From Halioglobus sp. (GTDB taxonomy: Bacteria; Pseudomonadota; Gammaproteobacteria; Pseudomonadales; Halieaceae): a stretch of DNA of 64,000 bases. Below, one piece after another: positions 1-64,000 of this stretch (positions within the stretch are counted from its first letter, which is position 1; each line of letters begins with the position of its first letter). The translations under genes were made by a program, and so were the position numbers. The stretch lies in assembly GCA_020443345.1 (NCBI GenBank), contig JAGRIH010000037.1, forward strand, positions 62,001 through 126,000. The letters are read 5' to 3'. The notes beneath the pieces were generated by a model, which did not search any database, was not told the origin of the DNA, and was given only the letters and a program-made list of their open reading frames with translations.

Positions 1-605
1 AACAACTCCGTTACCGCGCGGTAAGTGGCTTCGGCGCGGTCTTCATCGGCCAGTTCCGCTATCACCAGTGCGGCGTGGCCATCGGCGGATACCAGCGTGC
101 CGACATACAGCGGAAACTGCTCCACCGCCTGTTTCAGCCGGAGCGACGCCGCCATCGACGCGGGCAGCTCTTCCAGGAAAGGCCGGACCTCCATCCCTTC
201 GGCGCTACTGATGATGTTTTTTTCGGTGGCGAGGCTCACCACGCGCGAGGCCGGCACGTTCGGGAGCTGGCTGATCTGATCGGTCAACCACTGCAGCAGC
301 TGCAGTACCTGCGGCCGGTAGATGCCGCCCGGACGCCGGTCGACGACCGCCAGCACCAGAGGGTCGCTCAGACCGAACTGCTCCTTGACGATATCGCGGT
401 AGACCAGGGCGGGGTTATCGGGCGCCAGGAAGGCGTCGGGGCCCAGATCCGTCTTCAACTGCGGCAGAAACCAGGCTGCCGACAGGCAGCCCAACACGCA
501 CAGGCCGATGACCCACCACGGCCGCGCCACCTGCAGACGAAAAAACCGCGCCAGGAAATCACTTCGGGAGCCTGCGCTTGTCGCCGATTCTCCCTCGTTA
601 TTCAT
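1..605 (-). CDS. RND/MMPL-family exporter, N-terminal part (runs off left edge)
   Basis: Inner-membrane transporter of the RND/MMPL (patched-like) superfamily; only the first 201 codons are present and the rest lies beyond the left edge. After a polar N-terminus, the first membrane helix lies at about residues 28-45 (motif WWVIGLCVLGCLSAAWFL). It is followed by a periplasmic stretch with PDAFLAPDNPALVYRD, typical of the first extracytoplasmic loop of this family. The ATG at 605-603 has an AGGAG about 12 bases upstream. The gene is transcribed away from the nitroreductase gene, with about 165 bases between the two starts. Its substrate cannot be told from this fragment. Confidence 0.75.
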   Translation of the reverse strand, partial: MNNEGESATSAGSRSDFLARFFRLQVARPWWVIGLCVLGCLSAAWFLPQLKTDLGPDAFLAPDNPALVYRDIVKEQFGLSDPLVLAVVDRRPGGIYRPQVLQLLQWLTDQISQLPNVPASRVVSLATEKNIISSAEGMEVRPFLEELPASMAASLRLKQAVEQFPLYVGTLVSADGHAALVIAELADEDRAEATYRAVTEL

Positions 606-671
606 TACGCAAGCGAGCTCCTGTTCCCTGCAGGGCGGACCACACAACGGGATGGAATGCGGAAATAGCGG

Positions 672-702
672 TTGACGGGCAAGTGTAGCAAAATGCTATA
701 TT
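672..702 (+). promoter_or_regulatory. Possible sigma-70 promoter before the nitroreductase gene
   Basis: TTGACG at 672-677 and TATATT at 697-702 resemble -35 and -10 boxes, but the 19-base spacer is longer than ideal. A start of transcription near 709 would leave almost no leader for the ATG at 718 and a normal leader for the ATG at 772, which agrees with the later start. Weak evidence overall. Confidence 0.3.
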
Positions 703-771
703 GCTTAGAAAGTACTAATGCCAAAGCGCCCCGGCTCAGGAGCATTGCCGCCACTGTCATGTCACACCATC

Positions 772-1839
772 ATGGATAGCGACGTCGTACGCCGGCTGGC
801 GGACATCGCCCGGCGGGCGCCCTCGGCGGACAACACGCAACCCTGGCGCATGGAGTGGGACGGCGAGCACCTGGCCATCTACTATGATACTGCCCGGGTA
901 GCCGGAAAGACCTTTCCCGCCGACAGTCCCGGAACGCTGCTGTCCATGGGCGCGCTGATCGAAAGCCTGCTGGCCGTGGCCGATAGCTGGGCGCTGCGCC
1001 CGGAGCTCGAGCTGGCGCAGCGGCCGGGTGCTGCTGCCGCGGCGCCCTTCGCGCGGATCGCTTTTACCGCGCCGGCGGACCCCGAGGCGATCACCGACAC
1101 CCACCCGGTAACCTTGCGACACACCAACCGCGGAGGCTATACCCGACAACTGCTGCCGCAGGCGCTGGTGGCGGAGCTGACGGGCTCGCGGCAAGGCGCT
1201 GCGCGCAGCTGGTTCAGCCAGGAGCCGGCCGCCCGAGCGCGCGCGGCCGATCTGGTCAAGAGCGCCTCCCGCATCCGGTTTCGCACCCGCGAGATACACC
1301 AGTGGCTGAGCGCCAGCCTGCGCTTTACACCGGCCGCTGTTGCCGCCGGGGACGGACTGGATGTCGACACCCTGGCGCTGCCACCGGGCGGCCGCGCCAT
1401 GCTGCACCTGATCAGTGACTGGCGGCGGCTGCGCTACCTGAACCAACTCGGCATGCACCACCTGCTGGCGGCCATCGACTCGGCGCCGGTGCGCGCGGGC
1501 CCCGGCCTGCTCGCGGTGATTGCTCCGGCGGAACCGCAACACAGCATCGACGCCGGCCGGCTGCTGGCGCGCCAGTGGCACGCGCTCAACCAGCACGGCC
1601 TGGCCGTGCACCCCTATTACGTCGTGGCCGATCAACTGGCGAGGTTGCGCTCCGGCAGCATACCGCCGGGACTGGAGCCGACCGCCCGGGACGTTGCGGC
1701 CGCGAGCAAAGACGTGTTTGGCCTTGCCGGGGCGGAAACCCTGCACATGCTGTTGCGCGTGGGCTATTCCCGCAAGCCGGCCAAAAGCGCGCTGCGGCTG
1801 CCGCTGGAGCGCGTCTATCGGGACACCACGCGCTCTTAG
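772..1839 (+). CDS. Acg/MoeY-like nitroreductase-family protein
   Basis: Nitroreductase-fold protein of the Acg/MoeY-like branch, expected to bind a flavin; the substrate is unknown. The 355-residue product opens with the family signature RRAPSADNTQPWR and carries HTNRGGYTRQLLP and a C-terminal LLRVGYSRKPAK, which match this branch. I chose ATG 772 because homology begins there; an in-frame ATG at 718 lacks a clear ribosome site. It converges on a ThiF/E1-like gene with only 12 bases between stops. In Mycobacterium, Rv1355c (MoeY) joins E1-like and nitroreductase domains in one chain, so the pair probably works together. A role in exopolysaccharide synthesis is not evident. Confidence 0.7.
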   Translation: MDSDVVRRLADIARRAPSADNTQPWRMEWDGEHLAIYYDTARVAGKTFPADSPGTLLSMGALIESLLAVADSWALRPELELAQRPGAAAAAPFARIAFTAPADPEAITDTHPVTLRHTNRGGYTRQLLPQALVAELTGSRQGAARSWFSQEPAARARAADLVKSASRIRFRTREIHQWLSASLRFTPAAVAAGDGLDVDTLALPPGGRAMLHLISDWRRLRYLNQLGMHHLLAAIDSAPVRAGPGLLAVIAPAEPQHSIDAGRLLARQWHALNQHGLAVHPYYVVADQLARLRSGSIPPGLEPTARDVAAASKDVFGLAGAETLHMLLRVGYSRKPAKSALRLPLERVYRDTTRS

Positions 1840-1851
1840 AGCCTGTCGCCC

Positions 1852-2718
1852 TCAGCTCTGCAGCGCGGCCGACAACTTCCTGCGCGCCAGTATCAGGCCC
1901 AGCCGCTGGATGGGATTGGCGTTGCCGCCCGGGCGCCAGGTACCCGCCAGCTTGTTGCGATAGGCATCGAAATGCAGCCCCCGGGGTGCCGCGGGCACCC
2001 TGCCGCGCCCCAGCAGCAGCTTCAGTGCCTGGGTGGCGGCCATGCCGGCGCACAGCTCGCACGCCATCGCCGTCGACGGCCCCCGGCCGGAAGCAAAATC
2101 AATCCGGCTCTCATCCACCAGATAGCCCATTTGCAGCATGGCCGGAGAGAGGCCCAGCAGAAACCGCGCGGCCTGCTCGGTGGCACTGTGCCCCTCGAGC
2201 TGGAAGTACTCCTCAAAGGTCATTTTGCCCGGCAGGAAGGCGAGAAAGGCGACGCCCATCCCCAGCGGCGCCGCGGTGATGGCCGGAATTCCCCTGGCCG
2301 CGCAGGCGGCAAACACCATGCGACGGGCATCCACCGCGAAGAAATCCAGCGCGTCCACGTACAGGTCGACGCCGGCGAGAAACGCGTCGAGGTTTGACGG
2401 CTGCACGCCATCGGGAAAGCGGCCGATCTCCAGTTCCGGATTGATGTCCAGGGCGAGTTCGGCCATCACGTCCAGCTTGGGGCGCCCCAGATGGCGCACG
2501 CCGGCCCCGGCCTGCCGGTTGAAATTGGCCAGTTCAAAGCAATCCAGATCCGAGATATTGAATTTTCCGACGCCCAGTCGCGACAGGGTCAGCAGATGAC
2601 TCCCGCCGACGCCGCCCAGCCCGGCGATCGCGATACGTTTGCCGCGCAGCGCGTGCTGTTCGGCTTCGCTCAGCCAGCCGAGATTGCGGGAAAACGCCTC
2701 ATCGTAGTGGAAATCCAT
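1852..2718 (-). CDS. ThiF/E1-like adenylyltransferase
   Basis: E1-like enzyme of the ThiF/MoeB/HesA group, which adenylates a C-terminal carboxylate or another acceptor. The ATP-binding loop GLGGVGG is at residues 33-39, followed by the acidic DLDCFELANFNRQ motif that contains the catalytic arginine typical of the family. The C-terminal half has scattered cysteines (CAACAARG, CELCAGM) but no clear zinc-binding CxxC pairs. ATG 2718 is preceded by GGGAG at about 9 bases. The gene lies 110 bases downstream of prsT on the same strand and converges with the nitroreductase gene. No ThiS- or MoaD-like partner is visible nearby, so the substrate is open. Confidence 0.75.
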   Translation of the reverse strand: MDFHYDEAFSRNLGWLSEAEQHALRGKRIAIAGLGGVGGSHLLTLSRLGVGKFNISDLDCFELANFNRQAGAGVRHLGRPKLDVMAELALDINPELEIGRFPDGVQPSNLDAFLAGVDLYVDALDFFAVDARRMVFAACAARGIPAITAAPLGMGVAFLAFLPGKMTFEEYFQLEGHSATEQAARFLLGLSPAMLQMGYLVDESRIDFASGRGPSTAMACELCAGMAATQALKLLLGRGRVPAAPRGLHFDAYRNKLAGTWRPGGNANPIQRLGLILARRKLSAALQS

Positions 2719-2766
2719 ACCGCCTTACTCCCGCTGTATTTCGCGCCGGGGGCGCGCGTACCGCGC

Positions 2767-2778
2767 CGGGATATCCCG
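2767..2778. repeat. 12-bp perfect palindrome between prsT and the E1-like gene
   Basis: CGGGATATCCCG lies in the 110-base gap after prsT, in a GC-rich stretch with further partial inverted repeats. It has no T-tract, so it is not a standard intrinsic terminator. It could be a weak attenuator or chance in GC-rich DNA. Confidence 0.3.
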
Positions 2779-2828
2779 CGGGTTTGCGGGCTTTCCCTAC
2801 GCCGGTACGCGGGCCCCTGTCTGTCCGG

Positions 2829-5597
2829 CTAGCGCAGTTGCGCCATGAGTTTTTCGGCCTGCTCTCTCTCGGCAAAGGCAGCGTGATCGGCCAGCAGGCC
2901 TTCGAGCGTACCGATGGCCGCATCGCGCTCGCCCGCCGCGGCACTGATCACGGCGCTGTGGTACCGCGCGGTGGGATCGCCGGGCTTTTGTTCCAGGGCG
3001 CGCGCAATGCTGCGCCTGGCCGCGGCCGTGTTACCGTTTTTCAACTGCACCATCGCCAGGGTGTCCAGGGCGGACGGGGATTGCCGATCGAGGTCCACCG
3101 CTCGTTTGGCGTAGGCCAGGGCCTGCGCCGGATCGCTGTCGCGCAACTCCCAGGCCAGGTTGTTGAGCGCCACGAAACTTTTCTCGTCGATTTCCAGTAC
3201 CCTGGCGTACTGCGCCATCGCCCGCTCTTTCTCACCCTGAGCCCGATACACGGCGGCCAGCTCCAGGCGCGCCCCGGTATCCCCGGGGTGTTGCTCGAGC
3301 CACGTTGTCAGAGTGCGCTGCGCGTCTTCCGTTGCACCCATGGACCACTGCTGCCGCGCCAGCACCAGCACGTTGCGCGTGCTCGGTGCCTTGTGCAGCG
3401 CCTGTTCGGACAGGGTCAGCGCCTGCGCATCGTCGCCGTCAAACCGGGCGCGCACCGCATCCAACTGCATCACCTCGGCACTGTCCGGCACCAACTGGCG
3501 CAGTATCTGCAGTTGCTGCAGCGCCGCCTCCCGTTCCCGGTTCTGCAACAGCCAGCGGGTGAGTTCCACGCGCGCGGCGATATAGCCCGGCGCCATCGCA
3601 ATGGCCTTCTCGAACTCCGCCGCCATGCGCTCTGTATCGCCCAGATTGCGGTAGACGAGACCCAGATGATAGTGCGGCTGGGGAGCGTCCGGACGCTTGC
3701 CGATCAGCTCCTTGAAGGAATCTCTGGCATCGCGGTAGTTCCCGCGCTGCAGTTGTACCATACCCTGCACGTTGAGCACTTCTGGATTGGCCTTGCCCGT
3801 TTTATCCAGCTCGCTGAGCGCGAGCTGCGCCTGATCCGGCTTGCCCTGGACAAGGTAGTGACGGGCCAGGAAGATCCTCGGCTGGATCGCCTTCGGATAG
3901 GCATCCGCCGCCTGTCGCAGCCGGCTCTGCATTGCCGGGTAATCGTTCTCCAGTTCACTCAGCGCCGCCAACTTCAGCAGGGTCGGCAGGTCATTTTCCT
4001 TTTCATTCAGGACATTCTGATAATAACGGCGCGCGCGATCGTAGTCCTGGTCCCGGATCGCCAGCAGGGCCAGGCTGAAATTGGCCGCCGGGTCGGCGGG
4101 CGCTATTGTCAGCGCACGGGCAAAAGCCTGTTCTGCGCTGGCCCGGTCTCCGGAGCGCATATACACGGTACCGCGCATCACGTCGGGCGCCGCGCCACCG
4201 GGGTGTTTGTCCTCAAAGGCGTCTATCGCCTCCAGCGCGGCATCGTAGCGCTGCTCCCGCAACAGCGCGGATATCAGCAGCAGGTCCGCCTGCTGCAGTT
4301 GCGGATTCATCTGCAGTGCCGCACTCAGGTGCTCCAGCCCCTCGACCACCTCGCCGCCCAGCAGCAGCCCCGCGCCGAGCCTCGTCTGGGCCTCGGGTGA
4401 TTCGGGCTGCAGTTGCGCAGCCGCGCTCAGCAGATCGATGCCCTGCGCAGTTTTGCCCTGCCTCAGCAACGCCGAGGCAAGCAGGTTCAGCGCCGCCACA
4501 TCGCTTTCATCGCGGGCGATTACCGGTCGCAGCAAACGCTCCGCCGCGGCACTGTCGCCCATCTGCAGCTTGATCGACGCCAGCAGCTTCCGGCCCATGG
4601 CATGGTCCGGATTCGGAGCCAGAAACCGGGACGCGCTGGCCTCCGCCTGCTCCAGTTGGCCGGTTCGGGCCTGCGCCACGGCCAGATAAAACATGGACAG
4701 CGGGAACTGATCCTCGTACTGTGAGGCGCGCTCCAGCGCGGCCACCGCCCCGGTGAAATCGCCGTCGCGGGATGCGATGATGCCGAGCAGGTACTGCGTG
4801 CCGGGGTGTTTCGGCAGCAGCTTGTGCAGCTTTGCCACATCGTCCCGGGCCTGCTCGAAATTGTCCATCTGGATACGCAGCAGCGCCCGCTTGTAGCGGT
4901 AGTCGAAATTACCCGGATCGCCGGCAACCGCCCGTGTATAGGCTGTCTCGGCCCGGGCCAACTCCAGGTCCCGGGCTTCGACATCCCCCAACAGGTCCCA
5001 GGCTGGCGCGTAGTCCGGGTCCAGCTCGAACACGGCGTCGAGCTGTGCGCGAACCGGCGCGTAGTCGTCGCCCGCCCGCGCGGCCAGCAGCCTGGCGCGC
5101 ACGAACAGCGCGTAGGGCGAGCGCGGGTCTTCCTTGACGGCCTGCTCGACCAGCAGGGCCGCCGCGTCCATATCGCCCAGGCGCAGCTTGCCCCAGCCCT
5201 GGGCGGCAAGCACGATTGCGCGCGCCGCGTTGGACAGGCCCGCGACCGACAGCGCTTCGAGCGCGGTCAGTTCGTTGCGCGCGAGCAGCGCCTGTGCCAG
5301 GGGCGGCAACACCGTCTCGTCGGCCGCACCCAGCTCGGAGGCGCGGCTGAGCTCCTTGGATGCCTCGGGATAGTCACCCAACTCGAAATAGGCCTGCCCC
5401 AGCAGGAGCCGGGCCTGCGGCTGGTCGGCATCCTGCTGCAGCGCGTTCTTCAGTTCAATTACGGCAGCGGCATGCTCACCGCTGGCCAGGTATTCCCGGG
5501 CCTTTTGCAGGTGCTCATCCACCGAGTTCTGCGCCATACAGCCGGCCACGAGCCCGAGCAACAGACCCAGTACAATACCGCGAAAACCCCCGTACAT
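2829..5597 (-). CDS. prsT: PEP-CTERM system TPR-repeat lipoprotein PrsT
   Basis: Large tetratricopeptide lipoprotein that accompanies PEP-CTERM/exosortase A systems (TIGR02917 type); it is believed to act in the periplasm or at the outer membrane in EPS or cargo handling, but its biochemical role is not settled. The 922-residue product begins with a lipoprotein signal ending in LVAGC (Cys20) and then consists of TPR repeats to the end. ATG 5597 was chosen over an in-frame start at 5681 because GGGAGAG sits about 6 bases upstream and the signal peptide starts there. Length fits the family (about 900). The PEP-CTERM gene lies just upstream on the same strand but ends in its own terminator. Confidence 0.92.
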   Translation of the reverse strand: MYGGFRGIVLGLLLGLVAGCMAQNSVDEHLQKAREYLASGEHAAAVIELKNALQQDADQPQARLLLGQAYFELGDYPEASKELSRASELGAADETVLPPLAQALLARNELTALEALSVAGLSNAARAIVLAAQGWGKLRLGDMDAAALLVEQAVKEDPRSPYALFVRARLLAARAGDDYAPVRAQLDAVFELDPDYAPAWDLLGDVEARDLELARAETAYTRAVAGDPGNFDYRYKRALLRIQMDNFEQARDDVAKLHKLLPKHPGTQYLLGIIASRDGDFTGAVAALERASQYEDQFPLSMFYLAVAQARTGQLEQAEASASRFLAPNPDHAMGRKLLASIKLQMGDSAAAERLLRPVIARDESDVAALNLLASALLRQGKTAQGIDLLSAAAQLQPESPEAQTRLGAGLLLGGEVVEGLEHLSAALQMNPQLQQADLLLISALLREQRYDAALEAIDAFEDKHPGGAAPDVMRGTVYMRSGDRASAEQAFARALTIAPADPAANFSLALLAIRDQDYDRARRYYQNVLNEKENDLPTLLKLAALSELENDYPAMQSRLRQAADAYPKAIQPRIFLARHYLVQGKPDQAQLALSELDKTGKANPEVLNVQGMVQLQRGNYRDARDSFKELIGKRPDAPQPHYHLGLVYRNLGDTERMAAEFEKAIAMAPGYIAARVELTRWLLQNREREAALQQLQILRQLVPDSAEVMQLDAVRARFDGDDAQALTLSEQALHKAPSTRNVLVLARQQWSMGATEDAQRTLTTWLEQHPGDTGARLELAAVYRAQGEKERAMAQYARVLEIDEKSFVALNNLAWELRDSDPAQALAYAKRAVDLDRQSPSALDTLAMVQLKNGNTAAARRSIARALEQKPGDPTARYHSAVISAAAGERDAAIGTLEGLLADHAAFAEREQAEKLMAQLR

Positions 5598-5791
5598 CGA
5601 TGCTCTCCCTGTGCGGGGCAAGCGCCCCAGACCCTGCTGCGGCCACTGCTGTGGCGCAGCGTCACAGACCACTGCGAGCATGGTAGAGGTTTATCGGGAC
5701 GGTGTACATCGGAGCGGGGCGCCAAAATGCGGAACCAAATCACACATGGGAACATCCGGCGCAGCGGGCCCGCGTTTGTCTGAGGTTGGGC

Positions 5792-5818
5792 AAAAAAAAC
5801 GGCCCCTCTCGGGGCCGT
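5792..5818 (-). terminator. Rho-independent terminator of the PEP-CTERM gene
   Basis: Perfect 8-bp stem (ACGGCCCC and GGGGCCGT, 5799-5818) with a 4-base loop. In the minus-strand transcript it is followed by eight U residues (5799-5792). It lies about 30 bases past the stop of the PEP-CTERM gene and separates it from prsT. Confidence 0.9.
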
Positions 5819-5847
5819 CTCTCGCTACTGTGGTAGCCGCCGCAAAA

Positions 5848-6795
5848 TCAGGCCGCCTTGCGCGCCTTGCGGCGCTGGAACCAGGCCAGTGACAGCAGGC
5901 TGCCGCTCATCAGGAACAGCGTGGCGGGCGCCGGAACCAACTGGGTTGCCAGGACGGAAAACTCCAGATCGAAACGATTGATCTCGTTCTCGAAGGTGGT
6001 GAAACCGGCGCAACCCGCAGCGCGACCAACTGCCGCACAGGATTTGTTTGACAGCGTGCCGATATTGCCACTGATCTCCCGCAGGAAGACCTCATACTTA
6101 TACCCGTCGATGTCGAAAGAATCGATCACGAACGCCAGGCTCTGGTCGGGACGGCCCACATTGACCAGTTGCGGGGTGCCCAGGTCACCCGTGTCCAGAA
6201 CGAAGATATCGCCGCAGCCAAAGGCGTTGATGGTGTCGGGGCCGCCCAGGGGGGCCGCCTCGCACGCCGGCTGGCCGGGCGAGCCGTGCGCGTTGATGGT
6301 CTCCAGGAAATTGACGCCGAACATCACCTGCTGAATCTGCACGGTACCGGGCGGCACCGAGGTCAGGACCACGTAATCCTCCGCGGTGGCCGTATCCAGC
6401 GAGGTGCCGGTGATGACAAAGTTGTTGTGCACCAAGACCGGGCCCAGTTCAAAATCCATGTCATTGATGTCAGTCGCGGTGGTCACGGTACCCGTGACCT
6501 TCATGTTATCGGGTGTCTCGGTATCCCCCACTACCGGATTGATCACCAGGCTGCTGATTTTGTTGGCGGGATTCGATGGTGTGCCCCAGTCGAGCTTGGT
6601 CCACCCGGCGACGTCACCCGGGTTCACACCGCCGGACATATTGACCCCACCGGGCGCGGCCGAAACAAACTCGAACTCCTGCGTGTAGTCGAACGTGCCG
6701 ATTATGGCCGCAAAGGTGGGCGCCGCCAGGGACGCCCCGAAACCGACACCGAGACATTTCACCAGGGTGGCTATTTTGCTACCGGTTGCTTTCAT
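5848..6795 (-). CDS. PEP-CTERM sorting-domain protein (exosortase substrate)
   Basis: Secreted cargo protein of the exosortase pathway, 315 residues. The N-terminus has a Sec signal ending near APTFAA. The last 29 residues (about 287-315) form the sorting tail: VPAP, then a hydrophobic stretch (ATLFLMSGSLLSLAWF), then the basic QRRKARKAA. XrtA, encoded in the main operon, would cleave or transfer at this tail. The body has four cysteines, two of them in CAAVGRAAGC, and no catalytic domain that I recognise. ATG 6795 has a strong GAGGAGAGAG site. A sigma-54 promoter lies about 110 bases upstream and a terminator follows, so it is a one-gene transcript. It is the only PEP-CTERM protein in the window. 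Confidence 0.92.
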   Translation of the reverse strand: MKATGSKIATLVKCLGVGFGASLAAPTFAAIIGTFDYTQEFEFVSAAPGGVNMSGGVNPGDVAGWTKLDWGTPSNPANKISSLVINPVVGDTETPDNMKVTGTVTTATDINDMDFELGPVLVHNNFVITGTSLDTATAEDYVVLTSVPPGTVQIQQVMFGVNFLETINAHGSPGQPACEAAPLGGPDTINAFGCGDIFVLDTGDLGTPQLVNVGRPDQSLAFVIDSFDIDGYKYEVFLREISGNIGTLSNKSCAAVGRAAGCAGFTTFENEINRFDLEFSVLATQLVPAPATLFLMSGSLLSLAWFQRRKARKAA

Positions 6796-6809
6796 TTTCT
6801 CTCTCCTCT

Positions 6810-6825
6810 AGGGCCGTAAGGCCCT
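6810..6825 (-). promoter_or_regulatory. Leader hairpin just upstream of the PEP-CTERM ribosome site
   Basis: A 6-bp stem, AGGGCC and GGCCCT with a 4-base loop, lies a few bases upstream of the Shine-Dalgarno sequence of the PEP-CTERM gene. It could stabilise the 5' leader or modulate translation. No U-tract follows it on the coding strand, so it is not a terminator for that transcript. Confidence 0.4.
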
Positions 6826-6906
6826 GCTTTTGCTAATGCGTCAAACCTGCGTTGATGACCTCGACCTGCATCAATCAGACTTGCAAATCATCGTCACCAC
6901 AAGTAA

Positions 6907-6922
6907 TGCACGCCGCGTGCCA
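6907..6922 (-). promoter_or_regulatory. Sigma-54 (-24/-12) promoter of the PEP-CTERM gene
   Basis: Reading the minus strand, TGGCACG (6922-6916), four bases, then GTGCA (6911-6907). The invariant GG (6921-6920) and GC (6909-6908) are separated by exactly ten bases, as required. The -24 element matches consensus fully and the -12 element has one mismatch (GTGC for TTGC). Transcription would begin near 6896, leaving a leader of about 100 bases before ATG 6795. The encoded PrsK/PrsR pair, with a sigma-54-type response regulator, is the obvious activator candidate. Confidence 0.72.
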
Positions 6923-6987
6923 TGTTCGAGGTGCGGTGACATAAAGGCTGCTATCATATTGTTTTACAAGGAAATAAAATTTTTTGC

Positions 6988-7029
6988 CTGGCCCCGCGTC
7001 GGCGTGGCTGCAGGCCGTGTCCGGGCCAG
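6988..7029. repeat. 7-bp inverted repeat in the gap between PEP-CTERM and hydrolase genes
   Basis: CTGGCCC (6988-6994) and GGGCCAG (7023-7029) are separated by 28 bases. They lie upstream of the sigma-54 promoter, where an activator site would be expected, and downstream of the hydrolase gene. A run of seven A residues (7034-7040, a T-run on the minus strand) follows the hydrolase stop without a convincing stem. An activator site, part of a weak terminator and chance are all possible. Confidence 0.3.
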
Positions 7030-7076
7030 ATGTAAAAAAAGCTGACACCTGTCGGGGGCCGGACCGGCGGCGCGGC

Positions 7077-8852
7077 TCACAACTGCTGGAGCCAGCGGGC
7101 GCTCCACTGCGCCACCTGATCGCGCCACGCGCGCCGGGCAAAGGTGTGATCCGCCGCGTCCAGCCGATGCCGGGTAAAGCGCCGGTGCGCCAGGAGCCGG
7201 CGCCAGGGCCGGCTGGCATCGACGGCATCGCTGAACTGAGCGGCGGTGAGATCCCGCCCGCTGAGTATCAGCAGCACCGGGTAGGGAAAGCGCGCGAGAC
7301 CCTCGAACAGCCGCGCCGCCAGATCCTCCGGTGCACTGCATCCGGCGGCCGGTGCCCCGGCGGCCGGCGCTGCGCGCCCGGCGCCGCGGCCGCGAGCGAA
7401 GAGCTGGCGGAGGTTGCTCACCAGGGAACCGACAGCTCCCGCCAGGTCGAACTCACCGCGCAGGACTTTGCGCCACAGCGCTGCCTCGAAGGCGCGCCGG
7501 AGGTAGTAGTGGCGCAGGTAGGCGCGCGCCTGGCCCCGTGCGCTGTGCACCCACGGGTTGAGCAGTACCAGGCCGCCGACGCGCTGGTCGTTGGGCGCGT
7601 AACAGGCAGCGGCGGTAGCGGCGTCGCACAGGCCCCACAGCACCACCCGGGACACCTGCGGACAGCGGTGCTGCAAGGCGTCGATAGCGCTGGCGATGTC
7701 CGGACCGGCGCTCAGGAACCCGGCAAACGCCCCGGCGCTGTCGCCCATACCGCGGTAGTCGAAACGCAGCACCGGCACGCCCTGGGCAGCCAGCGCGCGC
7801 GCCAGGTAGACGAACTGGCGGTGGCTGCCCACCCGGTACTGGGGCCCGCCCACCACCAGCACCACCCCGGTCGACGCCGCGGGCGCGCCCCGGTGCAGCA
7901 CCCCGGCCAGCTCCTCACCGGCGCAGCGAAACACCAGCGGCAGCTCCGCGCCCGGCGCACTGCCAGCCACGCTGACGGGCGCCACCGGTGGGCCGCCGGC
8001 GGCCCCCGGTCCGGGCCCGTGGGGCACTGCTGCCGGCCGCATTTCCTCGAGCGCCCGCACGGTGCTTTCCAGCAGCGCCGGAGCGAGTGCGATTTCCTGC
8101 GTGGCCCAGAAGGCATCGCCCACTGCCGTGCGTGGGTGAACCGCAACGCCGACCTCGGCCCAGGCCTGCAGCACGCGCTGCGCGGCCGGTGAGAGGGGCT
8201 GATCCGCCCTGCCGGCCAGCTCCAGCCAGACCACGGCCAGGTCCGCCGGCGGCGGCAGGTCCTGTGCCGACACCTGCTCTAGCTGCGAGGCCAGCCCCGG
8301 CGCCAGTTCGTAACCCGCCACTTCCAGCGTCTCGCCACTGTCCAGACGCTCACGCAGGATCGCTGTCGTCTCGCCCCGGCCGTCGCTCAGGCCCGCCGCC
8401 ATGCGCAGGCGCAGAAACTGGGTGAGGAACTGGCGCCCGGCCAGTACCGGCTGCCACAACACCAGGCGCGCCACCTGGCGGTGCCGGGCGCGCGCCACCT
8501 GCAGCGCGAGCAGACATCCCGTGCGCAGACCCCACAGGCAGACGCCGCCAGCGCCGTGTTCCCCCACCCAGTCCAGCACCGCCTCGACATTGCGCTGCCA
8601 CAGTGCCCAGGTGGCCTCGCGCAACTCGCCGGCGCTGTCGCCGGTGCCGTACAGGTCCGGCACCACCACGGCGTAGCCGCGCGCGGCGAGGGCGCGCGCC
8701 TGGCGGCTGACCATGGCGCGGGACTTGTTCATCTCCTCGGCGAAGGCCGGCACGTGCACCACCCAGCCGCTGGCCGGCCGGGCGTCGGGCGGCATGTGCA
8801 GCGACACATGCAGCGCCCCCTCGGGCGTGTCGAGGAAGAAAGGGACGATCAT
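7077..8852 (-). CDS. Fused exosortase A-associated hydrolases 2 and 1
   Basis: Two alpha/beta-hydrolase domains in one 591-residue chain. Residues 1 to about 270 match exosortase A-associated hydrolase 2 (TIGR03101 type), with elbow WGLRTG at 107-112, which has Arg in the nucleophile position. Residues about 303-591 match hydrolase 1 (TIGR03100 type), with VVGGPQYRVGSHRQF, RFDYRGMGDS, WGLCDAA (Cys409 in the elbow) and a late AADHTF histidine. A Pro/Gly/Ala-rich linker (about 272-302) joins them. In most systems that I know these are two adjacent genes. The fusion follows an acyl carrier protein gene by 30 bases in one operon, pointing to an acyl- or aminoacyl-related decoration whose chemistry is unproven. 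Confidence 0.85.
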   Translation of the reverse strand: MIVPFFLDTPEGALHVSLHMPPDARPASGWVVHVPAFAEEMNKSRAMVSRQARALAARGYAVVVPDLYGTGDSAGELREATWALWQRNVEAVLDWVGEHGAGGVCLWGLRTGCLLALQVARARHRQVARLVLWQPVLAGRQFLTQFLRLRMAAGLSDGRGETTAILRERLDSGETLEVAGYELAPGLASQLEQVSAQDLPPPADLAVVWLELAGRADQPLSPAAQRVLQAWAEVGVAVHPRTAVGDAFWATQEIALAPALLESTVRALEEMRPAAVPHGPGPGAAGGPPVAPVSVAGSAPGAELPLVFRCAGEELAGVLHRGAPAASTGVVLVVGGPQYRVGSHRQFVYLARALAAQGVPVLRFDYRGMGDSAGAFAGFLSAGPDIASAIDALQHRCPQVSRVVLWGLCDAATAAACYAPNDQRVGGLVLLNPWVHSARGQARAYLRHYYLRRAFEAALWRKVLRGEFDLAGAVGSLVSNLRQLFARGRGAGRAAPAAGAPAAGCSAPEDLAARLFEGLARFPYPVLLILSGRDLTAAQFSDAVDASRPWRRLLAHRRFTRHRLDAADHTFARRAWRDQVAQWSARWLQQL

Positions 8853-8882
8853 CGCCGTAGCGCGCGGCTTGAGCGTGCGCCT

Positions 8883-9134
8883 TTAATCGGCGGCTTGTTG
8901 CCGCACGAAGCCGGTGAGCGTACCCAGTGTCGCGAACACCTCTGCCGTCACCTCGTCGTCGTCGATGATCAACCCGTAGTTTTCCTCGATGGCGGTGAGC
9001 ACCGAAACGACGGCCATGGAGTCGAACTCGGGAATGCTGCCCAGCAGCGCGGTGTCGCCGGTAAAGCTGTCCATGCGGGATTGTATCTGCAGCACCTGCG
9101 CTACAATCTCTCCAATTTCGTGTACAGTAACCAC
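8883..9134 (-). CDS. Exosortase A-associated acyl carrier protein
   Basis: An 83-residue acyl carrier protein. The phosphopantetheine attachment serine is in the EFDSMAVV motif (about residue 39), and the helix pattern is usual for the family. The GTG start at 9134 is supported by AGGGAG seven bases upstream. In typical exosortase A loci this protein sits with an acyl-CoA ligase, a PLP decarboxylase and two hydrolases; here only the fused hydrolases follow it. It probably carries an acyl or amino-acyl group for polysaccharide or small-molecule modification. It is divergent from the asparagine-synthase-like gene, with an 81-107-base shared control region depending on the start used. Confidence 0.85.
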   Translation of the reverse strand: MVTVHEIGEIVAQVLQIQSRMDSFTGDTALLGSIPEFDSMAVVSVLTAIEENYGLIIDDDEVTAEVFATLGTLTGFVRQQAAD

Positions 9135-9206
9135 CGGCAGTCTCCCTGTATTATTTCTGTGGTCTGTGACCCAATACGCTTAAAGCCAACGTGCGGCGAT
9201 GGTAGC

Positions 9207-9225
9207 ATCTCCCCGTGACGGAGAT
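9207..9225 (+). promoter_or_regulatory. Small hairpin around an alternative GTG start
   Basis: ATCTCC (9207-9212) and GGAGAT (9220-9225) form a 6-bp stem whose 7-base loop contains the GTG at 9215. Folding would hide both that GTG and the GGAG sequence. This is one reason to prefer the ATG at 9242 as start. Short, so possibly chance. Confidence 0.3.
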
Positions 9226-9241
9226 AAGTGACATAACGCCA

Positions 9242-11131
9242 ATGAACCAGGCTCAAACCGCGCCGGCGGATCGATCTGTGAACCAGTTCCTGACGCACAG
9301 CAATGTGGGCTGGTATGCGCGGCGCGCCGACGAGCCACCCGCCGCCGATGACCTCCCGGCCATGTGCCGCGCCACCGCCACCTGCCTGAATTGGGACCAG
9401 CGCAGGGGAGATCGTTTCCAGGCCGCGTCCACCTGTTCACAGGCCAGCCTGGGGCGCGATGGCTGCGTGCAACTGGTCGGGTACCCGCGCTTTACCGACC
9501 CCGAGTTACGGCAACTGGCGGCAGATAACGGCCCCGCCGCGGCCCTGGCCTGCGCCTATACCGCCGATGCGGACGCTTTCACCGCCCAGTTGTGGGGCGC
9601 GTTCAGCTTCAGCATTGTCGATGCGGACAACGAGCGCGTCGTGCTGGGTATCGACCGCCTCGGCCAGTTTCCACTGTTTTACCACCAACTGCCACAGGGC
9701 ATCGCCTGGGGCACCACGGCCAATGCCGTTCTGGCGCACCCGGCGCTGCGGCCCCGTGTGTCCGAGCAGGGCGTGTTCGATTACGTGTATTTTCATTTTA
9801 TGCCCAGCCCGGTTTCGATTTTTTCCGGTCTGAGCAAACTGCAGGCGGCGCACTGCCTGGTCTTTGAAGCGGGCAAATCCAGCGTCCAGCGCTACTGGCA
9901 GCCGCAATTTTCCGAGTCGACAGACAAGTCCTACCGCGACGCATGCGACGCACTGCTGCCGCTGCTGCGCCGGGCCGTGCAGCGCAGTCTGGACCAGGCA
10001 GTTGCGCCGGGCGCCTTCCTCAGCGGGGGGCTGGACAGCTCGACCGTTACCGGGGTACTGGCCGAAGTCAAACAGCAACAGGCGCAGGCATTTGCCATCG
10101 GCTTCTCGGCAAAGGGCTACGACGAAATGCCCTACGCGCGCATTACCGCCCGGCATTTCGGGGTCGAGCTCAACGAATACTACGTCACCCCGGACGACGT
10201 GGTACAGGCGCTGCCCCTCGTCGCCACCAGCTATGACGAACCCTTCGGCAACTCCTCCGCGCTGCCCGCCTATTTCTGCGCGCGCATGGCGGCCGAGCAC
10301 GGCGTTACCCGACTGCTGGCCGGGGACGGCGGTGACGAGCTGTTTGCCGGCAACGAGCGCTACGCGCGCCAGCAGATCTTCGAACACTACGCACGGGCAC
10401 CCAAAGTGCTGCGCCGCGGCCTGCTGGAACCGATACTCGGCTTGCTGCCCGCCCGGCTGCCCCTGATCGGCAAGGCCAGGAGTTATATCGAGCAGGCCAA
10501 CGTGCCGCTGCCGGACCGGCTGCAGACATACAATTTCCTGCACCGCCATGCGCCCGAAGACATCTTTGCGCCCGACCTGCTGGAACACATCAGCGTCGCG
10601 GCCCCGGTGGAATTGCTGCGGTCCGTCTACAGCGCGCCGCGCGAGGCTTCGACCCAGAACCGCATGCTGTACCTGGACTGGCAGTTTACACTGGCGGACA
10701 ACGACCTGCGCAAGGTGAGCCACATGTGTGCGCTGGCCGGCGTTGAAGTCGTCTACCCGCTGCTGGATGACGAACTGGTGGCATTCTCGTGCACTCTGCC
10801 CAGCCGCTGGAAGCTCAGGGGGCGGCGCCTGCGTCATTTTTACAAGGATGCATTGCAGCACTGGCTGCCCGCGGCGACCATCAGCAAGACCAAGCAGGGC
10901 TTTGGCCTGCCCTTCGGCGTGTGGCTGCAGACCCACGACGCGCTGCGTGAACTGGCCTACGACAACCTGCTGAAGCTGAAGAGCAGGCATATCCTGCGCC
11001 CCGAATTTATCGACAGGACCATCGACTTGCACCGCAGCGGGCACGCTGCCTACTACGGTGAACTGGCGTGGATACTCACCGTCTTCGAGTTGTGGATGAG
11101 CGCGCACCAATCGGCCAACTCCGCTGGGTAG
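9242..11131 (+). CDS. Asparagine-synthase-like protein lacking the N-terminal glutaminase cysteine
   Basis: About 629 residues with the ATP-pyrophosphatase core of asparagine synthetases: the PP-loop SGGLDSS is at residues 261-267, with GDGGDELFAGNERY further on. The N-terminal Ntn-like region is recognisable (WGAFSFSIVD, VVLGIDRLGQFPLFY), but neither candidate start gives the Met-Cys of a working glutaminase. It therefore probably uses ammonia or another amine, as beta-lactam-synthetase-like relatives do, or is supplied in trans. ATG 9242 is preferred over the in-frame GTG 9215. The next gene follows by 7 bases, and the ACP gene diverges. It may form an amide on an acyl or sugar carboxylate; this is inference. 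Confidence 0.75.
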   Translation: MNQAQTAPADRSVNQFLTHSNVGWYARRADEPPAADDLPAMCRATATCLNWDQRRGDRFQAASTCSQASLGRDGCVQLVGYPRFTDPELRQLAADNGPAAALACAYTADADAFTAQLWGAFSFSIVDADNERVVLGIDRLGQFPLFYHQLPQGIAWGTTANAVLAHPALRPRVSEQGVFDYVYFHFMPSPVSIFSGLSKLQAAHCLVFEAGKSSVQRYWQPQFSESTDKSYRDACDALLPLLRRAVQRSLDQAVAPGAFLSGGLDSSTVTGVLAEVKQQQAQAFAIGFSAKGYDEMPYARITARHFGVELNEYYVTPDDVVQALPLVATSYDEPFGNSSALPAYFCARMAAEHGVTRLLAGDGGDELFAGNERYARQQIFEHYARAPKVLRRGLLEPILGLLPARLPLIGKARSYIEQANVPLPDRLQTYNFLHRHAPEDIFAPDLLEHISVAAPVELLRSVYSAPREASTQNRMLYLDWQFTLADNDLRKVSHMCALAGVEVVYPLLDDELVAFSCTLPSRWKLRGRRLRHFYKDALQHWLPAATISKTKQGFGLPFGVWLQTHDALRELAYDNLLKLKSRHILRPEFIDRTIDLHRSGHAAYYGELAWILTVFELWMSAHQSANSAG

Positions 11132-11138
11132 GACTGTA

Positions 11139-12209
11139 GTGCCCATCACCTTCTCACCACCCCTGGCCGATGCCAGGGACTTTCCCGCGCCCGGCCTGTC
11201 CATGCTGCCGACACGGCCGGGTGCGGCGCACGGCAGTGCCCGGACAGCACCGCGCGGCGCCGGCGCCGTCGTACCCATGTCGCTGGCACGCCACGCACTG
11301 GCCTTTATCGGCACTGCGGTGCTGGGCGCCGGCTGCAGGGTGTGGCTTCCCGCCTATCACTGTCCGGCACTGGTGGAACCGTTTATCTGGGCCGGCTGCG
11401 ATATTGATTTCTATCCCCTCAATGCCGACTTGACGCCCGAGCTGAGCGCGCTCACCGACGACCACCGCGACCGGCCCGCGGCCTGCGTCCTGGTGCGCTA
11501 CTTCGGCCTGGACTGCGCGGTGGAGCGCAGCGCAGGGCAGTTGCGCGCGGCCGGCTACACAGTCATCGAGGATCTGGCCCACGCGGCGCATGCGCCAGCC
11601 CTGTTTGGCGACTACGGTGTCACCAGTCTGTGGAAGTTCTACCCGGTGCAGGACGGGGCGGAGCTGCTGATCGCATCGCACCTCCCCGATTTCGACAGGC
11701 TGCGCGCGGCGGCCCGGGCCTGGCTGCTACCGCCGCTGCGCTGGCAGGCGCTGCATCTCAAACAGCGGCTCGGCCAAAAATTCGGCAGCCGCCGACCGGG
11801 CAATTTTCGCTACCTGCAGGAACATCGTCTGCGGGCGCCAATGAGCCGCCGCACCGCCGGCGAACTGATCCGCCACGACCACGGCGCCCTCGCCGCGCGC
11901 CGGCGGGCAAACTTCAGGGCGCTCAGCGCCGCACTGGCGGGGGCCGAGATAGGCACCCCGCTGTTTGGCGAGCTCGGGGAGTCGGAGGTGCCCTACATAT
12001 TCCCGCTCCTGTTACACGACAACGACGGCTTTGGTCAGCTCAGAAATGCGGGCATACCCCTGTACCGCTGGGAGGAACTGGCCGCAAGCGGCTGCGCGGT
12101 CAGCCGGCGGTACCGCTCGCGCCTCGTGCAGTTGCCCTGCCACCAGGATCTCACCGCTGCTAACATGGCGTTCCTGATCAATAGCTGCGGCGGTAAAGCC
12201 AGGACATGA
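11139..12209 (+). CDS. DegT/DnrJ/EryC1-like PLP enzyme
   Basis: 356-residue aspartate-aminotransferase-fold protein resembling the DegT/DnrJ/EryC1 sugar aminotransferases. Visible markers are SLARHAL near the N-terminus, WLPAYHCPALVEP, the aspartate-containing VIEDLAHAAH, and SLWKFYPVQDGAELL, in which the lysine would bind PLP. The GTG start at 11139 lies 7 bases after the asparagine-synthase-like gene, and the end overlaps the next gene by 4 bases, so the run is translationally coupled. It could aminate a keto-sugar or keto-acid. Its sequence is divergent in the C-terminal half, so the substrate is not predictable. Confidence 0.7.
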   Translation: MPITFSPPLADARDFPAPGLSMLPTRPGAAHGSARTAPRGAGAVVPMSLARHALAFIGTAVLGAGCRVWLPAYHCPALVEPFIWAGCDIDFYPLNADLTPELSALTDDHRDRPAACVLVRYFGLDCAVERSAGQLRAAGYTVIEDLAHAAHAPALFGDYGVTSLWKFYPVQDGAELLIASHLPDFDRLRAAARAWLLPPLRWQALHLKQRLGQKFGSRRPGNFRYLQEHRLRAPMSRRTAGELIRHDHGALAARRRANFRALSAALAGAEIGTPLFGELGESEVPYIFPLLLHDNDGFGQLRNAGIPLYRWEELAASGCAVSRRYRSRLVQLPCHQDLTAANMAFLINSCGGKART

Positions 12210-13258
12210 GTCTCATCTGGACACGACACGATCTGCACTACCATGGCGCGGGGCTCTGGCCGCTGTGGGACGCCCTGAACAGGGCCTACTACGGTGGACA
12301 CCCCATGCTGGACAGCCGCTTTGTGGCAAAGCTGATCGACTATTTTCCCTCGCCGCACGGCATCGAAGTGCTCAGCGGTCATGCCGATGGCGACTGCACG
12401 GCCCTGATGCTGGTGATGTCGCCCAGCCCCGTCATCACCCGCGCCTACAAACCGAGCCAGGCGCAACTGTCACTGACCCTGCTCCCACCGGGCGCAGTGC
12501 TGTCGCCACCGTCGCTGCTGCGCACCTTCCCGGCATTCGTCGCCCGGCTGGACTTTTATTCGCTGGACTCCAAGTACCACACCGGGCTCATCCGTGCAGA
12601 CGGTCCGGAACGGCAACTGAGCGCGGTGAACATCGCCATCGATGTCCACGGAACCTTCGACGCCTACTGGTGCGCGCGCCCGAAAAACCTCCGCAAGAAC
12701 ATCTCGCGCTACCGCAACCGCCTGGACCGGGAGTGCGGGTCCTGTACCTTGCGGATCACCACCGCGGCCGCGGACATGCGCGCGGCGGTGGCGCGCTATG
12801 GCTTTATCGAGAGCCGCGGCTGGAAAGGGCGCTCCGGCACCGCGATTCATCCGGGTAACCGACAGGGCAATTTCTATCGGGATGTGATGACCGACCTGGC
12901 CGCCAGCGGGCAGGCGATTGTTTTTGAACTGGTACTGGACAGCGAAGTCGTGGCCTCGCGCCTGTGCATCTACAATGACGACCTGTTGATTATCCTGAAG
13001 ACAACCTTCGACGAAGACTACCGCAAATACGCCGTCGGGCGCATTCTGCTGCACGACACCATCCAGTACGTCTTTGAGCATAAGCTCTCATCAACCATCG
13101 ATTTTTACACCGGGGCCACCAAGGAGCAGCAGGATTGGGCCACGCAGTGCCGCGAGATGTACCACCTGTCGGTTTATCGCCCCGCACTGGCCGCTCCGGC
13201 CCGCAAGGTGGCGGGCGTCAGGCAGCGGCTGCGTGAATTTGCCGCCAGGAGGGCGTGA
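12206..13258 (+). CDS. CelD/BcsL-type GNAT acyltransferase
   Basis: 350-residue protein of the GNAT-like CelD/BcsL group (PF13480 type), often found in polysaccharide loci as N- or O-acyltransferases. Supporting features are the ARPKNLRKNISRYRNRLDRE basic motif, RGWKGR, and a C-terminal GNAT half with SEVVASRLCIYNDD, TFDEDYRKYAVGRILLHD and DFYTGATKEQQDW. ATG 12206 overlaps the upstream stop (ATGA) and has an AGGA just before it. It is followed by a second gene of the same family, suggesting two acyl or aminoacyl additions. Confidence 0.75.
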   Translation: MSLIWTRHDLHYHGAGLWPLWDALNRAYYGGHPMLDSRFVAKLIDYFPSPHGIEVLSGHADGDCTALMLVMSPSPVITRAYKPSQAQLSLTLLPPGAVLSPPSLLRTFPAFVARLDFYSLDSKYHTGLIRADGPERQLSAVNIAIDVHGTFDAYWCARPKNLRKNISRYRNRLDRECGSCTLRITTAAADMRAAVARYGFIESRGWKGRSGTAIHPGNRQGNFYRDVMTDLAASGQAIVFELVLDSEVVASRLCIYNDDLLIILKTTFDEDYRKYAVGRILLHDTIQYVFEHKLSSTIDFYTGATKEQQDWATQCREMYHLSVYRPALAAPARKVAGVRQRLREFAARRA

Positions 13259-13263
13259 CGGAC

Positions 13264-14322
13264 ATGCAGTTCAGCGTCGTCGAGAGCTGGGACGAGTTAC
13301 CCGCCTCCGCCGTGTCACTGCTCGAGGACTACGGTCGGGATCACCCTTTTCAGGGCGCCATGTGGTTTTCGCTCTTTTCCAGGTATGTCGCCTGGGGCCT
13401 GGGGGAGCCGCGCTGGCTGCTGCTGCAGGACGGCCAGACGGTACACACCGTGCTGCCCATGCTGCACACGACACAGAGCCGCACCCGTATTTTAAACAGC
13501 ATGGGCAACTACTACACGCCCTACTTCGACGTGATCAGCCGCGACGCATCGCCGGCGCACGGCCTGTCGCAACTGCTGATGATGGGCGCGGATTTTCTCG
13601 CGCGCCATGACATTATCAACCTGTCTCCCCTCGTCGGTCCGGTCAGAGACCGGTTCGAGCACGCGCTGCAAGATATCGGGTTTCATATCCAGACCTACCA
13701 CTGCAGCAGCAACTGGCGCGAGCGCGAGATAACCGACTTTGACCGGTACTGGTCGCAAGTGAACGGCCGGACACGGCACACCGTGGAGCGCAAGTTGAAA
13801 AAACTGCAGCAGGCAGGTGACTACCTGTTCAGTATTGCCGGGGTCGATGAGATCGAGCGTGCCCTGCTCGACTACCACGAGGTGTATTTTAAAAGCTGGA
13901 AAGTGAATGAGCCGTTTCCAGCCTTTATCGACGAGTTGGCCAGACAGGCCGCGCGCCAGAACCTGGTGCGCCTGGGCCTGCTGCACCACGCGGGCAGGCC
14001 GGTGGCGGCGCAACTGTGGTTTGTCGCCGCCGGCACCGCCTATATCTTCAAACTGGCTTACGACCCCGCATACCACCGGCAGTCCGTCGGCAGCCTGCTT
14101 TCCCACTACCTGTTTCGCGAAATCATCGCGCGAGACAAGGTCCACACCATCGACTACCTCACCGGCAACGATGCCTACAAGGCCGACTGGATGAGTGAGA
14201 CAAGGGAACTGTTTGGTTTACAGTGCGCCAACCGGCGCAGTCTGCGGGGTTTTGGCCACATGACGTCCTCGATGGTGCGAACCGCTGCCAGGCTGGCCGT
14301 CGGGCGACACTCCGCGCACTAA
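13264..14322 (+). CDS. Second CelD/BcsL-type GNAT acyltransferase
   Basis: 352-residue protein with the same architecture as its upstream neighbour but clearly diverged. The central basic motif is NGRTRHTVERKLKKLQQ; the acyltransferase half carries FKSWKVNEP, GRPVAAQLWFV, KLAYDPAYHRQSVGSLLSHY and DYLTGNDAYKADWM. ATG 13264 has AGGAGG 11 bases upstream; the GTG at 13255, which overlaps the previous stop, is too near that site. It ends the plus-strand run and converges with the ATP-grasp gene. The family includes enzymes that acylate amino sugars; the donor here could be the acyl carrier protein, but that is speculation. Confidence 0.75.
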   Translation: MQFSVVESWDELPASAVSLLEDYGRDHPFQGAMWFSLFSRYVAWGLGEPRWLLLQDGQTVHTVLPMLHTTQSRTRILNSMGNYYTPYFDVISRDASPAHGLSQLLMMGADFLARHDIINLSPLVGPVRDRFEHALQDIGFHIQTYHCSSNWREREITDFDRYWSQVNGRTRHTVERKLKKLQQAGDYLFSIAGVDEIERALLDYHEVYFKSWKVNEPFPAFIDELARQAARQNLVRLGLLHHAGRPVAAQLWFVAAGTAYIFKLAYDPAYHRQSVGSLLSHYLFREIIARDKVHTIDYLTGNDAYKADWMSETRELFGLQCANRRSLRGFGHMTSSMVRTAARLAVGRHSAH

Positions 14323-14362
14323 TACTTTCCGGCACTGCACAACCGGCATTCGTCTCGGATGG

Positions 14363-15559
14363 CTACGCCCCCCGGTCCCTGAGAAAGCGATACAATCTGA
14401 TCCAGTACAAAAAACGATCGCCGGGAAACCACAAGTCGGACCTGATGTTGCGACGAAAAAACAGTGTAAAAAACTCCACGATGGTCTTCTGTTTTTGCCT
14501 GACGCTCACTCGGCGATCCTTGCAGACACTTCTCACGTACTGCACTTCACGTGGAAAGGTGTCCCGACACGCAACGGCGGCGGCCGCGGTGGCCGTTGCG
14601 GCGGGGGGCCTGGAACCGGCGTGGCAATCGATCAGCAGCCGGGGAAAATCGACGCCCGCGTAGAGCGCCAGATGCAGCGAGCCCCAGAAACGGCAATTCA
14701 TCTCCATCAGATAAAACGCGTCCGTGGCCGGGTTCCATCGGTATTCGACCATGACCACACCCTGCCAGGCCAGGGCCTTGACTTTGGCCAGCGCGTCCGC
14801 ATAGATGTCCCGGTGCCACCAGGCCTGCCGCAGAGACGAGGCGCCTCCCGTGTGCGGCACCTCGTGGAGACGACGGTGCATGAAATGCGCCACCACACGC
14901 CCGTCCCACACCAGAAAGAAGACGCCGCAGCCGACGCCCGCGACAAAACCCTGCACCAGCGCTTTTTTATAGAACGGACGCACTTCGGCTAACTGTTGCC
15001 GGCACTCGTCGGGTTGCTCTGTCTTCAGCACGCCGGCGTACTGGTTGGGCTTGCGCTCGTGCACCGCATCGAGCTTGACAAAAAAGGCGGGAGCGGTAAT
15101 ACCGATGGGCTGGAGCGCGCCATCGAGGTCGATGAGTTGGTACGGTGGCAGGTGCGCCGTGTGTCCCATTTCCTGCAACTGCTGGAACAAATCCCATTTG
15201 CCAAGGCCCCGATAGACGAGTTGTGCATCCTGCGACAGCGGCAAGAGATGCGCGAATTCAGTGAAGTGGCCGCGGATTGCCAGCAAAAAGCCCTCGCTGG
15301 GAATCACCGCGGATATCCGGTGTTCGGCGACATACCTGCGCACAAAGTCGGGAAATTGCGGCGATTCATAGGACGGCGATAGGACCGCGAAATCGGCGTA
15401 TTGGGAACGGAAACCCAGCGCGTCCCGCTGTGTCGAGCAGGCGTGTACTGCATGGCCGGCCCGCCCCAGTGAACGAATCACCGCGATCGACCCCAGTGCA
15501 TGAGCGGCGTCCACCAGCACCCGCTGTGGTTGGAAACCCGCTTCAGGCATCGCGCTCAC
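14363..15559 (-). CDS. ATP-grasp domain protein
   Basis: 398-residue ATP-grasp ligase-like protein of the carbamoyl-phosphate-synthase-like group, expected to join a carboxylate to an amine or thiol using ATP. An N-terminal Rossmann-like preATP-grasp region (RVLVDAAHALGSIAVIRSLG) is followed by ATP-grasp elements: FFVKLDAVHERK, VQGFVAGVGCGVFFL, VMVEYRWNP and the metal-binding LMEMNCRFWGSLHLAL. The GTG start overlaps the stop of the upstream phosphatase gene (GTGA). In polysaccharide loci such proteins may attach amino acids to uronic acids, which would suit the predicted TviB product. The substrate is not shown by sequence. Confidence 0.75.
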   Translation of the reverse strand: MSAMPEAGFQPQRVLVDAAHALGSIAVIRSLGRAGHAVHACSTQRDALGFRSQYADFAVLSPSYESPQFPDFVRRYVAEHRISAVIPSEGFLLAIRGHFTEFAHLLPLSQDAQLVYRGLGKWDLFQQLQEMGHTAHLPPYQLIDLDGALQPIGITAPAFFVKLDAVHERKPNQYAGVLKTEQPDECRQQLAEVRPFYKKALVQGFVAGVGCGVFFLVWDGRVVAHFMHRRLHEVPHTGGASSLRQAWWHRDIYADALAKVKALAWQGVVMVEYRWNPATDAFYLMEMNCRFWGSLHLALYAGVDFPRLLIDCHAGSRPPAATATAAAAVACRDTFPREVQYVRSVCKDRRVSVRQKQKTIVEFFTLFFRRNIRSDLWFPGDRFLYWIRLYRFLRDRGA

Positions 15560-16155
15560 ACACCGGTGCGTCCGCCGGCAATCGATATCAACACGTGTTC
15601 CAACGCCGAATCAATCGTCGCGTAACACGTCTGATAGTAGCGGTCGTGCAGGCCGTAGGGGTCAAAGATCAGGGGACGTCTGGGCAGCGACCACAGGCCC
15701 ATCAGGGAGACCTGTGCGGCGGTTCCGGCTGCGGCGCCATCGGCCACATAGGCTTCCAGGTGTTCGGCCTGCGCGGTTTCATAGCAAAGTACCAGATCCT
15801 GCTGCCGCGGGCGATACCGCCCCAGGTTCGTCGCCCTGTGCTGCGACAGATCGACGCCGCGCCGCCGCGCGTTTTCCAGTGCCTGTGTCTCGGCCGGACT
15901 GCCGTCCGTCGCCGCTATACCAAAGGACACCGCGGGAAATCCCCTCTTGACAGACTGCGCCTGCGCATAGGGGCTCCTGGAGATATTACCTTTACAGACG
16001 AAGACCAACCGCCGCACCCGGGAAAAGTCAATTTTCTCCCAGCGTTCGAGTCTGCCCAAGCGGTATTGCATATGGGAGATCTGCAGCAGGGCAAACCCCG
16101 TTTTGCCGCCATAGGCCGCCTCGAGCGGCCGCGGCGGTCTCGCCTCGCCGCTCAT
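15556..16155 (-). CDS. Low-molecular-weight protein-tyrosine-phosphatase-like protein
   Basis: 199-residue protein with the LMW-PTP signature VFVCKGNISRSP, giving the catalytic C-x5-R-S loop, and a C-terminal FDPYGLHDRYY containing the usual general-acid aspartate. The second loop cysteine present in many family members is Ser here. About 45 extra N-terminal residues precede the domain. Phosphatases of this family reverse BY-kinase autophosphorylation in capsule systems, and the kinase is encoded at 49.4-50.4 kb. The gene overlaps the genes on both sides by 4 bases (deacetylase, phosphatase, ATP-grasp), so these three are one operon. Confidence 0.8.
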   Translation of the reverse strand: MSGEARPPRPLEAAYGGKTGFALLQISHMQYRLGRLERWEKIDFSRVRRLVFVCKGNISRSPYAQAQSVKRGFPAVSFGIAATDGSPAETQALENARRRGVDLSQHRATNLGRYRPRQQDLVLCYETAQAEHLEAYVADGAAAGTAAQVSLMGLWSLPRRPLIFDPYGLHDRYYQTCYATIDSALEHVLISIAGGRTGV

Positions 16156-17192
16156 CCAAATCTGCTCCGCACATGCCGGATCAGTTCACAGAATCCCGAG
16201 ACTTCCGCTTCAAACTCAATTTGTGAAACCCTGGCACTGTCCAGTATTCGGGGCATTGCGTAGGGGGCTGTGTCCGAATCCACCAGACCGCTAGTACAGG
16301 TGGTGGCCGTCAGGATTCCCTGTTCCCGCAGGATGGGCCAGTGTCTTTCGTCCCACTCACCGCTCGGATAGCAAAAATGCCTCATGTCGTGGCCAAGGCC
16401 TGGCTCAATCGCGGCGCGATTGTCGTCTATTTCCCGGCGGGCCAGAGCCGGATCAACTGGGAAGCGGTGTCTGTGCGTATGGAGTTGGACATCAATACCT
16501 GAACGGCTCAGGGAGCGCATTTCACTGTTGCTGACGAGGTTCAACAGCCGCGCACTTTTCAATTGCTGGTAATCACAGCCCAGCCATTCACCGAGGCGAT
16601 GTAACAGTGCGGAACGTGCGGCGTTGTCCGGCAGCGACTGCCCGTGTGTTTTAATCCTTTCGCACACTGCGGATGCATCCCGCAGTGCTCTGCCCGAGGC
16701 ATCCGTCAGGGTTAAACCAGACACCTGCAATCGGCTGGGATCGGGCATGTCCGCATCCCGGGTCAGCCAGAACATATAGTCCACGGCCAGCGTAAACACG
16801 GGGCAGTCCTCATCCAGATAGTAAGAGGTAAGGTAGAGTGTCGCCGGGACATCGAATTCCCGCAGCAGGGGCACGGCGCGGCTGAACACGCTATAAAAGC
16901 CGTCATCGATAGTTAGTACGACGGTATCTGCGGCTATGGCGTCATTTCGGATACACTCAAACGCGTCCCCCAACCTCTGCACGCGATAGCCGCGTGTCTG
17001 CAGATAGTGCAAGCGCCGCCGGAATACCTCGGGTTCAATGAACAGGCCCGGTACAAACTGGTGCTCATTGTGCAGCGTAAATCCGTGATAGCAGAGAATC
17101 CGCACCTTGTGTCGGTAAATGCGCCTGCTCAGCGCAAACAAACCGCAGGCCCTGGCGGCATAGAACACGGACACCTTTATCGCGCTCTTCAT
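16152..17192 (-). CDS. Polysaccharide deacetylase (NodB-like)
   Basis: 346-residue carbohydrate esterase 4-type protein, predicted to remove N- or O-acetyl groups from the polysaccharide or an intermediate. Markers are ILCYHGF, the metal-binding VVLTIDDGF, VPATLYLTSYYLD, a later VQLHTHRHRF and FCYPSGEWDE. ATG 17192 gives the usual N-terminus for this group; in-frame starts at 17246 and 17252 would add about 20 residues without obvious function. It is the first gene of a three-gene overlapping unit with the phosphatase and ATP-grasp genes. No clear Sec signal is seen, so it may act in the cytoplasm. Confidence 0.85.
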   Translation of the reverse strand: MKSAIKVSVFYAARACGLFALSRRIYRHKVRILCYHGFTLHNEHQFVPGLFIEPEVFRRRLHYLQTRGYRVQRLGDAFECIRNDAIAADTVVLTIDDGFYSVFSRAVPLLREFDVPATLYLTSYYLDEDCPVFTLAVDYMFWLTRDADMPDPSRLQVSGLTLTDASGRALRDASAVCERIKTHGQSLPDNAARSALLHRLGEWLGCDYQQLKSARLLNLVSNSEMRSLSRSGIDVQLHTHRHRFPVDPALARREIDDNRAAIEPGLGHDMRHFCYPSGEWDERHWPILREQGILTATTCTSGLVDSDTAPYAMPRILDSARVSQIEFEAEVSGFCELIRHVRSRFG

Positions 17193-17283
17193 ACGGCAAT
17201 ACCGCTGCTCAGCAGCATGGCGTGCGAGACCTGTCCGGACAAGCATCGCCAATCATCCCGGTCCCGGTCCGCCACTGGTGCAT

Positions 17284-19410
17284 TTACCCGGCGCCTTGAT
17301 CGGACTCATTATTCGGGTCAAACTGCCGGATCAAACGGATCAAGCCCACCACCTCGTCATCCGTCAGCAGGTGCCCCCAGGACGGCATCAAGGGGCTCAG
17401 GTTTGCAGCGGGACCACCCTCCACTATGACCCTGCGCATTGTCTCGAAATCGACCGCGGACTGGTACTGCGGGGAACGAAAATCGGGCAGGGGCACCTGC
17501 AACAACCCGGCATCCGGCCCCTGTCCATCCCCGGCAAGACCGTGACAGCGCGCGCAATTTGCCACATAGAGCTCCCGGATCTCCTGAGCGGTCACCGGTG
17601 CATCTGTCCCCGTTGCCGCGGGTGCCGGCAAGGGCCCGGTTGCGGCATCGTCCGGCACGAGCCTGAGCACCTCTCCTGTCGCCGCACCGCTGCGGCCCAG
17701 CGTGGTCAGGAGAATGTCCCCGTTACCCAGTTGCGTCAGGGAACTCGTCCCGCGCTGCGCGTACTGGTTGGCGGTGACGACCGGTTCGACGGCATCGACC
17801 CGCTGACCCGTTGCGGGCATGGAGAAGACCCGGGAGGAGTAGTTGTCGGCAAAAATATACCGGCCCTTCAATGCGGGGAACTGCTCTCCGGCATAGACAA
17901 AACCACCCACCACGGCGCGATCGTAGGCAGTGTGCACGTAGGCATAGAGCGGTTCGCGCTCAGTTCCCCAGACCTGTGAGGGTCGGGCAATCGTCGTCGG
18001 TTCATAACCTTCGATAAAGGGAAACTGGTAATTGCCCCCGGCGCGTACGACGTTGATTTCCTCCCACTGAGTGGAACCGACGTCGCCCACCCAGAACCAC
18101 CCCGTGTTTTGATCAAAGGCGCCGCGATAGGGGTTTCTCAGGCCGATTGCCCAGTATTCTTCCATCAACTCGTCGACGTGCAGAAAGGGGTTGTCCAAAG
18201 GAATGCAGTAATTGGCCGTTTTTCCCGCTGCGGGCTGCCTGGACGGCGGCCGGCTCCTGGCGCTAGCGGCGCAATCCACATCGATTCTCAGTATGCCGCC
18301 CCTGAGGGTTTGCGACTGATCCCGCGCGCCCTTTGGGTGCACGCCCTCTCCAATCGCCATATAAAGAAAGCCGTCAGCACCGAATTCCAGTGTTCCCCCG
18401 TTGTGGAAACCGCTCGGTTCACGCGGCAGCTGCATGAGCGGCACTTCGGACTGCGCCGTCACAGCGGCTGTCTCGCCCACGGTAAACCGGGACAGACGAT
18501 TGACCTGTTGGCCGTCGTGGACACTGGTATAGTAAAGGAAAAAGTCACCGGCCGAAGGGCTTTCAGGCTGGCCGAATTGCGGATGAAACGCCAGACCCAG
18601 GGCGCCGTTTTCCGATTCAACGTCACCCACTTCGTCTCTGATATCCAGCACGACCTGCGCCTCGCCTCCGCCGGGGTAGTCGAGAACCAGCACCCGCCCG
18701 TGCCGCTCCAGCACGTACAGCCGCGCGGCATCGACCGGGTCGCTCCTGACCATCATGGGCTGCGTGAACAGCCTGCCCCCGAGGGCATTCACCAGCACAT
18801 AACCGGACTGGTCGCTGTGGCTGAACCATATTCTGATCTGGGTGACGTAATTGGCAAAGGCCCGGTCGCTGACGTACAGCTTGGCCATGATCCCCGGGCT
18901 GACGGCCAGCAGAACGATCAGCACACCGCTGACCGTGAAGAGCCGCCGCACCATCCCGGTACACAGTGCGCCGACATTGGACCACCAAGACGTATCCTCC
19001 ATCCAGGATGCCACCAGGAAAACCAGCAGGAACAGGGCCGCGGTGAGCACCGCAATACCAACAATGAAATTGGGGTCAAATGCTATTGCAGAGGTAATGA
19101 AAATCAAAATCGCCGACACCGCGAAGCCCGCCGCCAACCCGTACAGTTGCTGCACGGTGCTTGGGGCACTGCCCGGCCTCCAGCCACCGAGCCACACCGT
19201 CTGCAGCGTGAAGAGTACCGCGTAAACAGCTAGAAAATAGACAATGACGGTGTGAAAATCGCGGCGGGTGTAGTCCACCTCTGGAAGCTGTACGATAAAC
19301 TCCGGTATGAATGCCACTTTGTCCTGCAGGATATCCGCGAGAAAAATAGCCACGAGCACCAACAAAAGCTGAAAGATGATACGCAACGGCACTGCTACGG
19401 TACGAGTCAT
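17284..19410 (-). CDS. Membrane PQQ-type sugar dehydrogenase with C-terminal cytochrome c
   Basis: 708-residue redox protein in three parts. The first 180 residues or so contain several membrane helices (such as IIFQLLLVLVAIFLADIL and TVIVYFLAVYAVLFTL). Residues about 200-590 resemble glucose/sorbosone dehydrogenases (GSDH-type beta-propeller): GALGLAFHPQF, FHNGGTLEFGADGFLYMAIGEG, NPYRGAFDQNTGWFWVGDVG, RYIFADN. A C-terminal cytochrome c domain has YVANCARCHGLAGDGQGP (CxxCH) and a distal methionine candidate in LMPSWGHLL. It could oxidise sugars in the periplasm and pass electrons to the respiratory chain. ATG 19410 starts at the first helix; a longer in-frame N-terminus to 19518 looks non-coding. 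Confidence 0.8.
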   Translation of the reverse strand: MTRTVAVPLRIIFQLLLVLVAIFLADILQDKVAFIPEFIVQLPEVDYTRRDFHTVIVYFLAVYAVLFTLQTVWLGGWRPGSAPSTVQQLYGLAAGFAVSAILIFITSAIAFDPNFIVGIAVLTAALFLLVFLVASWMEDTSWWSNVGALCTGMVRRLFTVSGVLIVLLAVSPGIMAKLYVSDRAFANYVTQIRIWFSHSDQSGYVLVNALGGRLFTQPMMVRSDPVDAARLYVLERHGRVLVLDYPGGGEAQVVLDIRDEVGDVESENGALGLAFHPQFGQPESPSAGDFFLYYTSVHDGQQVNRLSRFTVGETAAVTAQSEVPLMQLPREPSGFHNGGTLEFGADGFLYMAIGEGVHPKGARDQSQTLRGGILRIDVDCAASARSRPPSRQPAAGKTANYCIPLDNPFLHVDELMEEYWAIGLRNPYRGAFDQNTGWFWVGDVGSTQWEEINVVRAGGNYQFPFIEGYEPTTIARPSQVWGTEREPLYAYVHTAYDRAVVGGFVYAGEQFPALKGRYIFADNYSSRVFSMPATGQRVDAVEPVVTANQYAQRGTSSLTQLGNGDILLTTLGRSGAATGEVLRLVPDDAATGPLPAPAATGTDAPVTAQEIRELYVANCARCHGLAGDGQGPDAGLLQVPLPDFRSPQYQSAVDFETMRRVIVEGGPAANLSPLMPSWGHLLTDDEVVGLIRLIRQFDPNNESDQGAG

Positions 19411-19598
19411 TAGCACTGGATCACTAAACGGCAAAGAGGCGGCTAATTTACCATAGTCTGGCGGCGGGGGTAGACAGCAGACACCGGCATTTGGCCTTAT
19501 TTGTGCTCCCGATGGCACTACACGGAATTAATTTGCGATAATCCGGGCTGTCCTTTGGTTGCTGAATGCTCGCATGAGAGAAGGCCCGGTTGCAACGC

Positions 19599-20858
19599 AT
19601 GAAAAACGCCTTATTGATCGCCTACCATTTCCCTCCGGTCAGAGTCAGCAGCGGTCTGCAACGCACCCTGGCGTTTGTCAGCGATCTGCGTGCGCACGGC
19701 TGGTCGGCGGACGTCTTGACAGCCCATCCGCGCGCCTATGAGACAACGAGCACCGATCAGCTTGAAGACATACCGCCGGGGACGACGGTGAGCCGTGCTT
19801 TTGCACTGGACACTGCTCGCCACCTGGCCGTGGGCGGCCGATACGCCAAGTGCATGGCGCTGCCCGACCGGTGGATAAGCTGGTGGCCTGCGGCCGTTAT
19901 TTCCGGCCTGCGGATGATTCGTCGCAGCAGACCCGCTGTCATCTGGTCCACCTACCCCATAGCGACCGCGCATTTGATTGCATTGACCTTGCACAAGCTG
20001 ACCGGCATTCCCTGGGTAGCCGACTTTCGCGACTCCATGACAGAAGCGGACTACCCAGTGGATCCCGCCCAGCGCAAGCTGTATCGATGGATCGAGCAAC
20101 GCACCGTGGCGTCCTGTTACAGAGCTGTTTTCACCACACCGGGAGCGATCGACATGTACCGCGCCCGCTATTCTGCGATTCCCCACGAGCGGTGGCTGCT
20201 CATCCCCAATGGCTACAATGAAGCCATATTCCGCGGTGTCGAGTCTGATCTGGGCGCACCACACGCCGCCCGCGGCGCGGCGGGCGAGGCGGCAGACAGG
20301 AGGATCACGCTGCTGCACAGCGGGGTGGTGTATCCGAGTGAACGCGATCCGCAGCACTTCTTCGAGGCCGTCAGCGCCCTGAAAAGGCAAGGCAGGCTGG
20401 GCGCTGAAAACCTGCGAATCGTCATGCGGGCGACAGGACACGACGCGATCTACCAACCACACCTCGACCGGCTCGACATCACGGATATCGTGAGTCTGGA
20501 GCCGGGTTTGCCGTATCGGGAGGCCCTGGCCGAAATGCTGGCAGCAGACGGTCTGCTCATTCTGCAGGGCAGTAGCTGCAACCACCAGGTACCGGCAAAG
20601 CTGTACGAGTATTTTCGGGCGGGACGCCCCATACTGGCGCTTACCGACCGCCGCGGAGATACGGCAAAAACCATGCACAACGCCGGTCTGACAACGATTG
20701 CCGCACTGGATGACAGGCGTGAAATCCAGAGTCAATTAATACAGTTTCTGGAGCAATTGCGCGCGGGGACAGGAGCGCGGGTCAGCCCCGACATCGTCAG
20801 CAACTATTCCAGATCCGCCGCGGCAAAGATGCTCGCAGAAGCATTCGAGGCGATTTGA
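19599..20858 (+). CDS. GT-B glycosyltransferase (family 4-like)
   Basis: 419-residue glycosyltransferase. The N-terminal half has NALLIAYHFPPVRVSSGLQR, and the donor-binding half has WLLIPNGYNEAIF, DIVSLEPGLPYREALAEM and the PAKLYEYFRAGRPILAL segment holding the conserved glutamates, all typical of GT4-like enzymes. ATG 19599 is used; the TTG nine bases earlier is less likely. It overlaps the lyase-like gene downstream by 4 bases (TTGA), so both are on one transcript. It probably adds a sugar to the lipid-linked repeat unit at the inner membrane. Confidence 0.8.
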   Translation: MKNALLIAYHFPPVRVSSGLQRTLAFVSDLRAHGWSADVLTAHPRAYETTSTDQLEDIPPGTTVSRAFALDTARHLAVGGRYAKCMALPDRWISWWPAAVISGLRMIRRSRPAVIWSTYPIATAHLIALTLHKLTGIPWVADFRDSMTEADYPVDPAQRKLYRWIEQRTVASCYRAVFTTPGAIDMYRARYSAIPHERWLLIPNGYNEAIFRGVESDLGAPHAARGAAGEAADRRITLLHSGVVYPSERDPQHFFEAVSALKRQGRLGAENLRIVMRATGHDAIYQPHLDRLDITDIVSLEPGLPYREALAEMLAADGLLILQGSSCNHQVPAKLYEYFRAGRPILALTDRRGDTAKTMHNAGLTTIAALDDRREIQSQLIQFLEQLRAGTGARVSPDIVSNYSRSAAAKMLAEAFEAI

Positions 20859-22405
20859 TTGATGCCGGCCACCTTCCATCGGCCGCTGTGTGTGCCATCG
20901 TGACCGGGCCGACAGCACGCTGCTTCCGATTCGCCAGACGCTACCTGTCCGTCGCCTTGCCGGTGTTCTTCGCCCTCCAGCCGGTTACCGGAACTGCGCA
21001 GGGCTACCCGAGGTGGAATGACAGTGCGGGCGGCGCGACCAAGACCTATTACGATCGCGCGGCCAGGTTGCCGTGGGACCGGCAACTGGGCGACTGGCGC
21101 GACGCCACGGATACACCCTGGGGCTCCACGGCCTTTGCTTCCGCGCCGGTATCGGCCAGATCGGAGAAACAGACGGTCAGCCTCGACGTGACCGGGCTGG
21201 TCAACCACTGGCTGCGGTCGGATCTGCCCAATGAAGGCTTTTACGTCATCCTGGACGGACCCAACATACTCAATGTCAACGGCAGGAAAGCGGCAGTTGC
21301 CGCGCCACAACTCACCCTGCAGCAAAACGGCGGAACACGGACCCTCACCGTGGCCATGGACACCTTCCTGGATAACAGCACCGGAAAGTCGCTCGGGCAG
21401 CGTCCGACACTGAAGGTGAGCGCCAGAAATCCGGCTTTGATCTGGTTTGACCTGAACGAATTGACGGACACACCGGTACAGCGCGCTACGCTGCGACTGT
21501 ATGTCAGCAAGGTATACGGGCACGGAAGCTCCACCCTGAACGTCTTTGGTGTGGACCCCGCGCCGGCATCCTCGATTACCCCGGAAGTGGAAACCGGGCT
21601 TGCCGCCAAGTATACCCGTGATCAACATATTGAAGACGACCCGGAGGTGTATTTTGCCACGGGCTTTGAAAGCAGCTTCTGGAGTCAGCCCTGGTTCGTC
21701 GACGGACTGGCCGGCGATGCGGGCGATCACAGCGGCGCAAAAAACTACACGGCGCTCTCGGGTAACTCCCTGGCGGCTACGCTGCGCGAAGGGGAAAAGC
21801 TCGCCCTGAATATCAGGTTCCGCTTCAGCCAGCATGATATTCCCGAACCCGAAGCAGCCTATTTTCGCTATTATCTGCGCTTTGGAGACAACTGGAATCA
21901 GACGGTATCGGGGGGCAAACTGCCCGGTTTTGCCGGCACCTACAGAGCCGCTGGCTGGGGCTCGCGAAAACCCGATGGCACCAACGGCTGGTCAGCCAGA
22001 GGGAGTTTTTTAAAGACCATTCAGCCCGACGCCGCCTTTCCCTTCCCGCGCACACCCATCGGCAACTATGTCTACCACGTGGACCAGCGGGGCAAATACG
22101 GCAATACCTGGATCTGGTCCTCTGGCGAGGGGGCGCTGCTGCAAAACAACCGGTGGTATTGCATTGAACAGTACCTGCAACTCAATTCGGTGGATGCCAG
22201 CGATGGGGTGATCAAAGCGTGGATTGACGGCAAGCAGGTGTTTGAAAAATCGGGCCTGCGCTTCAGGACGACGGATAGACTCAAGATCCAGGACGTCTGG
22301 TTCAATATCTACCACGGGGGAACCGAAGTGTCTCCGAGGGATCAAACCACATACATCGACAATGTCGTCATTGCAAGAGACTATATCGGACCGATGGGCC
22401 CTTAG
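20855..22405 (+). CDS. Secreted PL14-like polysaccharide lyase with a DNRLRE-like N-terminal domain
   Basis: 516-residue exported protein. A signal peptide (SVALPVFFALQPVTGTAQ) is preceded by some 28 residues if the TTG at 20855 is the start; GTG 20900 is a shorter alternative. Residues about 100-240 resemble DNRLRE-type beta domains (VSLDVTGLVNHWLRSDLPN, GFYVILDG). The C-terminal half matches polysaccharide lyase 14-like proteins: YFRYYLRFGDNWNQ, GGKLPGFAGTY, GNYVYHVDQRGKYG, NNRWYCIEQYLQLNS, DGVIKAWIDGKQVFEKSG, VWFNIYHGG. It may trim or release the polymer outside the cell. It ends 3' to 3' with the kelch-like gene, overlapping by 4 bases. Confidence 0.7.
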   Translation: MIDAGHLPSAAVCAIVTGPTARCFRFARRYLSVALPVFFALQPVTGTAQGYPRWNDSAGGATKTYYDRAARLPWDRQLGDWRDATDTPWGSTAFASAPVSARSEKQTVSLDVTGLVNHWLRSDLPNEGFYVILDGPNILNVNGRKAAVAAPQLTLQQNGGTRTLTVAMDTFLDNSTGKSLGQRPTLKVSARNPALIWFDLNELTDTPVQRATLRLYVSKVYGHGSSTLNVFGVDPAPASSITPEVETGLAAKYTRDQHIEDDPEVYFATGFESSFWSQPWFVDGLAGDAGDHSGAKNYTALSGNSLAATLREGEKLALNIRFRFSQHDIPEPEAAYFRYYLRFGDNWNQTVSGGKLPGFAGTYRAAGWGSRKPDGTNGWSARGSFLKTIQPDAAFPFPRTPIGNYVYHVDQRGKYGNTWIWSSGEGALLQNNRWYCIEQYLQLNSVDASDGVIKAWIDGKQVFEKSGLRFRTTDRLKIQDVWFNIYHGGTEVSPRDQTTYIDNVVIARDYIGPMGP

Positions 22406-23586
22406 CGGGGAGCAAGTTTGAACAGCCAGACCCCGTGCTGGTCCGTGGACACCCCAACAAACAGGTTGTCGCCCACATGCTGCCACTTTTCATAGACGCG
22501 GCCACTGTGCGCGGCAGTCGGGCCTTGCGCACCCCAGTCCGTCACCGACCAGTGCGGGGCGGGGTCATCGGGATCGAGAACGGAGACCAGCGCACCGCCA
22601 TCCCAGGTGACCAGGCGCCCATCCGTGCTGATCGCGATGCTTTTCGCACGATTGGGCGGGGGCAGTTTTTTTACCAACCGGCCGGTCCGGGCAAAGGCCA
22701 GCAGCACTTTCGCGTGCATGGACCACAGCAGCTCACGGGCCGCATCATACACCAGGGTTCCATCACCTGAATCGGCCTGACTGGAAAATTGACTCAGGAC
22801 TTCCAGTTTGCCCGCGACGAGCTGGGCTCGATACAACCGGGTTTTGGATCCAAGCACTAGCGTGTTATCAGGCAGTACGGCCGAGCGGGGATAGCCCCAG
22901 TCCCGCGTGCCCAGCAGGCGCCACTGCAGCGGCGGCAGCCCATTGCGCAGGTCGACAAGAGACGGGTTGAACTCGTATTGTCGGGGGCCGCCCCCGTCGG
23001 CCTTGAGGCGGGTCCGATCCAGCGGTTCCCCCGGATCGACCCGGGCCCCGTTGGCCGGCCCAAGGCTCAGGGCCAGCAGCGTGCGGGTGGCCGGCAGGAA
23101 CAGCAGGCCGTCATAGGTGTGAAATGCCCCGGGCACGCGGTCGGTGTCCGGGATCCAGAACGAGTGCCCACCGCGTGATGCCGTGTAGTAGTCGAGCGGG
23201 CTGGGATCGGTGAGCCTACGCCACGTACCACTGTCGAGCTCAAAGCGGTAGACCTCGTTGCCGCCGTAGTCCGCGTGCCCTCCACCCATAAAATACAAGT
23301 AACGGTCGACGGGATCGTAGGCGGCGCTGTTCCATGCCGTGAGCACCGCGGAGGGGCCGGCGACCTGTCGGATCCGTCGATTCACGTCGGGCCACACGGC
23401 GGAAATCCCGGGCTTGCTTCCCGGTACGCGCATCTCGCACCAGCCGGAGTCCACCGCACTGAGCTTATCGATACAGTCGGAGAACGTCATGCTGGTTTGA
23501 GCAACAGCGCCGTCCTGATCTTGTGCAGCGGCGCCGTGGGCAAAAGCAATCCACAGCCACAGAACCAAACCAATCCACTTTACCAT
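22402..23586 (-). CDS. Secreted kelch-like beta-propeller protein
   Basis: 394-residue exported protein of unknown function. The N-terminal signal is MVKWIGLVLWLWIAFAHGAAAQ. The body shows kelch/galactose-oxidase-like repeats, best seen in YLYFMGGGHADYGGNEVYRF, with later propeller-like blades (LLWSMHAKVLLAF, RLVTWDGGALVSVL). I chose ATG 23586 because the signal begins there; two in-frame ATGs further upstream (23631 and 23718) cannot be excluded. It faces the lyase-like gene and is divergent from the TPR gene. Proteins of this type often bind carbohydrates; no catalytic residues can be assigned. Confidence 0.65.
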   Translation of the reverse strand: MVKWIGLVLWLWIAFAHGAAAQDQDGAVAQTSMTFSDCIDKLSAVDSGWCEMRVPGSKPGISAVWPDVNRRIRQVAGPSAVLTAWNSAAYDPVDRYLYFMGGGHADYGGNEVYRFELDSGTWRRLTDPSPLDYYTASRGGHSFWIPDTDRVPGAFHTYDGLLFLPATRTLLALSLGPANGARVDPGEPLDRTRLKADGGGPRQYEFNPSLVDLRNGLPPLQWRLLGTRDWGYPRSAVLPDNTLVLGSKTRLYRAQLVAGKLEVLSQFSSQADSGDGTLVYDAARELLWSMHAKVLLAFARTGRLVKKLPPPNRAKSIAISTDGRLVTWDGGALVSVLDPDDPAPHWSVTDWGAQGPTAAHSGRVYEKWQHVGDNLFVGVSTDQHGVWLFKLAPR

Positions 23587-23646
23587 CTGTGCGCGCAATG
23601 GGTGACACCTGTCTGTCGAGCGATAAGTCATCGTCCTGCATCGATG

Positions 23647-23660
23647 AATATGCCCATATT
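23647..23660. repeat. Near-palindrome between divergent kelch-like and TPR genes
   Basis: AATATG and CATATT separated by two bases, in the 184-base divergent gap. It has the size of a small operator, but nothing in the window names its protein. Possibly chance. Confidence 0.25.
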
Positions 23661-23770
23661 GTAGCACTGCAGCCAGACTGAACCTGGCAACTACAGCTTG
23701 CACAGTAGAAAATTTCATCGGACAATGACTGGGGACAGTCGCATACTAACCCACACATAACGAAAAGGTA

Positions 23771-24478
23771 ATGCGGTATATGCTCCATATTGCGTCGAGA
23801 TGGGCGCGCCTGCTGCTGCCGGCTTGCATACTGCTTGCAGTCGGCAGCGAACGCGCCTTGTCCAAAGCAACAGACGGCCAGGCACCCTGGGTTGGAGAGA
23901 CCTTCTGGAGCACACAGTGTACCGGCAGGGCACAGGGTTTTGGACCCTACGACTACACACTGCGCAGCCAGTTGCCGGACAAACTGTCAATTGTCGAAGT
24001 CGCGCATTTCACGCCGAGTGTCGAACACCTGATTGCGGGGAGCAGGGCCAGCAACCCCCTCGCGGACCTCGACTACACCCTGAGCGCCTGGCCCAACCAC
24101 CACAGGGCTCTGAACACGGCAATAAGAGCCCGGCTCCGCAACAGGGACAACTACCGCTCTACGGGGTTTACCCCGGCTGAGTGCTACCTGCAACGGGCCA
24201 TCAACTTCAGCCCGAATGACGATGTTGCCCGCATGCTGTACGGCTTGCTGCAGCACCGCATGGGCCGCCTGCAGGACGCGCTTGCAACCTACCGCACCGC
24301 TGAACAGCTCAATCCAGGCAATTTGCAGACCCAGTACAACCTCGGACTGCTGCTCACGGACCTGGGAAAATACGACGATGCCGCCCGCTACGCACAGCAC
24401 GTATACGCCCGCGGTTTTCCATTGCCGGGTCTGCGGCGCCGCCTGCAGGAAAAAGGGTATTGGCCTGGAGCACAGTAG
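23771..24478 (+). CDS. Exported TPR-containing protein
   Basis: 235-residue protein with an N-terminal signal or anchor (RLLLPACILLAVGSERALS). A cysteine-bearing middle follows, then two TPR-like helical repeats near the C-terminus (DDVARMLYGLLQHRMGRLQD, QTQYNLGLLLTDLGKYDDA). Similar small TPR proteins occur in exosortase-associated EPS loci, where they probably act as scaffolds; the partner is unknown. ATG 23771 lies directly after an AAAAGG, and ATG 23780 is an equally good start. It stands alone between divergent and convergent neighbours. Confidence 0.7.
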   Translation: MRYMLHIASRWARLLLPACILLAVGSERALSKATDGQAPWVGETFWSTQCTGRAQGFGPYDYTLRSQLPDKLSIVEVAHFTPSVEHLIAGSRASNPLADLDYTLSAWPNHHRALNTAIRARLRNRDNYRSTGFTPAECYLQRAINFSPNDDVARMLYGLLQHRMGRLQDALATYRTAEQLNPGNLQTQYNLGLLLTDLGKYDDAARYAQHVYARGFPLPGLRRRLQEKGYWPGAQ

Positions 24479-24498
24479 TCCCAGCCAACGCGGCCGTC

Positions 24499-26292
24499 TC
24501 AAGGGGCCGCAGCACCGCCCCGTACGCCGTACCAGGCGGTGAATCGTTCGATGGCCCGCGGTGCCGCCGCTGGCAAGAGCTCCGGGTTGGCCGCAACCTG
24601 AATCGACCAGTGGCGCAACCAGTAGAGGGCGAGATAGCTGCGCCGCAATTGCGCGGGTATCGAACAGTAGTCGAACGCTTCATCCAGGAACGGTCCGAGT
24701 TCAGGAACGACAAACCGCCGCTCCGTGAGCGCAATCACGTGGTCGGTAACGCCCCCGGTCTGTGACAACCGTCGCGAAAGGCTTTCGCAGGCATTGATGG
24801 CATCCAGGACAGGCAGTCCTTTGGTCAGCGTCAGTTCCCAATCGACGACGCCGGACAACCCGCCGTTCTCGACAAGAATATTGTGCACACTGAAATCACC
24901 GTGTTGCAATCCGATGGTCCCGGCGCTGTCCGCGAGGTTTTCCAGCAGGTCGTTGTGAAGCCCGTTCAGAAGTGACAGACACCTCTCATCGTCGAATGGA
25001 AGCAACAAACGTGCAAGATACGAGGTAATATACTCTCTGGAAACAAGACTTCCTTCGTCATGGCACGATGCCTGTGCCAAGGCCAACCAGGCGCTGCGCA
25101 TGAGCGCAATGGCGTCCTGCGGATTCCCCGGCTGGTCAAGCTGCGTTGATATCGTGTCGCCCGGGCAGCGGGTTTCCACAAAATAGGCCTGGCCGCAATA
25201 CTCTCCCGTGATCAGACTCGCCGGCGTGGCAAATGCCAACTCTGCCGGAAGCGCGGCGATCACCCGGGCATTGTGCCGTTCACTGGCTGCTGCGGCGTCT
25301 GAAAAGGGCAGCCTCAAGACGATCGCTGTAGCGCCCGCCTGCATTTTACCGAACAAGATGCTCTTGTCCTTTCCGGTTACCAGTATCCTCTCGAACTCCA
25401 AATCCAGTTCGCCCGCTTCGCTTGCTGCAGCGCTGATCCTGTCGCAAAGAGCCCGAAGCAGCGGCGTTCCCGCGCGCGACACACTACCTGTTGCGATGAT
25501 TCCAAAACCAGCGGCACACCGCGGGTGTCGCCTGAGGCGGTCACTCCATCGAGCAGCAGGCGCCGGCGTCCATGGCACACCGATATCGTCTATGGGAACC
25601 ATCTCGTTGATATTCCAAAAGTCCGAGTACAGCGCGAGAAACCTGCTGGTATGGAACCCGGCCTGCCGCAGCATCGCGCGGTAACCGGCCAGCGTGTAAG
25701 TGTAGGTACGATAAGGTCTTGCACGTGCGACGATAGAGTAGATATTGGCTATCCATCGCGGCAGCAGCGAGACGAACCTGAGCCCCGTAAACTGCTCTTT
25801 ACTGCCGGTGAGATACGCCGCGCTCAGTCGGCTGTCAGCGCCGATAAACAGCTCGCCATCGTCCTTCAGTACACGCCGCACCTCACAAAGCAATTTGCGC
25901 TGCACTGCTGCGGGATTGTACTGCCCAAACGGAGACAGCAGCAGCCTGCGCAATCTCAACGGCCCGCGAGCTTCCACCTCCCCCTGCGATGCATCATCGG
26001 CAATTACAGCCAGTACGTCGGAAAGGGATACAAAATCAAAAAAGTTGTCCGGAAAAGGCAGCGCACAATTGTCCCCACCTTGCAGTCGGATGACATTGTC
26101 GGGGTGGCGAATCGAACCGGAGTCTGCCGCAGATGCGCCGCGCTGGTCCGACAACAGTTCGACGATGTAGAGTTGGTGGACGGTCGCAGGCAGGTTCTCT
26201 ACCAGACTGTTTGATCCTGCGCCAACATTGAGGCAGACCGCAGCATCGGGCAGAGCAGCGAAAATCCTCCAGGCATAATGGCCGTTTCCCAT
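24499..26292 (-). CDS. Fusion of SAM methyltransferase and APH-type phosphotransferase domains
   Basis: 597-residue two-domain protein. Residues 1 to about 240 look like a class I SAM-dependent methyltransferase (VCLNVGAGSNS, ALPFPDNFFDFVSLSDVL, LLCEVRRVLKDDGELFIGAD). Residues about 290-597 resemble aminoglycoside phosphotransferase/choline kinase-like enzymes, with the catalytic LQHGDFSVHNILVENGG and metal-binding GVVDWELTLTKG. It could methylate and phosphorylate a sugar of the repeat unit. The domain start looks abrupt: the 26 codons before ATG 26292 are open, read like coding sequence, and have no start codon before a TGA at 26373-26371. A 5' frameshift or lost N-terminus is possible. Confidence 0.75.
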   Translation of the reverse strand: MGNGHYAWRIFAALPDAAVCLNVGAGSNSLVENLPATVHQLYIVELLSDQRGASAADSGSIRHPDNVIRLQGGDNCALPFPDNFFDFVSLSDVLAVIADDASQGEVEARGPLRLRRLLLSPFGQYNPAAVQRKLLCEVRRVLKDDGELFIGADSRLSAAYLTGSKEQFTGLRFVSLLPRWIANIYSIVARARPYRTYTYTLAGYRAMLRQAGFHTSRFLALYSDFWNINEMVPIDDIGVPWTPAPAARWSDRLRRHPRCAAGFGIIATGSVSRAGTPLLRALCDRISAAASEAGELDLEFERILVTGKDKSILFGKMQAGATAIVLRLPFSDAAAASERHNARVIAALPAELAFATPASLITGEYCGQAYFVETRCPGDTISTQLDQPGNPQDAIALMRSAWLALAQASCHDEGSLVSREYITSYLARLLLPFDDERCLSLLNGLHNDLLENLADSAGTIGLQHGDFSVHNILVENGGLSGVVDWELTLTKGLPVLDAINACESLSRRLSQTGGVTDHVIALTERRFVVPELGPFLDEAFDYCSIPAQLRRSYLALYWLRHWSIQVAANPELLPAAAPRAIERFTAWYGVRGGAAAP

Positions 26293-26627
26293 AAATTCTG
26301 TCGCTTGCTCAGGCTTATCGTCGTCAAGTCTCGTTGGGCTGGCGCTGTGTCCATTGCGCCAGTGCTCCGTTCAACCAGCCGGCCGGATGCGACTGGCCGT
26401 GCGCGATGCTACCAGACTCGCGCCGGATTGCCATGAGAAAAACGCCATCGAGTTGCAGCCGGTATCGAGGAGGGCGCCGTCACCGGCAACGATGGGATCA
26501 CGCCCCGATCTCGGATCGAGCAGCACCCGAGAGCCGACCGGCGCGCCCGCGAGGACGCAGTTGATGGTCCGTAAACCGTCTGTGCGGTCATCCACTGCCG
26601 GCAGTGTTCACAGCCCGCGCAGACCAT
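26293..26627. other. 335-base gap with coding-like remnant
   Basis: No gene can be supported between the GT2-like gene and the methyltransferase-phosphotransferase fusion. The bases just upstream of the fusion (26370-26293, minus strand) translate in its frame to a coding-like stretch including TRLDDDKPEQATEF but have no start codon. Beyond the TGA at 26373-26371 the same frame stays open to about 26595 without a recognisable motif. No promoter or terminator of good quality was seen. Confidence 0.4.
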
Positions 26628-27587
26628 TCAGACGCTCAGTGCATGCAGCTGTTGCCGCAAGGCGGACAATTCGCTTCCCGCATCCCTGCGCTCTTTTCCG
26701 GCATTGCGCCGCACGTGAAATCCGAACGGTTTGTCGTTCCAGTAAAACTGATCCCAATGCGTAGATACAGCGCTCAGCAATCCATCCTCCTCAAATCCCT
26801 TCCTTCTGAAGGCCTCCTTTCGTTTCGGGGAAAAACACAGCAGGTCCGGCAGTATCGCTTCCGCCAGCTTTGCGCGCAAGGTTGCTGTCGTTCTAAAATC
26901 GTTGTCCGCAGGATAGACAGGTGTAAGGCATTCGAACCGGTACTTACTGTTCCCCGCCAGCCCATAATACAGCCGGCCGCCTGTGTCCGTGTGAAATCTG
27001 ACTCTGCTGCGCAGCGGAGTATGCAGCAGGTATTGCAGCATCCGGGTGCGGGCCAGTATGTCGCGGGAAAGCGAGGGCTCCACGGCAAATTTGTCCACCG
27101 GGGCATTGGGAATGACCGGCCTGAAATCCAACTCGGCAACGGGAATCTTGTCTGTATCGGCGACGAAGAAATGCACGGTGGGAAAATACCGGTACTTACT
27201 CGAATATCGCGGATTCCAGGTGCTCCCGAGAAAACTGATATCCTGTGACAGCATGTGCTCGATGACGGCGTCAACCCACTCGGGATACACGACATAGAAA
27301 TCCGGATCGAGAATCACGACGAAGCGTGTACCCGATTGCTGCAGTGCCTTGTTCAGCGCCATGGTATGGTGGTACGTAACCAGTGGCTGCGGCGGCACCC
27401 CGGGAATGACCTGGAACCTCGAATCGTGGTAGAGGGTGTCACCACCGTCGGGCGTGTTTTCGGCCACAATCCACTGCAAGCGCTGCGGCTCAGTGTTCAG
27501 GTGTGCTGTAAACTCCCAGTTCAGATCAATATAGGGGGCGTTTCGATACGAAACCGTGCATACAGTAGCCTCATGCAACCTCTTCAT
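26628..27587 (-). CDS. Glycosyltransferase family 2-like protein
   Basis: 319-residue GT-A-fold protein. After a short N-terminus (ATVCTVSYRN) the acceptor/donor motif FVVILDPDFYVVYPEW supplies the aspartates expected to bind the metal-nucleotide sugar. ATG 27587 has GGAAG seven bases upstream and fits the start of the domain; an in-frame start at 27620 adds eleven residues of no evident value. It lies 69 bases downstream of the heparinase-like gene and is probably co-transcribed. The sequence is distant from well-known GT2 members, so the sugar transferred cannot be named. Confidence 0.65.
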   Translation of the reverse strand: MKRLHEATVCTVSYRNAPYIDLNWEFTAHLNTEPQRLQWIVAENTPDGGDTLYHDSRFQVIPGVPPQPLVTYHHTMALNKALQQSGTRFVVILDPDFYVVYPEWVDAVIEHMLSQDISFLGSTWNPRYSSKYRYFPTVHFFVADTDKIPVAELDFRPVIPNAPVDKFAVEPSLSRDILARTRMLQYLLHTPLRSRVRFHTDTGGRLYYGLAGNSKYRFECLTPVYPADNDFRTTATLRAKLAEAILPDLLCFSPKRKEAFRRKGFEEDGLLSAVSTHWDQFYWNDKPFGFHVRRNAGKERRDAGSELSALRQQLHALSV

Positions 27588-27656
27588 CGCGCACTTCCAC
27601 CCCGACAAGGAAGGGTGCATTCTGCCCCACTGGCTGTAGCGAAGTAAATGACGTCA

Positions 27657-30050
27657 TCACCACTGGAATCGAACAAATTGCTTTTCGAGATCGCTGCTAC
27701 GGGATAAATCGGACAGCACCAGGTCACCCGCTTCGTCTGAGCTGACGAGGATGTCTATCGACTCCTGCGGCCAGTCGAGCCGGGTAGCCTCCAGCCAGTG
27801 CAATTCCCGGCTCGCGTCCGGATAAGTGCGCAACCACAGCAGCTTGCCGTCGAACCCTATATTCACTTCTCGGTCTTCCCAGCCAGATCCGCCGAGTGAC
27901 TGGACCAGGATCCAATCCGTGATGCCCATGGAGTAGAGCGTAACCAGCCATTTGCCCTCCTCCCGATAGTCTGATCGGATAATCTCGGCGGTGCCGTGAC
28001 GCGAGTTGGTGGTCAACAACACCGGCATCAAACTAGCCCAGTCCACGACCGGATAGCGGAGTTGGGGAGCCGCCTCCATGCGACCATAGGCATTTGACAC
28101 CCAGCCGCCGATGGGGTCAGTGCTGGCGTACAACACACACGGTTCGGCGTCCCGCTCTCCCGAGACGATGGTAAGGGTACGGCGTTGGCCGGCAAATCGA
28201 CTGCTCACTCGCCGGCCGTTCAAGCGTTGCTCAACGAGCGGGGCGCACTGCAAACCGAGCCACGCCTGGTCAGGTGGCGCCTCGCTCTGCGGCAGTCGGT
28301 GCAACAGCAGCCAGTACTCTCCCGCAATATGCACACAGAGCCGGCGCATGCGGTTGTACACATTGGGTGCGTCCAGCACGGCTTCGACCAGAGAAACAGC
28401 TGTGCCGGTAGCACAACGGCTGGCAACCCGCGTGTCGATGTGCCTGGGCCGAAAATCGGCCGCCATCGTGCCCAGGGGGTCCGCGCCGCTGCAGGTGAGT
28501 GCGTTGTGCGCCGCCGGGCCCGCGAAATAGCCCCGCCAGTCCGGAGCCTGCACTCCCCAGCTATCCGAATTGCGGCGATACGTGTAGGTACCGGCATCGA
28601 CAATCACCGGTATGCCGTCCACTTCAACGTAAACTGCCAGCAGGTCGGCGTGCATATGGCCCGCGGCGATGGGGGCATCCGCCACTGGCCCCGTTCTGAA
28701 AAGCATACGAGTGGCGAGCGCCGGATCGTCCATGATATACAGTCCGGCCTGCCTGTAACGGATCAGCGGCGGGTCTGCGACCGCCGGTAGTGCCGGGGCC
28801 GGCTCGGCGCCGGCCCTGACGAGTCGCCCCCCGAGCAGCCAGAAGGACCGCAGAATCGAATTGTCCGTACCGGGCGCAGGCGACATCTGCGCGCAGAACA
28901 GGGCACGATAAATCTCTCGCAGCGATCCGGATGCCCAACTCTCACCCGCATCCAGGGGAAAGAGTGTGTCCTCAATGGCATTACCCAGCGGTTGGGGTCG
29001 ATTCCAGCGCCCCGCAAGGTCGCACTGATAGGCCAGGATGGCCTGCAGGCGGGCGTACACCCTGTCATCTGGCGGCAGCCCGTTGCGCTCGGCCAACAGC
29101 ACATAGGCGGCACTCATCTCCGCGGCGAATTCATGGTAGTGGCTGGAATGTTCGAAACTGCCACCGTCATCGTAGGTCTGACGCAGAAGCTCGACACACC
29201 AACGCGCTTGCGCACCGGGGTCGACAGCGTCCAGCAGTTCAGGAAAGAGTGTTTGCAGATACCACGCGGCAAAGCGATCGGCGAGCAAGTGGTTGTTTGG
29301 CGTGGACCCGCCCAGACGCGGCTCGAGAAAGCGGATATCCGCCTCAATGATCTGCAGCAGCTGCCACTCCAGCAATAGGCCCGTCGCATCGTCCTGCTCA
29401 GGCCGACCAGCCAAAAAGACCCAGGCCCACGAAAGTGCCAGAATGCGCTGGATCACCGCGAGGTTGCTGTCATAAGCGTAGCTGAACCGCGCGCCGGCAA
29501 CAGTGGACATCCACGATCTCAGCATGCCGTCGAGCGCAATTGCCGCAGTCGGGTCATACAGGCATGCCAAAGCATGTCGCGGGGCAAAAGCAAAGCGGTG
29601 CGGCCTTTTCACGTACAGGGCATCGCCCCCGGGTCCGGGGGGCAGTTCGGTCCAGGGAAAACCGGGACCCAGGACAGGCCCCACTGTCGAGTACACGGGA
29701 ATACCCTCGGTGCGATCCAGTTCCACTCGATGCATCAGTGCGCGGTGAAGCTCCGGAAACTCGTGCAACAGCCGTCCCGAAAGCGTCTCGACGGCCGCGG
29801 GATCAACGAAAAACCGGGGGCCGAACAAAACTCTTGCCCGGCGTGCACCCTCGCGTTGCAGGTCGTGCAGGTCAACACCGGCATCGAGGTCCGCGCGCTT
29901 CAGTCCACAGCGCAGCGCCAGCGCGGTATTGGTAAATACCGGCCGATGAGAGGGACGATTGGCGCGCAACACCCCGATGCGCAGCAGTGTGCGCCGGGAA
30001 AAACGCCGCAGGGCGCGATAGTGGCCAATGATCGCAGCCTCACTAGCCAC
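27657..30050 (-). CDS. Heparinase II/III-like protein (polyuronate lyase-like)
   Basis: About 797 residues: an N-terminal alpha-toroid region (about 100-430, with RRPHRFAFAPR-like and SFEHSSHYHEF segments), then the heparinase II/III beta-sandwich. The latter shows AAGHMHADLLAVYVEVDG, IPVIVDAGTYTYRRN and FAGPAAHNALTCSG, the usual His/Tyr/His catalytic neighbourhood of PL12/PL15/PL17-type lyases. No signal peptide is seen, so it may act in the cytoplasm or on lipid-linked precursors. The start is uncertain: GTG 30050 overlaps the sulfotransferase stop, and TTG 30077 is the longer option. With TviB supplying a uronic acid, cleavage of the cell's own polymer is plausible. Confidence 0.75.
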   Translation of the reverse strand: MASEAAIIGHYRALRRFSRRTLLRIGVLRANRPSHRPVFTNTALALRCGLKRADLDAGVDLHDLQREGARRARVLFGPRFFVDPAAVETLSGRLLHEFPELHRALMHRVELDRTEGIPVYSTVGPVLGPGFPWTELPPGPGGDALYVKRPHRFAFAPRHALACLYDPTAAIALDGMLRSWMSTVAGARFSYAYDSNLAVIQRILALSWAWVFLAGRPEQDDATGLLLEWQLLQIIEADIRFLEPRLGGSTPNNHLLADRFAAWYLQTLFPELLDAVDPGAQARWCVELLRQTYDDGGSFEHSSHYHEFAAEMSAAYVLLAERNGLPPDDRVYARLQAILAYQCDLAGRWNRPQPLGNAIEDTLFPLDAGESWASGSLREIYRALFCAQMSPAPGTDNSILRSFWLLGGRLVRAGAEPAPALPAVADPPLIRYRQAGLYIMDDPALATRMLFRTGPVADAPIAAGHMHADLLAVYVEVDGIPVIVDAGTYTYRRNSDSWGVQAPDWRGYFAGPAAHNALTCSGADPLGTMAADFRPRHIDTRVASRCATGTAVSLVEAVLDAPNVYNRMRRLCVHIAGEYWLLLHRLPQSEAPPDQAWLGLQCAPLVEQRLNGRRVSSRFAGQRRTLTIVSGERDAEPCVLYASTDPIGGWVSNAYGRMEAAPQLRYPVVDWASLMPVLLTTNSRHGTAEIIRSDYREEGKWLVTLYSMGITDWILVQSLGGSGWEDREVNIGFDGKLLWLRTYPDASRELHWLEATRLDWPQESIDILVSSDEAGDLVLSDLSRSSDLEKQFVRFQW

Positions 30051-30819
30051 GTCCGGGGTATCCGCCGGTGGCGCCAAGACCGAGTTTTTTCAGGAGGCGG
30101 CGCCCATCGAATGCGCCGATGCCCTTATTTTGGATTTTACTGATATCCCTGAGCATCGCACTGTCCAAATGGTGCTTCCAGTCTCCAACCACGCCTTTGC
30201 GAAAAAACTTTTCACCCGCATACAGCGTTTCGTCCTGATATCTGTTGCGCAGCGACGTGATCGAGGTTTTTTCGTGGACTGACGCAATGGTGTCGTCATC
30301 GGCGGCGACCCCGAGTACGCGGGCAATGCGTTTTACCTCCGCCGCAAAATCGGTGTGCAGACGCTCGTAAGATACCATACAAAAATTGTCACCAAACGTT
30401 CTCCACAGGTCGTGGTACCGGTTCACTTCATCGACCACATAGCGCCCGATATGCCAGTAGTATGCGCCAAAGTCTCCGCGATAATCATTGCGATTGCACT
30501 CGTCATAGTAAGCCGACACCACCATATCCCTGACATCGCGCTCTATATCAAACACAGCGACGTCTGGATTGCTGCGCAGCAGATCGCGATACTCCGCCCG
30601 GCCAATATGATTTTTGGAAAGGTAGTGCGTCGAGGCGATATCCTCGTTTTCCAGAAACTGCGCCAGCATCTCCGGTTGAATGCAGGGATTTCGTTGGCGT
30701 ACTTTGCTGTTTATCGTGAGGTACTGGTCGGGGGGGCGCTCAAACGCAGCCAGGTTGAAAAGGATGTTGTAGAGCCAGGTGGAGCCACTCTTGATCGCCC
30801 CGTTGGAAATCACCAGCAT
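30043..30819 (-). CDS. Sulfotransferase-family protein
   Basis: 258-residue PAPS-dependent sulfotransferase-like protein. The 5'-phosphosulfate loop is AIKSGSTWLYN (residues 8-18), and the 3'-phosphate/PAPS-binding region is FFRKGVVGDWKHHLD near residue 210. IERDVRDMVVSAYY carries the arginine-serine pair typical of the second PAPS contact. It overlaps the heparinase-like gene, so both are made together. It suggests that the polysaccharide carries sulfate, as many marine polymers do. No PAPS synthesis genes are in the window. Confidence 0.8.
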   Translation of the reverse strand: MLVISNGAIKSGSTWLYNILFNLAAFERPPDQYLTINSKVRQRNPCIQPEMLAQFLENEDIASTHYLSKNHIGRAEYRDLLRSNPDVAVFDIERDVRDMVVSAYYDECNRNDYRGDFGAYYWHIGRYVVDEVNRYHDLWRTFGDNFCMVSYERLHTDFAAEVKRIARVLGVAADDDTIASVHEKTSITSLRNRYQDETLYAGEKFFRKGVVGDWKHHLDSAMLRDISKIQNKGIGAFDGRRLLKKLGLGATGGYPGRG

Positions 30820-30877
30820 GATATGCGTTTTATCCTGTAGTATTTATCGGCGCTCTGCGCATCCATGGCAAACCGCG

Positions 30878-30912
30878 CAATTGCCGCAGTGTCAAGCCGT
30901 TTCCGGCAATTG
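30878..30912. repeat. 9-bp perfect inverted repeat between flippase and sulfotransferase genes
   Basis: CAATTGCCG (30878-30886) and CGGCAATTG (30904-30912) flank a 17-base spacer. On the minus strand the spacer contains TTGACA, a -35-like hexamer, but no good -10 follows at the right distance. It could be an operator before the sulfotransferase operon. Confidence 0.35.
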
Positions 30913-30958
30913 TCGCACCGCCCGCGTAAACGTCCATGTCCAACAGAAAAACGCGCCG

Positions 30959-32473
30959 CTAAACCCTGATTCTGACGTACATTTTCTGTATTTCGCGCAG
31001 TTTGCCCAGCAAAAAACTCTCTGCTCCGCGAGGCTGTCCGGCCAACCACCACAACAGCGCAGACGTAACGGTAAAGCTCAGAACTCCGACCACAACATCC
31101 TGCGCCAGGCGCAGAATCGCCCACGGCACCTCCGGGTTGTGCAGCCCCTTGACCACAAAGTACATTAAACTCGCCCCGATAACCGGTCGCCAGAACAAGG
31201 CAAAAAAAGCAGACAATGGCAGCGTCACCGCTTGTCGGATTTCATTGTAAAGCACCGGCAGACAAACCAGGGGGGCGATGATGGTCGCTTTTGCCAGGCC
31301 GATGACACCCTGAAATTCCAGGCCGGCCCAGAGTATGGGTACTGTGATCGCAAGCCTGATCCATGCCAGGACGGCGGCGGCCCGCTCTCTCCCGGTGGCG
31401 ACCAGAATCTGGTTGACCATAGCCTGTGACACGGCAAAGCCAGCCGCTCCAATGGCCAGATAACCGAGCAGGGTGCGGACAACATCCCATTGCGGGCCGA
31501 GCAACACAAGGGTCAGATCACTGGCGACGGAGGCCACCCCAACCGCGACCGGCATACAGACAAAAATCACCATGCCCAGCACACCGCGGTATACCCTGGA
31601 CAACTCCTCAGGCTGGTCGGCCAGGCGCACATAGTTGGGAAGCAGTCCGCGACCCATGGGCGTGACGATTTCACTGGTGAACAGATTGGCCAGGTCCCGC
31701 GCGACACGATACGAGCCCATGGTCGATGTGTGCCCCACACCGGCAACCAGAAAGGCGGGGATCATTTCGCGCAGGGTAGTTGCGAGTCGCAATGGAATAA
31801 TGGCCAGCCCAAATCTGAGATACTCTCCGGCGTACTTGAGACACCAGCGCGGACGGTGTTCAAACAGCAAAAAACTCAGGAGCACGCCCGCTATGTTTCC
31901 AGACAGCAGCCCGATGACCAGAGCCCAGTAACTGCGGAATATCAACGCACTCGCAACCGTTGCAACGAAGACCAGACATTTCTTGTACAGGTTGAAGCGA
32001 AAGTCCAGGGCGAATTTCAAGTCCCGCCGCGCCAGTACCGGCCCGATATTTTCAAAGCCGGCCACGAACGAGGAGGCCGCCAGAACGTACATCACTTCAA
32101 TGACTCTGGGTTCATCGAAGTAAAGCGATGCGGGCACCGCCAGTATCGCGAGAACCGCGGCGGTCACGAGTGCCTGTAGCAGGGTGATCGTCCAGGCGGT
32201 ATCGCACCGCTGTCTATCGATCTCCCTGGAACGAATTAGGAGCATCGACGAGCCGAACTCGGTCATTTCAAATAAAAAGTGGGCGACCAGAGTTCCCAGC
32301 GCGACCACCCCAAAATCATCCGGAGTGAGGAGTCTGGCCAGAATCAAAGTGCTGAACAGGCCGATAAAGCGCATCGAGAAACGCATCAACACAGCCCAGG
32401 TGACGCCGCTCATTATGGCTTTGGAGCTGTTGTAGCCAACGTCCCGAGGGGGCGAGTCAGGCGGATTGGTCAT
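30959..32473 (-). CDS. Polysaccharide flippase (Wzx/WzxC-like, MOP superfamily)
   Basis: 504-residue integral membrane protein with about 12-14 helices, related to WzxC-like lipid-linked oligosaccharide flippases. Visible segments include SGVTWAVLMRFSMRFIGLFS, LARLLTPDDFGVVALG (the common N-terminal motif) and MGSYRVARDLANLFTSE. It would move undecaprenyl-linked repeat units across the inner membrane for polymerisation. ATG 32473 is the start; the gene diverges from the O-ligase gene, with about 165 bases between them. It precedes the sulfotransferase gene by 139 bases. Confidence 0.85.
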   Translation of the reverse strand: MTNPPDSPPRDVGYNSSKAIMSGVTWAVLMRFSMRFIGLFSTLILARLLTPDDFGVVALGTLVAHFLFEMTEFGSSMLLIRSREIDRQRCDTAWTITLLQALVTAAVLAILAVPASLYFDEPRVIEVMYVLAASSFVAGFENIGPVLARRDLKFALDFRFNLYKKCLVFVATVASALIFRSYWALVIGLLSGNIAGVLLSFLLFEHRPRWCLKYAGEYLRFGLAIIPLRLATTLREMIPAFLVAGVGHTSTMGSYRVARDLANLFTSEIVTPMGRGLLPNYVRLADQPEELSRVYRGVLGMVIFVCMPVAVGVASVASDLTLVLLGPQWDVVRTLLGYLAIGAAGFAVSQAMVNQILVATGRERAAAVLAWIRLAITVPILWAGLEFQGVIGLAKATIIAPLVCLPVLYNEIRQAVTLPLSAFFALFWRPVIGASLMYFVVKGLHNPEVPWAILRLAQDVVVGVLSFTVTSALLWWLAGQPRGAESFLLGKLREIQKMYVRIRV

Positions 32474-32638
32474 GGGCGTACGCCGAAACTATAAACTTCA
32501 TCACAAACTGAGAAATTGACTCTACGCTGACTCGGACGCGCATGATAGCATCAATGGATTCCCAAACCAAAAACACAGAAATACGCCTGACTTCGCCACA
32601 CAGATCATCGACAGGCGACCGCACGGAAAAGCACACTT

Positions 32639-33988
32639 ATGTCCCTTCGCGACCTGTTACTGGCAGGAATATTAGCTACAGCTTTACCCTTTGTATTCCG
32701 TCATGCCTTCATCGGCATTCTGCTGTGGACCTGGATTGGGATCATGAACCCGCACAAGCTCGCCTGGGGTTTCATGTACAACGCGCCGGTGGCGATCATC
32801 ATCGCAATTGTGGTTTTGCTTGCGGTATTTACCACGCGAGATCGCGTCAAGCTACCGCTTACTTCACCACTGGTGTTTACTGCCCTGCTGCTGGCGTGGA
32901 CCTGCGTCACTACGGCGTTTGCGTTTTTCGTATCGGAATCCACGCTACAACTGGAGAAGGTGCTGAAGATTCAACTCATGGTCTTTCTGTCAGCGGCGAT
33001 CCTGTACAAGCGCGAACACATCCGGTTGTTTATTTGGGTCAATGTACTCTCCCTGGCATTCTACGGCATCAAGGGCGGACTCTACACGATACGCACCGCC
33101 GGCGGCGGCAAGGTGTGGGGGCCACCTGGCGGTTTTATTTCGGGCAACAACGAGCTGGCGCTGGCCTTGATCATGGCCATCCCCCTTATGTATTTCCTCT
33201 GGTTGACAACACCTCACACCTGGCTGAAACGGCTCATGCTGGTGGCCATGCCACTTTCTGCGATCTCCGCCATCGGCACCCAGTCGCGCGGGGCACTGGT
33301 AGCGATGGTGGCGATGGGTGTCGTCTTGTGGTGGCGGGCTCCCGGCAAACTGGTGAACCTGTTGGCAATATCCGTCCTGGCCGCCGCCGTCTTTGCGTTC
33401 ATGCCCCAGTCCTGGCACGACAGAATGGCGACCATAGAGTCTTATCAGGATGATTCCTCCGCTATGGGTAGAATTATCGCCTGGCAGACTGCAATCAACA
33501 TCGCGAATGACCGCGTCACGGGCGCCGGCTTCGAAATGTATCACCGCAGTATCCGCAGACTGTATGCGCCCCAGACGGACGATGACCGGTTCGATGTCAG
33601 TATTGCCCGTGCCGCCCACAGCATTTACTTCCAGGTGCTGGGCGAGCACGGTTACATCGGGCTGGTCTTGTTCCTGCTGATCTGGATTACCGCCTGGCGG
33701 GTCGCGGGGCGTCTGCGCAAGCAGGATTTGAACGACCCGGACAGCCAGTGGCTCAAGCACCTGGGGGGCATGATCCAGGTGTCGCTCATTGGCTGGCTGG
33801 CCGGCGGAGCCTTTTTGAGCCTGGCTTACTGGGATTTTCCCTACAACATGGTCGTCATGCTCGTAGTGGCCAAACGGTGGAGTGTCGAACGCAGGAGTAT
33901 GCCGGAGGTGCTGCCCCAGACACCCCCCAACAATCTCCAACGGCTCAGTATAGGTCAGCGGATGCTGTGGTGGATTAGATCGGCATAG
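32639..33988 (+). CDS. Putative O-glycosylation ligase/polymerase, exosortase A-associated
   Basis: 449-residue polytopic membrane protein of the O-antigen ligase/Wzy-like group, matching the exosortase A-associated type (TIGR03097). Recognisable segments are the N-terminal LRDLLLAGILATALPFVFRH, WIGIMNPHKLAWGF, the central YGIKGGLYTIRTAGGGKVWG, PPGGFISGNNELALAL and GTQSRGALVAMVA, then HSIYFQVLGEHGYIGL. The first ATG (32639) begins the first helix. It either polymerises the repeat unit or links glycans to PEP-CTERM proteins; sequence cannot decide. It stands alone, facing the downstream deacetylase gene. Confidence 0.88.
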   Translation: MSLRDLLLAGILATALPFVFRHAFIGILLWTWIGIMNPHKLAWGFMYNAPVAIIIAIVVLLAVFTTRDRVKLPLTSPLVFTALLLAWTCVTTAFAFFVSESTLQLEKVLKIQLMVFLSAAILYKREHIRLFIWVNVLSLAFYGIKGGLYTIRTAGGGKVWGPPGGFISGNNELALALIMAIPLMYFLWLTTPHTWLKRLMLVAMPLSAISAIGTQSRGALVAMVAMGVVLWWRAPGKLVNLLAISVLAAAVFAFMPQSWHDRMATIESYQDDSSAMGRIIAWQTAINIANDRVTGAGFEMYHRSIRRLYAPQTDDDRFDVSIARAAHSIYFQVLGEHGYIGLVLFLLIWITAWRVAGRLRKQDLNDPDSQWLKHLGGMIQVSLIGWLAGGAFLSLAYWDFPYNMVVMLVVAKRWSVERRSMPEVLPQTPPNNLQRLSIGQRMLWWIRSA

Positions 33989-33993
33989 TTCCC

Positions 33994-34028
33994 GTTGGAG
34001 TGTTCTCGCCTCAACCCGGTCTTTTTTT
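33994..34028 (+). terminator. Possible weak terminator after the O-ligase gene
   Basis: An imperfect stem (GTTGGAG and CCTCAAC, one wobble and one mismatch) is followed after a few bases by seven T residues (34022-34028). Placement just past the stop is right, but the stem is poor. Confidence 0.3.
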
Positions 34029-34082
34029 CTATCGGTCATGAATCTGCCAACGTTGCTGCCGAGCTTTCCTGCAGGACCGATT

Positions 34083-35042
34083 TTATGCGGTTTGCGGACA
34101 CCGGCGAATATTGCTTGCCAGTCGCAGACCAAAGCGCAGTTCAGTATTGTCCCAGGGGGTAAAGCGCGGTAACTGCAGGATATCCGAGGTTATTCTGGAT
34201 GCTCCGGCAGCGGTCGACACCGCGGCGCGGTATCCCGCCGCTTCGACCATTTCAACGTGCTGTGCGCGATAGTCCTGCGCCGGCCGGCCGTTAGGGTAGG
34301 CAAACAGCGTTACGCTTTCATCCAGTATGTTCTCCAGGTCCGATCTGCTACCGGAAATTTCTTCCTGCGCGGTGTCCTCATCGAGGCTGGCGAGGATGGG
34401 ATGACTGCGGGTATGCGCACCAATCTGCATGCCGGCGGCGCGCATTTTGCGCACCTGATCCGTCGTCATCATGAGATCGTTCGGGCGGGAGCTCCGGCAA
34501 ATGTGCGACAGTTCTTCCGCCATTTCGAGACGCTTTCCGGGCGGCATATGCTTGAGTGCACCCAGTATGATGCTCATCGATTGTCGCTTCTGACTCCAGG
34601 TTTCTACACTGTAGCTAGCCAATCCTGACGCGGACAAATCCAGCGTCGATCGACTGGTATTTCGTATGGCCTCGGCGACGATGTCATTCCACATACACCC
34701 GCCGTCGAGAAAGCCCGTGGCAATGAAAAACGTAGCGCAAACCTCGTGTTTCAGCAGCAGAGGCAGGGCCACGGAAAAATTGTCGCGGTAGCCATCGTCG
34801 AATGTAATGGCTACGGCGCGAGCCGGGAGCGTGCCGCTCTGGAGTTGTTCCACCGCGGCATCCAGCGGCAGCACATTAAAAGAGCGGGTCAACCAGCGCA
34901 GAACGCTGTCAAACTTTCTGGCATCTGGTGCATCGTCGTGCAAGGGGTCGGGTTCGGCAAATACTCTGTGGAATATCAGGATTGAAAGCGCACCCGCCGC
35001 ACCGGCGGGGGACATTCTGTTGGCGACCAGTTTGGTTATCAT
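34083..35042 (-). CDS. Polysaccharide deacetylase (NodB-like)
   Basis: 319-residue CE4-type deacetylase. Motifs in order: LSILIFHRVF, AVAITFDDGYRDNF (metal-binding aspartates), ATFFIATGFLDGGCMWND, MQIGAHTRSHPIL (metal-binding histidines) and LFAYPNGRPAQDY. This is the second deacetylase of the window in addition to the DUF3473 type. No clear signal peptide is present. It is a single minus-strand gene between the O-ligase and the CapK-like gene, about 210 bases downstream of the latter. It may deacetylate amino sugars of the polymer. Confidence 0.85.
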   Translation of the reverse strand: MITKLVANRMSPAGAAGALSILIFHRVFAEPDPLHDDAPDARKFDSVLRWLTRSFNVLPLDAAVEQLQSGTLPARAVAITFDDGYRDNFSVALPLLLKHEVCATFFIATGFLDGGCMWNDIVAEAIRNTSRSTLDLSASGLASYSVETWSQKRQSMSIILGALKHMPPGKRLEMAEELSHICRSSRPNDLMMTTDQVRKMRAAGMQIGAHTRSHPILASLDEDTAQEEISGSRSDLENILDESVTLFAYPNGRPAQDYRAQHVEMVEAAGYRAAVSTAAGASRITSDILQLPRFTPWDNTELRFGLRLASNIRRCPQTA

Positions 35043-35255
35043 TTACACGCACTACCCGGCAGGCCGCTGGAAACGGCAGGATGTACCCTATTGATATCTA
35101 ACACCATGGCATGCCCCGTATTGACTCAACAGTACACCAGAATGACCGGTGACACGTCATCGGGGCGTGTGGTGACGGCTGCAACTTGCAGATGCGGGCT
35201 GTACCGTGGGAAACGGCCACCCGATTTGTTCACATCCTCTACCCGGGCTGCAGGC

Positions 35256-36617
35256 CTAAGGTGATCTTTCTTGTGCCACATGACTGACGACATAGCGAAA
35301 TTTACCGGATTTCTCACTCGCAATGGTCTGTACGAACTCTACCGTGACAGTCACTTCACTGCCCAGTCTCGCGCGGAATTGCCGCTCGATGGTGGATTGC
35401 AAATACGCCTTGTCCGCAGCGCCCGCAATGACGACAACCCGCGTGTGGTGTAGCGTTTCCTGCACAATCTTGAACTCTTCGACACCGGGCATATCGCGCA
35501 GTACGTAGATCAAGGCAAGCCCGTGCAGCAGCGTGCCGTCACAGGCCACCAGAAAGTCCGTCGTCCTGCCTTCCACCGCAGCCAGTACAGGCAATCCGCG
35601 CCCGCATGTACAGGGCTCGGGATCAACGACACCAATGTCTCCAGTGCGATAGCGTACAAACGGAAAATCCCGCGTGAACAGGTGCGTGACAACGATCTCT
35701 CCCGCCTGCCCGGGGGCGAGCACGGTGCCGGAGGGATCGACGATCTCCAGCACGATGTCCTCAGCCGTGATATGCATACGCCCGTGCGGACATTCATGCG
35801 CTATGAAGCCGGCGTCCCTGGCGCCGTAGCCATTGGCCACTGGACAGCCAAACACCGTGGAGATCACGTCACGCTGATGATCGTAAAGCCGCTCCGAGGT
35901 GACAAAAACGACTTTAATACCCAGCTTTGACAGGTCCTGACCACCGCGTAGCGCATGCTCGGCAATCACGCTCAGGGCGGAGGGATAACCAAAAAGCATT
36001 GCCGGTCTCACGGCCATTATTCGAGCCACAAAGCGGTCCAGGTTGTCGCCGGACATCTCGAAAGCCGACAGCAGTTGCGTGCGGAATATCTTGTCTCGCA
36101 GACCGCGGACCCGGTCCTGCGCCCCCAACTCGATCGGCGATCCCCAGACAACGATTTCAGCATCTCCGACATCGACATCCCACCATCGAGTGGCCCTGCG
36201 TTTGGCAGCGACATCATGACTCACCCGCTCTCGTCCCAGGTAAAATATCAGTGGTTCGCCGCTCGATCCCCCCGTGTTGAAGCGCTTGAGGCCATTTGCA
36301 TTGCGGGCCTGCAGCGTATCGTTATGCGCTCTGATACTGCGTTTATCCAGCAGGGGCAGTCGCTGCAGATCCGCTGTGCTGCTCACGGCGGTGGGGTCCA
36401 GGCCGCTATCGGCAAATAGCTTTTCATAATAAGGCACTGTAGTACCAATACGGTGCAGGAATCGCTGCAGGTTCGCAAGCTGCAGTTCTGCAATCCGGTT
36501 GGGCGACAGCCACTGGCTGCGTTCCATGGCCTTGTAGACTGCAATGGTATCGTGTCGCTTGAGCCTCTCGTGCAGCGGGAACAGCACAGCAGCGACCAAC
36601 TGCCGATAAATACTCAC
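35256..36617 (-). CDS. CapK/phenylacetate-CoA ligase-like adenylate-forming enzyme
   Basis: 453-residue ANL-superfamily protein close to CapK and phenylacetate-CoA ligases. Markers are FNTGGSSGEPLIFYLG (phosphate loop), ANGYGARDAGFIAHEC, FVRYRTGDIGVVD with the ATP-contacting RTGD, CTCGRGLPVL, and a late KSGKFRYVV with the family lysine. It probably activates a carboxylic acid for attachment to the polysaccharide. GTG 36617 overlaps the upstream glycosyltransferase stop (GTGA) and starts the homologous region. It is the last gene of the long core operon. Confidence 0.8.
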   Translation of the reverse strand: MSIYRQLVAAVLFPLHERLKRHDTIAVYKAMERSQWLSPNRIAELQLANLQRFLHRIGTTVPYYEKLFADSGLDPTAVSSTADLQRLPLLDKRSIRAHNDTLQARNANGLKRFNTGGSSGEPLIFYLGRERVSHDVAAKRRATRWWDVDVGDAEIVVWGSPIELGAQDRVRGLRDKIFRTQLLSAFEMSGDNLDRFVARIMAVRPAMLFGYPSALSVIAEHALRGGQDLSKLGIKVVFVTSERLYDHQRDVISTVFGCPVANGYGARDAGFIAHECPHGRMHITAEDIVLEIVDPSGTVLAPGQAGEIVVTHLFTRDFPFVRYRTGDIGVVDPEPCTCGRGLPVLAAVEGRTTDFLVACDGTLLHGLALIYVLRDMPGVEEFKIVQETLHHTRVVVIAGAADKAYLQSTIERQFRARLGSEVTVTVEFVQTIASEKSGKFRYVVSHVAQERSP

Positions 36618-37714
36618 AGAGCGGCCGCCCGCTGCTGGCAAACGACCTGCGCATACGCGTCCAGCCACTGGTTTCGAACCGAAGCCCAGGTATATTGTTC
36701 GACCTGAGCCAAGCCATTGGCGCGCAGTCGCTGTTGCAAAACGGTGTCATTGCGCAGGCGTAAAATAGCATCGGCGAGTTTGTCAGGGTCCTGTTGGGGC
36801 ACGAGTAACGCAGTCTCCTCGTGGGCGACGACATAGGGAACGCCGCCGACGTCTGTTGAAATGACCGGCACGGCACAGGACAGTGCCTCTATGATGGAGT
36901 TCGGCATATTGTCTACCAGGCTGGGATTCAACATCGCATCGGCGCGGGCATAAAGCGCCACGACAGCCTCGCGCTCCAGGCGCCCCTCGAACCGCACGGC
37001 CTGTTCCAGCCCTAGACTCCGTACAAGTCTGCGCAGGTATACCTCTTGTGGTCCACTCCCGGCGATGCGCAACTGCACGGCGCGCGATGTCTCGCGCACA
37101 CGCGCCAGCGCTCTGATCGCGGTTTCTATACCGTAAATCGCTTCCAGGTTGCGGGTAATCACGAGCGTGTAGCGTTTGTTTTCGCGTGCGCCATGTTGCG
37201 GCCTGAATACGCTGCGATCGACGATATTGGGGATCACCCGAACCGTCTGTCCGAAACCGGCAAATACGGCCTCCAGATAACCCGAAGGTACAACCACTAA
37301 AGCCGCCTTTTGCAGCGACGGCCACACCCGGTTGAAGGAGCGCTGAAAATACGCCTGTGCCTCTCCGCCACGATAGTTGACGATCACGGGCATTTTTCGC
37401 AACCAGGCAATCCACAGCACCGGAGCGGCATATAGCTGCCACGACCAACCGGAGTTTGCCATCAGGTGGATCACATCGACACGACCAGTCAACCGCCACA
37501 CCGCAAGCAGATAGGGGACCAGACGAAAGAGCGCCCGCAATAGCGGCACTCGCGAAACCCAGCGGGGACGGCAGGGCGCGTTCGTTGCCACCTGTTTCAC
37601 GTGTACCCCGTCGGCCGCCAACAGCGCCGCCAACTGACGGGTTTGCATTGCCATCCCGCCATTGGGCGGGGGCACTGGACCCACCAGCCCCAGGCGCAAA
37701 TCAGCGGGCTTCAC
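36614..37714 (-). CDS. GT4-like glycosyltransferase
   Basis: 366-residue GT-B enzyme. The N-terminal glycine-rich GLVGPVPPPNGGMAMQTRQL and the donor-site elements VRVIPNIVDRSVFRP, LRIAGSGPQ and NPSLVDNMPNSIIEALSC are classic GT4 features, with the E-x7-E-type glutamate in SIIEALSC. The GTG start overlaps the stop of the preceding glycosyltransferase and has a GAGGGG site. It should add one sugar of the repeat unit on the cytoplasmic face. Confidence 0.85.
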   Translation of the reverse strand: MKPADLRLGLVGPVPPPNGGMAMQTRQLAALLAADGVHVKQVATNAPCRPRWVSRVPLLRALFRLVPYLLAVWRLTGRVDVIHLMANSGWSWQLYAAPVLWIAWLRKMPVIVNYRGGEAQAYFQRSFNRVWPSLQKAALVVVPSGYLEAVFAGFGQTVRVIPNIVDRSVFRPQHGARENKRYTLVITRNLEAIYGIETAIRALARVRETSRAVQLRIAGSGPQEVYLRRLVRSLGLEQAVRFEGRLEREAVVALYARADAMLNPSLVDNMPNSIIEALSCAVPVISTDVGGVPYVVAHEETALLVPQQDPDKLADAILRLRNDTVLQQRLRANGLAQVEQYTWASVRNQWLDAYAQVVCQQRAAAL

Positions 37715-38925
37715 AACAACCCCTCATAGATCGGCCGATAGCGGCCGACGCTGGCCTCCCAGCTGCGTTCCCGTTCGACGTAGGCCCGCCCGCGCTCGCG
37801 CATGCCCCGCCACTGGTCACGATTGGCAATCAGTTCACTGACGGCAGCGACCAGCGTCACGGGGTCTCCCGCCTTGAACAGCACACCGGTATCTCCATCG
37901 CGAATCAGTTCGCGGTGACCGCCGACATCGGACGCCGCCACCAGGCGGCCCTGGGCCATTGCTTCGAGCGGCTTGAGAGGTGTCACCAGTTCGGTCAGGC
38001 GCATTGTCATACGCGGATAGACGAATATGTCCACGAGGTTGTAATAATCCCGCACTCGGTCGTGCGGCACGCGCCCGGTGAAGGTTACCGCGCGCTGCAG
38101 CCGCAGCCTGGCAATCTCCCGCTGCAGTCGCCCCTCTTCCGGACCACCGCCCACCAGCAGGACATGCACATTGGGGTTGGCGGCAAGCAACGTCGGCAGG
38201 GCTTGCAACAGCAGCGGTATACCTTCATAGGCGTAGAATGATCCGATAAATCCCAAAACCACTTTGCCGGCAAGTCCCAACGCGTCCAACAGCGCGGGAT
38301 TCGGGTCGCCACCACAGGTAAACCCCTGCGTATCCACCGCGTTGGGAATCACCGCGACCTTGTCGGCATCGACCCCGCGCCCGACGATATCATTGCGCAG
38401 GCCCTCGCAGATGGTCGTCACCGCATCGGCCCGGCGAAACACCCGCGTCTCCAACGATCTGGTCAGGCGGTAGCGCAGCCCCCATTCCGAACTGGTGCCG
38501 TGATCCACTGCCGCATCTTCCCAGAAGGCGCGGCACTCGTACACCAGGGGCAGGCCGCAGCGCCGCGCCACGCGCAGCGCCGCCAGGCCGTTGAGCGCCG
38601 GCGAGTGCGCGTGCAGAATATCGGGCTTTTCCCGCGCCACCACCTGCTGCAGACGCCGCGCCAGCGTGTCGACCACTTGCAGCTGGTTCAGCACCGGCAG
38701 TGAACCGAGCAGCGACCCGGTGTGCGGCGTGCGGTAGAAATGCAGGCCGTCGACTGTCTCCTCCAGGGCGGCGCTGCCGCGCCGGGCGCCGTCGTGCTGC
38801 TTCAGGCCGGTCACATGGCAGGTCTCCCAGCCCATGCGCCGCTGCTGTTCGAGTATATTGCGGGTGCGGAAAGTGTAGCCGCTGTGCAGGGGGATGGAGT
38901 GATCCAGTACGTGAAGAATGCGCAT
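37711..38925 (-). CDS. XrtA/PEP-CTERM-associated glycosyltransferase (Daro_2409 type)
   Basis: 404-residue GT4-type enzyme that matches the exosortase A-associated Daro_2409 family (TIGR04063 type). MRILHVLDHSIPLHSGYTFR at the N-terminus is diagnostic; later come DILHAHSPALNGLAALRVAR, VAVIPNAVDTQGF, LGFIGSFYAYEG and RLTELVTPLKPLEAMAQGR. ATG 38925 is used because homology starts there; the open frame further upstream only shadows the amidotransferase gene. It follows that gene by 8 bases in the core operon. Confidence 0.9.
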   Translation of the reverse strand: MRILHVLDHSIPLHSGYTFRTRNILEQQRRMGWETCHVTGLKQHDGARRGSAALEETVDGLHFYRTPHTGSLLGSLPVLNQLQVVDTLARRLQQVVAREKPDILHAHSPALNGLAALRVARRCGLPLVYECRAFWEDAAVDHGTSSEWGLRYRLTRSLETRVFRRADAVTTICEGLRNDIVGRGVDADKVAVIPNAVDTQGFTCGGDPNPALLDALGLAGKVVLGFIGSFYAYEGIPLLLQALPTLLAANPNVHVLLVGGGPEEGRLQREIARLRLQRAVTFTGRVPHDRVRDYYNLVDIFVYPRMTMRLTELVTPLKPLEAMAQGRLVAASDVGGHRELIRDGDTGVLFKAGDPVTLVAAVSELIANRDQWRGMRERGRAYVERERSWEASVGRYRPIYEGLL

Positions 38926-38933
38926 ATACGCCG

Positions 38934-40838
38934 CTATCCCAAGGCAAAATCGTCGTTCTTGATCGCTGCCTGAAACATCAGCAGGGACCACAGCGGCGCG
39001 CTGTACTCGCGCCGGCCGGACTGGTGATCCGAGACCAGTTGTTCCAGATAACGCTGGTTGAACAGGCCGGTGTCGGCCAGCCCCCCGTCGACGATGGTAC
39101 TGCGCAAGCGCTCTTTCAGGGGTCCACGAAACCACTTGCCGAGCGGCACGCCAAAGCCCATTTTCGGCCGGTACAGCACATCCCGGGGCAGGTGTGGCTC
39201 CAGCGATTTCTTGAGCAGGTACTTGCCCTCCTGCCCGCGCAGCTTGTAGTGCGGCGCGATGCCCGACACCCACTCCACCAGTTGGTGGTCCAGCAGCGGC
39301 ACCCGCACCTCCAGTGAGTGCGCCATGCTGGCCCGGTCCACCTTGGTGAGAATGTCACCCACCAGGTAGGTCTTCATGTCCAGGTACTGGATCAGCGACA
39401 GCGGATCGTCGGTGGGGCTGCGTGCGGCGTGATAGTCAAACACGTCCTGTGCCGCGTATCCCTGTAGCTCGCGCTGCAAACCATCGCTGAACATGGCGCG
39501 CCGCTGCGCGGCGGAGGTGAGGGAGACCGAGTGCAGATAGGCTTCGACGGAGTTGCGCGCCAGCGATTCGAAGGTCGTTTTCGCTCGCAACACCCGCGGC
39601 GCCCAGTCGGCCTTGGGATAGAGCCGCCCCAGGGTGCCAAACAGGGGGCGGCGCAGGGCCAGCGGCAAGCGCGAGCGCAGGCGCTCCTCGTTCATATGCC
39701 AGCGGTAGCGGCGGTAACCCGCCAGATTCTCGTCCCCGCCGTCGCCGGACAGGGCGACGGTGACCCGCTCCCGGGCCAGTTGGCACACGCGATAGGTGGG
39801 TATGGCCGAGCTGTCGGCGTAGGGTTCGTCGTAGAGGTCCGCCAGCGTGTCCAGCAGGTCGAAGTCGTCGCTGCCCACCGTTTTTTCCAGGTGGTTGGTG
39901 CGGTAGCGCACGGCCACCTGACGCGCATATTCCGTCTCGTTGAACTGTTGCACATCAAAGCCGATGGCACAGGTATTGACCGGCTCGCCCTGCAACTGGG
40001 CCATCATCGCCACCACCGCACTGGAATCAACGCCGCCCGACAAAAAGGCACCCAGCGGCACCTCCGCCACCATGCGAATGCGGACGGCCTCGCGCATCCT
40101 CTCCACCAGTTCCGCGCACAGTGCTGCCTCGGTTGCCGCCCCCCCGGGCGCCGCAAACGGGATATCCCAGTACTGGCGCGGTGCGGGCGCCGGCTTGCCC
40201 CGCTGCAGCAGCAGGGTGTGGCCGGGAGACAGCTTGTAGACATCGCGATAAATCGTTTTCGGCTCGGGGATATAGCCCAGCGCAAAATAGTCCTCGACGG
40301 CGCGCGGCTCCAGCTTGCGCGCCAGCGCCGGATGCACCTTGAGTGCCTTGAGTTCGGAGCCGAACAGAACTTGGCCGCCGGGCAGCAGGCTGTAAAAAAG
40401 CGGCTTGATACCCAGCCGGTCGCGCGCCAGAAACAGGGACTGCGCCCGCCGGTCGTACAGCGCAAAGGCGAACATGCCGCGAAACCGGGTGACGCAGGCC
40501 TCGCCCCAGGCCTGCCAGGCGTAGAGGATGACTTCCGTGTCGCAGTGGGTGCGGAAGCGGTAGCCCCGGTCGGCCAGCTCCGCGGCCAGCTCGCGGAAGT
40601 TGTAGATTTCACCGTTGTAGACCACGCACAGGTTGCCGTCCGCGCTGCGCATGGGCTGCTGGCCCGCGGACAGATCGATAATCGACAACCGGCGGTGAGC
40701 CAAAGCGACGCCCGGCTCGACAAATTCGCCGCCCTCGTCCGGGCCCCGGTGAAACTGTACCCGGTTCATCCGGCCGAGCACCTCCCGGTCGATGGCCGCG
40801 CTGCCGTTCAGGTCGAAAATTCCCGCAATGCCACACAT
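38934..40838 (-). CDS. XrtA-associated amidotransferase 1 (asparagine-synthase type)
   Basis: 634-residue glutamine-dependent amidotransferase of the exosortase A type (TIGR03108). It begins MCGIAGIFD, so the catalytic Cys2 of the glutaminase is intact, followed by RGPDEGGEF and NGEIYNFRELAAEL. The synthase domain has the PP-loop FLSGGVDSSAVVAMM and SGDGGDENLAGYRRY. It would make an amide on a carboxylated sugar, such as the TviB product, or on another carboxylate of the polymer. This contrasts with the cysteine-less relative at 9.2 kb. It sits between two glycosyltransferase genes. Confidence 0.93.
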   Translation of the reverse strand: MCGIAGIFDLNGSAAIDREVLGRMNRVQFHRGPDEGGEFVEPGVALAHRRLSIIDLSAGQQPMRSADGNLCVVYNGEIYNFRELAAELADRGYRFRTHCDTEVILYAWQAWGEACVTRFRGMFAFALYDRRAQSLFLARDRLGIKPLFYSLLPGGQVLFGSELKALKVHPALARKLEPRAVEDYFALGYIPEPKTIYRDVYKLSPGHTLLLQRGKPAPAPRQYWDIPFAAPGGAATEAALCAELVERMREAVRIRMVAEVPLGAFLSGGVDSSAVVAMMAQLQGEPVNTCAIGFDVQQFNETEYARQVAVRYRTNHLEKTVGSDDFDLLDTLADLYDEPYADSSAIPTYRVCQLARERVTVALSGDGGDENLAGYRRYRWHMNEERLRSRLPLALRRPLFGTLGRLYPKADWAPRVLRAKTTFESLARNSVEAYLHSVSLTSAAQRRAMFSDGLQRELQGYAAQDVFDYHAARSPTDDPLSLIQYLDMKTYLVGDILTKVDRASMAHSLEVRVPLLDHQLVEWVSGIAPHYKLRGQEGKYLLKKSLEPHLPRDVLYRPKMGFGVPLGKWFRGPLKERLRSTIVDGGLADTGLFNQRYLEQLVSDHQSGRREYSAPLWSLLMFQAAIKNDDFALG

Positions 40839-40841
40839 GCT

Positions 40842-42020
40842 CTAGGCGACATCCCTCAGGTCAGTTTGAGTTTTCGCGTCCAGTACCCGGTCGTATACCG
40901 CCAGGTAAGCCGCGACACAGTTGTCCCAGTCAAAGCGCCGGCAAACGCGCTCGCGGGCATTGGCTCCCAGGCACCGGCGCTGAGTGGGGCTGGCCAGCAG
41001 GGCCGTCAGCGCGCGCGCCAGTGCCCCGGGATCCCCCGCCGCCACCAGCGAGCCGTTGAAGCCCGGCTCCACCAGTTCAGTATTGCCGCCCACCGCCGTG
41101 GCGATCACCGGCAGACCCGCAGCCATGGCTTCGAGTACCGTGTTGGATACGCCCTCGCTGAGGGACGGCAGCACGAAGATATCCATTGCCGCCAGCAGCG
41201 CGGGCACATCGTCGCGCTCGCCCGGCATCCAGGTTATCGCTTCGAGGCCGAGTGCGTGCACCAGTGCCTGCAGCTCGGCGCACAGCGGGCCGTCGCCGAC
41301 GACAACCAGATGCACCCGCGCCGCCAGCGCGGGACTTTCCCTGCGCAGCAGCGCCACCGCCCGCAACAGGCAGGTCTGGTCCTTTACCGGTGACAGGCGG
41401 CCCACGGTGCCGATCACCAGCCGGTCCTGCACGGCGCTCCAGGCAGCGGGCAGCGGGTCGGCGGCAGCTTGGTCGCCGGGACGGAAGCGCTGGTGATCCA
41501 CGCCGTTGTAGATCTGGTCTACCCTGGATGCGGGCACCTGCACCGTGTCGAGCAGCCACTGCTCGAGATCCGCGCTGACCACCACATAGTGATCGATCAG
41601 GCGCCGCATGAACCTGCGCAGTGCCAGGTAGCGGGGGTTGGTGCCGTGCAGGTCGTTCACATCGCGGCCGTGTTCGCCGTGCACCCGCCTCACCCGGGGC
41701 AGGCCGATGCTGCACAACTGTGCCTCCAGCGCCGCCAGGTTGCGGCTGTGAATGACCGCGGGGCGCAGCCGCCACAGGGTGCGCCACAGGCGCCAGTAAA
41801 AGAGCGCATCGTGGCCCTCGCGCTTGTGCAGTTGGATGATCTCCACTCCCGGCGCGGTTATCCTGCCGGCAAAGTCATCGGCATCGGCGATACAGACGAT
41901 GGCGTGGCGATAGCGCTGCGGCGGGCAGCGATTGATGATGTTGACCAGGCCGTTTTCCAGCCCGCCGATGCGCAGTGCATAGATGATGTGTGCCACCAGC
42001 GGCGGCTGCCGCGCGGTCAT
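40842..42020 (-). CDS. XrtA-associated sugar transferase 2 (TIGR03088 type)
   Basis: 392-residue GT4-like enzyme characteristic of exosortase A loci. Motifs: VAHIIYALRIGGLENGLVNI at the N-terminus, VIHSRNLAALEAQL, VRRVHGEHGRD, VDQIYNGVDHQRFRPG, and FVLPSLSEGVSNTVLEAMA with the donor-binding glutamates. ATG 42020 overlaps the xrtA stop (ATGA), tying its translation to the exosortase. It is expected to extend the lipid-linked repeat unit. Confidence 0.92.
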   Translation of the reverse strand: MTARQPPLVAHIIYALRIGGLENGLVNIINRCPPQRYRHAIVCIADADDFAGRITAPGVEIIQLHKREGHDALFYWRLWRTLWRLRPAVIHSRNLAALEAQLCSIGLPRVRRVHGEHGRDVNDLHGTNPRYLALRRFMRRLIDHYVVVSADLEQWLLDTVQVPASRVDQIYNGVDHQRFRPGDQAAADPLPAAWSAVQDRLVIGTVGRLSPVKDQTCLLRAVALLRRESPALAARVHLVVVGDGPLCAELQALVHALGLEAITWMPGERDDVPALLAAMDIFVLPSLSEGVSNTVLEAMAAGLPVIATAVGGNTELVEPGFNGSLVAAGDPGALARALTALLASPTQRRCLGANARERVCRRFDWDNCVAAYLAVYDRVLDAKTQTDLRDVA

Positions 42021-43567
42021 CGCGGCGCACTCTGTGCAGGTGCGTCGAGAGCGGCATCCAGCGCAGCGCAGCCCTCATGCAGAAAAGCCTGCAGCAACTG
42101 CGCTGCCGCCTCCGGCACATCCGTCGACGGCGCCGCCAGTACGATCCGGTACAGCGTGCCATCGCCCCAACCCAGCGCGGCCGCCGCCTGCAACAGTTTG
42201 CCCAGGTACTCGTTGGCCGTGTAGCTGCCGGCCACCCGGTACCAGGACCAGACCAGCAGGCGCGCGCTGCCGGTAGCGCGCACCAGGACAGCCTGGCGCA
42301 CCGGCACACGGCGGGCGCCGAGCTGTACCGGCACCGTGTCCTGTGCCACGATGCGCCAGGCGCTGCGACGCTCCACCAGATCATCGACGCTGCCCACCAC
42401 ATCGCCATCCAGCGGCCCCTCGGGATACTGCACATAGAGGCCCAGGACCCGCTCCCCGCGGCGATAGAAAGCCGTGCTGTCGCCGCGGACCACGCTGCCG
42501 GGGCGCCAGGCCCAGGCCGCCTGCTCATCGCGGGCGAAGTCACCCAAGCGCGGTGGCAGCACGACGGCGCTGTCGCCCGTCCCGGCGCCGCCCCCGCTCA
42601 GGGCCAGTGCCAGCAGTGGCCAGAGTGCCGCCAGCGACAGGCACAGCAGCAGCGCTCTGGTCAGCGGAGCGGCGGTGGCAGAGCGGGCCGGCCCGGGCGC
42701 CGGCACCGCAGCGCCCGGGCCGGGATCCCGCTCCCGGAAAAATGCGCCGACCCAGAATAGCAAAAATATCACCAGGCCGAAAAACACCCAGCCATAGATG
42801 AGGTGATCCACCCCGGTGGCGATGGTCATATCACTGAGGTGTCCCAGCATGACGATGATATAGGCGCGCAGGCTGTTGGCGATGATCGGCACGATAATAG
42901 AGGCCAGAACGAACAGCAGCCGCCGCCACAGGCTGCGGTAGGTCAGGTAGGCGTACAGCACCCCCAGGGTCAGCGAGGCGATCAGATACCGCGAGCCGCT
43001 GCAGGCCTCCACCACCGACCAGTTGCCGGTGGGCAGTGTAAAGTACAGCCCCTCCCGGTAGACGGGTATGCCGGTGTGCTGGATCAGCCAGACCGTCGAG
43101 GTGGCGGTAAACTCCATCAGCGGCGGAATCAGCGCCTCGCCCATGGGTACGGCGAAAAACAGGAACAACAGGGGGAAGGCCAAAACGCGGCCCAGGTCGT
43201 GCCCCAGCACCGCCCACGCCGTGACGATCGCCATGCCGACCATGGCCAGCTGCTGTACCACCAGCACGTCCACCAGGTGGGCCACCAGCCAGGTGAACCC
43301 GAGGGGCAGCAACAGCAGTGCGACCAGCGGCGCGGGCCTGGCGCTGCGCCCGCGCAGGTCAAGACGCCTGTCCCAGACCAGCCACAGCACGATCGGCACG
43401 ATCAGAAAGCCGTGGGCATAGGTTTCGGAGCGCAACCAGATAGCCACCACCGAAGCCGTGGTCTGGTAATACACCAGCAGCAGGACCACACAGCCCAGGG
43501 TCGCCGCCCAGAGGTTGCGGCGAACCGGGGCGGACAGACCCGCAACGTCGGCGCGTGTCTCAGGCAC
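42017..43567 (-). CDS. xrtA: Exosortase A (XrtA) with fused EpsI domain
   Basis: 516-residue inner-membrane cysteine protease/transpeptidase that processes PEP-CTERM proteins. About eight helices carry the catalytic set: Cys189 in VEACSGSRYL, Arg234 in ANSLRAY and His255 in GVDHLIYGW. From about residue 310 a helix (ALLLCLSLAALWPLLALAL) leads into an EpsI-type periplasmic domain with VVGSVDDLVERRS and SWYRVAG. The GTG at 43567 overlaps the previous gene by 8 bases and fits the family N-terminus; longer reading into that gene is not supported. Its in-window cargo is the PEP-CTERM protein at 5.8-6.8 kb. Confidence 0.95.
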   Translation of the reverse strand: MPETRADVAGLSAPVRRNLWAATLGCVVLLLVYYQTTASVVAIWLRSETYAHGFLIVPIVLWLVWDRRLDLRGRSARPAPLVALLLLPLGFTWLVAHLVDVLVVQQLAMVGMAIVTAWAVLGHDLGRVLAFPLLFLFFAVPMGEALIPPLMEFTATSTVWLIQHTGIPVYREGLYFTLPTGNWSVVEACSGSRYLIASLTLGVLYAYLTYRSLWRRLLFVLASIIVPIIANSLRAYIIVMLGHLSDMTIATGVDHLIYGWVFFGLVIFLLFWVGAFFRERDPGPGAAVPAPGPARSATAAPLTRALLLCLSLAALWPLLALALSGGGAGTGDSAVVLPPRLGDFARDEQAAWAWRPGSVVRGDSTAFYRRGERVLGLYVQYPEGPLDGDVVGSVDDLVERRSAWRIVAQDTVPVQLGARRVPVRQAVLVRATGSARLLVWSWYRVAGSYTANEYLGKLLQAAAALGWGDGTLYRIVLAAPSTDVPEAAAQLLQAFLHEGCAALDAALDAPAQSAPR

Positions 43568-44810
43568 TGGCCGCTGCCCTCGCCGGCGTCTGCACCGCCG
43601 GTTTTTCCCCCGACAGCAGATAGACCACCTCCGGCAGGTTTTCATCCCAACTGAAATGGCTGCTGATACGGGACCTGGCACGCACTCCCATGTCCGCGTG
43701 CGCACCGCCCAGCACCTGTCGTACGCAGTCCGCATACTGCCGCGCGGTATCGGCAATGAGTACGTGCTCGCCGTGCACCGCGTCTATGCCTTCCAGCCCC
43801 CTGGTCGTGACAATGACCGGACGCGCCATCGCCATGCCCTCGAGCACCTTGTTTTGTACCCCCCGGGCAATCCGCATGGGGGCCACCACGGCCCGGCAGT
43901 AGCGCAGGTAGGGGCGCACATCGTCCACCCGGCCGGTGACGCTGATCCCGGGCAGTCGCGACAGGCGGCTGACTCTGGCGTCGGGACTGCTGCCCACGAC
44001 GTAGAACCGAAGGTCCGGGTCCGCGGCGCGCAGTTGCGGGTAGACGTCCCGGGCAAACCACAACGCCGCGTCGATGTTTGGCCAGTAGTCCATGGCTCCG
44101 GTAAACACCAGCGCGCGCTCGCCCACCGCAAAGGGATTGTCCAGCGCCGCGTCCGGTGTGAAATACTCGGTATTCACGCCGTTGTTGTAATAACCGACCT
44201 TGGGGGCCGCCCGGGGCGCCAGTTCCCGGAACAGGGCGGCCTCGGCGGAGGACACGAACAGCGCCGCGTCGAAGGCGCTGGCCACCTCTTGCTCGTAGGC
44301 CAGCAGCAACCTGCCTTCGCGGCGATAGAGCCAGTTCATGGGCCAGCGCTTGCGGTGGGCGTACTGCTGCCACTTGTCCGAATCCACGTCGACAAAATCA
44401 ATCACCCGCCGCTGGAAAGACAGCTTCGGCTGCAGGGCGTACTGCGCCATCGCGGCAGAAAAGACCAGCAGATGCGCGATACCGTGCTGCGCAACCCGTT
44501 CGCGCACCCAGGCGCCCATGCGCGCATCGCGATAGTAGGGCAGTGACAGGACCTGGCCGCTGGCCAGCCCGAGCAGGCTGCGCGCCCGAGCGATCGCGGG
44601 ATGGAGCCGCACGAACAGGCTGTCGGCACAGTATTTTTCCACCTCCGGCACCCACGGCCAGTCCTGTGGATCGTCCACGAAAGTGGCCAGGTAAATGTCG
44701 AAGTGACGGCTCAGGTGGTGCAACAGGTGAAACGAGCGAATCTTGTCGCCCTTGTTGGGCGGATAGGGAATGCGGTGGCACAAAAACAGCAGCGGAATCT
44801 TCATCGCCAT
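43560..44810 (-). CDS. XrtA-associated sugar transferase 1 (TIGR03087 type)
   Basis: 416-residue GT4-like enzyme with the N-terminal LLFLCHRIPYPPNKGDKIRS that marks this exosortase-associated family. It also has VIDFVDVDSDKWQQYA, VGYYNNGVNTEYF, LVFTGAMDYWPNIDA and ARGVQNKVLEGMAMARPV. ATG 44810 shares one base with the stop of the upstream FemAB gene; a second ATG at 44804 is possible. It is one of the first committed glycosyltransferases of the repeat unit. Confidence 0.92.
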   Translation of the reverse strand: MAMKIPLLFLCHRIPYPPNKGDKIRSFHLLHHLSRHFDIYLATFVDDPQDWPWVPEVEKYCADSLFVRLHPAIARARSLLGLASGQVLSLPYYRDARMGAWVRERVAQHGIAHLLVFSAAMAQYALQPKLSFQRRVIDFVDVDSDKWQQYAHRKRWPMNWLYRREGRLLLAYEQEVASAFDAALFVSSAEAALFRELAPRAAPKVGYYNNGVNTEYFTPDAALDNPFAVGERALVFTGAMDYWPNIDAALWFARDVYPQLRAADPDLRFYVVGSSPDARVSRLSRLPGISVTGRVDDVRPYLRYCRAVVAPMRIARGVQNKVLEGMAMARPVIVTTRGLEGIDAVHGEHVLIADTARQYADCVRQVLGGAHADMGVRARSRISSHFSWDENLPEVVYLLSGEKPAVQTPARAAASA

Positions 44811-45841
44811 CACCCGAGGGAGCGCGCAATGTACGGACCAACCGCATTCGCCACCGGCAGGGGCAGCCGGGTCCAGGTGTTGATCAGCGCGCGGTATTTC
44901 GGGTTGCTGGGATTGACATCCGGCAGCGCATCCGCTTTCACCAGATAGTACTCGTAAGGCAGTGGCTGCGGCTCAAAGCCGTAGTTTTTCTTGAAACTGA
45001 ACGGGCCGGTACCGATCTTGCTGCGCCCGAAGTCGAACAGGCGATAGCCCTCTGCGGCGGCGCTGCGCATCAGCTCCCAGTACATGAAGTGGTTGACTCC
45101 CCGGATACTGCGCGCCCGGGAAATACTGCCGCTGTAGTAGGGCAGCACTTCATCGCGAAAGTAAAAGCTCATCACACCCGCGACATCCTGGCCTTCCTGG
45201 GTGATCATCAGCACGGTGCAATCGCGCGCAAACACCTCGCGCAGGATGCGCAGGTAGCGCGCAGAAAATACCGGGGTGCCCAGATTTCTGACACTCTCGG
45301 CATACACCCGGTACAAGCGATCCACGCCGTCGTCCCACTCGCTGTGTAATCCCTCCTTCACGCCCTTGCGGATCATGGCCCGCTGGCGGTTGGGAATCGC
45401 CTTGAGATTCACCTCGTCATCCGCAGCGATTCGCTTGCGAAAGGTGTAGTACAAATCCTTTACCGGCCAGTCGCTGTCACTGGCCCGATCATTGCGCAAC
45501 TCCAGCGCGCCGACACCGAGCGAGTCCGCCAGGCGACAGGCTTCCCGACGCAGTACCCGCGCGGCCTCCGGGGTGTCGGCGACAATGCCGCCGTAGACGC
45601 AAAACGGCAGCGAGGAAAGGGAATGGCCGAACAGCAGGCTCTTCACTTCTGCCAGGGGCAGCACCCCCAACAGCTCCCCCGCCCGCTCGGCGTAGAGGAA
45701 GTGTGTGCGATGGCCAAAGGCACGCTCGAGCACGCGTTTCCATCCGGAGCGGTGAAAGAAAGTGGCGCCGCTGGCCCGCTCCACATAGGCGTCCCAGCGC
45801 GCGATCGCGCCGTCGTCCAGTGTGTTGACGCGGACCGTCAC
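44810..45841 (-). CDS. FemAB-family XrtA/PEP-CTERM-associated protein
   Basis: 343-residue GNAT-like FemAB-type protein of the exosortase A set (TIGR03019 type). FemAB relatives transfer amino acids from aminoacyl-tRNA; whether this group does so is not known. Markers are SGATFFHRSGWKRVLERAFG, FCVYGGIVADTPEA, KAIPNRQRAMIRKG, SISRARSIRGVNHFMYW and DFGRSKIGTGPFSFKKNYGF. The GTG start overlaps the upstream deacetylase stop. Together with amidotransferase and acyltransferases it suggests amino-acid-like decoration. Confidence 0.92.
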   Translation of the reverse strand: MTVRVNTLDDGAIARWDAYVERASGATFFHRSGWKRVLERAFGHRTHFLYAERAGELLGVLPLAEVKSLLFGHSLSSLPFCVYGGIVADTPEAARVLRREACRLADSLGVGALELRNDRASDSDWPVKDLYYTFRKRIAADDEVNLKAIPNRQRAMIRKGVKEGLHSEWDDGVDRLYRVYAESVRNLGTPVFSARYLRILREVFARDCTVLMITQEGQDVAGVMSFYFRDEVLPYYSGSISRARSIRGVNHFMYWELMRSAAAEGYRLFDFGRSKIGTGPFSFKKNYGFEPQPLPYEYYLVKADALPDVNPSNPKYRALINTWTRLPLPVANAVGPYIARSLG

Positions 45842-46712
45842 TTCCGGCCTTCCCCCGCCAGGAACACCTGATCCATGCGTCCCCAGCGAAAATCCGTCAG
45901 CAGTTTCTCGAGCCGCTGGTAAGTGCGCGCCAGGTTGAGGTAGTGACGAAAGCGCGTCTTGACGCCCAGACCCGCCAGGCGCGGCTGCTGTGGATCGATC
46001 TCCCAGGGGTGGAAATAGAAAATCCCCGGTTGCCCTTCTGTGCGATTGACACGCTCGAGAGCCCAGCGTGAGAACGCATAGGGAAACAGCCGGAACCAGC
46101 CGCCGCCGCCGCAGTTGATATTGCGCCCGGCCAGCGGCACCGTCGTAATGGGAATTTCCAGCAGCCGGCCGTCCGCGGTGGAATAGGAGAAGCGCGGCGA
46201 ACCGGGCATGCCGTACAGGTCGTGCCGGATCGGCACCACACTGGAACTGTACTGGTAACCCGCCGCTGCCAGTTCATGCCACGCCCAGCGTTGACCGGCG
46301 CCGATGGAGTAACTCGCCGCGCGGTAGCCTTTCACCGCGCTGCCGCTGATATCCTCCAGCAGACAGCGGGTACGGGTTATGTCCTCGCGAAACGCCGCCG
46401 GCGTCTGCGTGTTTACCCGCACATGCTCCCACCCGTGGCTGGCCAGTTCGTGACCGTTTTCGGCTATTTTCTCGATCAAGCGGGGATAGCGCTGCGCCAC
46501 CCAGCCCAGGGTAAAGAAAGTCCCGCGCACACCGTGCGTATCGAAGAGTGCGAGGATGCGCTCGACATTTGCCTCCACGCGACATCCGATACTGTTCCAG
46601 TCGGCCCTGGCCACATAAGGCTCGAACGCCGACACCTGGAAATAGTCTTCCACGTCCACGGTCATGGCGTTGACAATCCGGGCAGTTCCCGGTGACGGCT
46701 CGCGTGCATCCA

Positions 46713-46713
<1 letters not shown>
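45838..46713 (-). CDS. XrtA-associated polysaccharide deacetylase (DUF3473)
   Basis: 291-residue deacetylase of the exosortase A type (TIGR03006, NodB plus DUF3473). Motifs: NAMTVDVEDYFQVSAFEP, GTFFTLGWVAQRYP, HELASHGWEHV (metal-binding histidines), YRAASYSIG, and in the DUF3473 part NINCGGGGWFRLFPY and FYFHPWEIDP. ATG 46713 shares a base with the wecB stop. It may deacetylate HexNAc residues of the nascent polymer. Confidence 0.93.
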
Positions 46714-47852
<1,139 letters not shown>

Positions 47853-47863
47853 GGTGACCGCCC

Positions 47864-49366
47864 CTAAAAAGTGTAGCGTAAACTGACCGTGAAACGGTTT
47901 TCCTGGTACTCGTTAGAGCGCGTATCGGACTGCCGGTCGGTAAATTCATAGTTCGCGAACACGTTCAGGTTATTGCCCAGTTGCCGGTCCACGCCGAGCC
48001 GCAAGCGCCAGGTATCCGACTCCAGCGTAGTGACCGGACCGATGGTATTTTTTGGTTCCTGCCGGCTCCAACTGAGATCCCCATGTGCGCCGAACACACG
48101 CGACAACTGGCGATTGAGAGAGATGCCATAGTCCTGAAACGTCGATTCACTGCCCTCCTCCGCACGCGTCTGGTCCGAATGGCTGCCGTAAAGGCGCAGC
48201 CGCGCGCGGCGGCCCTGGTAGACGTAGGACAGGGTAAAACGTTCATCCAGTATGGGACTGTTGGTCAGGGTCGTCTCGTTACCCGACAGATCCACCGGCT
48301 GCCCGGTTGCCGGATCGATCGGGTTGCCGAATTCATCCTGCGCCGGCAGGAAGTCGTCGCGACTGCGGATATTGCGATCGTAGGTGAGATCGCGGCGATA
48401 ACTGGCCTCCAGTACACTGCGCTTGTGGCGATGGCTGACGGAAAACCGCGGAGTACTGCCAAAGAAGCGGTCGCCCGTTCCCACCTCTACCGTAGTGCGG
48501 CGGTTGGGCGTCCAGCGCAGCCCGACATCCCAGAAACTGCCGTCGATATCATCGCGGGACGACACGAAATCGTTCCACTCCTCGCCGTAATAGCCGTTGA
48601 CCTGCCAGACCCTGTCGATCTGATACCCCGCGGTGACGCGCGCGGAGCTCAACTCACTGCGCTGTTCCGCGCGCCCGCGGGTCTGGGTGTAATCGATTTC
48701 ATCGTAATCACCCTGCACGCCCCAGGAAAACGGCTGACTGGCCGGCCCGCTGTCGAGTGCGAGTTCGACGTGCTGCTGCTGGCTGTCACCGACCACGTCG
48801 GCGCTGTTGGTTTCCTCGTCCCAGGTGTAGCGCAACAGGAGACTGGCGACGTCCTTGAAACGCCGCGCCACGTAGGGGCTCACGCTGTAGCGGTAGGTGG
48901 TATTGGTGTTGCCGTTGCGGTTCAGCCCATCGTTGCCGCCCGGCAGAAAGGGGCTGATTTTGTTCTGGTCAATGGTGGCGCTGGCATCCACACCGGCCCA
49001 GTCCTCCACCACGGTAGTGTGAGCACCTGCGCGCAGACGGGGCGCGAACTGATCCCGGTTGCCCAGCCCGGCGCCACCGGCGCATCCGAGATCTTCGAGA
49101 CGGCTGTCCGAGAGGCTGTTGATTTCAACCATCGCGGCAATATCCAGACTGGCTCGGCTGCCCTCGCCACGCAGGGCGATATCCGGGGTCACCGTGCCTA
49201 CCCACTCATCCTGTTCGTTGTCGGGCGACAGGCAGACGTTGTCCGTGTAGATCAGCGCGGGGGTGACACCCGCGGTCCTCTCCCACTCGGCCGCGGCGAC
49301 ACCGCTGCACACCGCGGCGACCAGACAGGCGCCACCCCATGCGGATCCCTTGCCACGTTTGAGCAT
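47864..49366 (-). CDS. PEP-CTERM system-associated outer-membrane beta-barrel protein
   Basis: 500-residue exported protein: signal peptide (GGACLVAAVCSGVAAAEW) then alternating beta strands to a C-terminal aromatic SLRYTF, the usual end of an outer-membrane barrel. It matches the uncharacterised exosortase-locus barrel family (TIGR03016 type). It may form the outer-membrane channel for the polysaccharide, since the export lipoprotein encoded upstream is short. It lies between the tyrosine kinase and wecB genes. Confidence 0.9.
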   Translation of the reverse strand: MLKRGKGSAWGGACLVAAVCSGVAAAEWERTAGVTPALIYTDNVCLSPDNEQDEWVGTVTPDIALRGEGSRASLDIAAMVEINSLSDSRLEDLGCAGGAGLGNRDQFAPRLRAGAHTTVVEDWAGVDASATIDQNKISPFLPGGNDGLNRNGNTNTTYRYSVSPYVARRFKDVASLLLRYTWDEETNSADVVGDSQQQHVELALDSGPASQPFSWGVQGDYDEIDYTQTRGRAEQRSELSSARVTAGYQIDRVWQVNGYYGEEWNDFVSSRDDIDGSFWDVGLRWTPNRRTTVEVGTGDRFFGSTPRFSVSHRHKRSVLEASYRRDLTYDRNIRSRDDFLPAQDEFGNPIDPATGQPVDLSGNETTLTNSPILDERFTLSYVYQGRRARLRLYGSHSDQTRAEEGSESTFQDYGISLNRQLSRVFGAHGDLSWSRQEPKNTIGPVTTLESDTWRLRLGVDRQLGNNLNVFANYEFTDRQSDTRSNEYQENRFTVSLRYTF

Positions 49367-49381
49367 GCCTACTGCGCCACT

Positions 49382-50392
49382 CTAGGCACTGCCGCCAGCC
49401 GGCGCCGAACGCTCGCCATAACCGTAACCATAGCCGTAACCGTAGCCGTAGCCGTAACCGTAGCCATAACCCAGCCCGAAGAGGTTGTTGCGGCGCCCGT
49501 GCGCCTTGTTGAGTATCATGCCGATGATCTTGTCTTCGCCGATGTGTTCCAGCGCCTCGGTTATCGCCTCCTGGGGTGTTTCGTCGGTGCTGACCACAAA
49601 GGCGATCTGCCCCATAAAGCTGGCCAGCACACTGGCCTCGGTGGTCAACAGCAGCGGCGGTGAATCAAACACGATGACCCGATCGGAATAGCGCCTGGAC
49701 AGTTCCACCATGAGACTCTTCATGGCCTGACTGGCGAGCAGTTCGTTGCAGCGCTCGTGCAGATTGCCCGCGGGCAGGATGCGCAGGTTGTCCAGGTCCG
49801 TCTGCAAAATGGTATCGGCCAGGGTAATGCCCTTGTCTTCCAGCACGTCGATCAAGCCCGGGCTCTTCGCCGGCACTCCCAGCACATGCCCGGCCGAAGC
49901 CTTGGCGACGTCGGCATCCACGAACAGAACGGTTTTATCCTGCTCCATGGCGATGCTCAGGGCCATGTTGATGGCGGTAAAGGTCTTGCCGTCGCCCTGC
50001 AGCGCACTGGTCACCATAATGAGGTTGGTGTTGTCCACGCCAGCGGCGGCGGCGCCGTCTATGTTGCGCAGCAGCGGGCGCTTGATGGTACGGAATTCCT
50101 CGGCAATACGACTGCGCGGAGACGTTGGCGTGAGCATGCCCCGCGCGGCCAGATCAGCCAGCGGCAAGGCCAGAATGTCGCCCGCGGCGCGCTGCCTGGG
50201 GCCCGCCCCATGTTCCCCCCGCGCCCGGTCGCCCGGCGGCGTCGATCGCGGGGTGGCCCGCCCTGGCGCCCCGGGTTCCTGACTGACGGCTTTTTCCAGC
50301 GTCGCCACCGCGTGTTCGACAGGCGCTCTCGCCGCATCCGGCTGCAGGCCGGCCCGCTCCAGTTTATCGACGGCTTTTTCTATCGTACTCAT
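49382..50392 (-). CDS. XrtA-associated tyrosine autokinase (BY-kinase)
   Basis: 336-residue cytoplasmic BY-kinase that controls chain length and export (TIGR03018 type). Walker A is SALQGDGKT at 129-137, Walker A' VLFVDADV at 155-162, and a Walker B-like VIVFDSPPLLL follows. The C-terminus ends in nine Tyr-Gly repeats before ERSAPAGGSA, an unusually regular autophosphorylation tail. ATG 50392 has GGGGAAG just upstream; a longer in-frame start at 50434 is unlikely. It pairs with the chain-length protein encoded just upstream, and its phosphatase may be the LMW-PTP at 15.6-16.2 kb. Confidence 0.93.
   Translation of the reverse strand: MSTIEKAVDKLERAGLQPDAARAPVEHAVATLEKAVSQEPGAPGRATPRSTPPGDRARGEHGAGPRQRAAGDILALPLADLAARGMLTPTSPRSRIAEEFRTIKRPLLRNIDGAAAAGVDNTNLIMVTSALQGDGKTFTAINMALSIAMEQDKTVLFVDADVAKASAGHVLGVPAKSPGLIDVLEDKGITLADTILQTDLDNLRILPAGNLHERCNELLASQAMKSLMVELSRRYSDRVIVFDSPPLLLTTEASVLASFMGQIAFVVSTDETPQEAITEALEHIGEDKIIGMILNKAHGRRNNLFGLGYGYGYGYGYGYGYGYGYGERSAPAGGSA
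49415..49468 (-). repeat. Tandem 6-bp repeat encoding (Tyr-Gly)9
   Basis: Nine copies of TAY-GGY (minus strand) form the 3' part of the tyrosine kinase gene. Third-position changes between TAC/TAT and GGC/GGT break the identity. Such hexamer arrays can gain or lose units in frame, changing the number of phosphorylatable tyrosines. Confidence 0.9.
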
Positions 50393-50434
50393 GGTCTTCC
50401 CCTGGTGAGATCGCGCCCACTTTGCAGCTGCCAA

Positions 50435-51976
50435 TCAGGACAGCATCAGCACCTGCCCGATATTCAGGCCGACAAAGGCGACCATCAACACCGCCACCAG
50501 TGATGAAAAAACAACCAAGCCCCAGGCGTCCCGTTTGCTTTGTTCTGGTGTCGGGATCAATGTCACGGTGCCCAGCAGCGGCAGGCCGGTCAGCTTGGTC
50601 AGCGATTGCTGGTCGACCACCACCGGCCTGATCAGTGAAGCCAGCAGGGCCAGCGCCGCACCGGCACCGAGCGCGACCACCAGCACCAGCGTGTTCAACA
50701 ACAACTTGTTGGGTTCGCTGGGACGCGACGGGACGAAAGGCGGGTCGATCACCCGGAACGTGACATCGCTGGCATTTTGCTGGACATCCTCGGACAACTT
50801 GGCCGCCTCGCGGCGCTGCAGCAGTTCCTGGTGCTGGGAGGCGATTACCTGGTAATCGCGGTCCAGTTGTTTGAGCTGCGCCTCGATCTCCGGAATGCTG
50901 TTGACCTTGTCGTTCAATGCCTGCACCCGCGCCTCGTATTCCGCCACGCGTACCCGCAGTTCCGCCACCTGGGCGTCCGTTTCTCCGAGCATCGCGCGCA
51001 TCCCCTGATACACCGGGCTGGACGAGAGCCCGGCGTATGCACCGGTGTAGTCGTTGGCGCGGGCCGATTCCAGTTCAGCGCGTTTTTCAGCCTCCAGTTC
51101 CTGGATCAGGCCGCGGATCTGGCGGACTTCCGGGTGGCGTTCGGTGTACTTTGCCAGCAGGGCGTCCATCTTTGCATTCAGTGCCTGGATCCGGGCATCC
51201 AGCGGCGAATCGGAAGCGCTGATACCGCTGGACAGGAATACCGGCTCCTCGCCGTCGATCTGCCGCTGCAGTTCCCGGCGCCGGTTTTCCATTTCCCGGA
51301 GCTGTAACTTGGCGGCGGAGAGTTCCCGCGCGGCCTGGTCCAGGCGCGCATAAAAGCCGCCCCCCTCACCGGGCAGCACACCGACGTGCCGCTGTTTGAA
51401 CGCGGCCAGGCGGCTTTCGGCTTCGACCAGGCGTTGTTCATAGTCGGCAATTTGCTGGTCCAGAAAATCCTGCGCACCGGTATTCACCTCGCGCTTGTCG
51501 CTGAGACCGCTCTCGATGAACACGGTGATCAATGCCTGGGTTATGCGCTTGGCGATGTCGCGGTCGGCATCCAGTACCTCGATGGAATACAGCGAAGAAT
51601 TGCCCCGGTCGCCATACAGACTGATAGCGCCGCGCAACTCGGTGAGAAATTCCTCTTTCTCGCGGTCGGTCTGCACCTCCAGATCCAGGTCCGTCATGCG
51701 CATGACTTTTTCCAGATTGGGTCGGCTCAGCAGGGTGCGGCTCATCATGGCGATGCGCTGGTCCACGTTGGGCTGGATGGCCAGGCCGCGCAGCAGCGGG
51801 CGCAGCACGTTGTTGCTGTCCACGTAGATTCTGGCGGTACTGACGTAGGCCTCCGGCATCTGCTGCACGAACAGCCAGCCGCCCAGGGCGATGACCCAGG
51901 CGACCACCAGCGCCAGCCAGCGAAAGCGCCAGACACCCCAGACGTAGCTCAATATTTGCGCGATGGCTTCCTGCAT
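50435..51976 (-). CDS. XrtA-associated polysaccharide chain-length determinant (Wzz/PCP-like)
   Basis: 513-residue polysaccharide co-polymerase (TIGR03007 type). One membrane helix near the N-terminus (LALVVAWVIALGGWLFV), a long periplasmic coiled-coil region (LVEAESRLAAFKQRH, AAKLQLREMENRRRELQRQ), then a proline-rich segment (DPPFVPSRPSEPNK) and a second helix (LNTLVLVVALGAGAALALLA). A further hydrophobic C-terminal helix is present. It forms the inner-membrane ring that contacts the BY-kinase encoded next. Confidence 0.93.
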   Translation of the reverse strand: MQEAIAQILSYVWGVWRFRWLALVVAWVIALGGWLFVQQMPEAYVSTARIYVDSNNVLRPLLRGLAIQPNVDQRIAMMSRTLLSRPNLEKVMRMTDLDLEVQTDREKEEFLTELRGAISLYGDRGNSSLYSIEVLDADRDIAKRITQALITVFIESGLSDKREVNTGAQDFLDQQIADYEQRLVEAESRLAAFKQRHVGVLPGEGGGFYARLDQAARELSAAKLQLREMENRRRELQRQIDGEEPVFLSSGISASDSPLDARIQALNAKMDALLAKYTERHPEVRQIRGLIQELEAEKRAELESARANDYTGAYAGLSSSPVYQGMRAMLGETDAQVAELRVRVAEYEARVQALNDKVNSIPEIEAQLKQLDRDYQVIASQHQELLQRREAAKLSEDVQQNASDVTFRVIDPPFVPSRPSEPNKLLLNTLVLVVALGAGAALALLASLIRPVVVDQQSLTKLTGLPLLGTVTLIPTPEQSKRDAWGLVVFSSLVAVLMVAFVGLNIGQVLMLS

Positions 51977-52020
51977 ATTAGGGCCTGTTCACACTCTCTG
52001 CTGAAAAAGAACTGGCGTCG

Positions 52021-52656
52021 CTAGAACCACGACTCGGAAATAATCACCACATCGCCGGGCTGCAAATCCAGATCGGCCGAGATATCGCCGTCCTTGAGCA
52101 GGTCGTCCAGGCGCAGCGCGTAACTCTTCTGGCCGCTGCTGTCCGTGCGCACCAGTACCGAGTTGTTGCCGGAGGCGAACTCGGTCATACCGCCCACGGC
52201 GATCATCAGGTCCAGCAGGGTCATGTGTTTGCGATACGGCACGCTCGACGGGGTCGTGGCTTCCCCCACTACGCGCACCTGCTGTTCGGGCACGCCGACA
52301 AAACCGTTGACAATGACGCTGACCACGGGGTGCTTGACGTACTCGCCGTAGACCTTCTCGATGTCCCGGGCCAGTTGCGTCGAGGTCTTGCCGCTGGCAT
52401 CGACATCCTCCACCAGGCGGGTCGTGAACTTGCCGTCGGGACGCACCACACCGGTGGTGGTCAACTCCTCATTGCCCCAGACAAAAATCTCCATCGTGTC
52501 GCCGGGGCCGATCACGTAGTTGTAGTCCTGATCCATATAGCGCTGCGCCGGGGGGACTTCCGGGAGCGAGCCGCCACAGGCGGCGATCATGCAGGAAGCG
52601 CATAGCACGGCCAGTGCCGCCGACAAGCGCCGAAACGCGGTGTAAAGGCTGGTCAT
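52021..52656 (-). CDS. XrtA-associated polysaccharide export lipoprotein (Wza-like)
   Basis: 211-residue export lipoprotein (TIGR03027 type) with lipobox MIAAC, followed by a polysaccharide biosynthesis/export domain (YVIGPGDTMEIFVWGNEEL, TGVVRPDGKFTTRLVEDV) and SLBB-like regions (VRVVGEATTPSSVPYRKHM, LQPGDVVIISE). It is much shorter than Wza and lacks a C-terminal amphipathic pore helix, so the barrel protein at 47.9-49.4 kb may supply the pore. It is the first gene of the long core operon. Confidence 0.93.
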   Translation of the reverse strand: MTSLYTAFRRLSAALAVLCASCMIAACGGSLPEVPPAQRYMDQDYNYVIGPGDTMEIFVWGNEELTTTGVVRPDGKFTTRLVEDVDASGKTSTQLARDIEKVYGEYVKHPVVSVIVNGFVGVPEQQVRVVGEATTPSSVPYRKHMTLLDLMIAVGGMTEFASGNNSVLVRTDSSGQKSYALRLDDLLKDGDISADLDLQPGDVVIISESWF

Positions 52657-52753
52657 GATTATTTTCCCCCTGACGAACCGAAGATGATCCCTGAGTGACG
52701 AAGCACAGGGAGTCTAGCACGCCGTCGTTCGCTCGCACTAGAGACTGGGGAAC

Positions 52754-52773
52754 TCTGTGACAAGAGTCACAGA
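52754..52773. repeat. 8-bp perfect inverted repeat over the stop of the XrtA-associated ATPase gene
   Basis: TCTGTGAC (52754-52761) and GTCACAGA (52766-52773) flank a 4-base loop. It lies at the 3' end of the ATPase gene and about 100 bases upstream of the core operon start. No T-tract follows, so it is either an operator, an attenuating hairpin or a poor terminator. Confidence 0.45.
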
Positions 52774-54068
52774 ATATGGTCCCGCCAGACGGCAAATGCC
52801 ACCAGCCCCCCGGCCAGCACCGCGGCCAGCACCAGAGACCAGATTTCCGCTCCACGGTGCGCGCGGCGCGCGGAACGCACCCGTTGCGCTCGCATGCTGT
52901 GTGGCTGTACACCGGCCCAATCGATGCTCTGCGGCACCTCCTGCGCCGGGTTGGCACAGGCGCTGCCGGCGTCCGCGGGAGCAGCGGATTGCGGCGCCTG
53001 TACCGCGTCACCCGCCCCGCGCGGGCGGGGGGGCGATGGCGGCTCGGATCCCGGCGGCTGGCCGCCGCTCTGCTGCCCGGCGCCGGCCGCAGACGCGGGA
53101 TCGAACGACGCCGGCCGGGGCGGCGGTGGCGCGGCGCTGGCGCGACGCTCGGCGGCGCTGCGGCTGGCCATGACAGCGGGCGCCGGCGCCATCCGGGGCG
53201 GCTCGAACACATCCGGGGCGAGGAACAGCTCATTGTGCAACAGGTTGCGGGTCGACAGTTGCTCCTCCTGCAGCTCGGAAACCACGCTGCGGGCGTCCGC
53301 CACAGTAATCCGGTGGCGCTGCTCCACGCAGCAATGCAGAAACAGGCGACTGCAGATCAGGTTGATGCGGCGCGGCACACCCTCGCTGAACAGGTGAATG
53401 ATGGGAAATACGCCGGCGCTGATCTCGGGGTCGTTGCGCCAGTGCACCGCCCGCAGACGGTGCTCCACATAGGCGCGCGTTTCGTCTTCGCGCAAGGTCT
53501 CCAGGTGACTGGCCGCCACAATGCGCTGGTGTACCTGCTCCAGTCCCTGGCTGTGCACCAGATCCCGCAATTCCGGCTGCCCCAACAGAAATATCTGCAC
53601 CAGCGGCTTGCCGTCCTGCTGCAGGTTGGTCAGCAGGCGCAGCTCCTCCAACGCCTTGTGCGTCAGGTCCTGCGCCTCATCGACGATCAACAGGGCGCGC
53701 CCACCCTCCTGGTTCAATTGCAGGAAATACGTGGTGAGCCGCTGCAGCACCAGGGACTTCTCCGCCGCGTCACCGTTCAGGTGAAAGGCAAAGGCGACCA
53801 TGCGCAGCAGGTCGTCCGCCGCGAGCTGAGTGCTGACCAGGTTTGCCACGGCCACATTGCTGTCGGCCAGCGACTCCACCAGGTCGCCGATCAGGGTGGT
53901 CTTGCCGGTGCCCGGACGGCCGGTGACCATGACAAAGCCCTCGGCGCGCATGAACGCATAGGCCATGTAGGCCTTGGCCTTGGCATAGTGGCGATGGCTG
54001 TAACAAAATCGATGGTCCGGGCTGAGGCGAAAGGGCTCTGCGCTCAGGTTGAAAAAATGCTCGTACAT
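52767..54068 (-). CDS. XrtA-associated AAA ATPase (ExeA/GspA-like) with C-terminal anchor
   Basis: 433-residue protein of the exosortase-associated ATPase family (TIGR03015 type). MYEHFFNLSAEPFRLSPD opens the domain; Walker A is VTGRPGTGKTTLIG, Walker B ALLIVDEAQDL, and VPRRINLICSR marks the sensor region. After about residue 280 comes a Pro/Ala/Gly-rich linker and a final helix (LVLAAVLAGGLVAFAVW) that would tether it to the inner membrane. ATG 54068 is used. Its divergent paralogue lacks this tail. The core operon starts about 110 bases downstream. Confidence 0.9.
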   Translation of the reverse strand: MYEHFFNLSAEPFRLSPDHRFCYSHRHYAKAKAYMAYAFMRAEGFVMVTGRPGTGKTTLIGDLVESLADSNVAVANLVSTQLAADDLLRMVAFAFHLNGDAAEKSLVLQRLTTYFLQLNQEGGRALLIVDEAQDLTHKALEELRLLTNLQQDGKPLVQIFLLGQPELRDLVHSQGLEQVHQRIVAASHLETLREDETRAYVEHRLRAVHWRNDPEISAGVFPIIHLFSEGVPRRINLICSRLFLHCCVEQRHRITVADARSVVSELQEEQLSTRNLLHNELFLAPDVFEPPRMAPAPAVMASRSAAERRASAAPPPPRPASFDPASAAGAGQQSGGQPPGSEPPSPPRPRGAGDAVQAPQSAAPADAGSACANPAQEVPQSIDWAGVQPHSMRAQRVRSARRAHRGAEIWSLVLAAVLAGGLVAFAVWRDHIL

Positions 54069-54233
54069 CCGCTCCAAGCCTGTCGGGGGAAAAATGGCGC
54101 GGGCCAGGATACAGGTTCACCCCGGACACCTGTCAACGCGGTATCGCGCAGCCCGGCTGCCTGAACTGCAACGCAATTGCGCCCGAGTTGTGCACTGCGT
54201 CGCATAAATCGCCAACACTGGGCACTTGTCGGG

Positions 54234-54260
54234 TTGATCGGCTCGATAAACAGGCATAAT
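54234..54260 (+). promoter_or_regulatory. Possible sigma-70 promoter before the second ATPase gene
   Basis: TTGATC (54234-54239) and CATAAT (54255-54260) resemble -35 and -10 boxes with a 15-base spacer, or 17 if TAATAG is taken as -10. It sits 30 bases upstream of ATG 54290. Confidence 0.3.
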
Positions 54261-54289
54261 AGCAGAAGCCGACCACAGGAAACGCGCCA

Positions 54290-55138
54290 ATGTACGAGAC
54301 GTATTACGGCTTCCGCGAGGAACCGTTCCGCCTGAGCCCCGACTCCCGCATGTGTTTTTTGCACCCCAGCTACCGCAAGGCCAGGGCCTACATGCAATAC
54401 GCGCTGCAGCGCCGCGAGGGCTTTGTCATGGTCACCGGCCGACCGGGCACCGGCAAAACCACCCTGATTAACCATATCATCGGGGAGTTGACCAGCCAGG
54501 GCAGCCTGTTCGCCGCGCTCACCTCCACCCAGGTGCGGGCGGACGACCTGCTGCGCCTGGTGGTGCTCAAGTTCGGCCTGGACGGCCAGACAGAACACAA
54601 AGCCGTACTGATCCACAACCTGGAGAATTTCCTGTACCGACTGCACCGGGAGGGCCGCCGGCCACTGCTGATCATCGATGAAGCGCAGGACTTGCCGGCC
54701 GAGGCACTCGAGGAGCTGCGCCTGCTCACCAACCTGCAAAAGGACAACCAGCCGCTGCTGCAGATTTTTCTGGTGGGACAGGACGAACTGCGCCAGGCTG
54801 TCCTCGCCCCGAATCTGGAGCAACTGCACCAGCGCATCGTCGCCTCCTCGCACCTCGCTCCACTGGCGCCGGAGGCGGTGGAGGATTACATCAAGCACCG
54901 CCTTGCGCACGTCGGCTGGACCGACCGGCCCAAACTGGCGGAGACCATTTTCCCGGTCATCCACGAGCACAGCCAGGGGGTACCGCGTATCGTCAACCAG
55001 ATCTGCAGCCGCCTGATGCTGCACGGCATGGTCGAAGAAAAGAGTGCGCTGGGGCTGGAGGACATCCGCGAGGTCATCGACGACCTGAACGCGGAACAGC
55101 TCCTGCCCCTGCCGCGCGACGCATGCAGCCCGGCCTGA
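54290..55138 (+). CDS. Second XrtA-associated-type AAA ATPase, soluble paralogue
   Basis: 282-residue ATPase clearly paralogous to the divergent neighbour: YGFREEPFRLSPDSRM, VTGRPGTGKTTLIN (Walker A), PLLIIDEAQDLPAEALEELR (Walker B) and GVPRIVNQICSRLMLHG align throughout. It stops after the AAA core and lacks the linker and membrane anchor. Divergent transcription and the difference in length suggest one membrane-tethered and one cytosolic form. ATG 54290 follows a GGAAA. The stop lies inside a 10-bp inverted repeat. Confidence 0.9.
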   Translation: MYETYYGFREEPFRLSPDSRMCFLHPSYRKARAYMQYALQRREGFVMVTGRPGTGKTTLINHIIGELTSQGSLFAALTSTQVRADDLLRLVVLKFGLDGQTEHKAVLIHNLENFLYRLHREGRRPLLIIDEAQDLPAEALEELRLLTNLQKDNQPLLQIFLVGQDELRQAVLAPNLEQLHQRIVASSHLAPLAPEAVEDYIKHRLAHVGWTDRPKLAETIFPVIHEHSQGVPRIVNQICSRLMLHGMVEEKSALGLEDIREVIDDLNAEQLLPLPRDACSPA

Positions 55139-55150
55139 GACCGGGCTGCA
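55124..55150 (+). terminator. 10-bp inverted repeat straddling the stop of the second ATPase gene
   Basis: TGCAGCCCGG and CCGGGCTGCA with a 7-base loop containing the TGA stop. The stem is long and GC-rich, but no T-tract follows directly; eight T residues come only at 55197-55204. Probably an imperfect terminator or mRNA end stabiliser. Confidence 0.5.
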
Positions 55151-55523
55151 CGAAACCGGCAATGGCTTGGCACCGTGCGCATGGCAGCTGTGTCAGTTTT
55201 TTTTACAGTCGCGCGCGACAAACTCCCACTTCCTCCGAAATCCTGTAAAGTTTTTTATACAAGTGATTGTTTTATATTGATTATTTTTCATAGGCTCAGT
55301 TTTTGCATCATCTTTGCGCGGCCCGGCTCAACCCGCTCGCATCACGCGCCGTGGCCGACAGAACGTGCGCGGCGTGAGAGGTGTGATAAAAGTCTCAGAA
55401 CAGAGGCGTTACCAGTTGTTTACTGCCGTATCAGTGCTACAGTAAACAAAGCAGTCAACACAGGTATTGCACGGTCGTGCCGACCCGGTGTCGGGTGACC
55501 ACCCAGTCAGGAAACGGTGATGT
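55151..55523. other. Long non-coding region upstream of the HPr-rel-A set
   Basis: About 370 bases without a supported gene. It holds a T8 run (55197-55204), a markedly AT-rich stretch (about 55240-55320) unlike the surrounding GC-rich DNA and suited to a promoter or UP element, and the inverted repeat at 55416-55449. No promoter pair stands out. Confidence 0.5.
55416..55449. promoter_or_regulatory. Perfect 10-bp inverted repeat, likely operator
   Basis: TTGTTTACTG (55416-55425) and CAGTAAACAA (55440-55449) with a 14-base spacer; the arm centres are 24 bases apart, a little over two helical turns. It lies about 75 bases upstream of the first gene of the HPr-rel-A set. The geometry fits a dimeric regulator; alternatively it is a leader hairpin. 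Confidence 0.5.
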
Positions 55524-55907
55524 ATGGACGACAATTCGGATCAGGCCTCCGGCACACAGGAGACGACAGGCGGAACCAGCGGTGCGATGGATACTGCCAC
55601 CGTGGATACCGGCTCTTCCCGGCGGCAGTTTACGCGCCAGGCGCTCACCGGTAGCGCGGTCCTGTTCTCCCTGGCCAACCGGCCGGTGTGGAGCCAGACT
55701 GCCAACGGTGATTGCGTCTCCGTGGGTTTCCTGAATTCCGTGGGCTTCTCATCGCTGAGCCCAGAGCTGCAGGACGCCAAGATTGCAGACACCAAGCAGC
55801 AAATTGAAGCGCTGCAACAACTCGCAGAAGATCGGGGCATGACGACGCAGGAACAGAACCCGGGCACCACTGATGCCGAGGTCTGCATCGTCCCGGTACA
55901 GAACTAA
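55524..55907 (+). CDS. Small protein with twin-arginine-like signal, candidate HPr-rel-A substrate
   Basis: 127-residue protein of unknown function. A Ser/Thr/Asp-rich N-terminus (1-31) precedes SRRQFTRQA (32-40), close to the Tat consensus S-R-R-x-F-x-K, and a hydrophobic stretch (39-51, LTGSAVLFSLA). A probable cleavage site lies near VWSQTA. The mature part has only two cysteines (64 and 121), a helical Gln-rich segment (about 80-105) and the end VCIVPVQN. It precedes the PqqD-like, HprK-like and nucleotidyltransferase genes on the same strand. Its position makes it a candidate for the peptide handled by those enzymes, but no motif proves it. Confidence 0.65.
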   Translation: MDDNSDQASGTQETTGGTSGAMDTATVDTGSSRRQFTRQALTGSAVLFSLANRPVWSQTANGDCVSVGFLNSVGFSSLSPELQDAKIADTKQQIEALQQLAEDRGMTTQEQNPGTTDAEVCIVPVQN

Positions 55908-56027
55908 AACGCCTTCCTGTTCTGAGCGGTCCCCTGCGGGCCGTTTCAGTAACAGTCAAAAATCGATTGACGCAGGCGGCAAACCCCGGCACCTTCTGCA
56001 ACATTCCATTGACGAGTGCAAGTGTAG

Positions 56028-56297
56028 ATGCAGTGGTATGCAGGCACGCCGGGGGAGTTCTACGACTGCGACGAAGCGACTGTGGTGTACTTTCACCCCC
56101 CCAGCGGCAACACCCACCTCATCACCGCGTTTGCCGCCTACCTGCTGCGCGAACTCGCCCGCCGGCCGATGACCCTCGAGCAACTCCTGCAATACGCCGC
56201 ATCCGCCACCGCAGCGGATGACTACCGGTCAGTCAGCTGCGCACTGCCCGGACTGCTGCAGGACCTGGTCCAGCTCGACATCCTTGAACAGGTATAG
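56028..56297 (+). CDS. HPr-rel-A system PqqD-like peptide chaperone
   Basis: 89-residue PqqD-family protein (TIGR04353 type) with the winged-helix-like RiPP recognition fold: YDCDEATVVYFHPPSGNTHL, then ITAFAAYLLRELARRPMTLE and a C-terminal LVQLDILEQV. PqqD proteins bind a leader peptide and present it to modifying enzymes; in the HPr-rel-A system the bound peptide is not known to me. ATG 56028 lacks a strong ribosome site. The kinase gene starts 9 bases after its stop. Confidence 0.85.
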   Translation: MQWYAGTPGEFYDCDEATVVYFHPPSGNTHLITAFAAYLLRELARRPMTLEQLLQYAASATAADDYRSVSCALPGLLQDLVQLDILEQV

Positions 56298-56306
56298 CCG
56301 GTAAAA

Positions 56307-57227
56307 ATGCAGACACTAGGGGGTCTATCCGGGCATGCCCTGGAACGCGGGCTGCGGGACGGCCGCCTGCCACTGTGCGTAGGGCCCTACGTCTACGCCC
56401 TGCAAACCGACCAGTCCCGCGTCATCGACGGTATTGGCCTGCTGTACGCCGATTTCCCGCTGGCGGCGGCGGATGACTTCGTGGACTACCGCATAGCCCT
56501 GCGCCAGCGCGGGATCGTGTCGCGTCTGCGCCGGCAGGTCGACTTCTACTTTGACCACCAGCGCCCCTTTGCGCCGGTGCATCGCGACACGGCCTATGCC
56601 TCGCTCGAGTGGGGCATGAACTGGTGCGTGTCCACCGGCGCCAACGAATACCTCAAACTGCATGCCGCCGTCGTGGCGCGCGATGGCGTGGCCGTCGTCA
56701 TGCCGGGCGTACCCGGTGCCGGGAAAAGCACCCTGTGTGCCGCGCTGGGACTGTCGGGGTGGCGCGTGCTGTCGGACGAGCACGCCATGATCGTACCGGG
56801 CACCGCAGACGTCATCCCTCTATATCGCCCGGTGAGCTTGAAAAACGAGAGCATCCAGGCGATCTGCAGCTTTGCCCCCGACGCGGTCTTCGGGCCGCTG
56901 AGCAGGGACACCCACAAGGGGACGGTGGCGCACCTCAAAGCGGACCTGGACCCAGCCAGCCACGACACCCGGCCGCTTCCGGCCCGGGTGATGCTGTTTC
57001 CAAAATACGCCAAAGGCGAGCCGCAGCGACTGAGCGCCCGGTCGCGCACCGAGAGTTTTATCGTCGCCGCTTTTCACTCGTTCAACTACAGTCTGCTGGC
57101 AAAGACGGGGTTTCGCGCCATGCAGGCCCTGCTCGATGCGGTGCAGTGCTACGATCTGGTCTATCACGACCTGGACTGGGCACTGCGCAACCTGGACGGG
57201 CTCCACCGGCAAGTGGGCGCCGGATGA
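56307..57227 (+). CDS. HprK-related kinase A
   Basis: 306-residue kinase related to HPr kinase/phosphorylase (TIGR04352 type). After an N-terminal region, KLHAAVV (His119) corresponds to the histidine before the P-loop of HprK; the P-loop is PGVPGAGKST (133-142) and LSDEHAMI (Asp157/Glu158) supplies metal-binding acids. Real HprK phosphorylates HPr on serine; this branch lacks the HPr partner and its target is unknown. It overlaps the nucleotidyltransferase gene by 4 bases (ATGA). Confidence 0.88.
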   Translation: MQTLGGLSGHALERGLRDGRLPLCVGPYVYALQTDQSRVIDGIGLLYADFPLAAADDFVDYRIALRQRGIVSRLRRQVDFYFDHQRPFAPVHRDTAYASLEWGMNWCVSTGANEYLKLHAAVVARDGVAVVMPGVPGAGKSTLCAALGLSGWRVLSDEHAMIVPGTADVIPLYRPVSLKNESIQAICSFAPDAVFGPLSRDTHKGTVAHLKADLDPASHDTRPLPARVMLFPKYAKGEPQRLSARSRTESFIVAAFHSFNYSLLAKTGFRAMQALLDAVQCYDLVYHDLDWALRNLDGLHRQVGAG

Positions 57228-58330
57228 GCAGCGTGCTGGTGCGCAGCCTGTTGGACTCCGCCGCCGTGGCCTCGCTGGGGTCCGCCGAGCTCAACCAGCT
57301 CATACCGCAGGGGCGCGTAACGGATTTGCTGGCGACGCTGGCGCTGCGTCTGCAACAGGCAGACAAGCTGCAACAGGTGCCGCCGCATGCGCGCAGACAC
57401 CTCGAATCGGCCATCGTGGTGCATCGCAAGCAGCGCCAGGACCTGGCGTATGAAATCAAGTGGCTGCGCCGGGCCCTGGCACCCACCGGACAACCCCTGG
57501 TACTGCTCAAGGGTGCCGCCTACCTGCAGGCCGGTCTGCCCTGGGCGCAGGGCAGAATGCTCTCCGATATCGACTTGCTGGTTCCCGCCCATGCGATCGG
57601 GGCGGTGGAGGCCGCGCTCAACGCCAGCGGCTGGCAAAGCGGCACGCTCGATGCCTATAACGAGCGCTACTACCGTAAATGGATGCACGAAATTCCCCCG
57701 ATGGCACACCCGGGCCGCCGCTCGACCCTCGATCTGCACCACACCATACTGCCGCCCACCGCCGCTCCGCGGGTGGACGCCAGTCTGCTGTTGCGGGACA
57801 TACAGCCGGTGCAGGAAGGGCTTTTCACGCTGGCGCCAGCGGATATGGTCATTCACAGCGCCACCCACCTGTTCCACGAAGGGGAATTCCGCCACGGCCT
57901 GCGCGATTTGTGGGACCTCGACCGCATGCTGCGCGACTTCGCCGGCCAGGACCCGGATTTCTGGCGGCACCTGGTACCGCGCGCCGAGCAACTGGATTTG
58001 CTGGACTCGCTGTTTCACGGGCTCAACTACAGCCGGCAGGTATTCGGTACGCCCGTGCCGTCATCGGTCGTGTCACAAGCGGAAAACTGGCGCCGCCGGC
58101 TGCGCAAACCGCTGATGGATTTCCTGTTCACCAGGGCATTGCAACCGGACCAGCCCGAATGCCGGCGCCCGGGCACCGCCCTGGCGCTCAACGCGCTCTA
58201 CGTGCGCTCACACTACCTGCGCATGCCGGTCCACCTGCTGCTGCCGCACCTGCTGCGCAAAGGCTGGATGCGGCATTTTACCCAACCTGCAGACGGCGAG
58301 CCGGTGGCGGGGAAACAGGGCGACAAGTAG
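57224..58330 (+). CDS. Nucleotidyltransferase-family protein of the HPr-rel-A set
   Basis: 368-residue NTP_transf_5-like protein (PF14907 type). The catalytic part is VLLKGAAYLQAGLPWAQGRM followed by LSDIDLLVP with the metal-binding aspartates; HEIPPMAHPGRRSTLDLHH and DMVIHSATHLFHEGEFRHGL follow, as in the family. It would transfer a nucleotide to a protein or small molecule; the acceptor is unknown. ATG 57224 is coupled to the kinase stop. It converges with tviB, with 27 bases between stops. Confidence 0.85.
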   Translation: MSSVLVRSLLDSAAVASLGSAELNQLIPQGRVTDLLATLALRLQQADKLQQVPPHARRHLESAIVVHRKQRQDLAYEIKWLRRALAPTGQPLVLLKGAAYLQAGLPWAQGRMLSDIDLLVPAHAIGAVEAALNASGWQSGTLDAYNERYYRKWMHEIPPMAHPGRRSTLDLHHTILPPTAAPRVDASLLLRDIQPVQEGLFTLAPADMVIHSATHLFHEGEFRHGLRDLWDLDRMLRDFAGQDPDFWRHLVPRAEQLDLLDSLFHGLNYSRQVFGTPVPSSVVSQAENWRRRLRKPLMDFLFTRALQPDQPECRRPGTALALNALYVRSHYLRMPVHLLLPHLLRKGWMRHFTQPADGEPVAGKQGDK

Positions 58331-58357
58331 TATCGACGCACGGCGCGAGCGCGGCGA

Positions 58358-59674
58358 TCACAGCCGCCAGACGTCGAGCGCGGCGGCCTCCAGAGCGGCC
58401 CGGTCGAGTACCGACTTGACATCGATGACTGCGCCGTTGGCAGCGGTGATATCGCGCAATCGCGCCAGGTCGCCCTCGAGATAGGCCCGGTGGGGAACCG
58501 CCAGGATCACCGCGTGTGCCGGCGCCAACTGCTCCCACGGCACCAGTTCCAGGCCGTACTCGGCGCGCGCCTCGGCGGGGTCCGCCAGCGGGTCGTGCAC
58601 CTGCACCTCGCAGCAGTAATCCTGTAGTTCCGCGATGATGTCGACCACGCGCGAGTTGCGCAGGTCGGGGCAGTTCTCCTTGAAGGTCAGCCCCAGCACC
58701 GTCACCCGGGCGGCCCGCACCGCGTGGCCGTTGCGCAGCAGGCGCTTGACGGTCTGCTCGGCTACAAACTTGCCCATGTTGTCATTGGTTTTGCGCCCGG
58801 CCAGAATCACCTGGGGATGGTGGCCGACCGCCTCGGCCTTGTAGGTCAGGTAATAGGGGTCGACCCCGATGCAGTGGCCGCCCACCAGGCCGGGGCGAAA
58901 GGGCAGGAAATTCCACTTGGTACCCGCCGCTTCGAGCACGTCGAGGGTATCGATGCCCAGGCGGTTGAAGATCAGCGCCAGCTCGTTCATCAGCGCGATA
59001 TTGAGGTCGCGCTGGGTGTTTTCAATCACCTTGGCCGCCTCCGCCACCTTGATCGTGGCCGCCCGGTGCACACCGGCGCGCACCACCTCGCCGTAGAGAT
59101 TCGCCACCCGCTCCAGGGTCTGCGGCGTATCGCCGGAGACGACCTTGGTGATCGTCTCGAGCCGGTGTTCCCGGTCGCCGGGGTTGATCCGCTCCGGTGA
59201 GTAAGCCACATAAAATCCCGCCGTGTCGGCGGCGCCGGCCCCGCGCCCCGCCCAGGGCAGACCCGAGTGCTGTTCCAGCAGGGGAACACACACCTCCTCG
59301 GTGCAGCCGGGGTAGACGGTCGATTCGAAGATGACCACCGCGCCGCTGCGCAGGTGGGCCCCGACCGTGCGACAGGCGCCCTGCAAGGGGCTCAGATCGG
59401 GGCGCCGCGCGGCGTCGATGGGCGTGGGCACGACCACGATGACAATGCCCGCCTGTGCCAGGCACGCTGGATCGCTGGTGTACTCCAGGAGCGTCGCCCG
59501 CGCCAGTTGCCCGGGCTCGACCTCGCCACTGGGGTCGCGGCCCGCGCGGTAGTGGGCCAGTTTCTGTTCATTGAGATCAAAACCAATGGTCTTGCGGCGC
59601 TGCCCGAAGGCCACCGCCAGCGGCAGGCCGACATAGCCCAGCCCGACCACCGCAAGCGTATCCGAATCCGTCAT
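58358..59674 (-). CDS. tviB: UDP-N-acetyl-D-glucosamine/galactosamine 6-dehydrogenase TviB
   Basis: 438-residue nucleotide-sugar dehydrogenase that oxidises C6 of a UDP-HexNAc to the uronic acid using NAD. The NAD-binding VVGLGYVGLPLAVAFG is at the N-terminus, ESTVYPGCTEE and YSPERINPGD follow, and the catalytic Cys268 is in VGGHCIGVDPYYLT. Length and motifs fit the TviB/WbpO type. Downstream of tviC on the same strand (42 bases), it yields UDP-HexNAcA for the polymer. Confidence 0.93.
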   Translation of the reverse strand: MTDSDTLAVVGLGYVGLPLAVAFGQRRKTIGFDLNEQKLAHYRAGRDPSGEVEPGQLARATLLEYTSDPACLAQAGIVIVVVPTPIDAARRPDLSPLQGACRTVGAHLRSGAVVIFESTVYPGCTEEVCVPLLEQHSGLPWAGRGAGAADTAGFYVAYSPERINPGDREHRLETITKVVSGDTPQTLERVANLYGEVVRAGVHRAATIKVAEAAKVIENTQRDLNIALMNELALIFNRLGIDTLDVLEAAGTKWNFLPFRPGLVGGHCIGVDPYYLTYKAEAVGHHPQVILAGRKTNDNMGKFVAEQTVKRLLRNGHAVRAARVTVLGLTFKENCPDLRNSRVVDIIAELQDYCCEVQVHDPLADPAEARAEYGLELVPWEQLAPAHAVILAVPHRAYLEGDLARLRDITAANGAVIDVKSVLDRAALEAAALDVWRL

Positions 59675-59716
59675 AGTTTCCTGTTCCTGGTTTATCGTTG
59701 GGTTGTCATTCTCGGG

Positions 59717-60751
59717 CTAGCTCTGCGCCCGGCGGCGCATAAACCACTCGCCGGTGAGCGCCAGCCCCTGGGCCACGTCGTGTGTGGGCGCGTAACCCAG
59801 CAGGCGCCCGGCCTTGCTGATATCGGCCTGGGAGTGGCGCACGTCCCCGGCCCTGAAGTCCCCGTACAGCGGCTCCATGGCGGCCGCATCGGGGTGCTGC
59901 GCGGCGACCAGCCGGCGAATTTCGCGATACAACTGGTTGAGCGTGGTGCGCCCCCCTACGGCGACGTTGTACACTTCGCCACCGGCGCCGGGCCGCTCGG
60001 TGGTGGCGGCCAGCAAGTTGGCCTGCACGGCATTGTCGATATAACAAAAATCGCGCGAAGTCTCGCCATCGCCGTTGATACGGCAGCGCGCATTGCGGCA
60101 CAGCGCCTCGAACCAGCGCGGAATCACTGCGGCATAGGCGCCCTGCGGGTCCTGCCGGGGACCGAATACGTTGAAATAACGCAGGCCGATGCAGTCCATG
60201 CCGTAAGTGCTGTTGAAGACACTGGCATACAGCTCGTTCACATACTTGGTCACGGCATAGGGCGACAGCGGGCTGCCGATCTCGTGCTCCACCTTGGGCA
60301 GCGCGGGATGATCGCCATAAGTCGACGACGATGCCGCGTACACGAAACGCCGGGCTCGGGCGTCGCGAGTGGCCACCAGCAAATTGAGAAAGCCGTCGAT
60401 ATTGGCGCGATTGGTCTGGATCGGCTCCTCGATCGAGCGCGGCACACTGCCCAGCGCCGCCTGGTGCAGCACGTAGTGTGCGCCGTGTACCGCCTCCCGA
60501 CAGGCCGCCAGGTCGCAGATGTCCGCCTCCATGAAACGGAAGCGCCGCCACGCCCGCTCGCCCGCGCGCTGACGCACGTCCTCCAGGTTGGCCCGGTGAC
60601 CCGTGGCAAAGTTGTCCAGGCCCACCACCCGCTGGCCCAACTGCAGCAGGGTTTCGACCAGGCTGGAACCGATGAAGCCCGCAGCGCCGGTCACCAGCCA
60701 CAGGCTCGGCTGCTGTACCAGTTCAGATCTGAGCACTGCATATGCTGACAC
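59717..60751 (-). CDS. tviC: UDP-HexNAc 4-epimerase TviC-like
   Basis: 344-residue extended short-chain dehydrogenase/reductase. The NAD loop is [10 protein letters not shown] (21-30), then [10 protein letters not shown] with the catalytic Ser/Thr region and [11 protein letters not shown] with the Tyr-x3-Lys pair; [19 protein letters not shown] is the usual TviC/WbpP segment. It should epimerise C4 between the GlcNAc and GalNAc series (free or uronic). The GTG at 60751 is used. It is transcribed divergently from prsK. Confidence 0.93.
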
Positions 60752-60826
60752 GAAAGACGAAATCCCCTGTAATCACCGCGCCGCTTCAATTAGTGTGCGT
60801 CGAGTCTCACTACTGCCCATGGATCA

Positions 60827-60853
60827 TTTACACTGGCGCAGCCGAAGTATAGT
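60827..60853 (+). promoter_or_regulatory. Possible sigma-70 promoter of prsK-prsR
   Basis: TTTACA (60827-60832) and TATAGT (60848-60853) each match consensus at five of six positions, but the spacer is only 15 bases. It lies 80 bases upstream of the prsK start. Confidence 0.35.
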
Positions 60854-60933
60854 GTTTCTCACCACGAGCGGCTATCGCGTAACGTGATCTTGTACACGCT
60901 TTGGTAACTTATGCACGGGGACTCAACGAGATA

Positions 60934-63036
60934 ATGCTGGCCAATGTGGGTTTATACAGCTACGCCACTGCGTTGCTGGCATACACCGTGTTGAGCGCAC
61001 TGGTGTTTCTGGACCGGCGCACGCATCCCGTTGGCTGGCCGCTGTTGCTGGCCTGCGTGCTGACCACCGTGTGGGCCGGGATCATCGCCGGCTCCACCCT
61101 GCTGGACTACCCGCGCATAGCGCTCATGCAACTGAGCGAAGTGGCGCGCAACGCCGCCTGGTCCGTGCTGTTACTGAAGCTGATACAAATGCGGCTGCAG
61201 CAGTCGGATCAGGCGCACTCCCCGGGGCGCTGGTTACTCTGGCTGGCTGTTGGCTACGGCGTGGTTGTCGCCATCCTGTTCGGCACGCCATGGCTGCTGC
61301 AGGCGCTGTCACTGCCGGAACACTGGCAGCGGGATCTGTCATTCTCGTGCTGGCTGGCGATGTCCGTGGCGGGACTGCTGTTGCTGGAACAGATTTTTCG
61401 CAACAGTACCGAGGGGGGGCGCTGGTCCAGCAAGTTTTTGTGCCTGGGGCTGGGTTTCCTGTTCGCCTTTGACTTTTTCATGTATGCCCAGGCGCTGCTG
61501 TTCCGGCAACTGGACGCGACGCTGTGGCAGGCGCGGGGCATTCTGGTGGCACTCACCGCAGTTTTTGTCGGGATATCCATGCGGCGCACCGACGGTGGCA
61601 GTTTGCAGGTATCCCGGCACGTTGCCTTCCATTCGGTGACGCTGCTGGCCGCCGGTATCTACCTTATCCTCATGGCCACGGTCGGCTACTTCATCCGCTA
61701 CCTCGGGGGCACCTGGGGCGGCGTGCTGCAAATCACGTTCCTGTGTGCTTCGGGTCTGCTGTTGCTGGCCCTGATGTTCTCGGGACAAATCCGCGCGCGC
61801 ACCCGGGTGTGGCTGAGCAAGAACTTTTTCAGTTACAAGTACGATTACCGCGTGGAGTGGCTGCAGTTTACCCGCACCCTGTCCGAGGGCGGCGAGAATA
61901 TTCCGGAGAACATCGTCAGGGCCATCGCCCATATCACCCAGAGTCCCGCCGGACTGCTCTGGAGCAGGACCGAAGACGGCCAGTTTGTCTTCACCTGCCA
62001 CTGGCAAATGGCTGAACCGGAGCCGGACGACAAACTACAGGCCCTGCCGCTGTGGCTGCAGCAGACGCAGTGGATCATCGACCTGCAGGAATGGCGCCGG
62101 GCTCCCGACGTCTACCAGCATCTGCAGTTGCCGGACTTTATCCTGGCGATCCCCCGCGCCTGGCTGATCATCCCGCTGATCTTCGGCGAGCGCCTGCAGG
62201 GTATCGTGCTGCTGCGCGAATCCGACCTGCAGCCGGATATCAACTGGGAGGACCGCGATCTGCTGAAAGTCGCGGGGTGCCAGGCGGCCAGTTACCTGGC
62301 ACAGTACCAGGCCAGTCGGGCACTGGTGGAGTCCCGCCAGTTCGAAGCGTTCAACCGGCTGTCGGCCTACGTCGTGCACGACCTGAAAAACATCCTCGCG
62401 CAGCAGTCGCTCATCGTGTCGAACGCGGCCAAACACCGCAACAACCCCGACTTTGTCGAGGATGTCATCAACACGGTGGGCAACTCCGTCGAGCGCATGA
62501 CCCGGCTGATGGAACAGATGCGCAGCGGGGTACGCGGCATACAAACACAGCAGATCGCACTGCACGAGGTGATTCAGGAAGCCGTGGCCAGTCGCCGCAA
62601 AGCGCTGCCCCAGCCGCAACTGCTGGGCTGCGACCAGCCACTGACGGTACAGGCCGACCGCGAGCAGCTACTGACCGTATTCACGCACATTATCCAGAAC
62701 GCCCAGGAGGCGAGCAGCAAGACGGGGCGAGTTGCGGTACGTGTGCGGGAACCGCGGGACGGCCGTGTCGTGGTCGAAATCGATGACGATGGCGTGGGCA
62801 TGGATGAGGCCTTCGTGCGCAACCGCCTGTTCACGCCCTTTGATTCCACCAAGGGCCTGACCGGCATGGGTATCGGAGCGTTCGAGAGCCGCGAGTTCGT
62901 GCGCAGCCTGGGGGGCGACATACAGGTCACCAGCACCCCCGGCAAGGGCTCCCGGTTTCGCATCGTACTGCCCTGCGCATCGACTGACACAGACGTAATG
63001 GACGCCAATAAGGAATGTTCGTGTGAGCAAGAGTAA
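60934..63036 (+). CDS. prsK: Sensor histidine kinase PrsK
   Basis: 700-residue membrane sensor kinase of the PEP-CTERM/EPS regulatory pair. The N-terminal half (to about 285) has seven to eight membrane helices; a GAF-like domain (about 320-465) follows; the kinase part has the phospho-accepting His482 in YVVHDLKN, the N-box HIIQNAQEAS and G-boxes DDGVGMDEAF and GLTGMGIGAFESREF. ATG 60934 is chosen over an upstream TTG (60901), since the usual PrsK N-terminus (NVGLYSYATALLAYTV) follows it. It overlaps prsR by 14 bases. Confidence 0.93.
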   Translation: MLANVGLYSYATALLAYTVLSALVFLDRRTHPVGWPLLLACVLTTVWAGIIAGSTLLDYPRIALMQLSEVARNAAWSVLLLKLIQMRLQQSDQAHSPGRWLLWLAVGYGVVVAILFGTPWLLQALSLPEHWQRDLSFSCWLAMSVAGLLLLEQIFRNSTEGGRWSSKFLCLGLGFLFAFDFFMYAQALLFRQLDATLWQARGILVALTAVFVGISMRRTDGGSLQVSRHVAFHSVTLLAAGIYLILMATVGYFIRYLGGTWGGVLQITFLCASGLLLLALMFSGQIRARTRVWLSKNFFSYKYDYRVEWLQFTRTLSEGGENIPENIVRAIAHITQSPAGLLWSRTEDGQFVFTCHWQMAEPEPDDKLQALPLWLQQTQWIIDLQEWRRAPDVYQHLQLPDFILAIPRAWLIIPLIFGERLQGIVLLRESDLQPDINWEDRDLLKVAGCQAASYLAQYQASRALVESRQFEAFNRLSAYVVHDLKNILAQQSLIVSNAAKHRNNPDFVEDVINTVGNSVERMTRLMEQMRSGVRGIQTQQIALHEVIQEAVASRRKALPQPQLLGCDQPLTVQADREQLLTVFTHIIQNAQEASSKTGRVAVRVREPRDGRVVVEIDDDGVGMDEAFVRNRLFTPFDSTKGLTGMGIGAFESREFVRSLGGDIQVTSTPGKGSRFRIVLPCASTDTDVMDANKECSCEQE

Positions 63037-64000
63037 AAGACACCTGTTGGTGGTGGAAGACGACAAGGGCCTGCAGAGCCAGTTGCGCTGGGCCTTCGAG
63101 AATTTCGATGTCGTCCTCAGCGGCGATCGGGAGGACGCCATCGCACAGTTGCGCCGGGTAGAACCCGGCGTGGTGCTGCTGGATTTGGGGCTGCCCCCCG
63201 ACCCCGGCGGCGTTACCGAGGGCCTGGCCACGCTGCGGGAGATCCTCTCGCTGACACCCGAAACCAAGGTGATCGTGGTGACCGGAGACAACGACCGCGC
63301 CAATGCGGTCCGGGCGATCGGGCTGGGCGCCTACGATTTCTACCAGAAGCCCGTCGACCCGGAAATTCTGGGTCTGATCGTGGAACGCGCCTACCGCGTC
63401 TATGAACTGGAGCTGGAAAACCGGCGCCTGCAGGACTACCAGCAAGCATCTCCCCTGGCCGGCATTATCGCCACCAGCCCGCAAATGCTGGAGGTGTGCC
63501 GCAAAATCGAGAAGGTGGCGCCCACCGACATCACCACCCTGTTACTGGGAGCCAGCGGTACCGGCAAGGAGCGCTTTGCCCAGGCCCTGCACGGGCTCAG
63601 CGGGCGCAGGAACAAGCGCATTGTCGCCATCAACTGCGCCGCCATTCCCGAAAACCTGCTGGAGAGCGAGCTGTTCGGCCACGAAAAAGGCGCCTTTACC
63701 GGCGCCACCCAGCAGAGCATCGGCAAGATTGAATACGCCGACGGTGGCACCCTGTTCCTGGACGAGATCGGCGACCTGCCGCTGGAGTTGCAGGCAAAAC
63801 TGCTGCGCTTCCTGCAGGAGCGCGTGGTGGAGCGCGTCGGTGGACGCAAGGAGATCCCGGTCGATGTGCGCATTATCTGCGCCACCCACCAGAACCTGCC
63901 CGAGCGCATCGCGGACGGGCGCTTTCGCGAGGACCTGTACTACCGGATCAGTGAGATCACCATCGACATCCCGCCGCTCAAAGACCGCGAGGGCGACGCC
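63023..64000 (+). CDS. prsR: Sigma-54-dependent response regulator PrsR (cut by right edge)
   Basis: First 326 codons of an NtrC-type response regulator. Receiver: acidic pair EDD at 12-14, phospho-accepting Asp54 in LLDLGLPPD and Lys109. AAA domain: Walker A LGASGTGKE (175-183), the sigma-54 contact GAFTGA (223-228), Walker B GGTLFLDEIGDLP (241-253) and FREDLYYR. The DNA-binding end is missing. GTG 63023 has AAGGA eight bases upstream and overlaps prsK. It is the natural activator for the -24/-12 promoter of the PEP-CTERM gene at 6.8 kb. Confidence 0.93.
   Translation, partial: MSKSKRHLLVVEDDKGLQSQLRWAFENFDVVLSGDREDAIAQLRRVEPGVVLLDLGLPPDPGGVTEGLATLREILSLTPETKVIVVTGDNDRANAVRAIGLGAYDFYQKPVDPEILGLIVERAYRVYELELENRRLQDYQQASPLAGIIATSPQMLEVCRKIEKVAPTDITTLLLGASGTGKERFAQALHGLSGRRNKRIVAINCAAIPENLLESELFGHEKGAFTGATQQSIGKIEYADGGTLFLDEIGDLPLELQAKLLRFLQERVVERVGGRKEIPVDVRIICATHQNLPERIADGRFREDLYYRISEITIDIPPLKDREGDA

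Follow-up and report, generated by a model that had tools for sequence, protein, structure and literature searches.

Given that the HPr-rel-A system (TIGR04352 HprK_rel_A, TIGR04353 PqqD_rel_X) pairs a kinase with a PqqD-like protein, the question raised by the locus considered here is what these enzymes act on. The system is encoded in a stretch of 64,000 nucleotides of Halioglobus sp. DNA (the window), in a plus-strand run of four open reading frames at positions 55524-58330, which was defined from the open reading frames of the window and by profile searches against Pfam and NCBIfam. The first gene encodes a Tat-type precursor protein of 127 amino acids without a Pfam or NCBIfam family (55524..55907), which is the proposed substrate and belongs to the group that we call type B. 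It is followed by a PqqD_rel_X protein of 89 amino acids, a putative RiPP recognition element or RRE (56028..56297; TIGR04353, 38.1 bits against a cut-off of 35), by HprK-related kinase A of 306 amino acids (56307..57227; TIGR04352, 322 bits against a cut-off of 200) and by a PF14907 (NTP_transf_5) nucleotidyltransferase of 368 amino acids (57224..58330; E 3.7e-48), all on the plus strand. By curated cut-off, both kinase and PqqD-like protein thus belong to HPr-rel-A, a system for which no substrate or function was found in the literature searched, NCBI free-text model notes aside. The three enzyme genes are tightly packed, with the start codon of the nucleotidyltransferase overlapping the stop codon of the kinase (ATGA), and 120 bp separate the end of the Tat-type gene from the PqqD-like gene. 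A terminator or attenuator ahead of the RRE gene was considered and rejected, since folding of the stretch between it and the substrate gene does not stand out clearly from that of shuffled sequences (z -1.06) and no terminator-like site was seen. An XrtA ATPase and a UDP-sugar dehydrogenase flank the set. A four-gene run in which a PqqD-like protein, an HprK-like kinase and a nucleotidyltransferase follow a Tat-type gene, with no radical-SAM, HPr or PTS gene in the set, had been proposed in a sequence-only reading of this DNA, and it is borne out in both respects. That the gene set is real and that the Tat-type protein is part of it we consider practically certain; that the four genes constitute one precursor-modification unit acting on the Tat-type protein has, in our estimate, a probability of roughly 0.7.

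The linkage of the Tat-type gene to the enzymes was assessed at 142 kinase loci, comprising the window, 41 loci from a genome of the same family together with a survey of the class, 80 named loci on genome contigs and 20 from a survey of the phylum, of which 132 HprK_rel_A loci were retained after removal of redundancy at 90% kinase identity. A Tat-type gene lies within the set at 129 of these 132 loci, a PqqD-like gene at 127 and the nucleotidyltransferase gene at 131. The next commonest neighbour is an epimerase (32 loci), and none approaches the frequency of the Tat-type gene. Absence of the gene from most HPr-rel-A loci, which would have spoken against the sequence-only reading, is thus not what is observed. 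In most cases the gene is found directly upstream, where that reading had proposed to look for it, but at about ten loci it lies just beyond the nucleotidyltransferase gene, and L085, L106, and L119 have two copies there. The linkage is therefore kept although the gene order changes.

Three loci (L095, L173, and L118) have no Tat-type gene. At L118 the contig ends downstream; L065 likewise ends at a contig edge, and a close relative of it has the Tat-type gene. At L095 and L173, a kinase and a nucleotidyltransferase are encoded with neither an adjacent PqqD-like gene nor a Tat-type gene nearby. These two loci lend some weight to a different view, according to which the Tat-type protein is merely a co-regulated exported matrix protein and the enzymes act on a PEP-CTERM protein, a component of the exopolysaccharide (EPS) or an HPr-like protein elsewhere. 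We regard this as improbable, among other reasons because the linkage at 129 of 132 loci holds even where the Tat-type gene is on the opposite side of the set.

The counts in favor of the Tat-type protein as the partner of the set were obtained mainly with a profile of the Tat signal whose seed comprised the first 41 loci (almost only L034-L074) plus one later locus. This profile recovered the gene in the independently fetched sets L075-L154 and L164-L183, and only two same-strand matches in about 2.2 Mb, both weak (10-12 bits), fall outside the set. Divergent signals, as in Comamonadaceae and sphingomonads, became apparent when the neighboring reading frames were inspected; about 18 divergent Tat proteins entered the count through such visual inspection, and that share of the 129 is a matter of judgement. 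When the window protein was used as a single query, one relative was found among 195 genomes of the order, so that on sequence similarity alone the protein would have passed for an orphan.

The window protein begins with an N-terminal extension of 31 residues, 11 of them Ser or Thr (55524..55616, plus strand), which leads into the predicted twin-arginine export signal SRRQFTRQALTGSAVLFSLANRPVWS (55617..55694, plus strand), with SRRQF at residues 32-36. The consensus of the signal in the family is SRR[RK][FL].K..G....P..L.TL.SRP[AV][LW][AG], and in the window protein both the twin arginine and a hydrophobic stretch are present in the N-terminal region, as expected from the sequence of a Tat substrate. 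The protein has exactly two cysteines, C64 and C121, and the Ser/Thr-rich leader, the twin-arginine-like signal and the two cysteines that had been read from the DNA are therefore all found. Across the family the extension before the signal has a median length of 25 residues and is rich in S, D, A, E, P, T, and Q, while the second arginine of the signal is kept in 128 of 128 Tat-type proteins. No Pfam or NCBIfam model covers the window protein or its relatives.

Behind the signal, the mature regions form four types (A-D) that have no sequence relationship to one another. Type A, present at 99 of the 132 loci, is about 200 amino acids long and consists of the motif C-T-x-S-G-x-x-S-G-N-x-S followed by a helical domain, for which a confident helical structure model was obtained and no structural match in the PDB was found. 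Type B, which includes the proteins of Halieaceae and that of the window, has about 120-160 amino acids, and in types C and D a motif resembling C-[WYFLM]-[TA]-S-[FLI] is found at the C-terminus. The description of the substrate as small thus applies to some types, but not to most lineages, whose protein of about 200 amino acids has a helical domain of its own. A C-terminal serine as a general rule, as in lasso precursors, was also considered and rejected, given that only types C and D have the C-terminal motif.

Within these types, very few residues are invariant. Among 45 type A proteins (19% mean column identity) they are only the two arginines of the signal and two serines, and in the mature region of all ten type B proteins only C64, S66, S72, and S77 (55713..55754, plus strand) and C121 (55884..55886, plus strand). 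Over all types, serine occupies the positions +3, +7, and +11 from the first mature cysteine in 52-57% of the proteins, against a background of 9%. Such a pattern would look like the target of a serine kinase together with a disulfide; S66, S72, and S77 are accordingly named here as candidate modified residues and C64 and C121 as possible disulfide partners, and the conservation of the serines might also have other causes. The type of the protein changes only 9 times on the kinase tree, compared with 41.7 times for shuffled labels. This co-phylogeny, as well as the invariance of serines in otherwise diverged proteins, argues against a substrate encoded elsewhere and for the Tat-type protein.

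The PqqD-like protein is predicted, with a pLDDT of 93, to adopt the PqqD-like winged helix-turn-helix fold. The best Foldseek match of the model is the lasso B1 protein TbiB1 with bound leader (probability 1.00), and further matches include LynD/TruD-type heterocyclases, ThcOx, TigE, a sactipeptide enzyme, and McbBCD; the E-values are weak, 4.5e-3 at best. Also among the matches is NGO1945, a protein of a DNA-binding type whose resemblance to RREs is known (PMC7470986). A profile of the PqqD-like family returned few matches among PDB sequences, with lasso B1 proteins weakly among them. From its modelled structure, we assign the protein as an RRE. In the kinase, the P-loop and the catalytic residues are in place, with H119, K140, D157, and E158 kept in 42 of 42 sequences, and the best PDB profile match is an HPr kinase; lasso kinases require a His-Lys-Asp-Asp set (PMC9266682). 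The nucleotidyltransferase gave a PDB match to purine nucleoside phosphorylase (E 0.014), which was judged to be due to chance. By analogy with characterized relatives, phosphorylation of serine by the kinase is reasonably probable. The linkage at 129 of 132 loci, the invariant serines and cysteines, the RRE fold and the catalytic residues of the kinase together support the substrate role that had been suggested for the Tat-type protein, and we consider this role very likely.

HPr kinases are regulatory enzymes, and phosphorylation of the Tat-type protein in the cytoplasm could instead time its folding or export, in which case the mark would be absent from the product and the nucleotidyl group would be regulatory as well. 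Phosphorylation can indeed gate maturation, as the peptidase of the linear polyphosphorylated peptides (LPP) cuts unphosphorylated precursor poorly (PMC13381572). However, the set is without an HPr or PTS gene, and phosphate is part of the product for the related LPP and lasso kinases; such a switch is rated about as improbable as a substrate elsewhere, and marginally more so, compared with a phosphate that stays on the exported Tat-type protein.

How an RRE would recognize the Tat-type protein needs to be considered in view of the canonical RRE motif, [YW]xxPx[LVIFA], being absent from 130 of 131 HPr-rel-A precursors, including the leader and signal of the window protein, a point in favor of the enzymes having their substrate elsewhere. 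A further 14 HprK-like loci that scored below the TIGR04352 cut-off are informative in this respect. Many of them encode PqqD-like and PF14907-like proteins as well. At no fewer than six (L187, L191, L193, L194, L196, and L199), Tat-type proteins of 66-526 amino acids adjoin the set, with three such genes in tandem at L193. In 8 of 8 Tat-type proteins from these distant loci, the canonical motif is located in the hydrophobic part of the signal (e.g., YVAPAILTL). This suggests that recognition of Tat signals by RREs may be general and that the HPr-rel-A branch may have changed the motif.

According to Haft and colleagues, PEP-CTERM genes are preceded by a two-part element: a 17-nt motif 1 that ends in TTTACA, the predicted binding site of PrsR, is followed 32-92 nt later by a sigma-54 site (PMC1569441). 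An exact match to motif 1, TGTCAGTTTTTTTTACA, is found upstream of the window Tat-type gene (55191..55207, plus strand) as a predicted PrsR site and upstream activator element. It is followed after 84 nt, within the published range, by an imperfect sigma-54 type -24/-12 site, AGGCTCAGTTTTTGCA (55292..55307, plus strand; score 5 of 8, GG-N10-GC kept). The entire genome has three sites with the motif 1 pattern, of which the remaining two precede PEP-CTERM genes, namely at 7031-7047 (minus strand) before a THxN family PEP-CTERM gene (5848..6795, minus strand; NF038125, 150.7 bits against a cut-off of 85) and on contig C47. A sigma-54 site scoring at least 6 was found for 79 of 115 Tat-type genes where 3.2 were expected, and of the 43 motif 1/sigma-54 pairs found in 2.16 Mb, 29 immediately precede a Tat-type gene, with shuffled sequence giving one pair. 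The finding that the candidate substrate gene bears the PEP-CTERM PrsR/sigma-54 element is new, and control by this system is predicted.

The tie to exosortase loci that the sequence-only reading had drawn is strengthened by this shared element and by the neighbors of the set. Profile searches of the window identified an exosortase (about 42740-43447, minus strand), PrsT (2829-5681, minus strand), an XrtA chain-length determinant (50435-51976, minus strand) and PrsK, the histidine kinase of the PEP-CTERM regulatory system (60901..63036, plus strand; TIGR02916, 762 bits against a cut-off of 300). Within the class, PrsK is present in 40 of 41 genomes with the kinase compared with 69 of 328 without it (Fisher p 5e-23, kinship ignored). 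The confinement of the set to PEP-CTERM genomes could also be taken to mean that the enzymes act on a PEP-CTERM protein, but 69 of the 109 PEP-CTERM genomes in the sample are without the set. The Tat-type protein itself would, by its sequence, not be an exosortase substrate, as no PEP-CTERM sorting tail was seen in the window protein or in the relatives read. In Aquincola, a sigma-54-dependent PEP-CTERM protein lowers EPS release (PMC9850573), which suggests where the modified Tat-type protein may act; we give a role in the extracellular matrix an even chance.

We infer the following sequence of events, from binding through phosphorylation, a second group and Tat export to a matrix role. The PqqD-like RRE would bind the N-terminal leader and signal region of the Tat-type protein and present the protein to the HprK-like kinase, which would phosphorylate the conserved serines just behind the signal, in the pattern C-x-S...S...S for the window type and C-T-x-S-G-x-x-S-G-N-x-S for the most common type. 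A nucleotidyl or sugar group would then be added by the PF14907 nucleotidyltransferase, probably on phosphoserine, although this second step is tentative and has somewhat less than an even chance. The modified protein would be exported by the Tat pathway with loss of the signal peptide, and would join the exopolysaccharide matrix with the PEP-CTERM proteins under PrsK/PrsR/sigma-54 control. Most likely, it is a Tat-exported, RRE-guided phospho(-glyco)protein of that matrix. In a stronger form of this explanation, the nucleotidyltransferase would be a phosphoserine glycosyltransferase and the Tat-type protein would be covalently joined to the exopolysaccharide. Analogies for this are provided by PsmN, which adds one or two hexoses to the phosphoserine of pseudomycoidin (PMC9266682, PMC8498205), and by the location of LPP clusters in capsular polysaccharide loci (PMC13381572). 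EPS and PEP-CTERM genes are found near a minority of the loci, and the Tat-type and PEP-CTERM genes share a predicted regulon, but most loci are without an EPS cluster within about 8 kb; covalent anchoring is considered unlikely in comparison with the general form of the proposal.

A wider generalization would be that Tat-exported phospho(-glyco)proteins form a class widespread in proteobacteria, with RRE/HprK/nucleotidyltransferase trios decorating serines behind a twin-arginine signal, and that the PEP-CTERM branch (HPr-rel-A) yields a matrix protein under regulation, which may serve to carry or anchor exopolysaccharide; the chance of this generalization is just short of even. If true, RiPP-type modification would be joined to Tat export and exosortase biology, RRE-guided serine phosphorylation would reach beyond the peptides of Bacillota to larger, Tat-exported biofilm-matrix proteins, and the PEP-CTERM/PrsR regulon would gain a second kind of protein. 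For HPr-rel-A, there is now a concrete proposed target with candidate residues for modification, as well as a candidate regulator and a precedent from biochemistry, which makes the system directly testable.

That precedent is the LPP system of Bacillota (2026), in which genes for an RRE, an HprK-like kinase and an NTP transferase accompany those for precursors 35-200 amino acids long, and the kinase adds several phosphates to Ser3 of LppA, immediately after the site of leader cleavage, whereas an effect of the nucleotidyltransferase was not detectable (PMC13381572). Both systems have a discrete RRE, an HprK-like kinase and an NTP transferase beside a precursor gene, precursors of up to about 200 amino acids and a polysaccharide neighborhood, and the serine just behind the leader, shown to be the phosphorylation target in LPP, would be so in our proposal. 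In contrast to the cytoplasmic leader of LPP, the window system has a twin-arginine signal; a SipW-like signal peptidase and an MsbA-like exporter are absent from the window operon (55524-58330), and the leader motif (YxxPxVL, or [YW]xxPx[LVIFA]) is found in just one of 131 HPr-rel-A precursors. Because the signal, the peptidase and exporter, and the leader motif differ, HPr-rel-A is not filed here as LPP, and its loci are proteobacterial and under the PEP-CTERM promoter element. In paeninodin-like lasso tailoring, a K kinase phosphorylates the C-terminal serine (PMC9266682, PMC8498205), and the K kinase, N nucleotidyltransferase and B1 RRE types of paeninodin and pseudomycoidin tailoring all have counterparts here, the RRE model being closest to lasso B1. 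The window operon differs from lasso clusters in the absence of a B2 protease and a lasso cyclase, in the larger protein substrate and in candidate serines that are not C-terminal in types A and B. An asparagine-synthase homologue at 9215-11131 was considered as a lasso cyclase and rejected, being XrtA-like and far below the lasso cut-off. With the PEP-CTERM/exosortase system and its PrsK-PrsR regulators (PMC1569441), HPr-rel-A has in common the two-part promoter element and the presence of PrsK, and it differs in that the Tat-type proteins read have no PEP-CTERM sorting tail. What is added here to HPr-rel-A is a conserved Tat-type partner, a Ser/Cys pattern within it and a predicted PrsR/sigma-54 element before its gene.

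Within the window's own genus, the HprK-related kinase A (HprK_rel_A) was absent from each of four further genomes, and within the family it was found in 26 of 81; this sporadic distribution suggests that it has been lost or transferred.

Among the Tat-type proteins, our proposed substrates, the mature domain of the commonest kind, type A (residues ~60-189, e.g., L141:569-1138), is predicted with high confidence to adopt an all-helical fold, and the model had no match in the PDB. In several loci of type C (L058, L060, L069, L071, L072, and L073), the nucleotidyltransferase gene is located upstream on the opposite strand, outside the operon. The second most frequent extra neighbour of the set, encoded in 31 of the 132 non-redundant loci and beside it in, e.g., L035 and L105, is a trypsin-like (DegP-type) serine protease with a signal peptide, which might process the Tat protein.

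Lasso-cyclase models also match the asparagine-synthase homologue of the window (9215-11131, + strand), a protein of the XrtA amidotransferase type, but far below cut-off. Tat-type proteins of 66-526 aa are also encoded in HprK-like loci below the TIGR04352 cut-off, namely at L187:10063-11643, L191:8512-8784, L193:8153-9385 (three genes in tandem), L194:6846-7064, L196:499-819, and L199:4741-5190. Their signals contain the motif [YW]xxPx[LVIFA], the RRE (RiPP recognition element)-binding motif of lasso peptides and linear polyphosphorylated peptides (LPP), and these proteins may represent a wider class of Tat-exported RiPP-like precursors.
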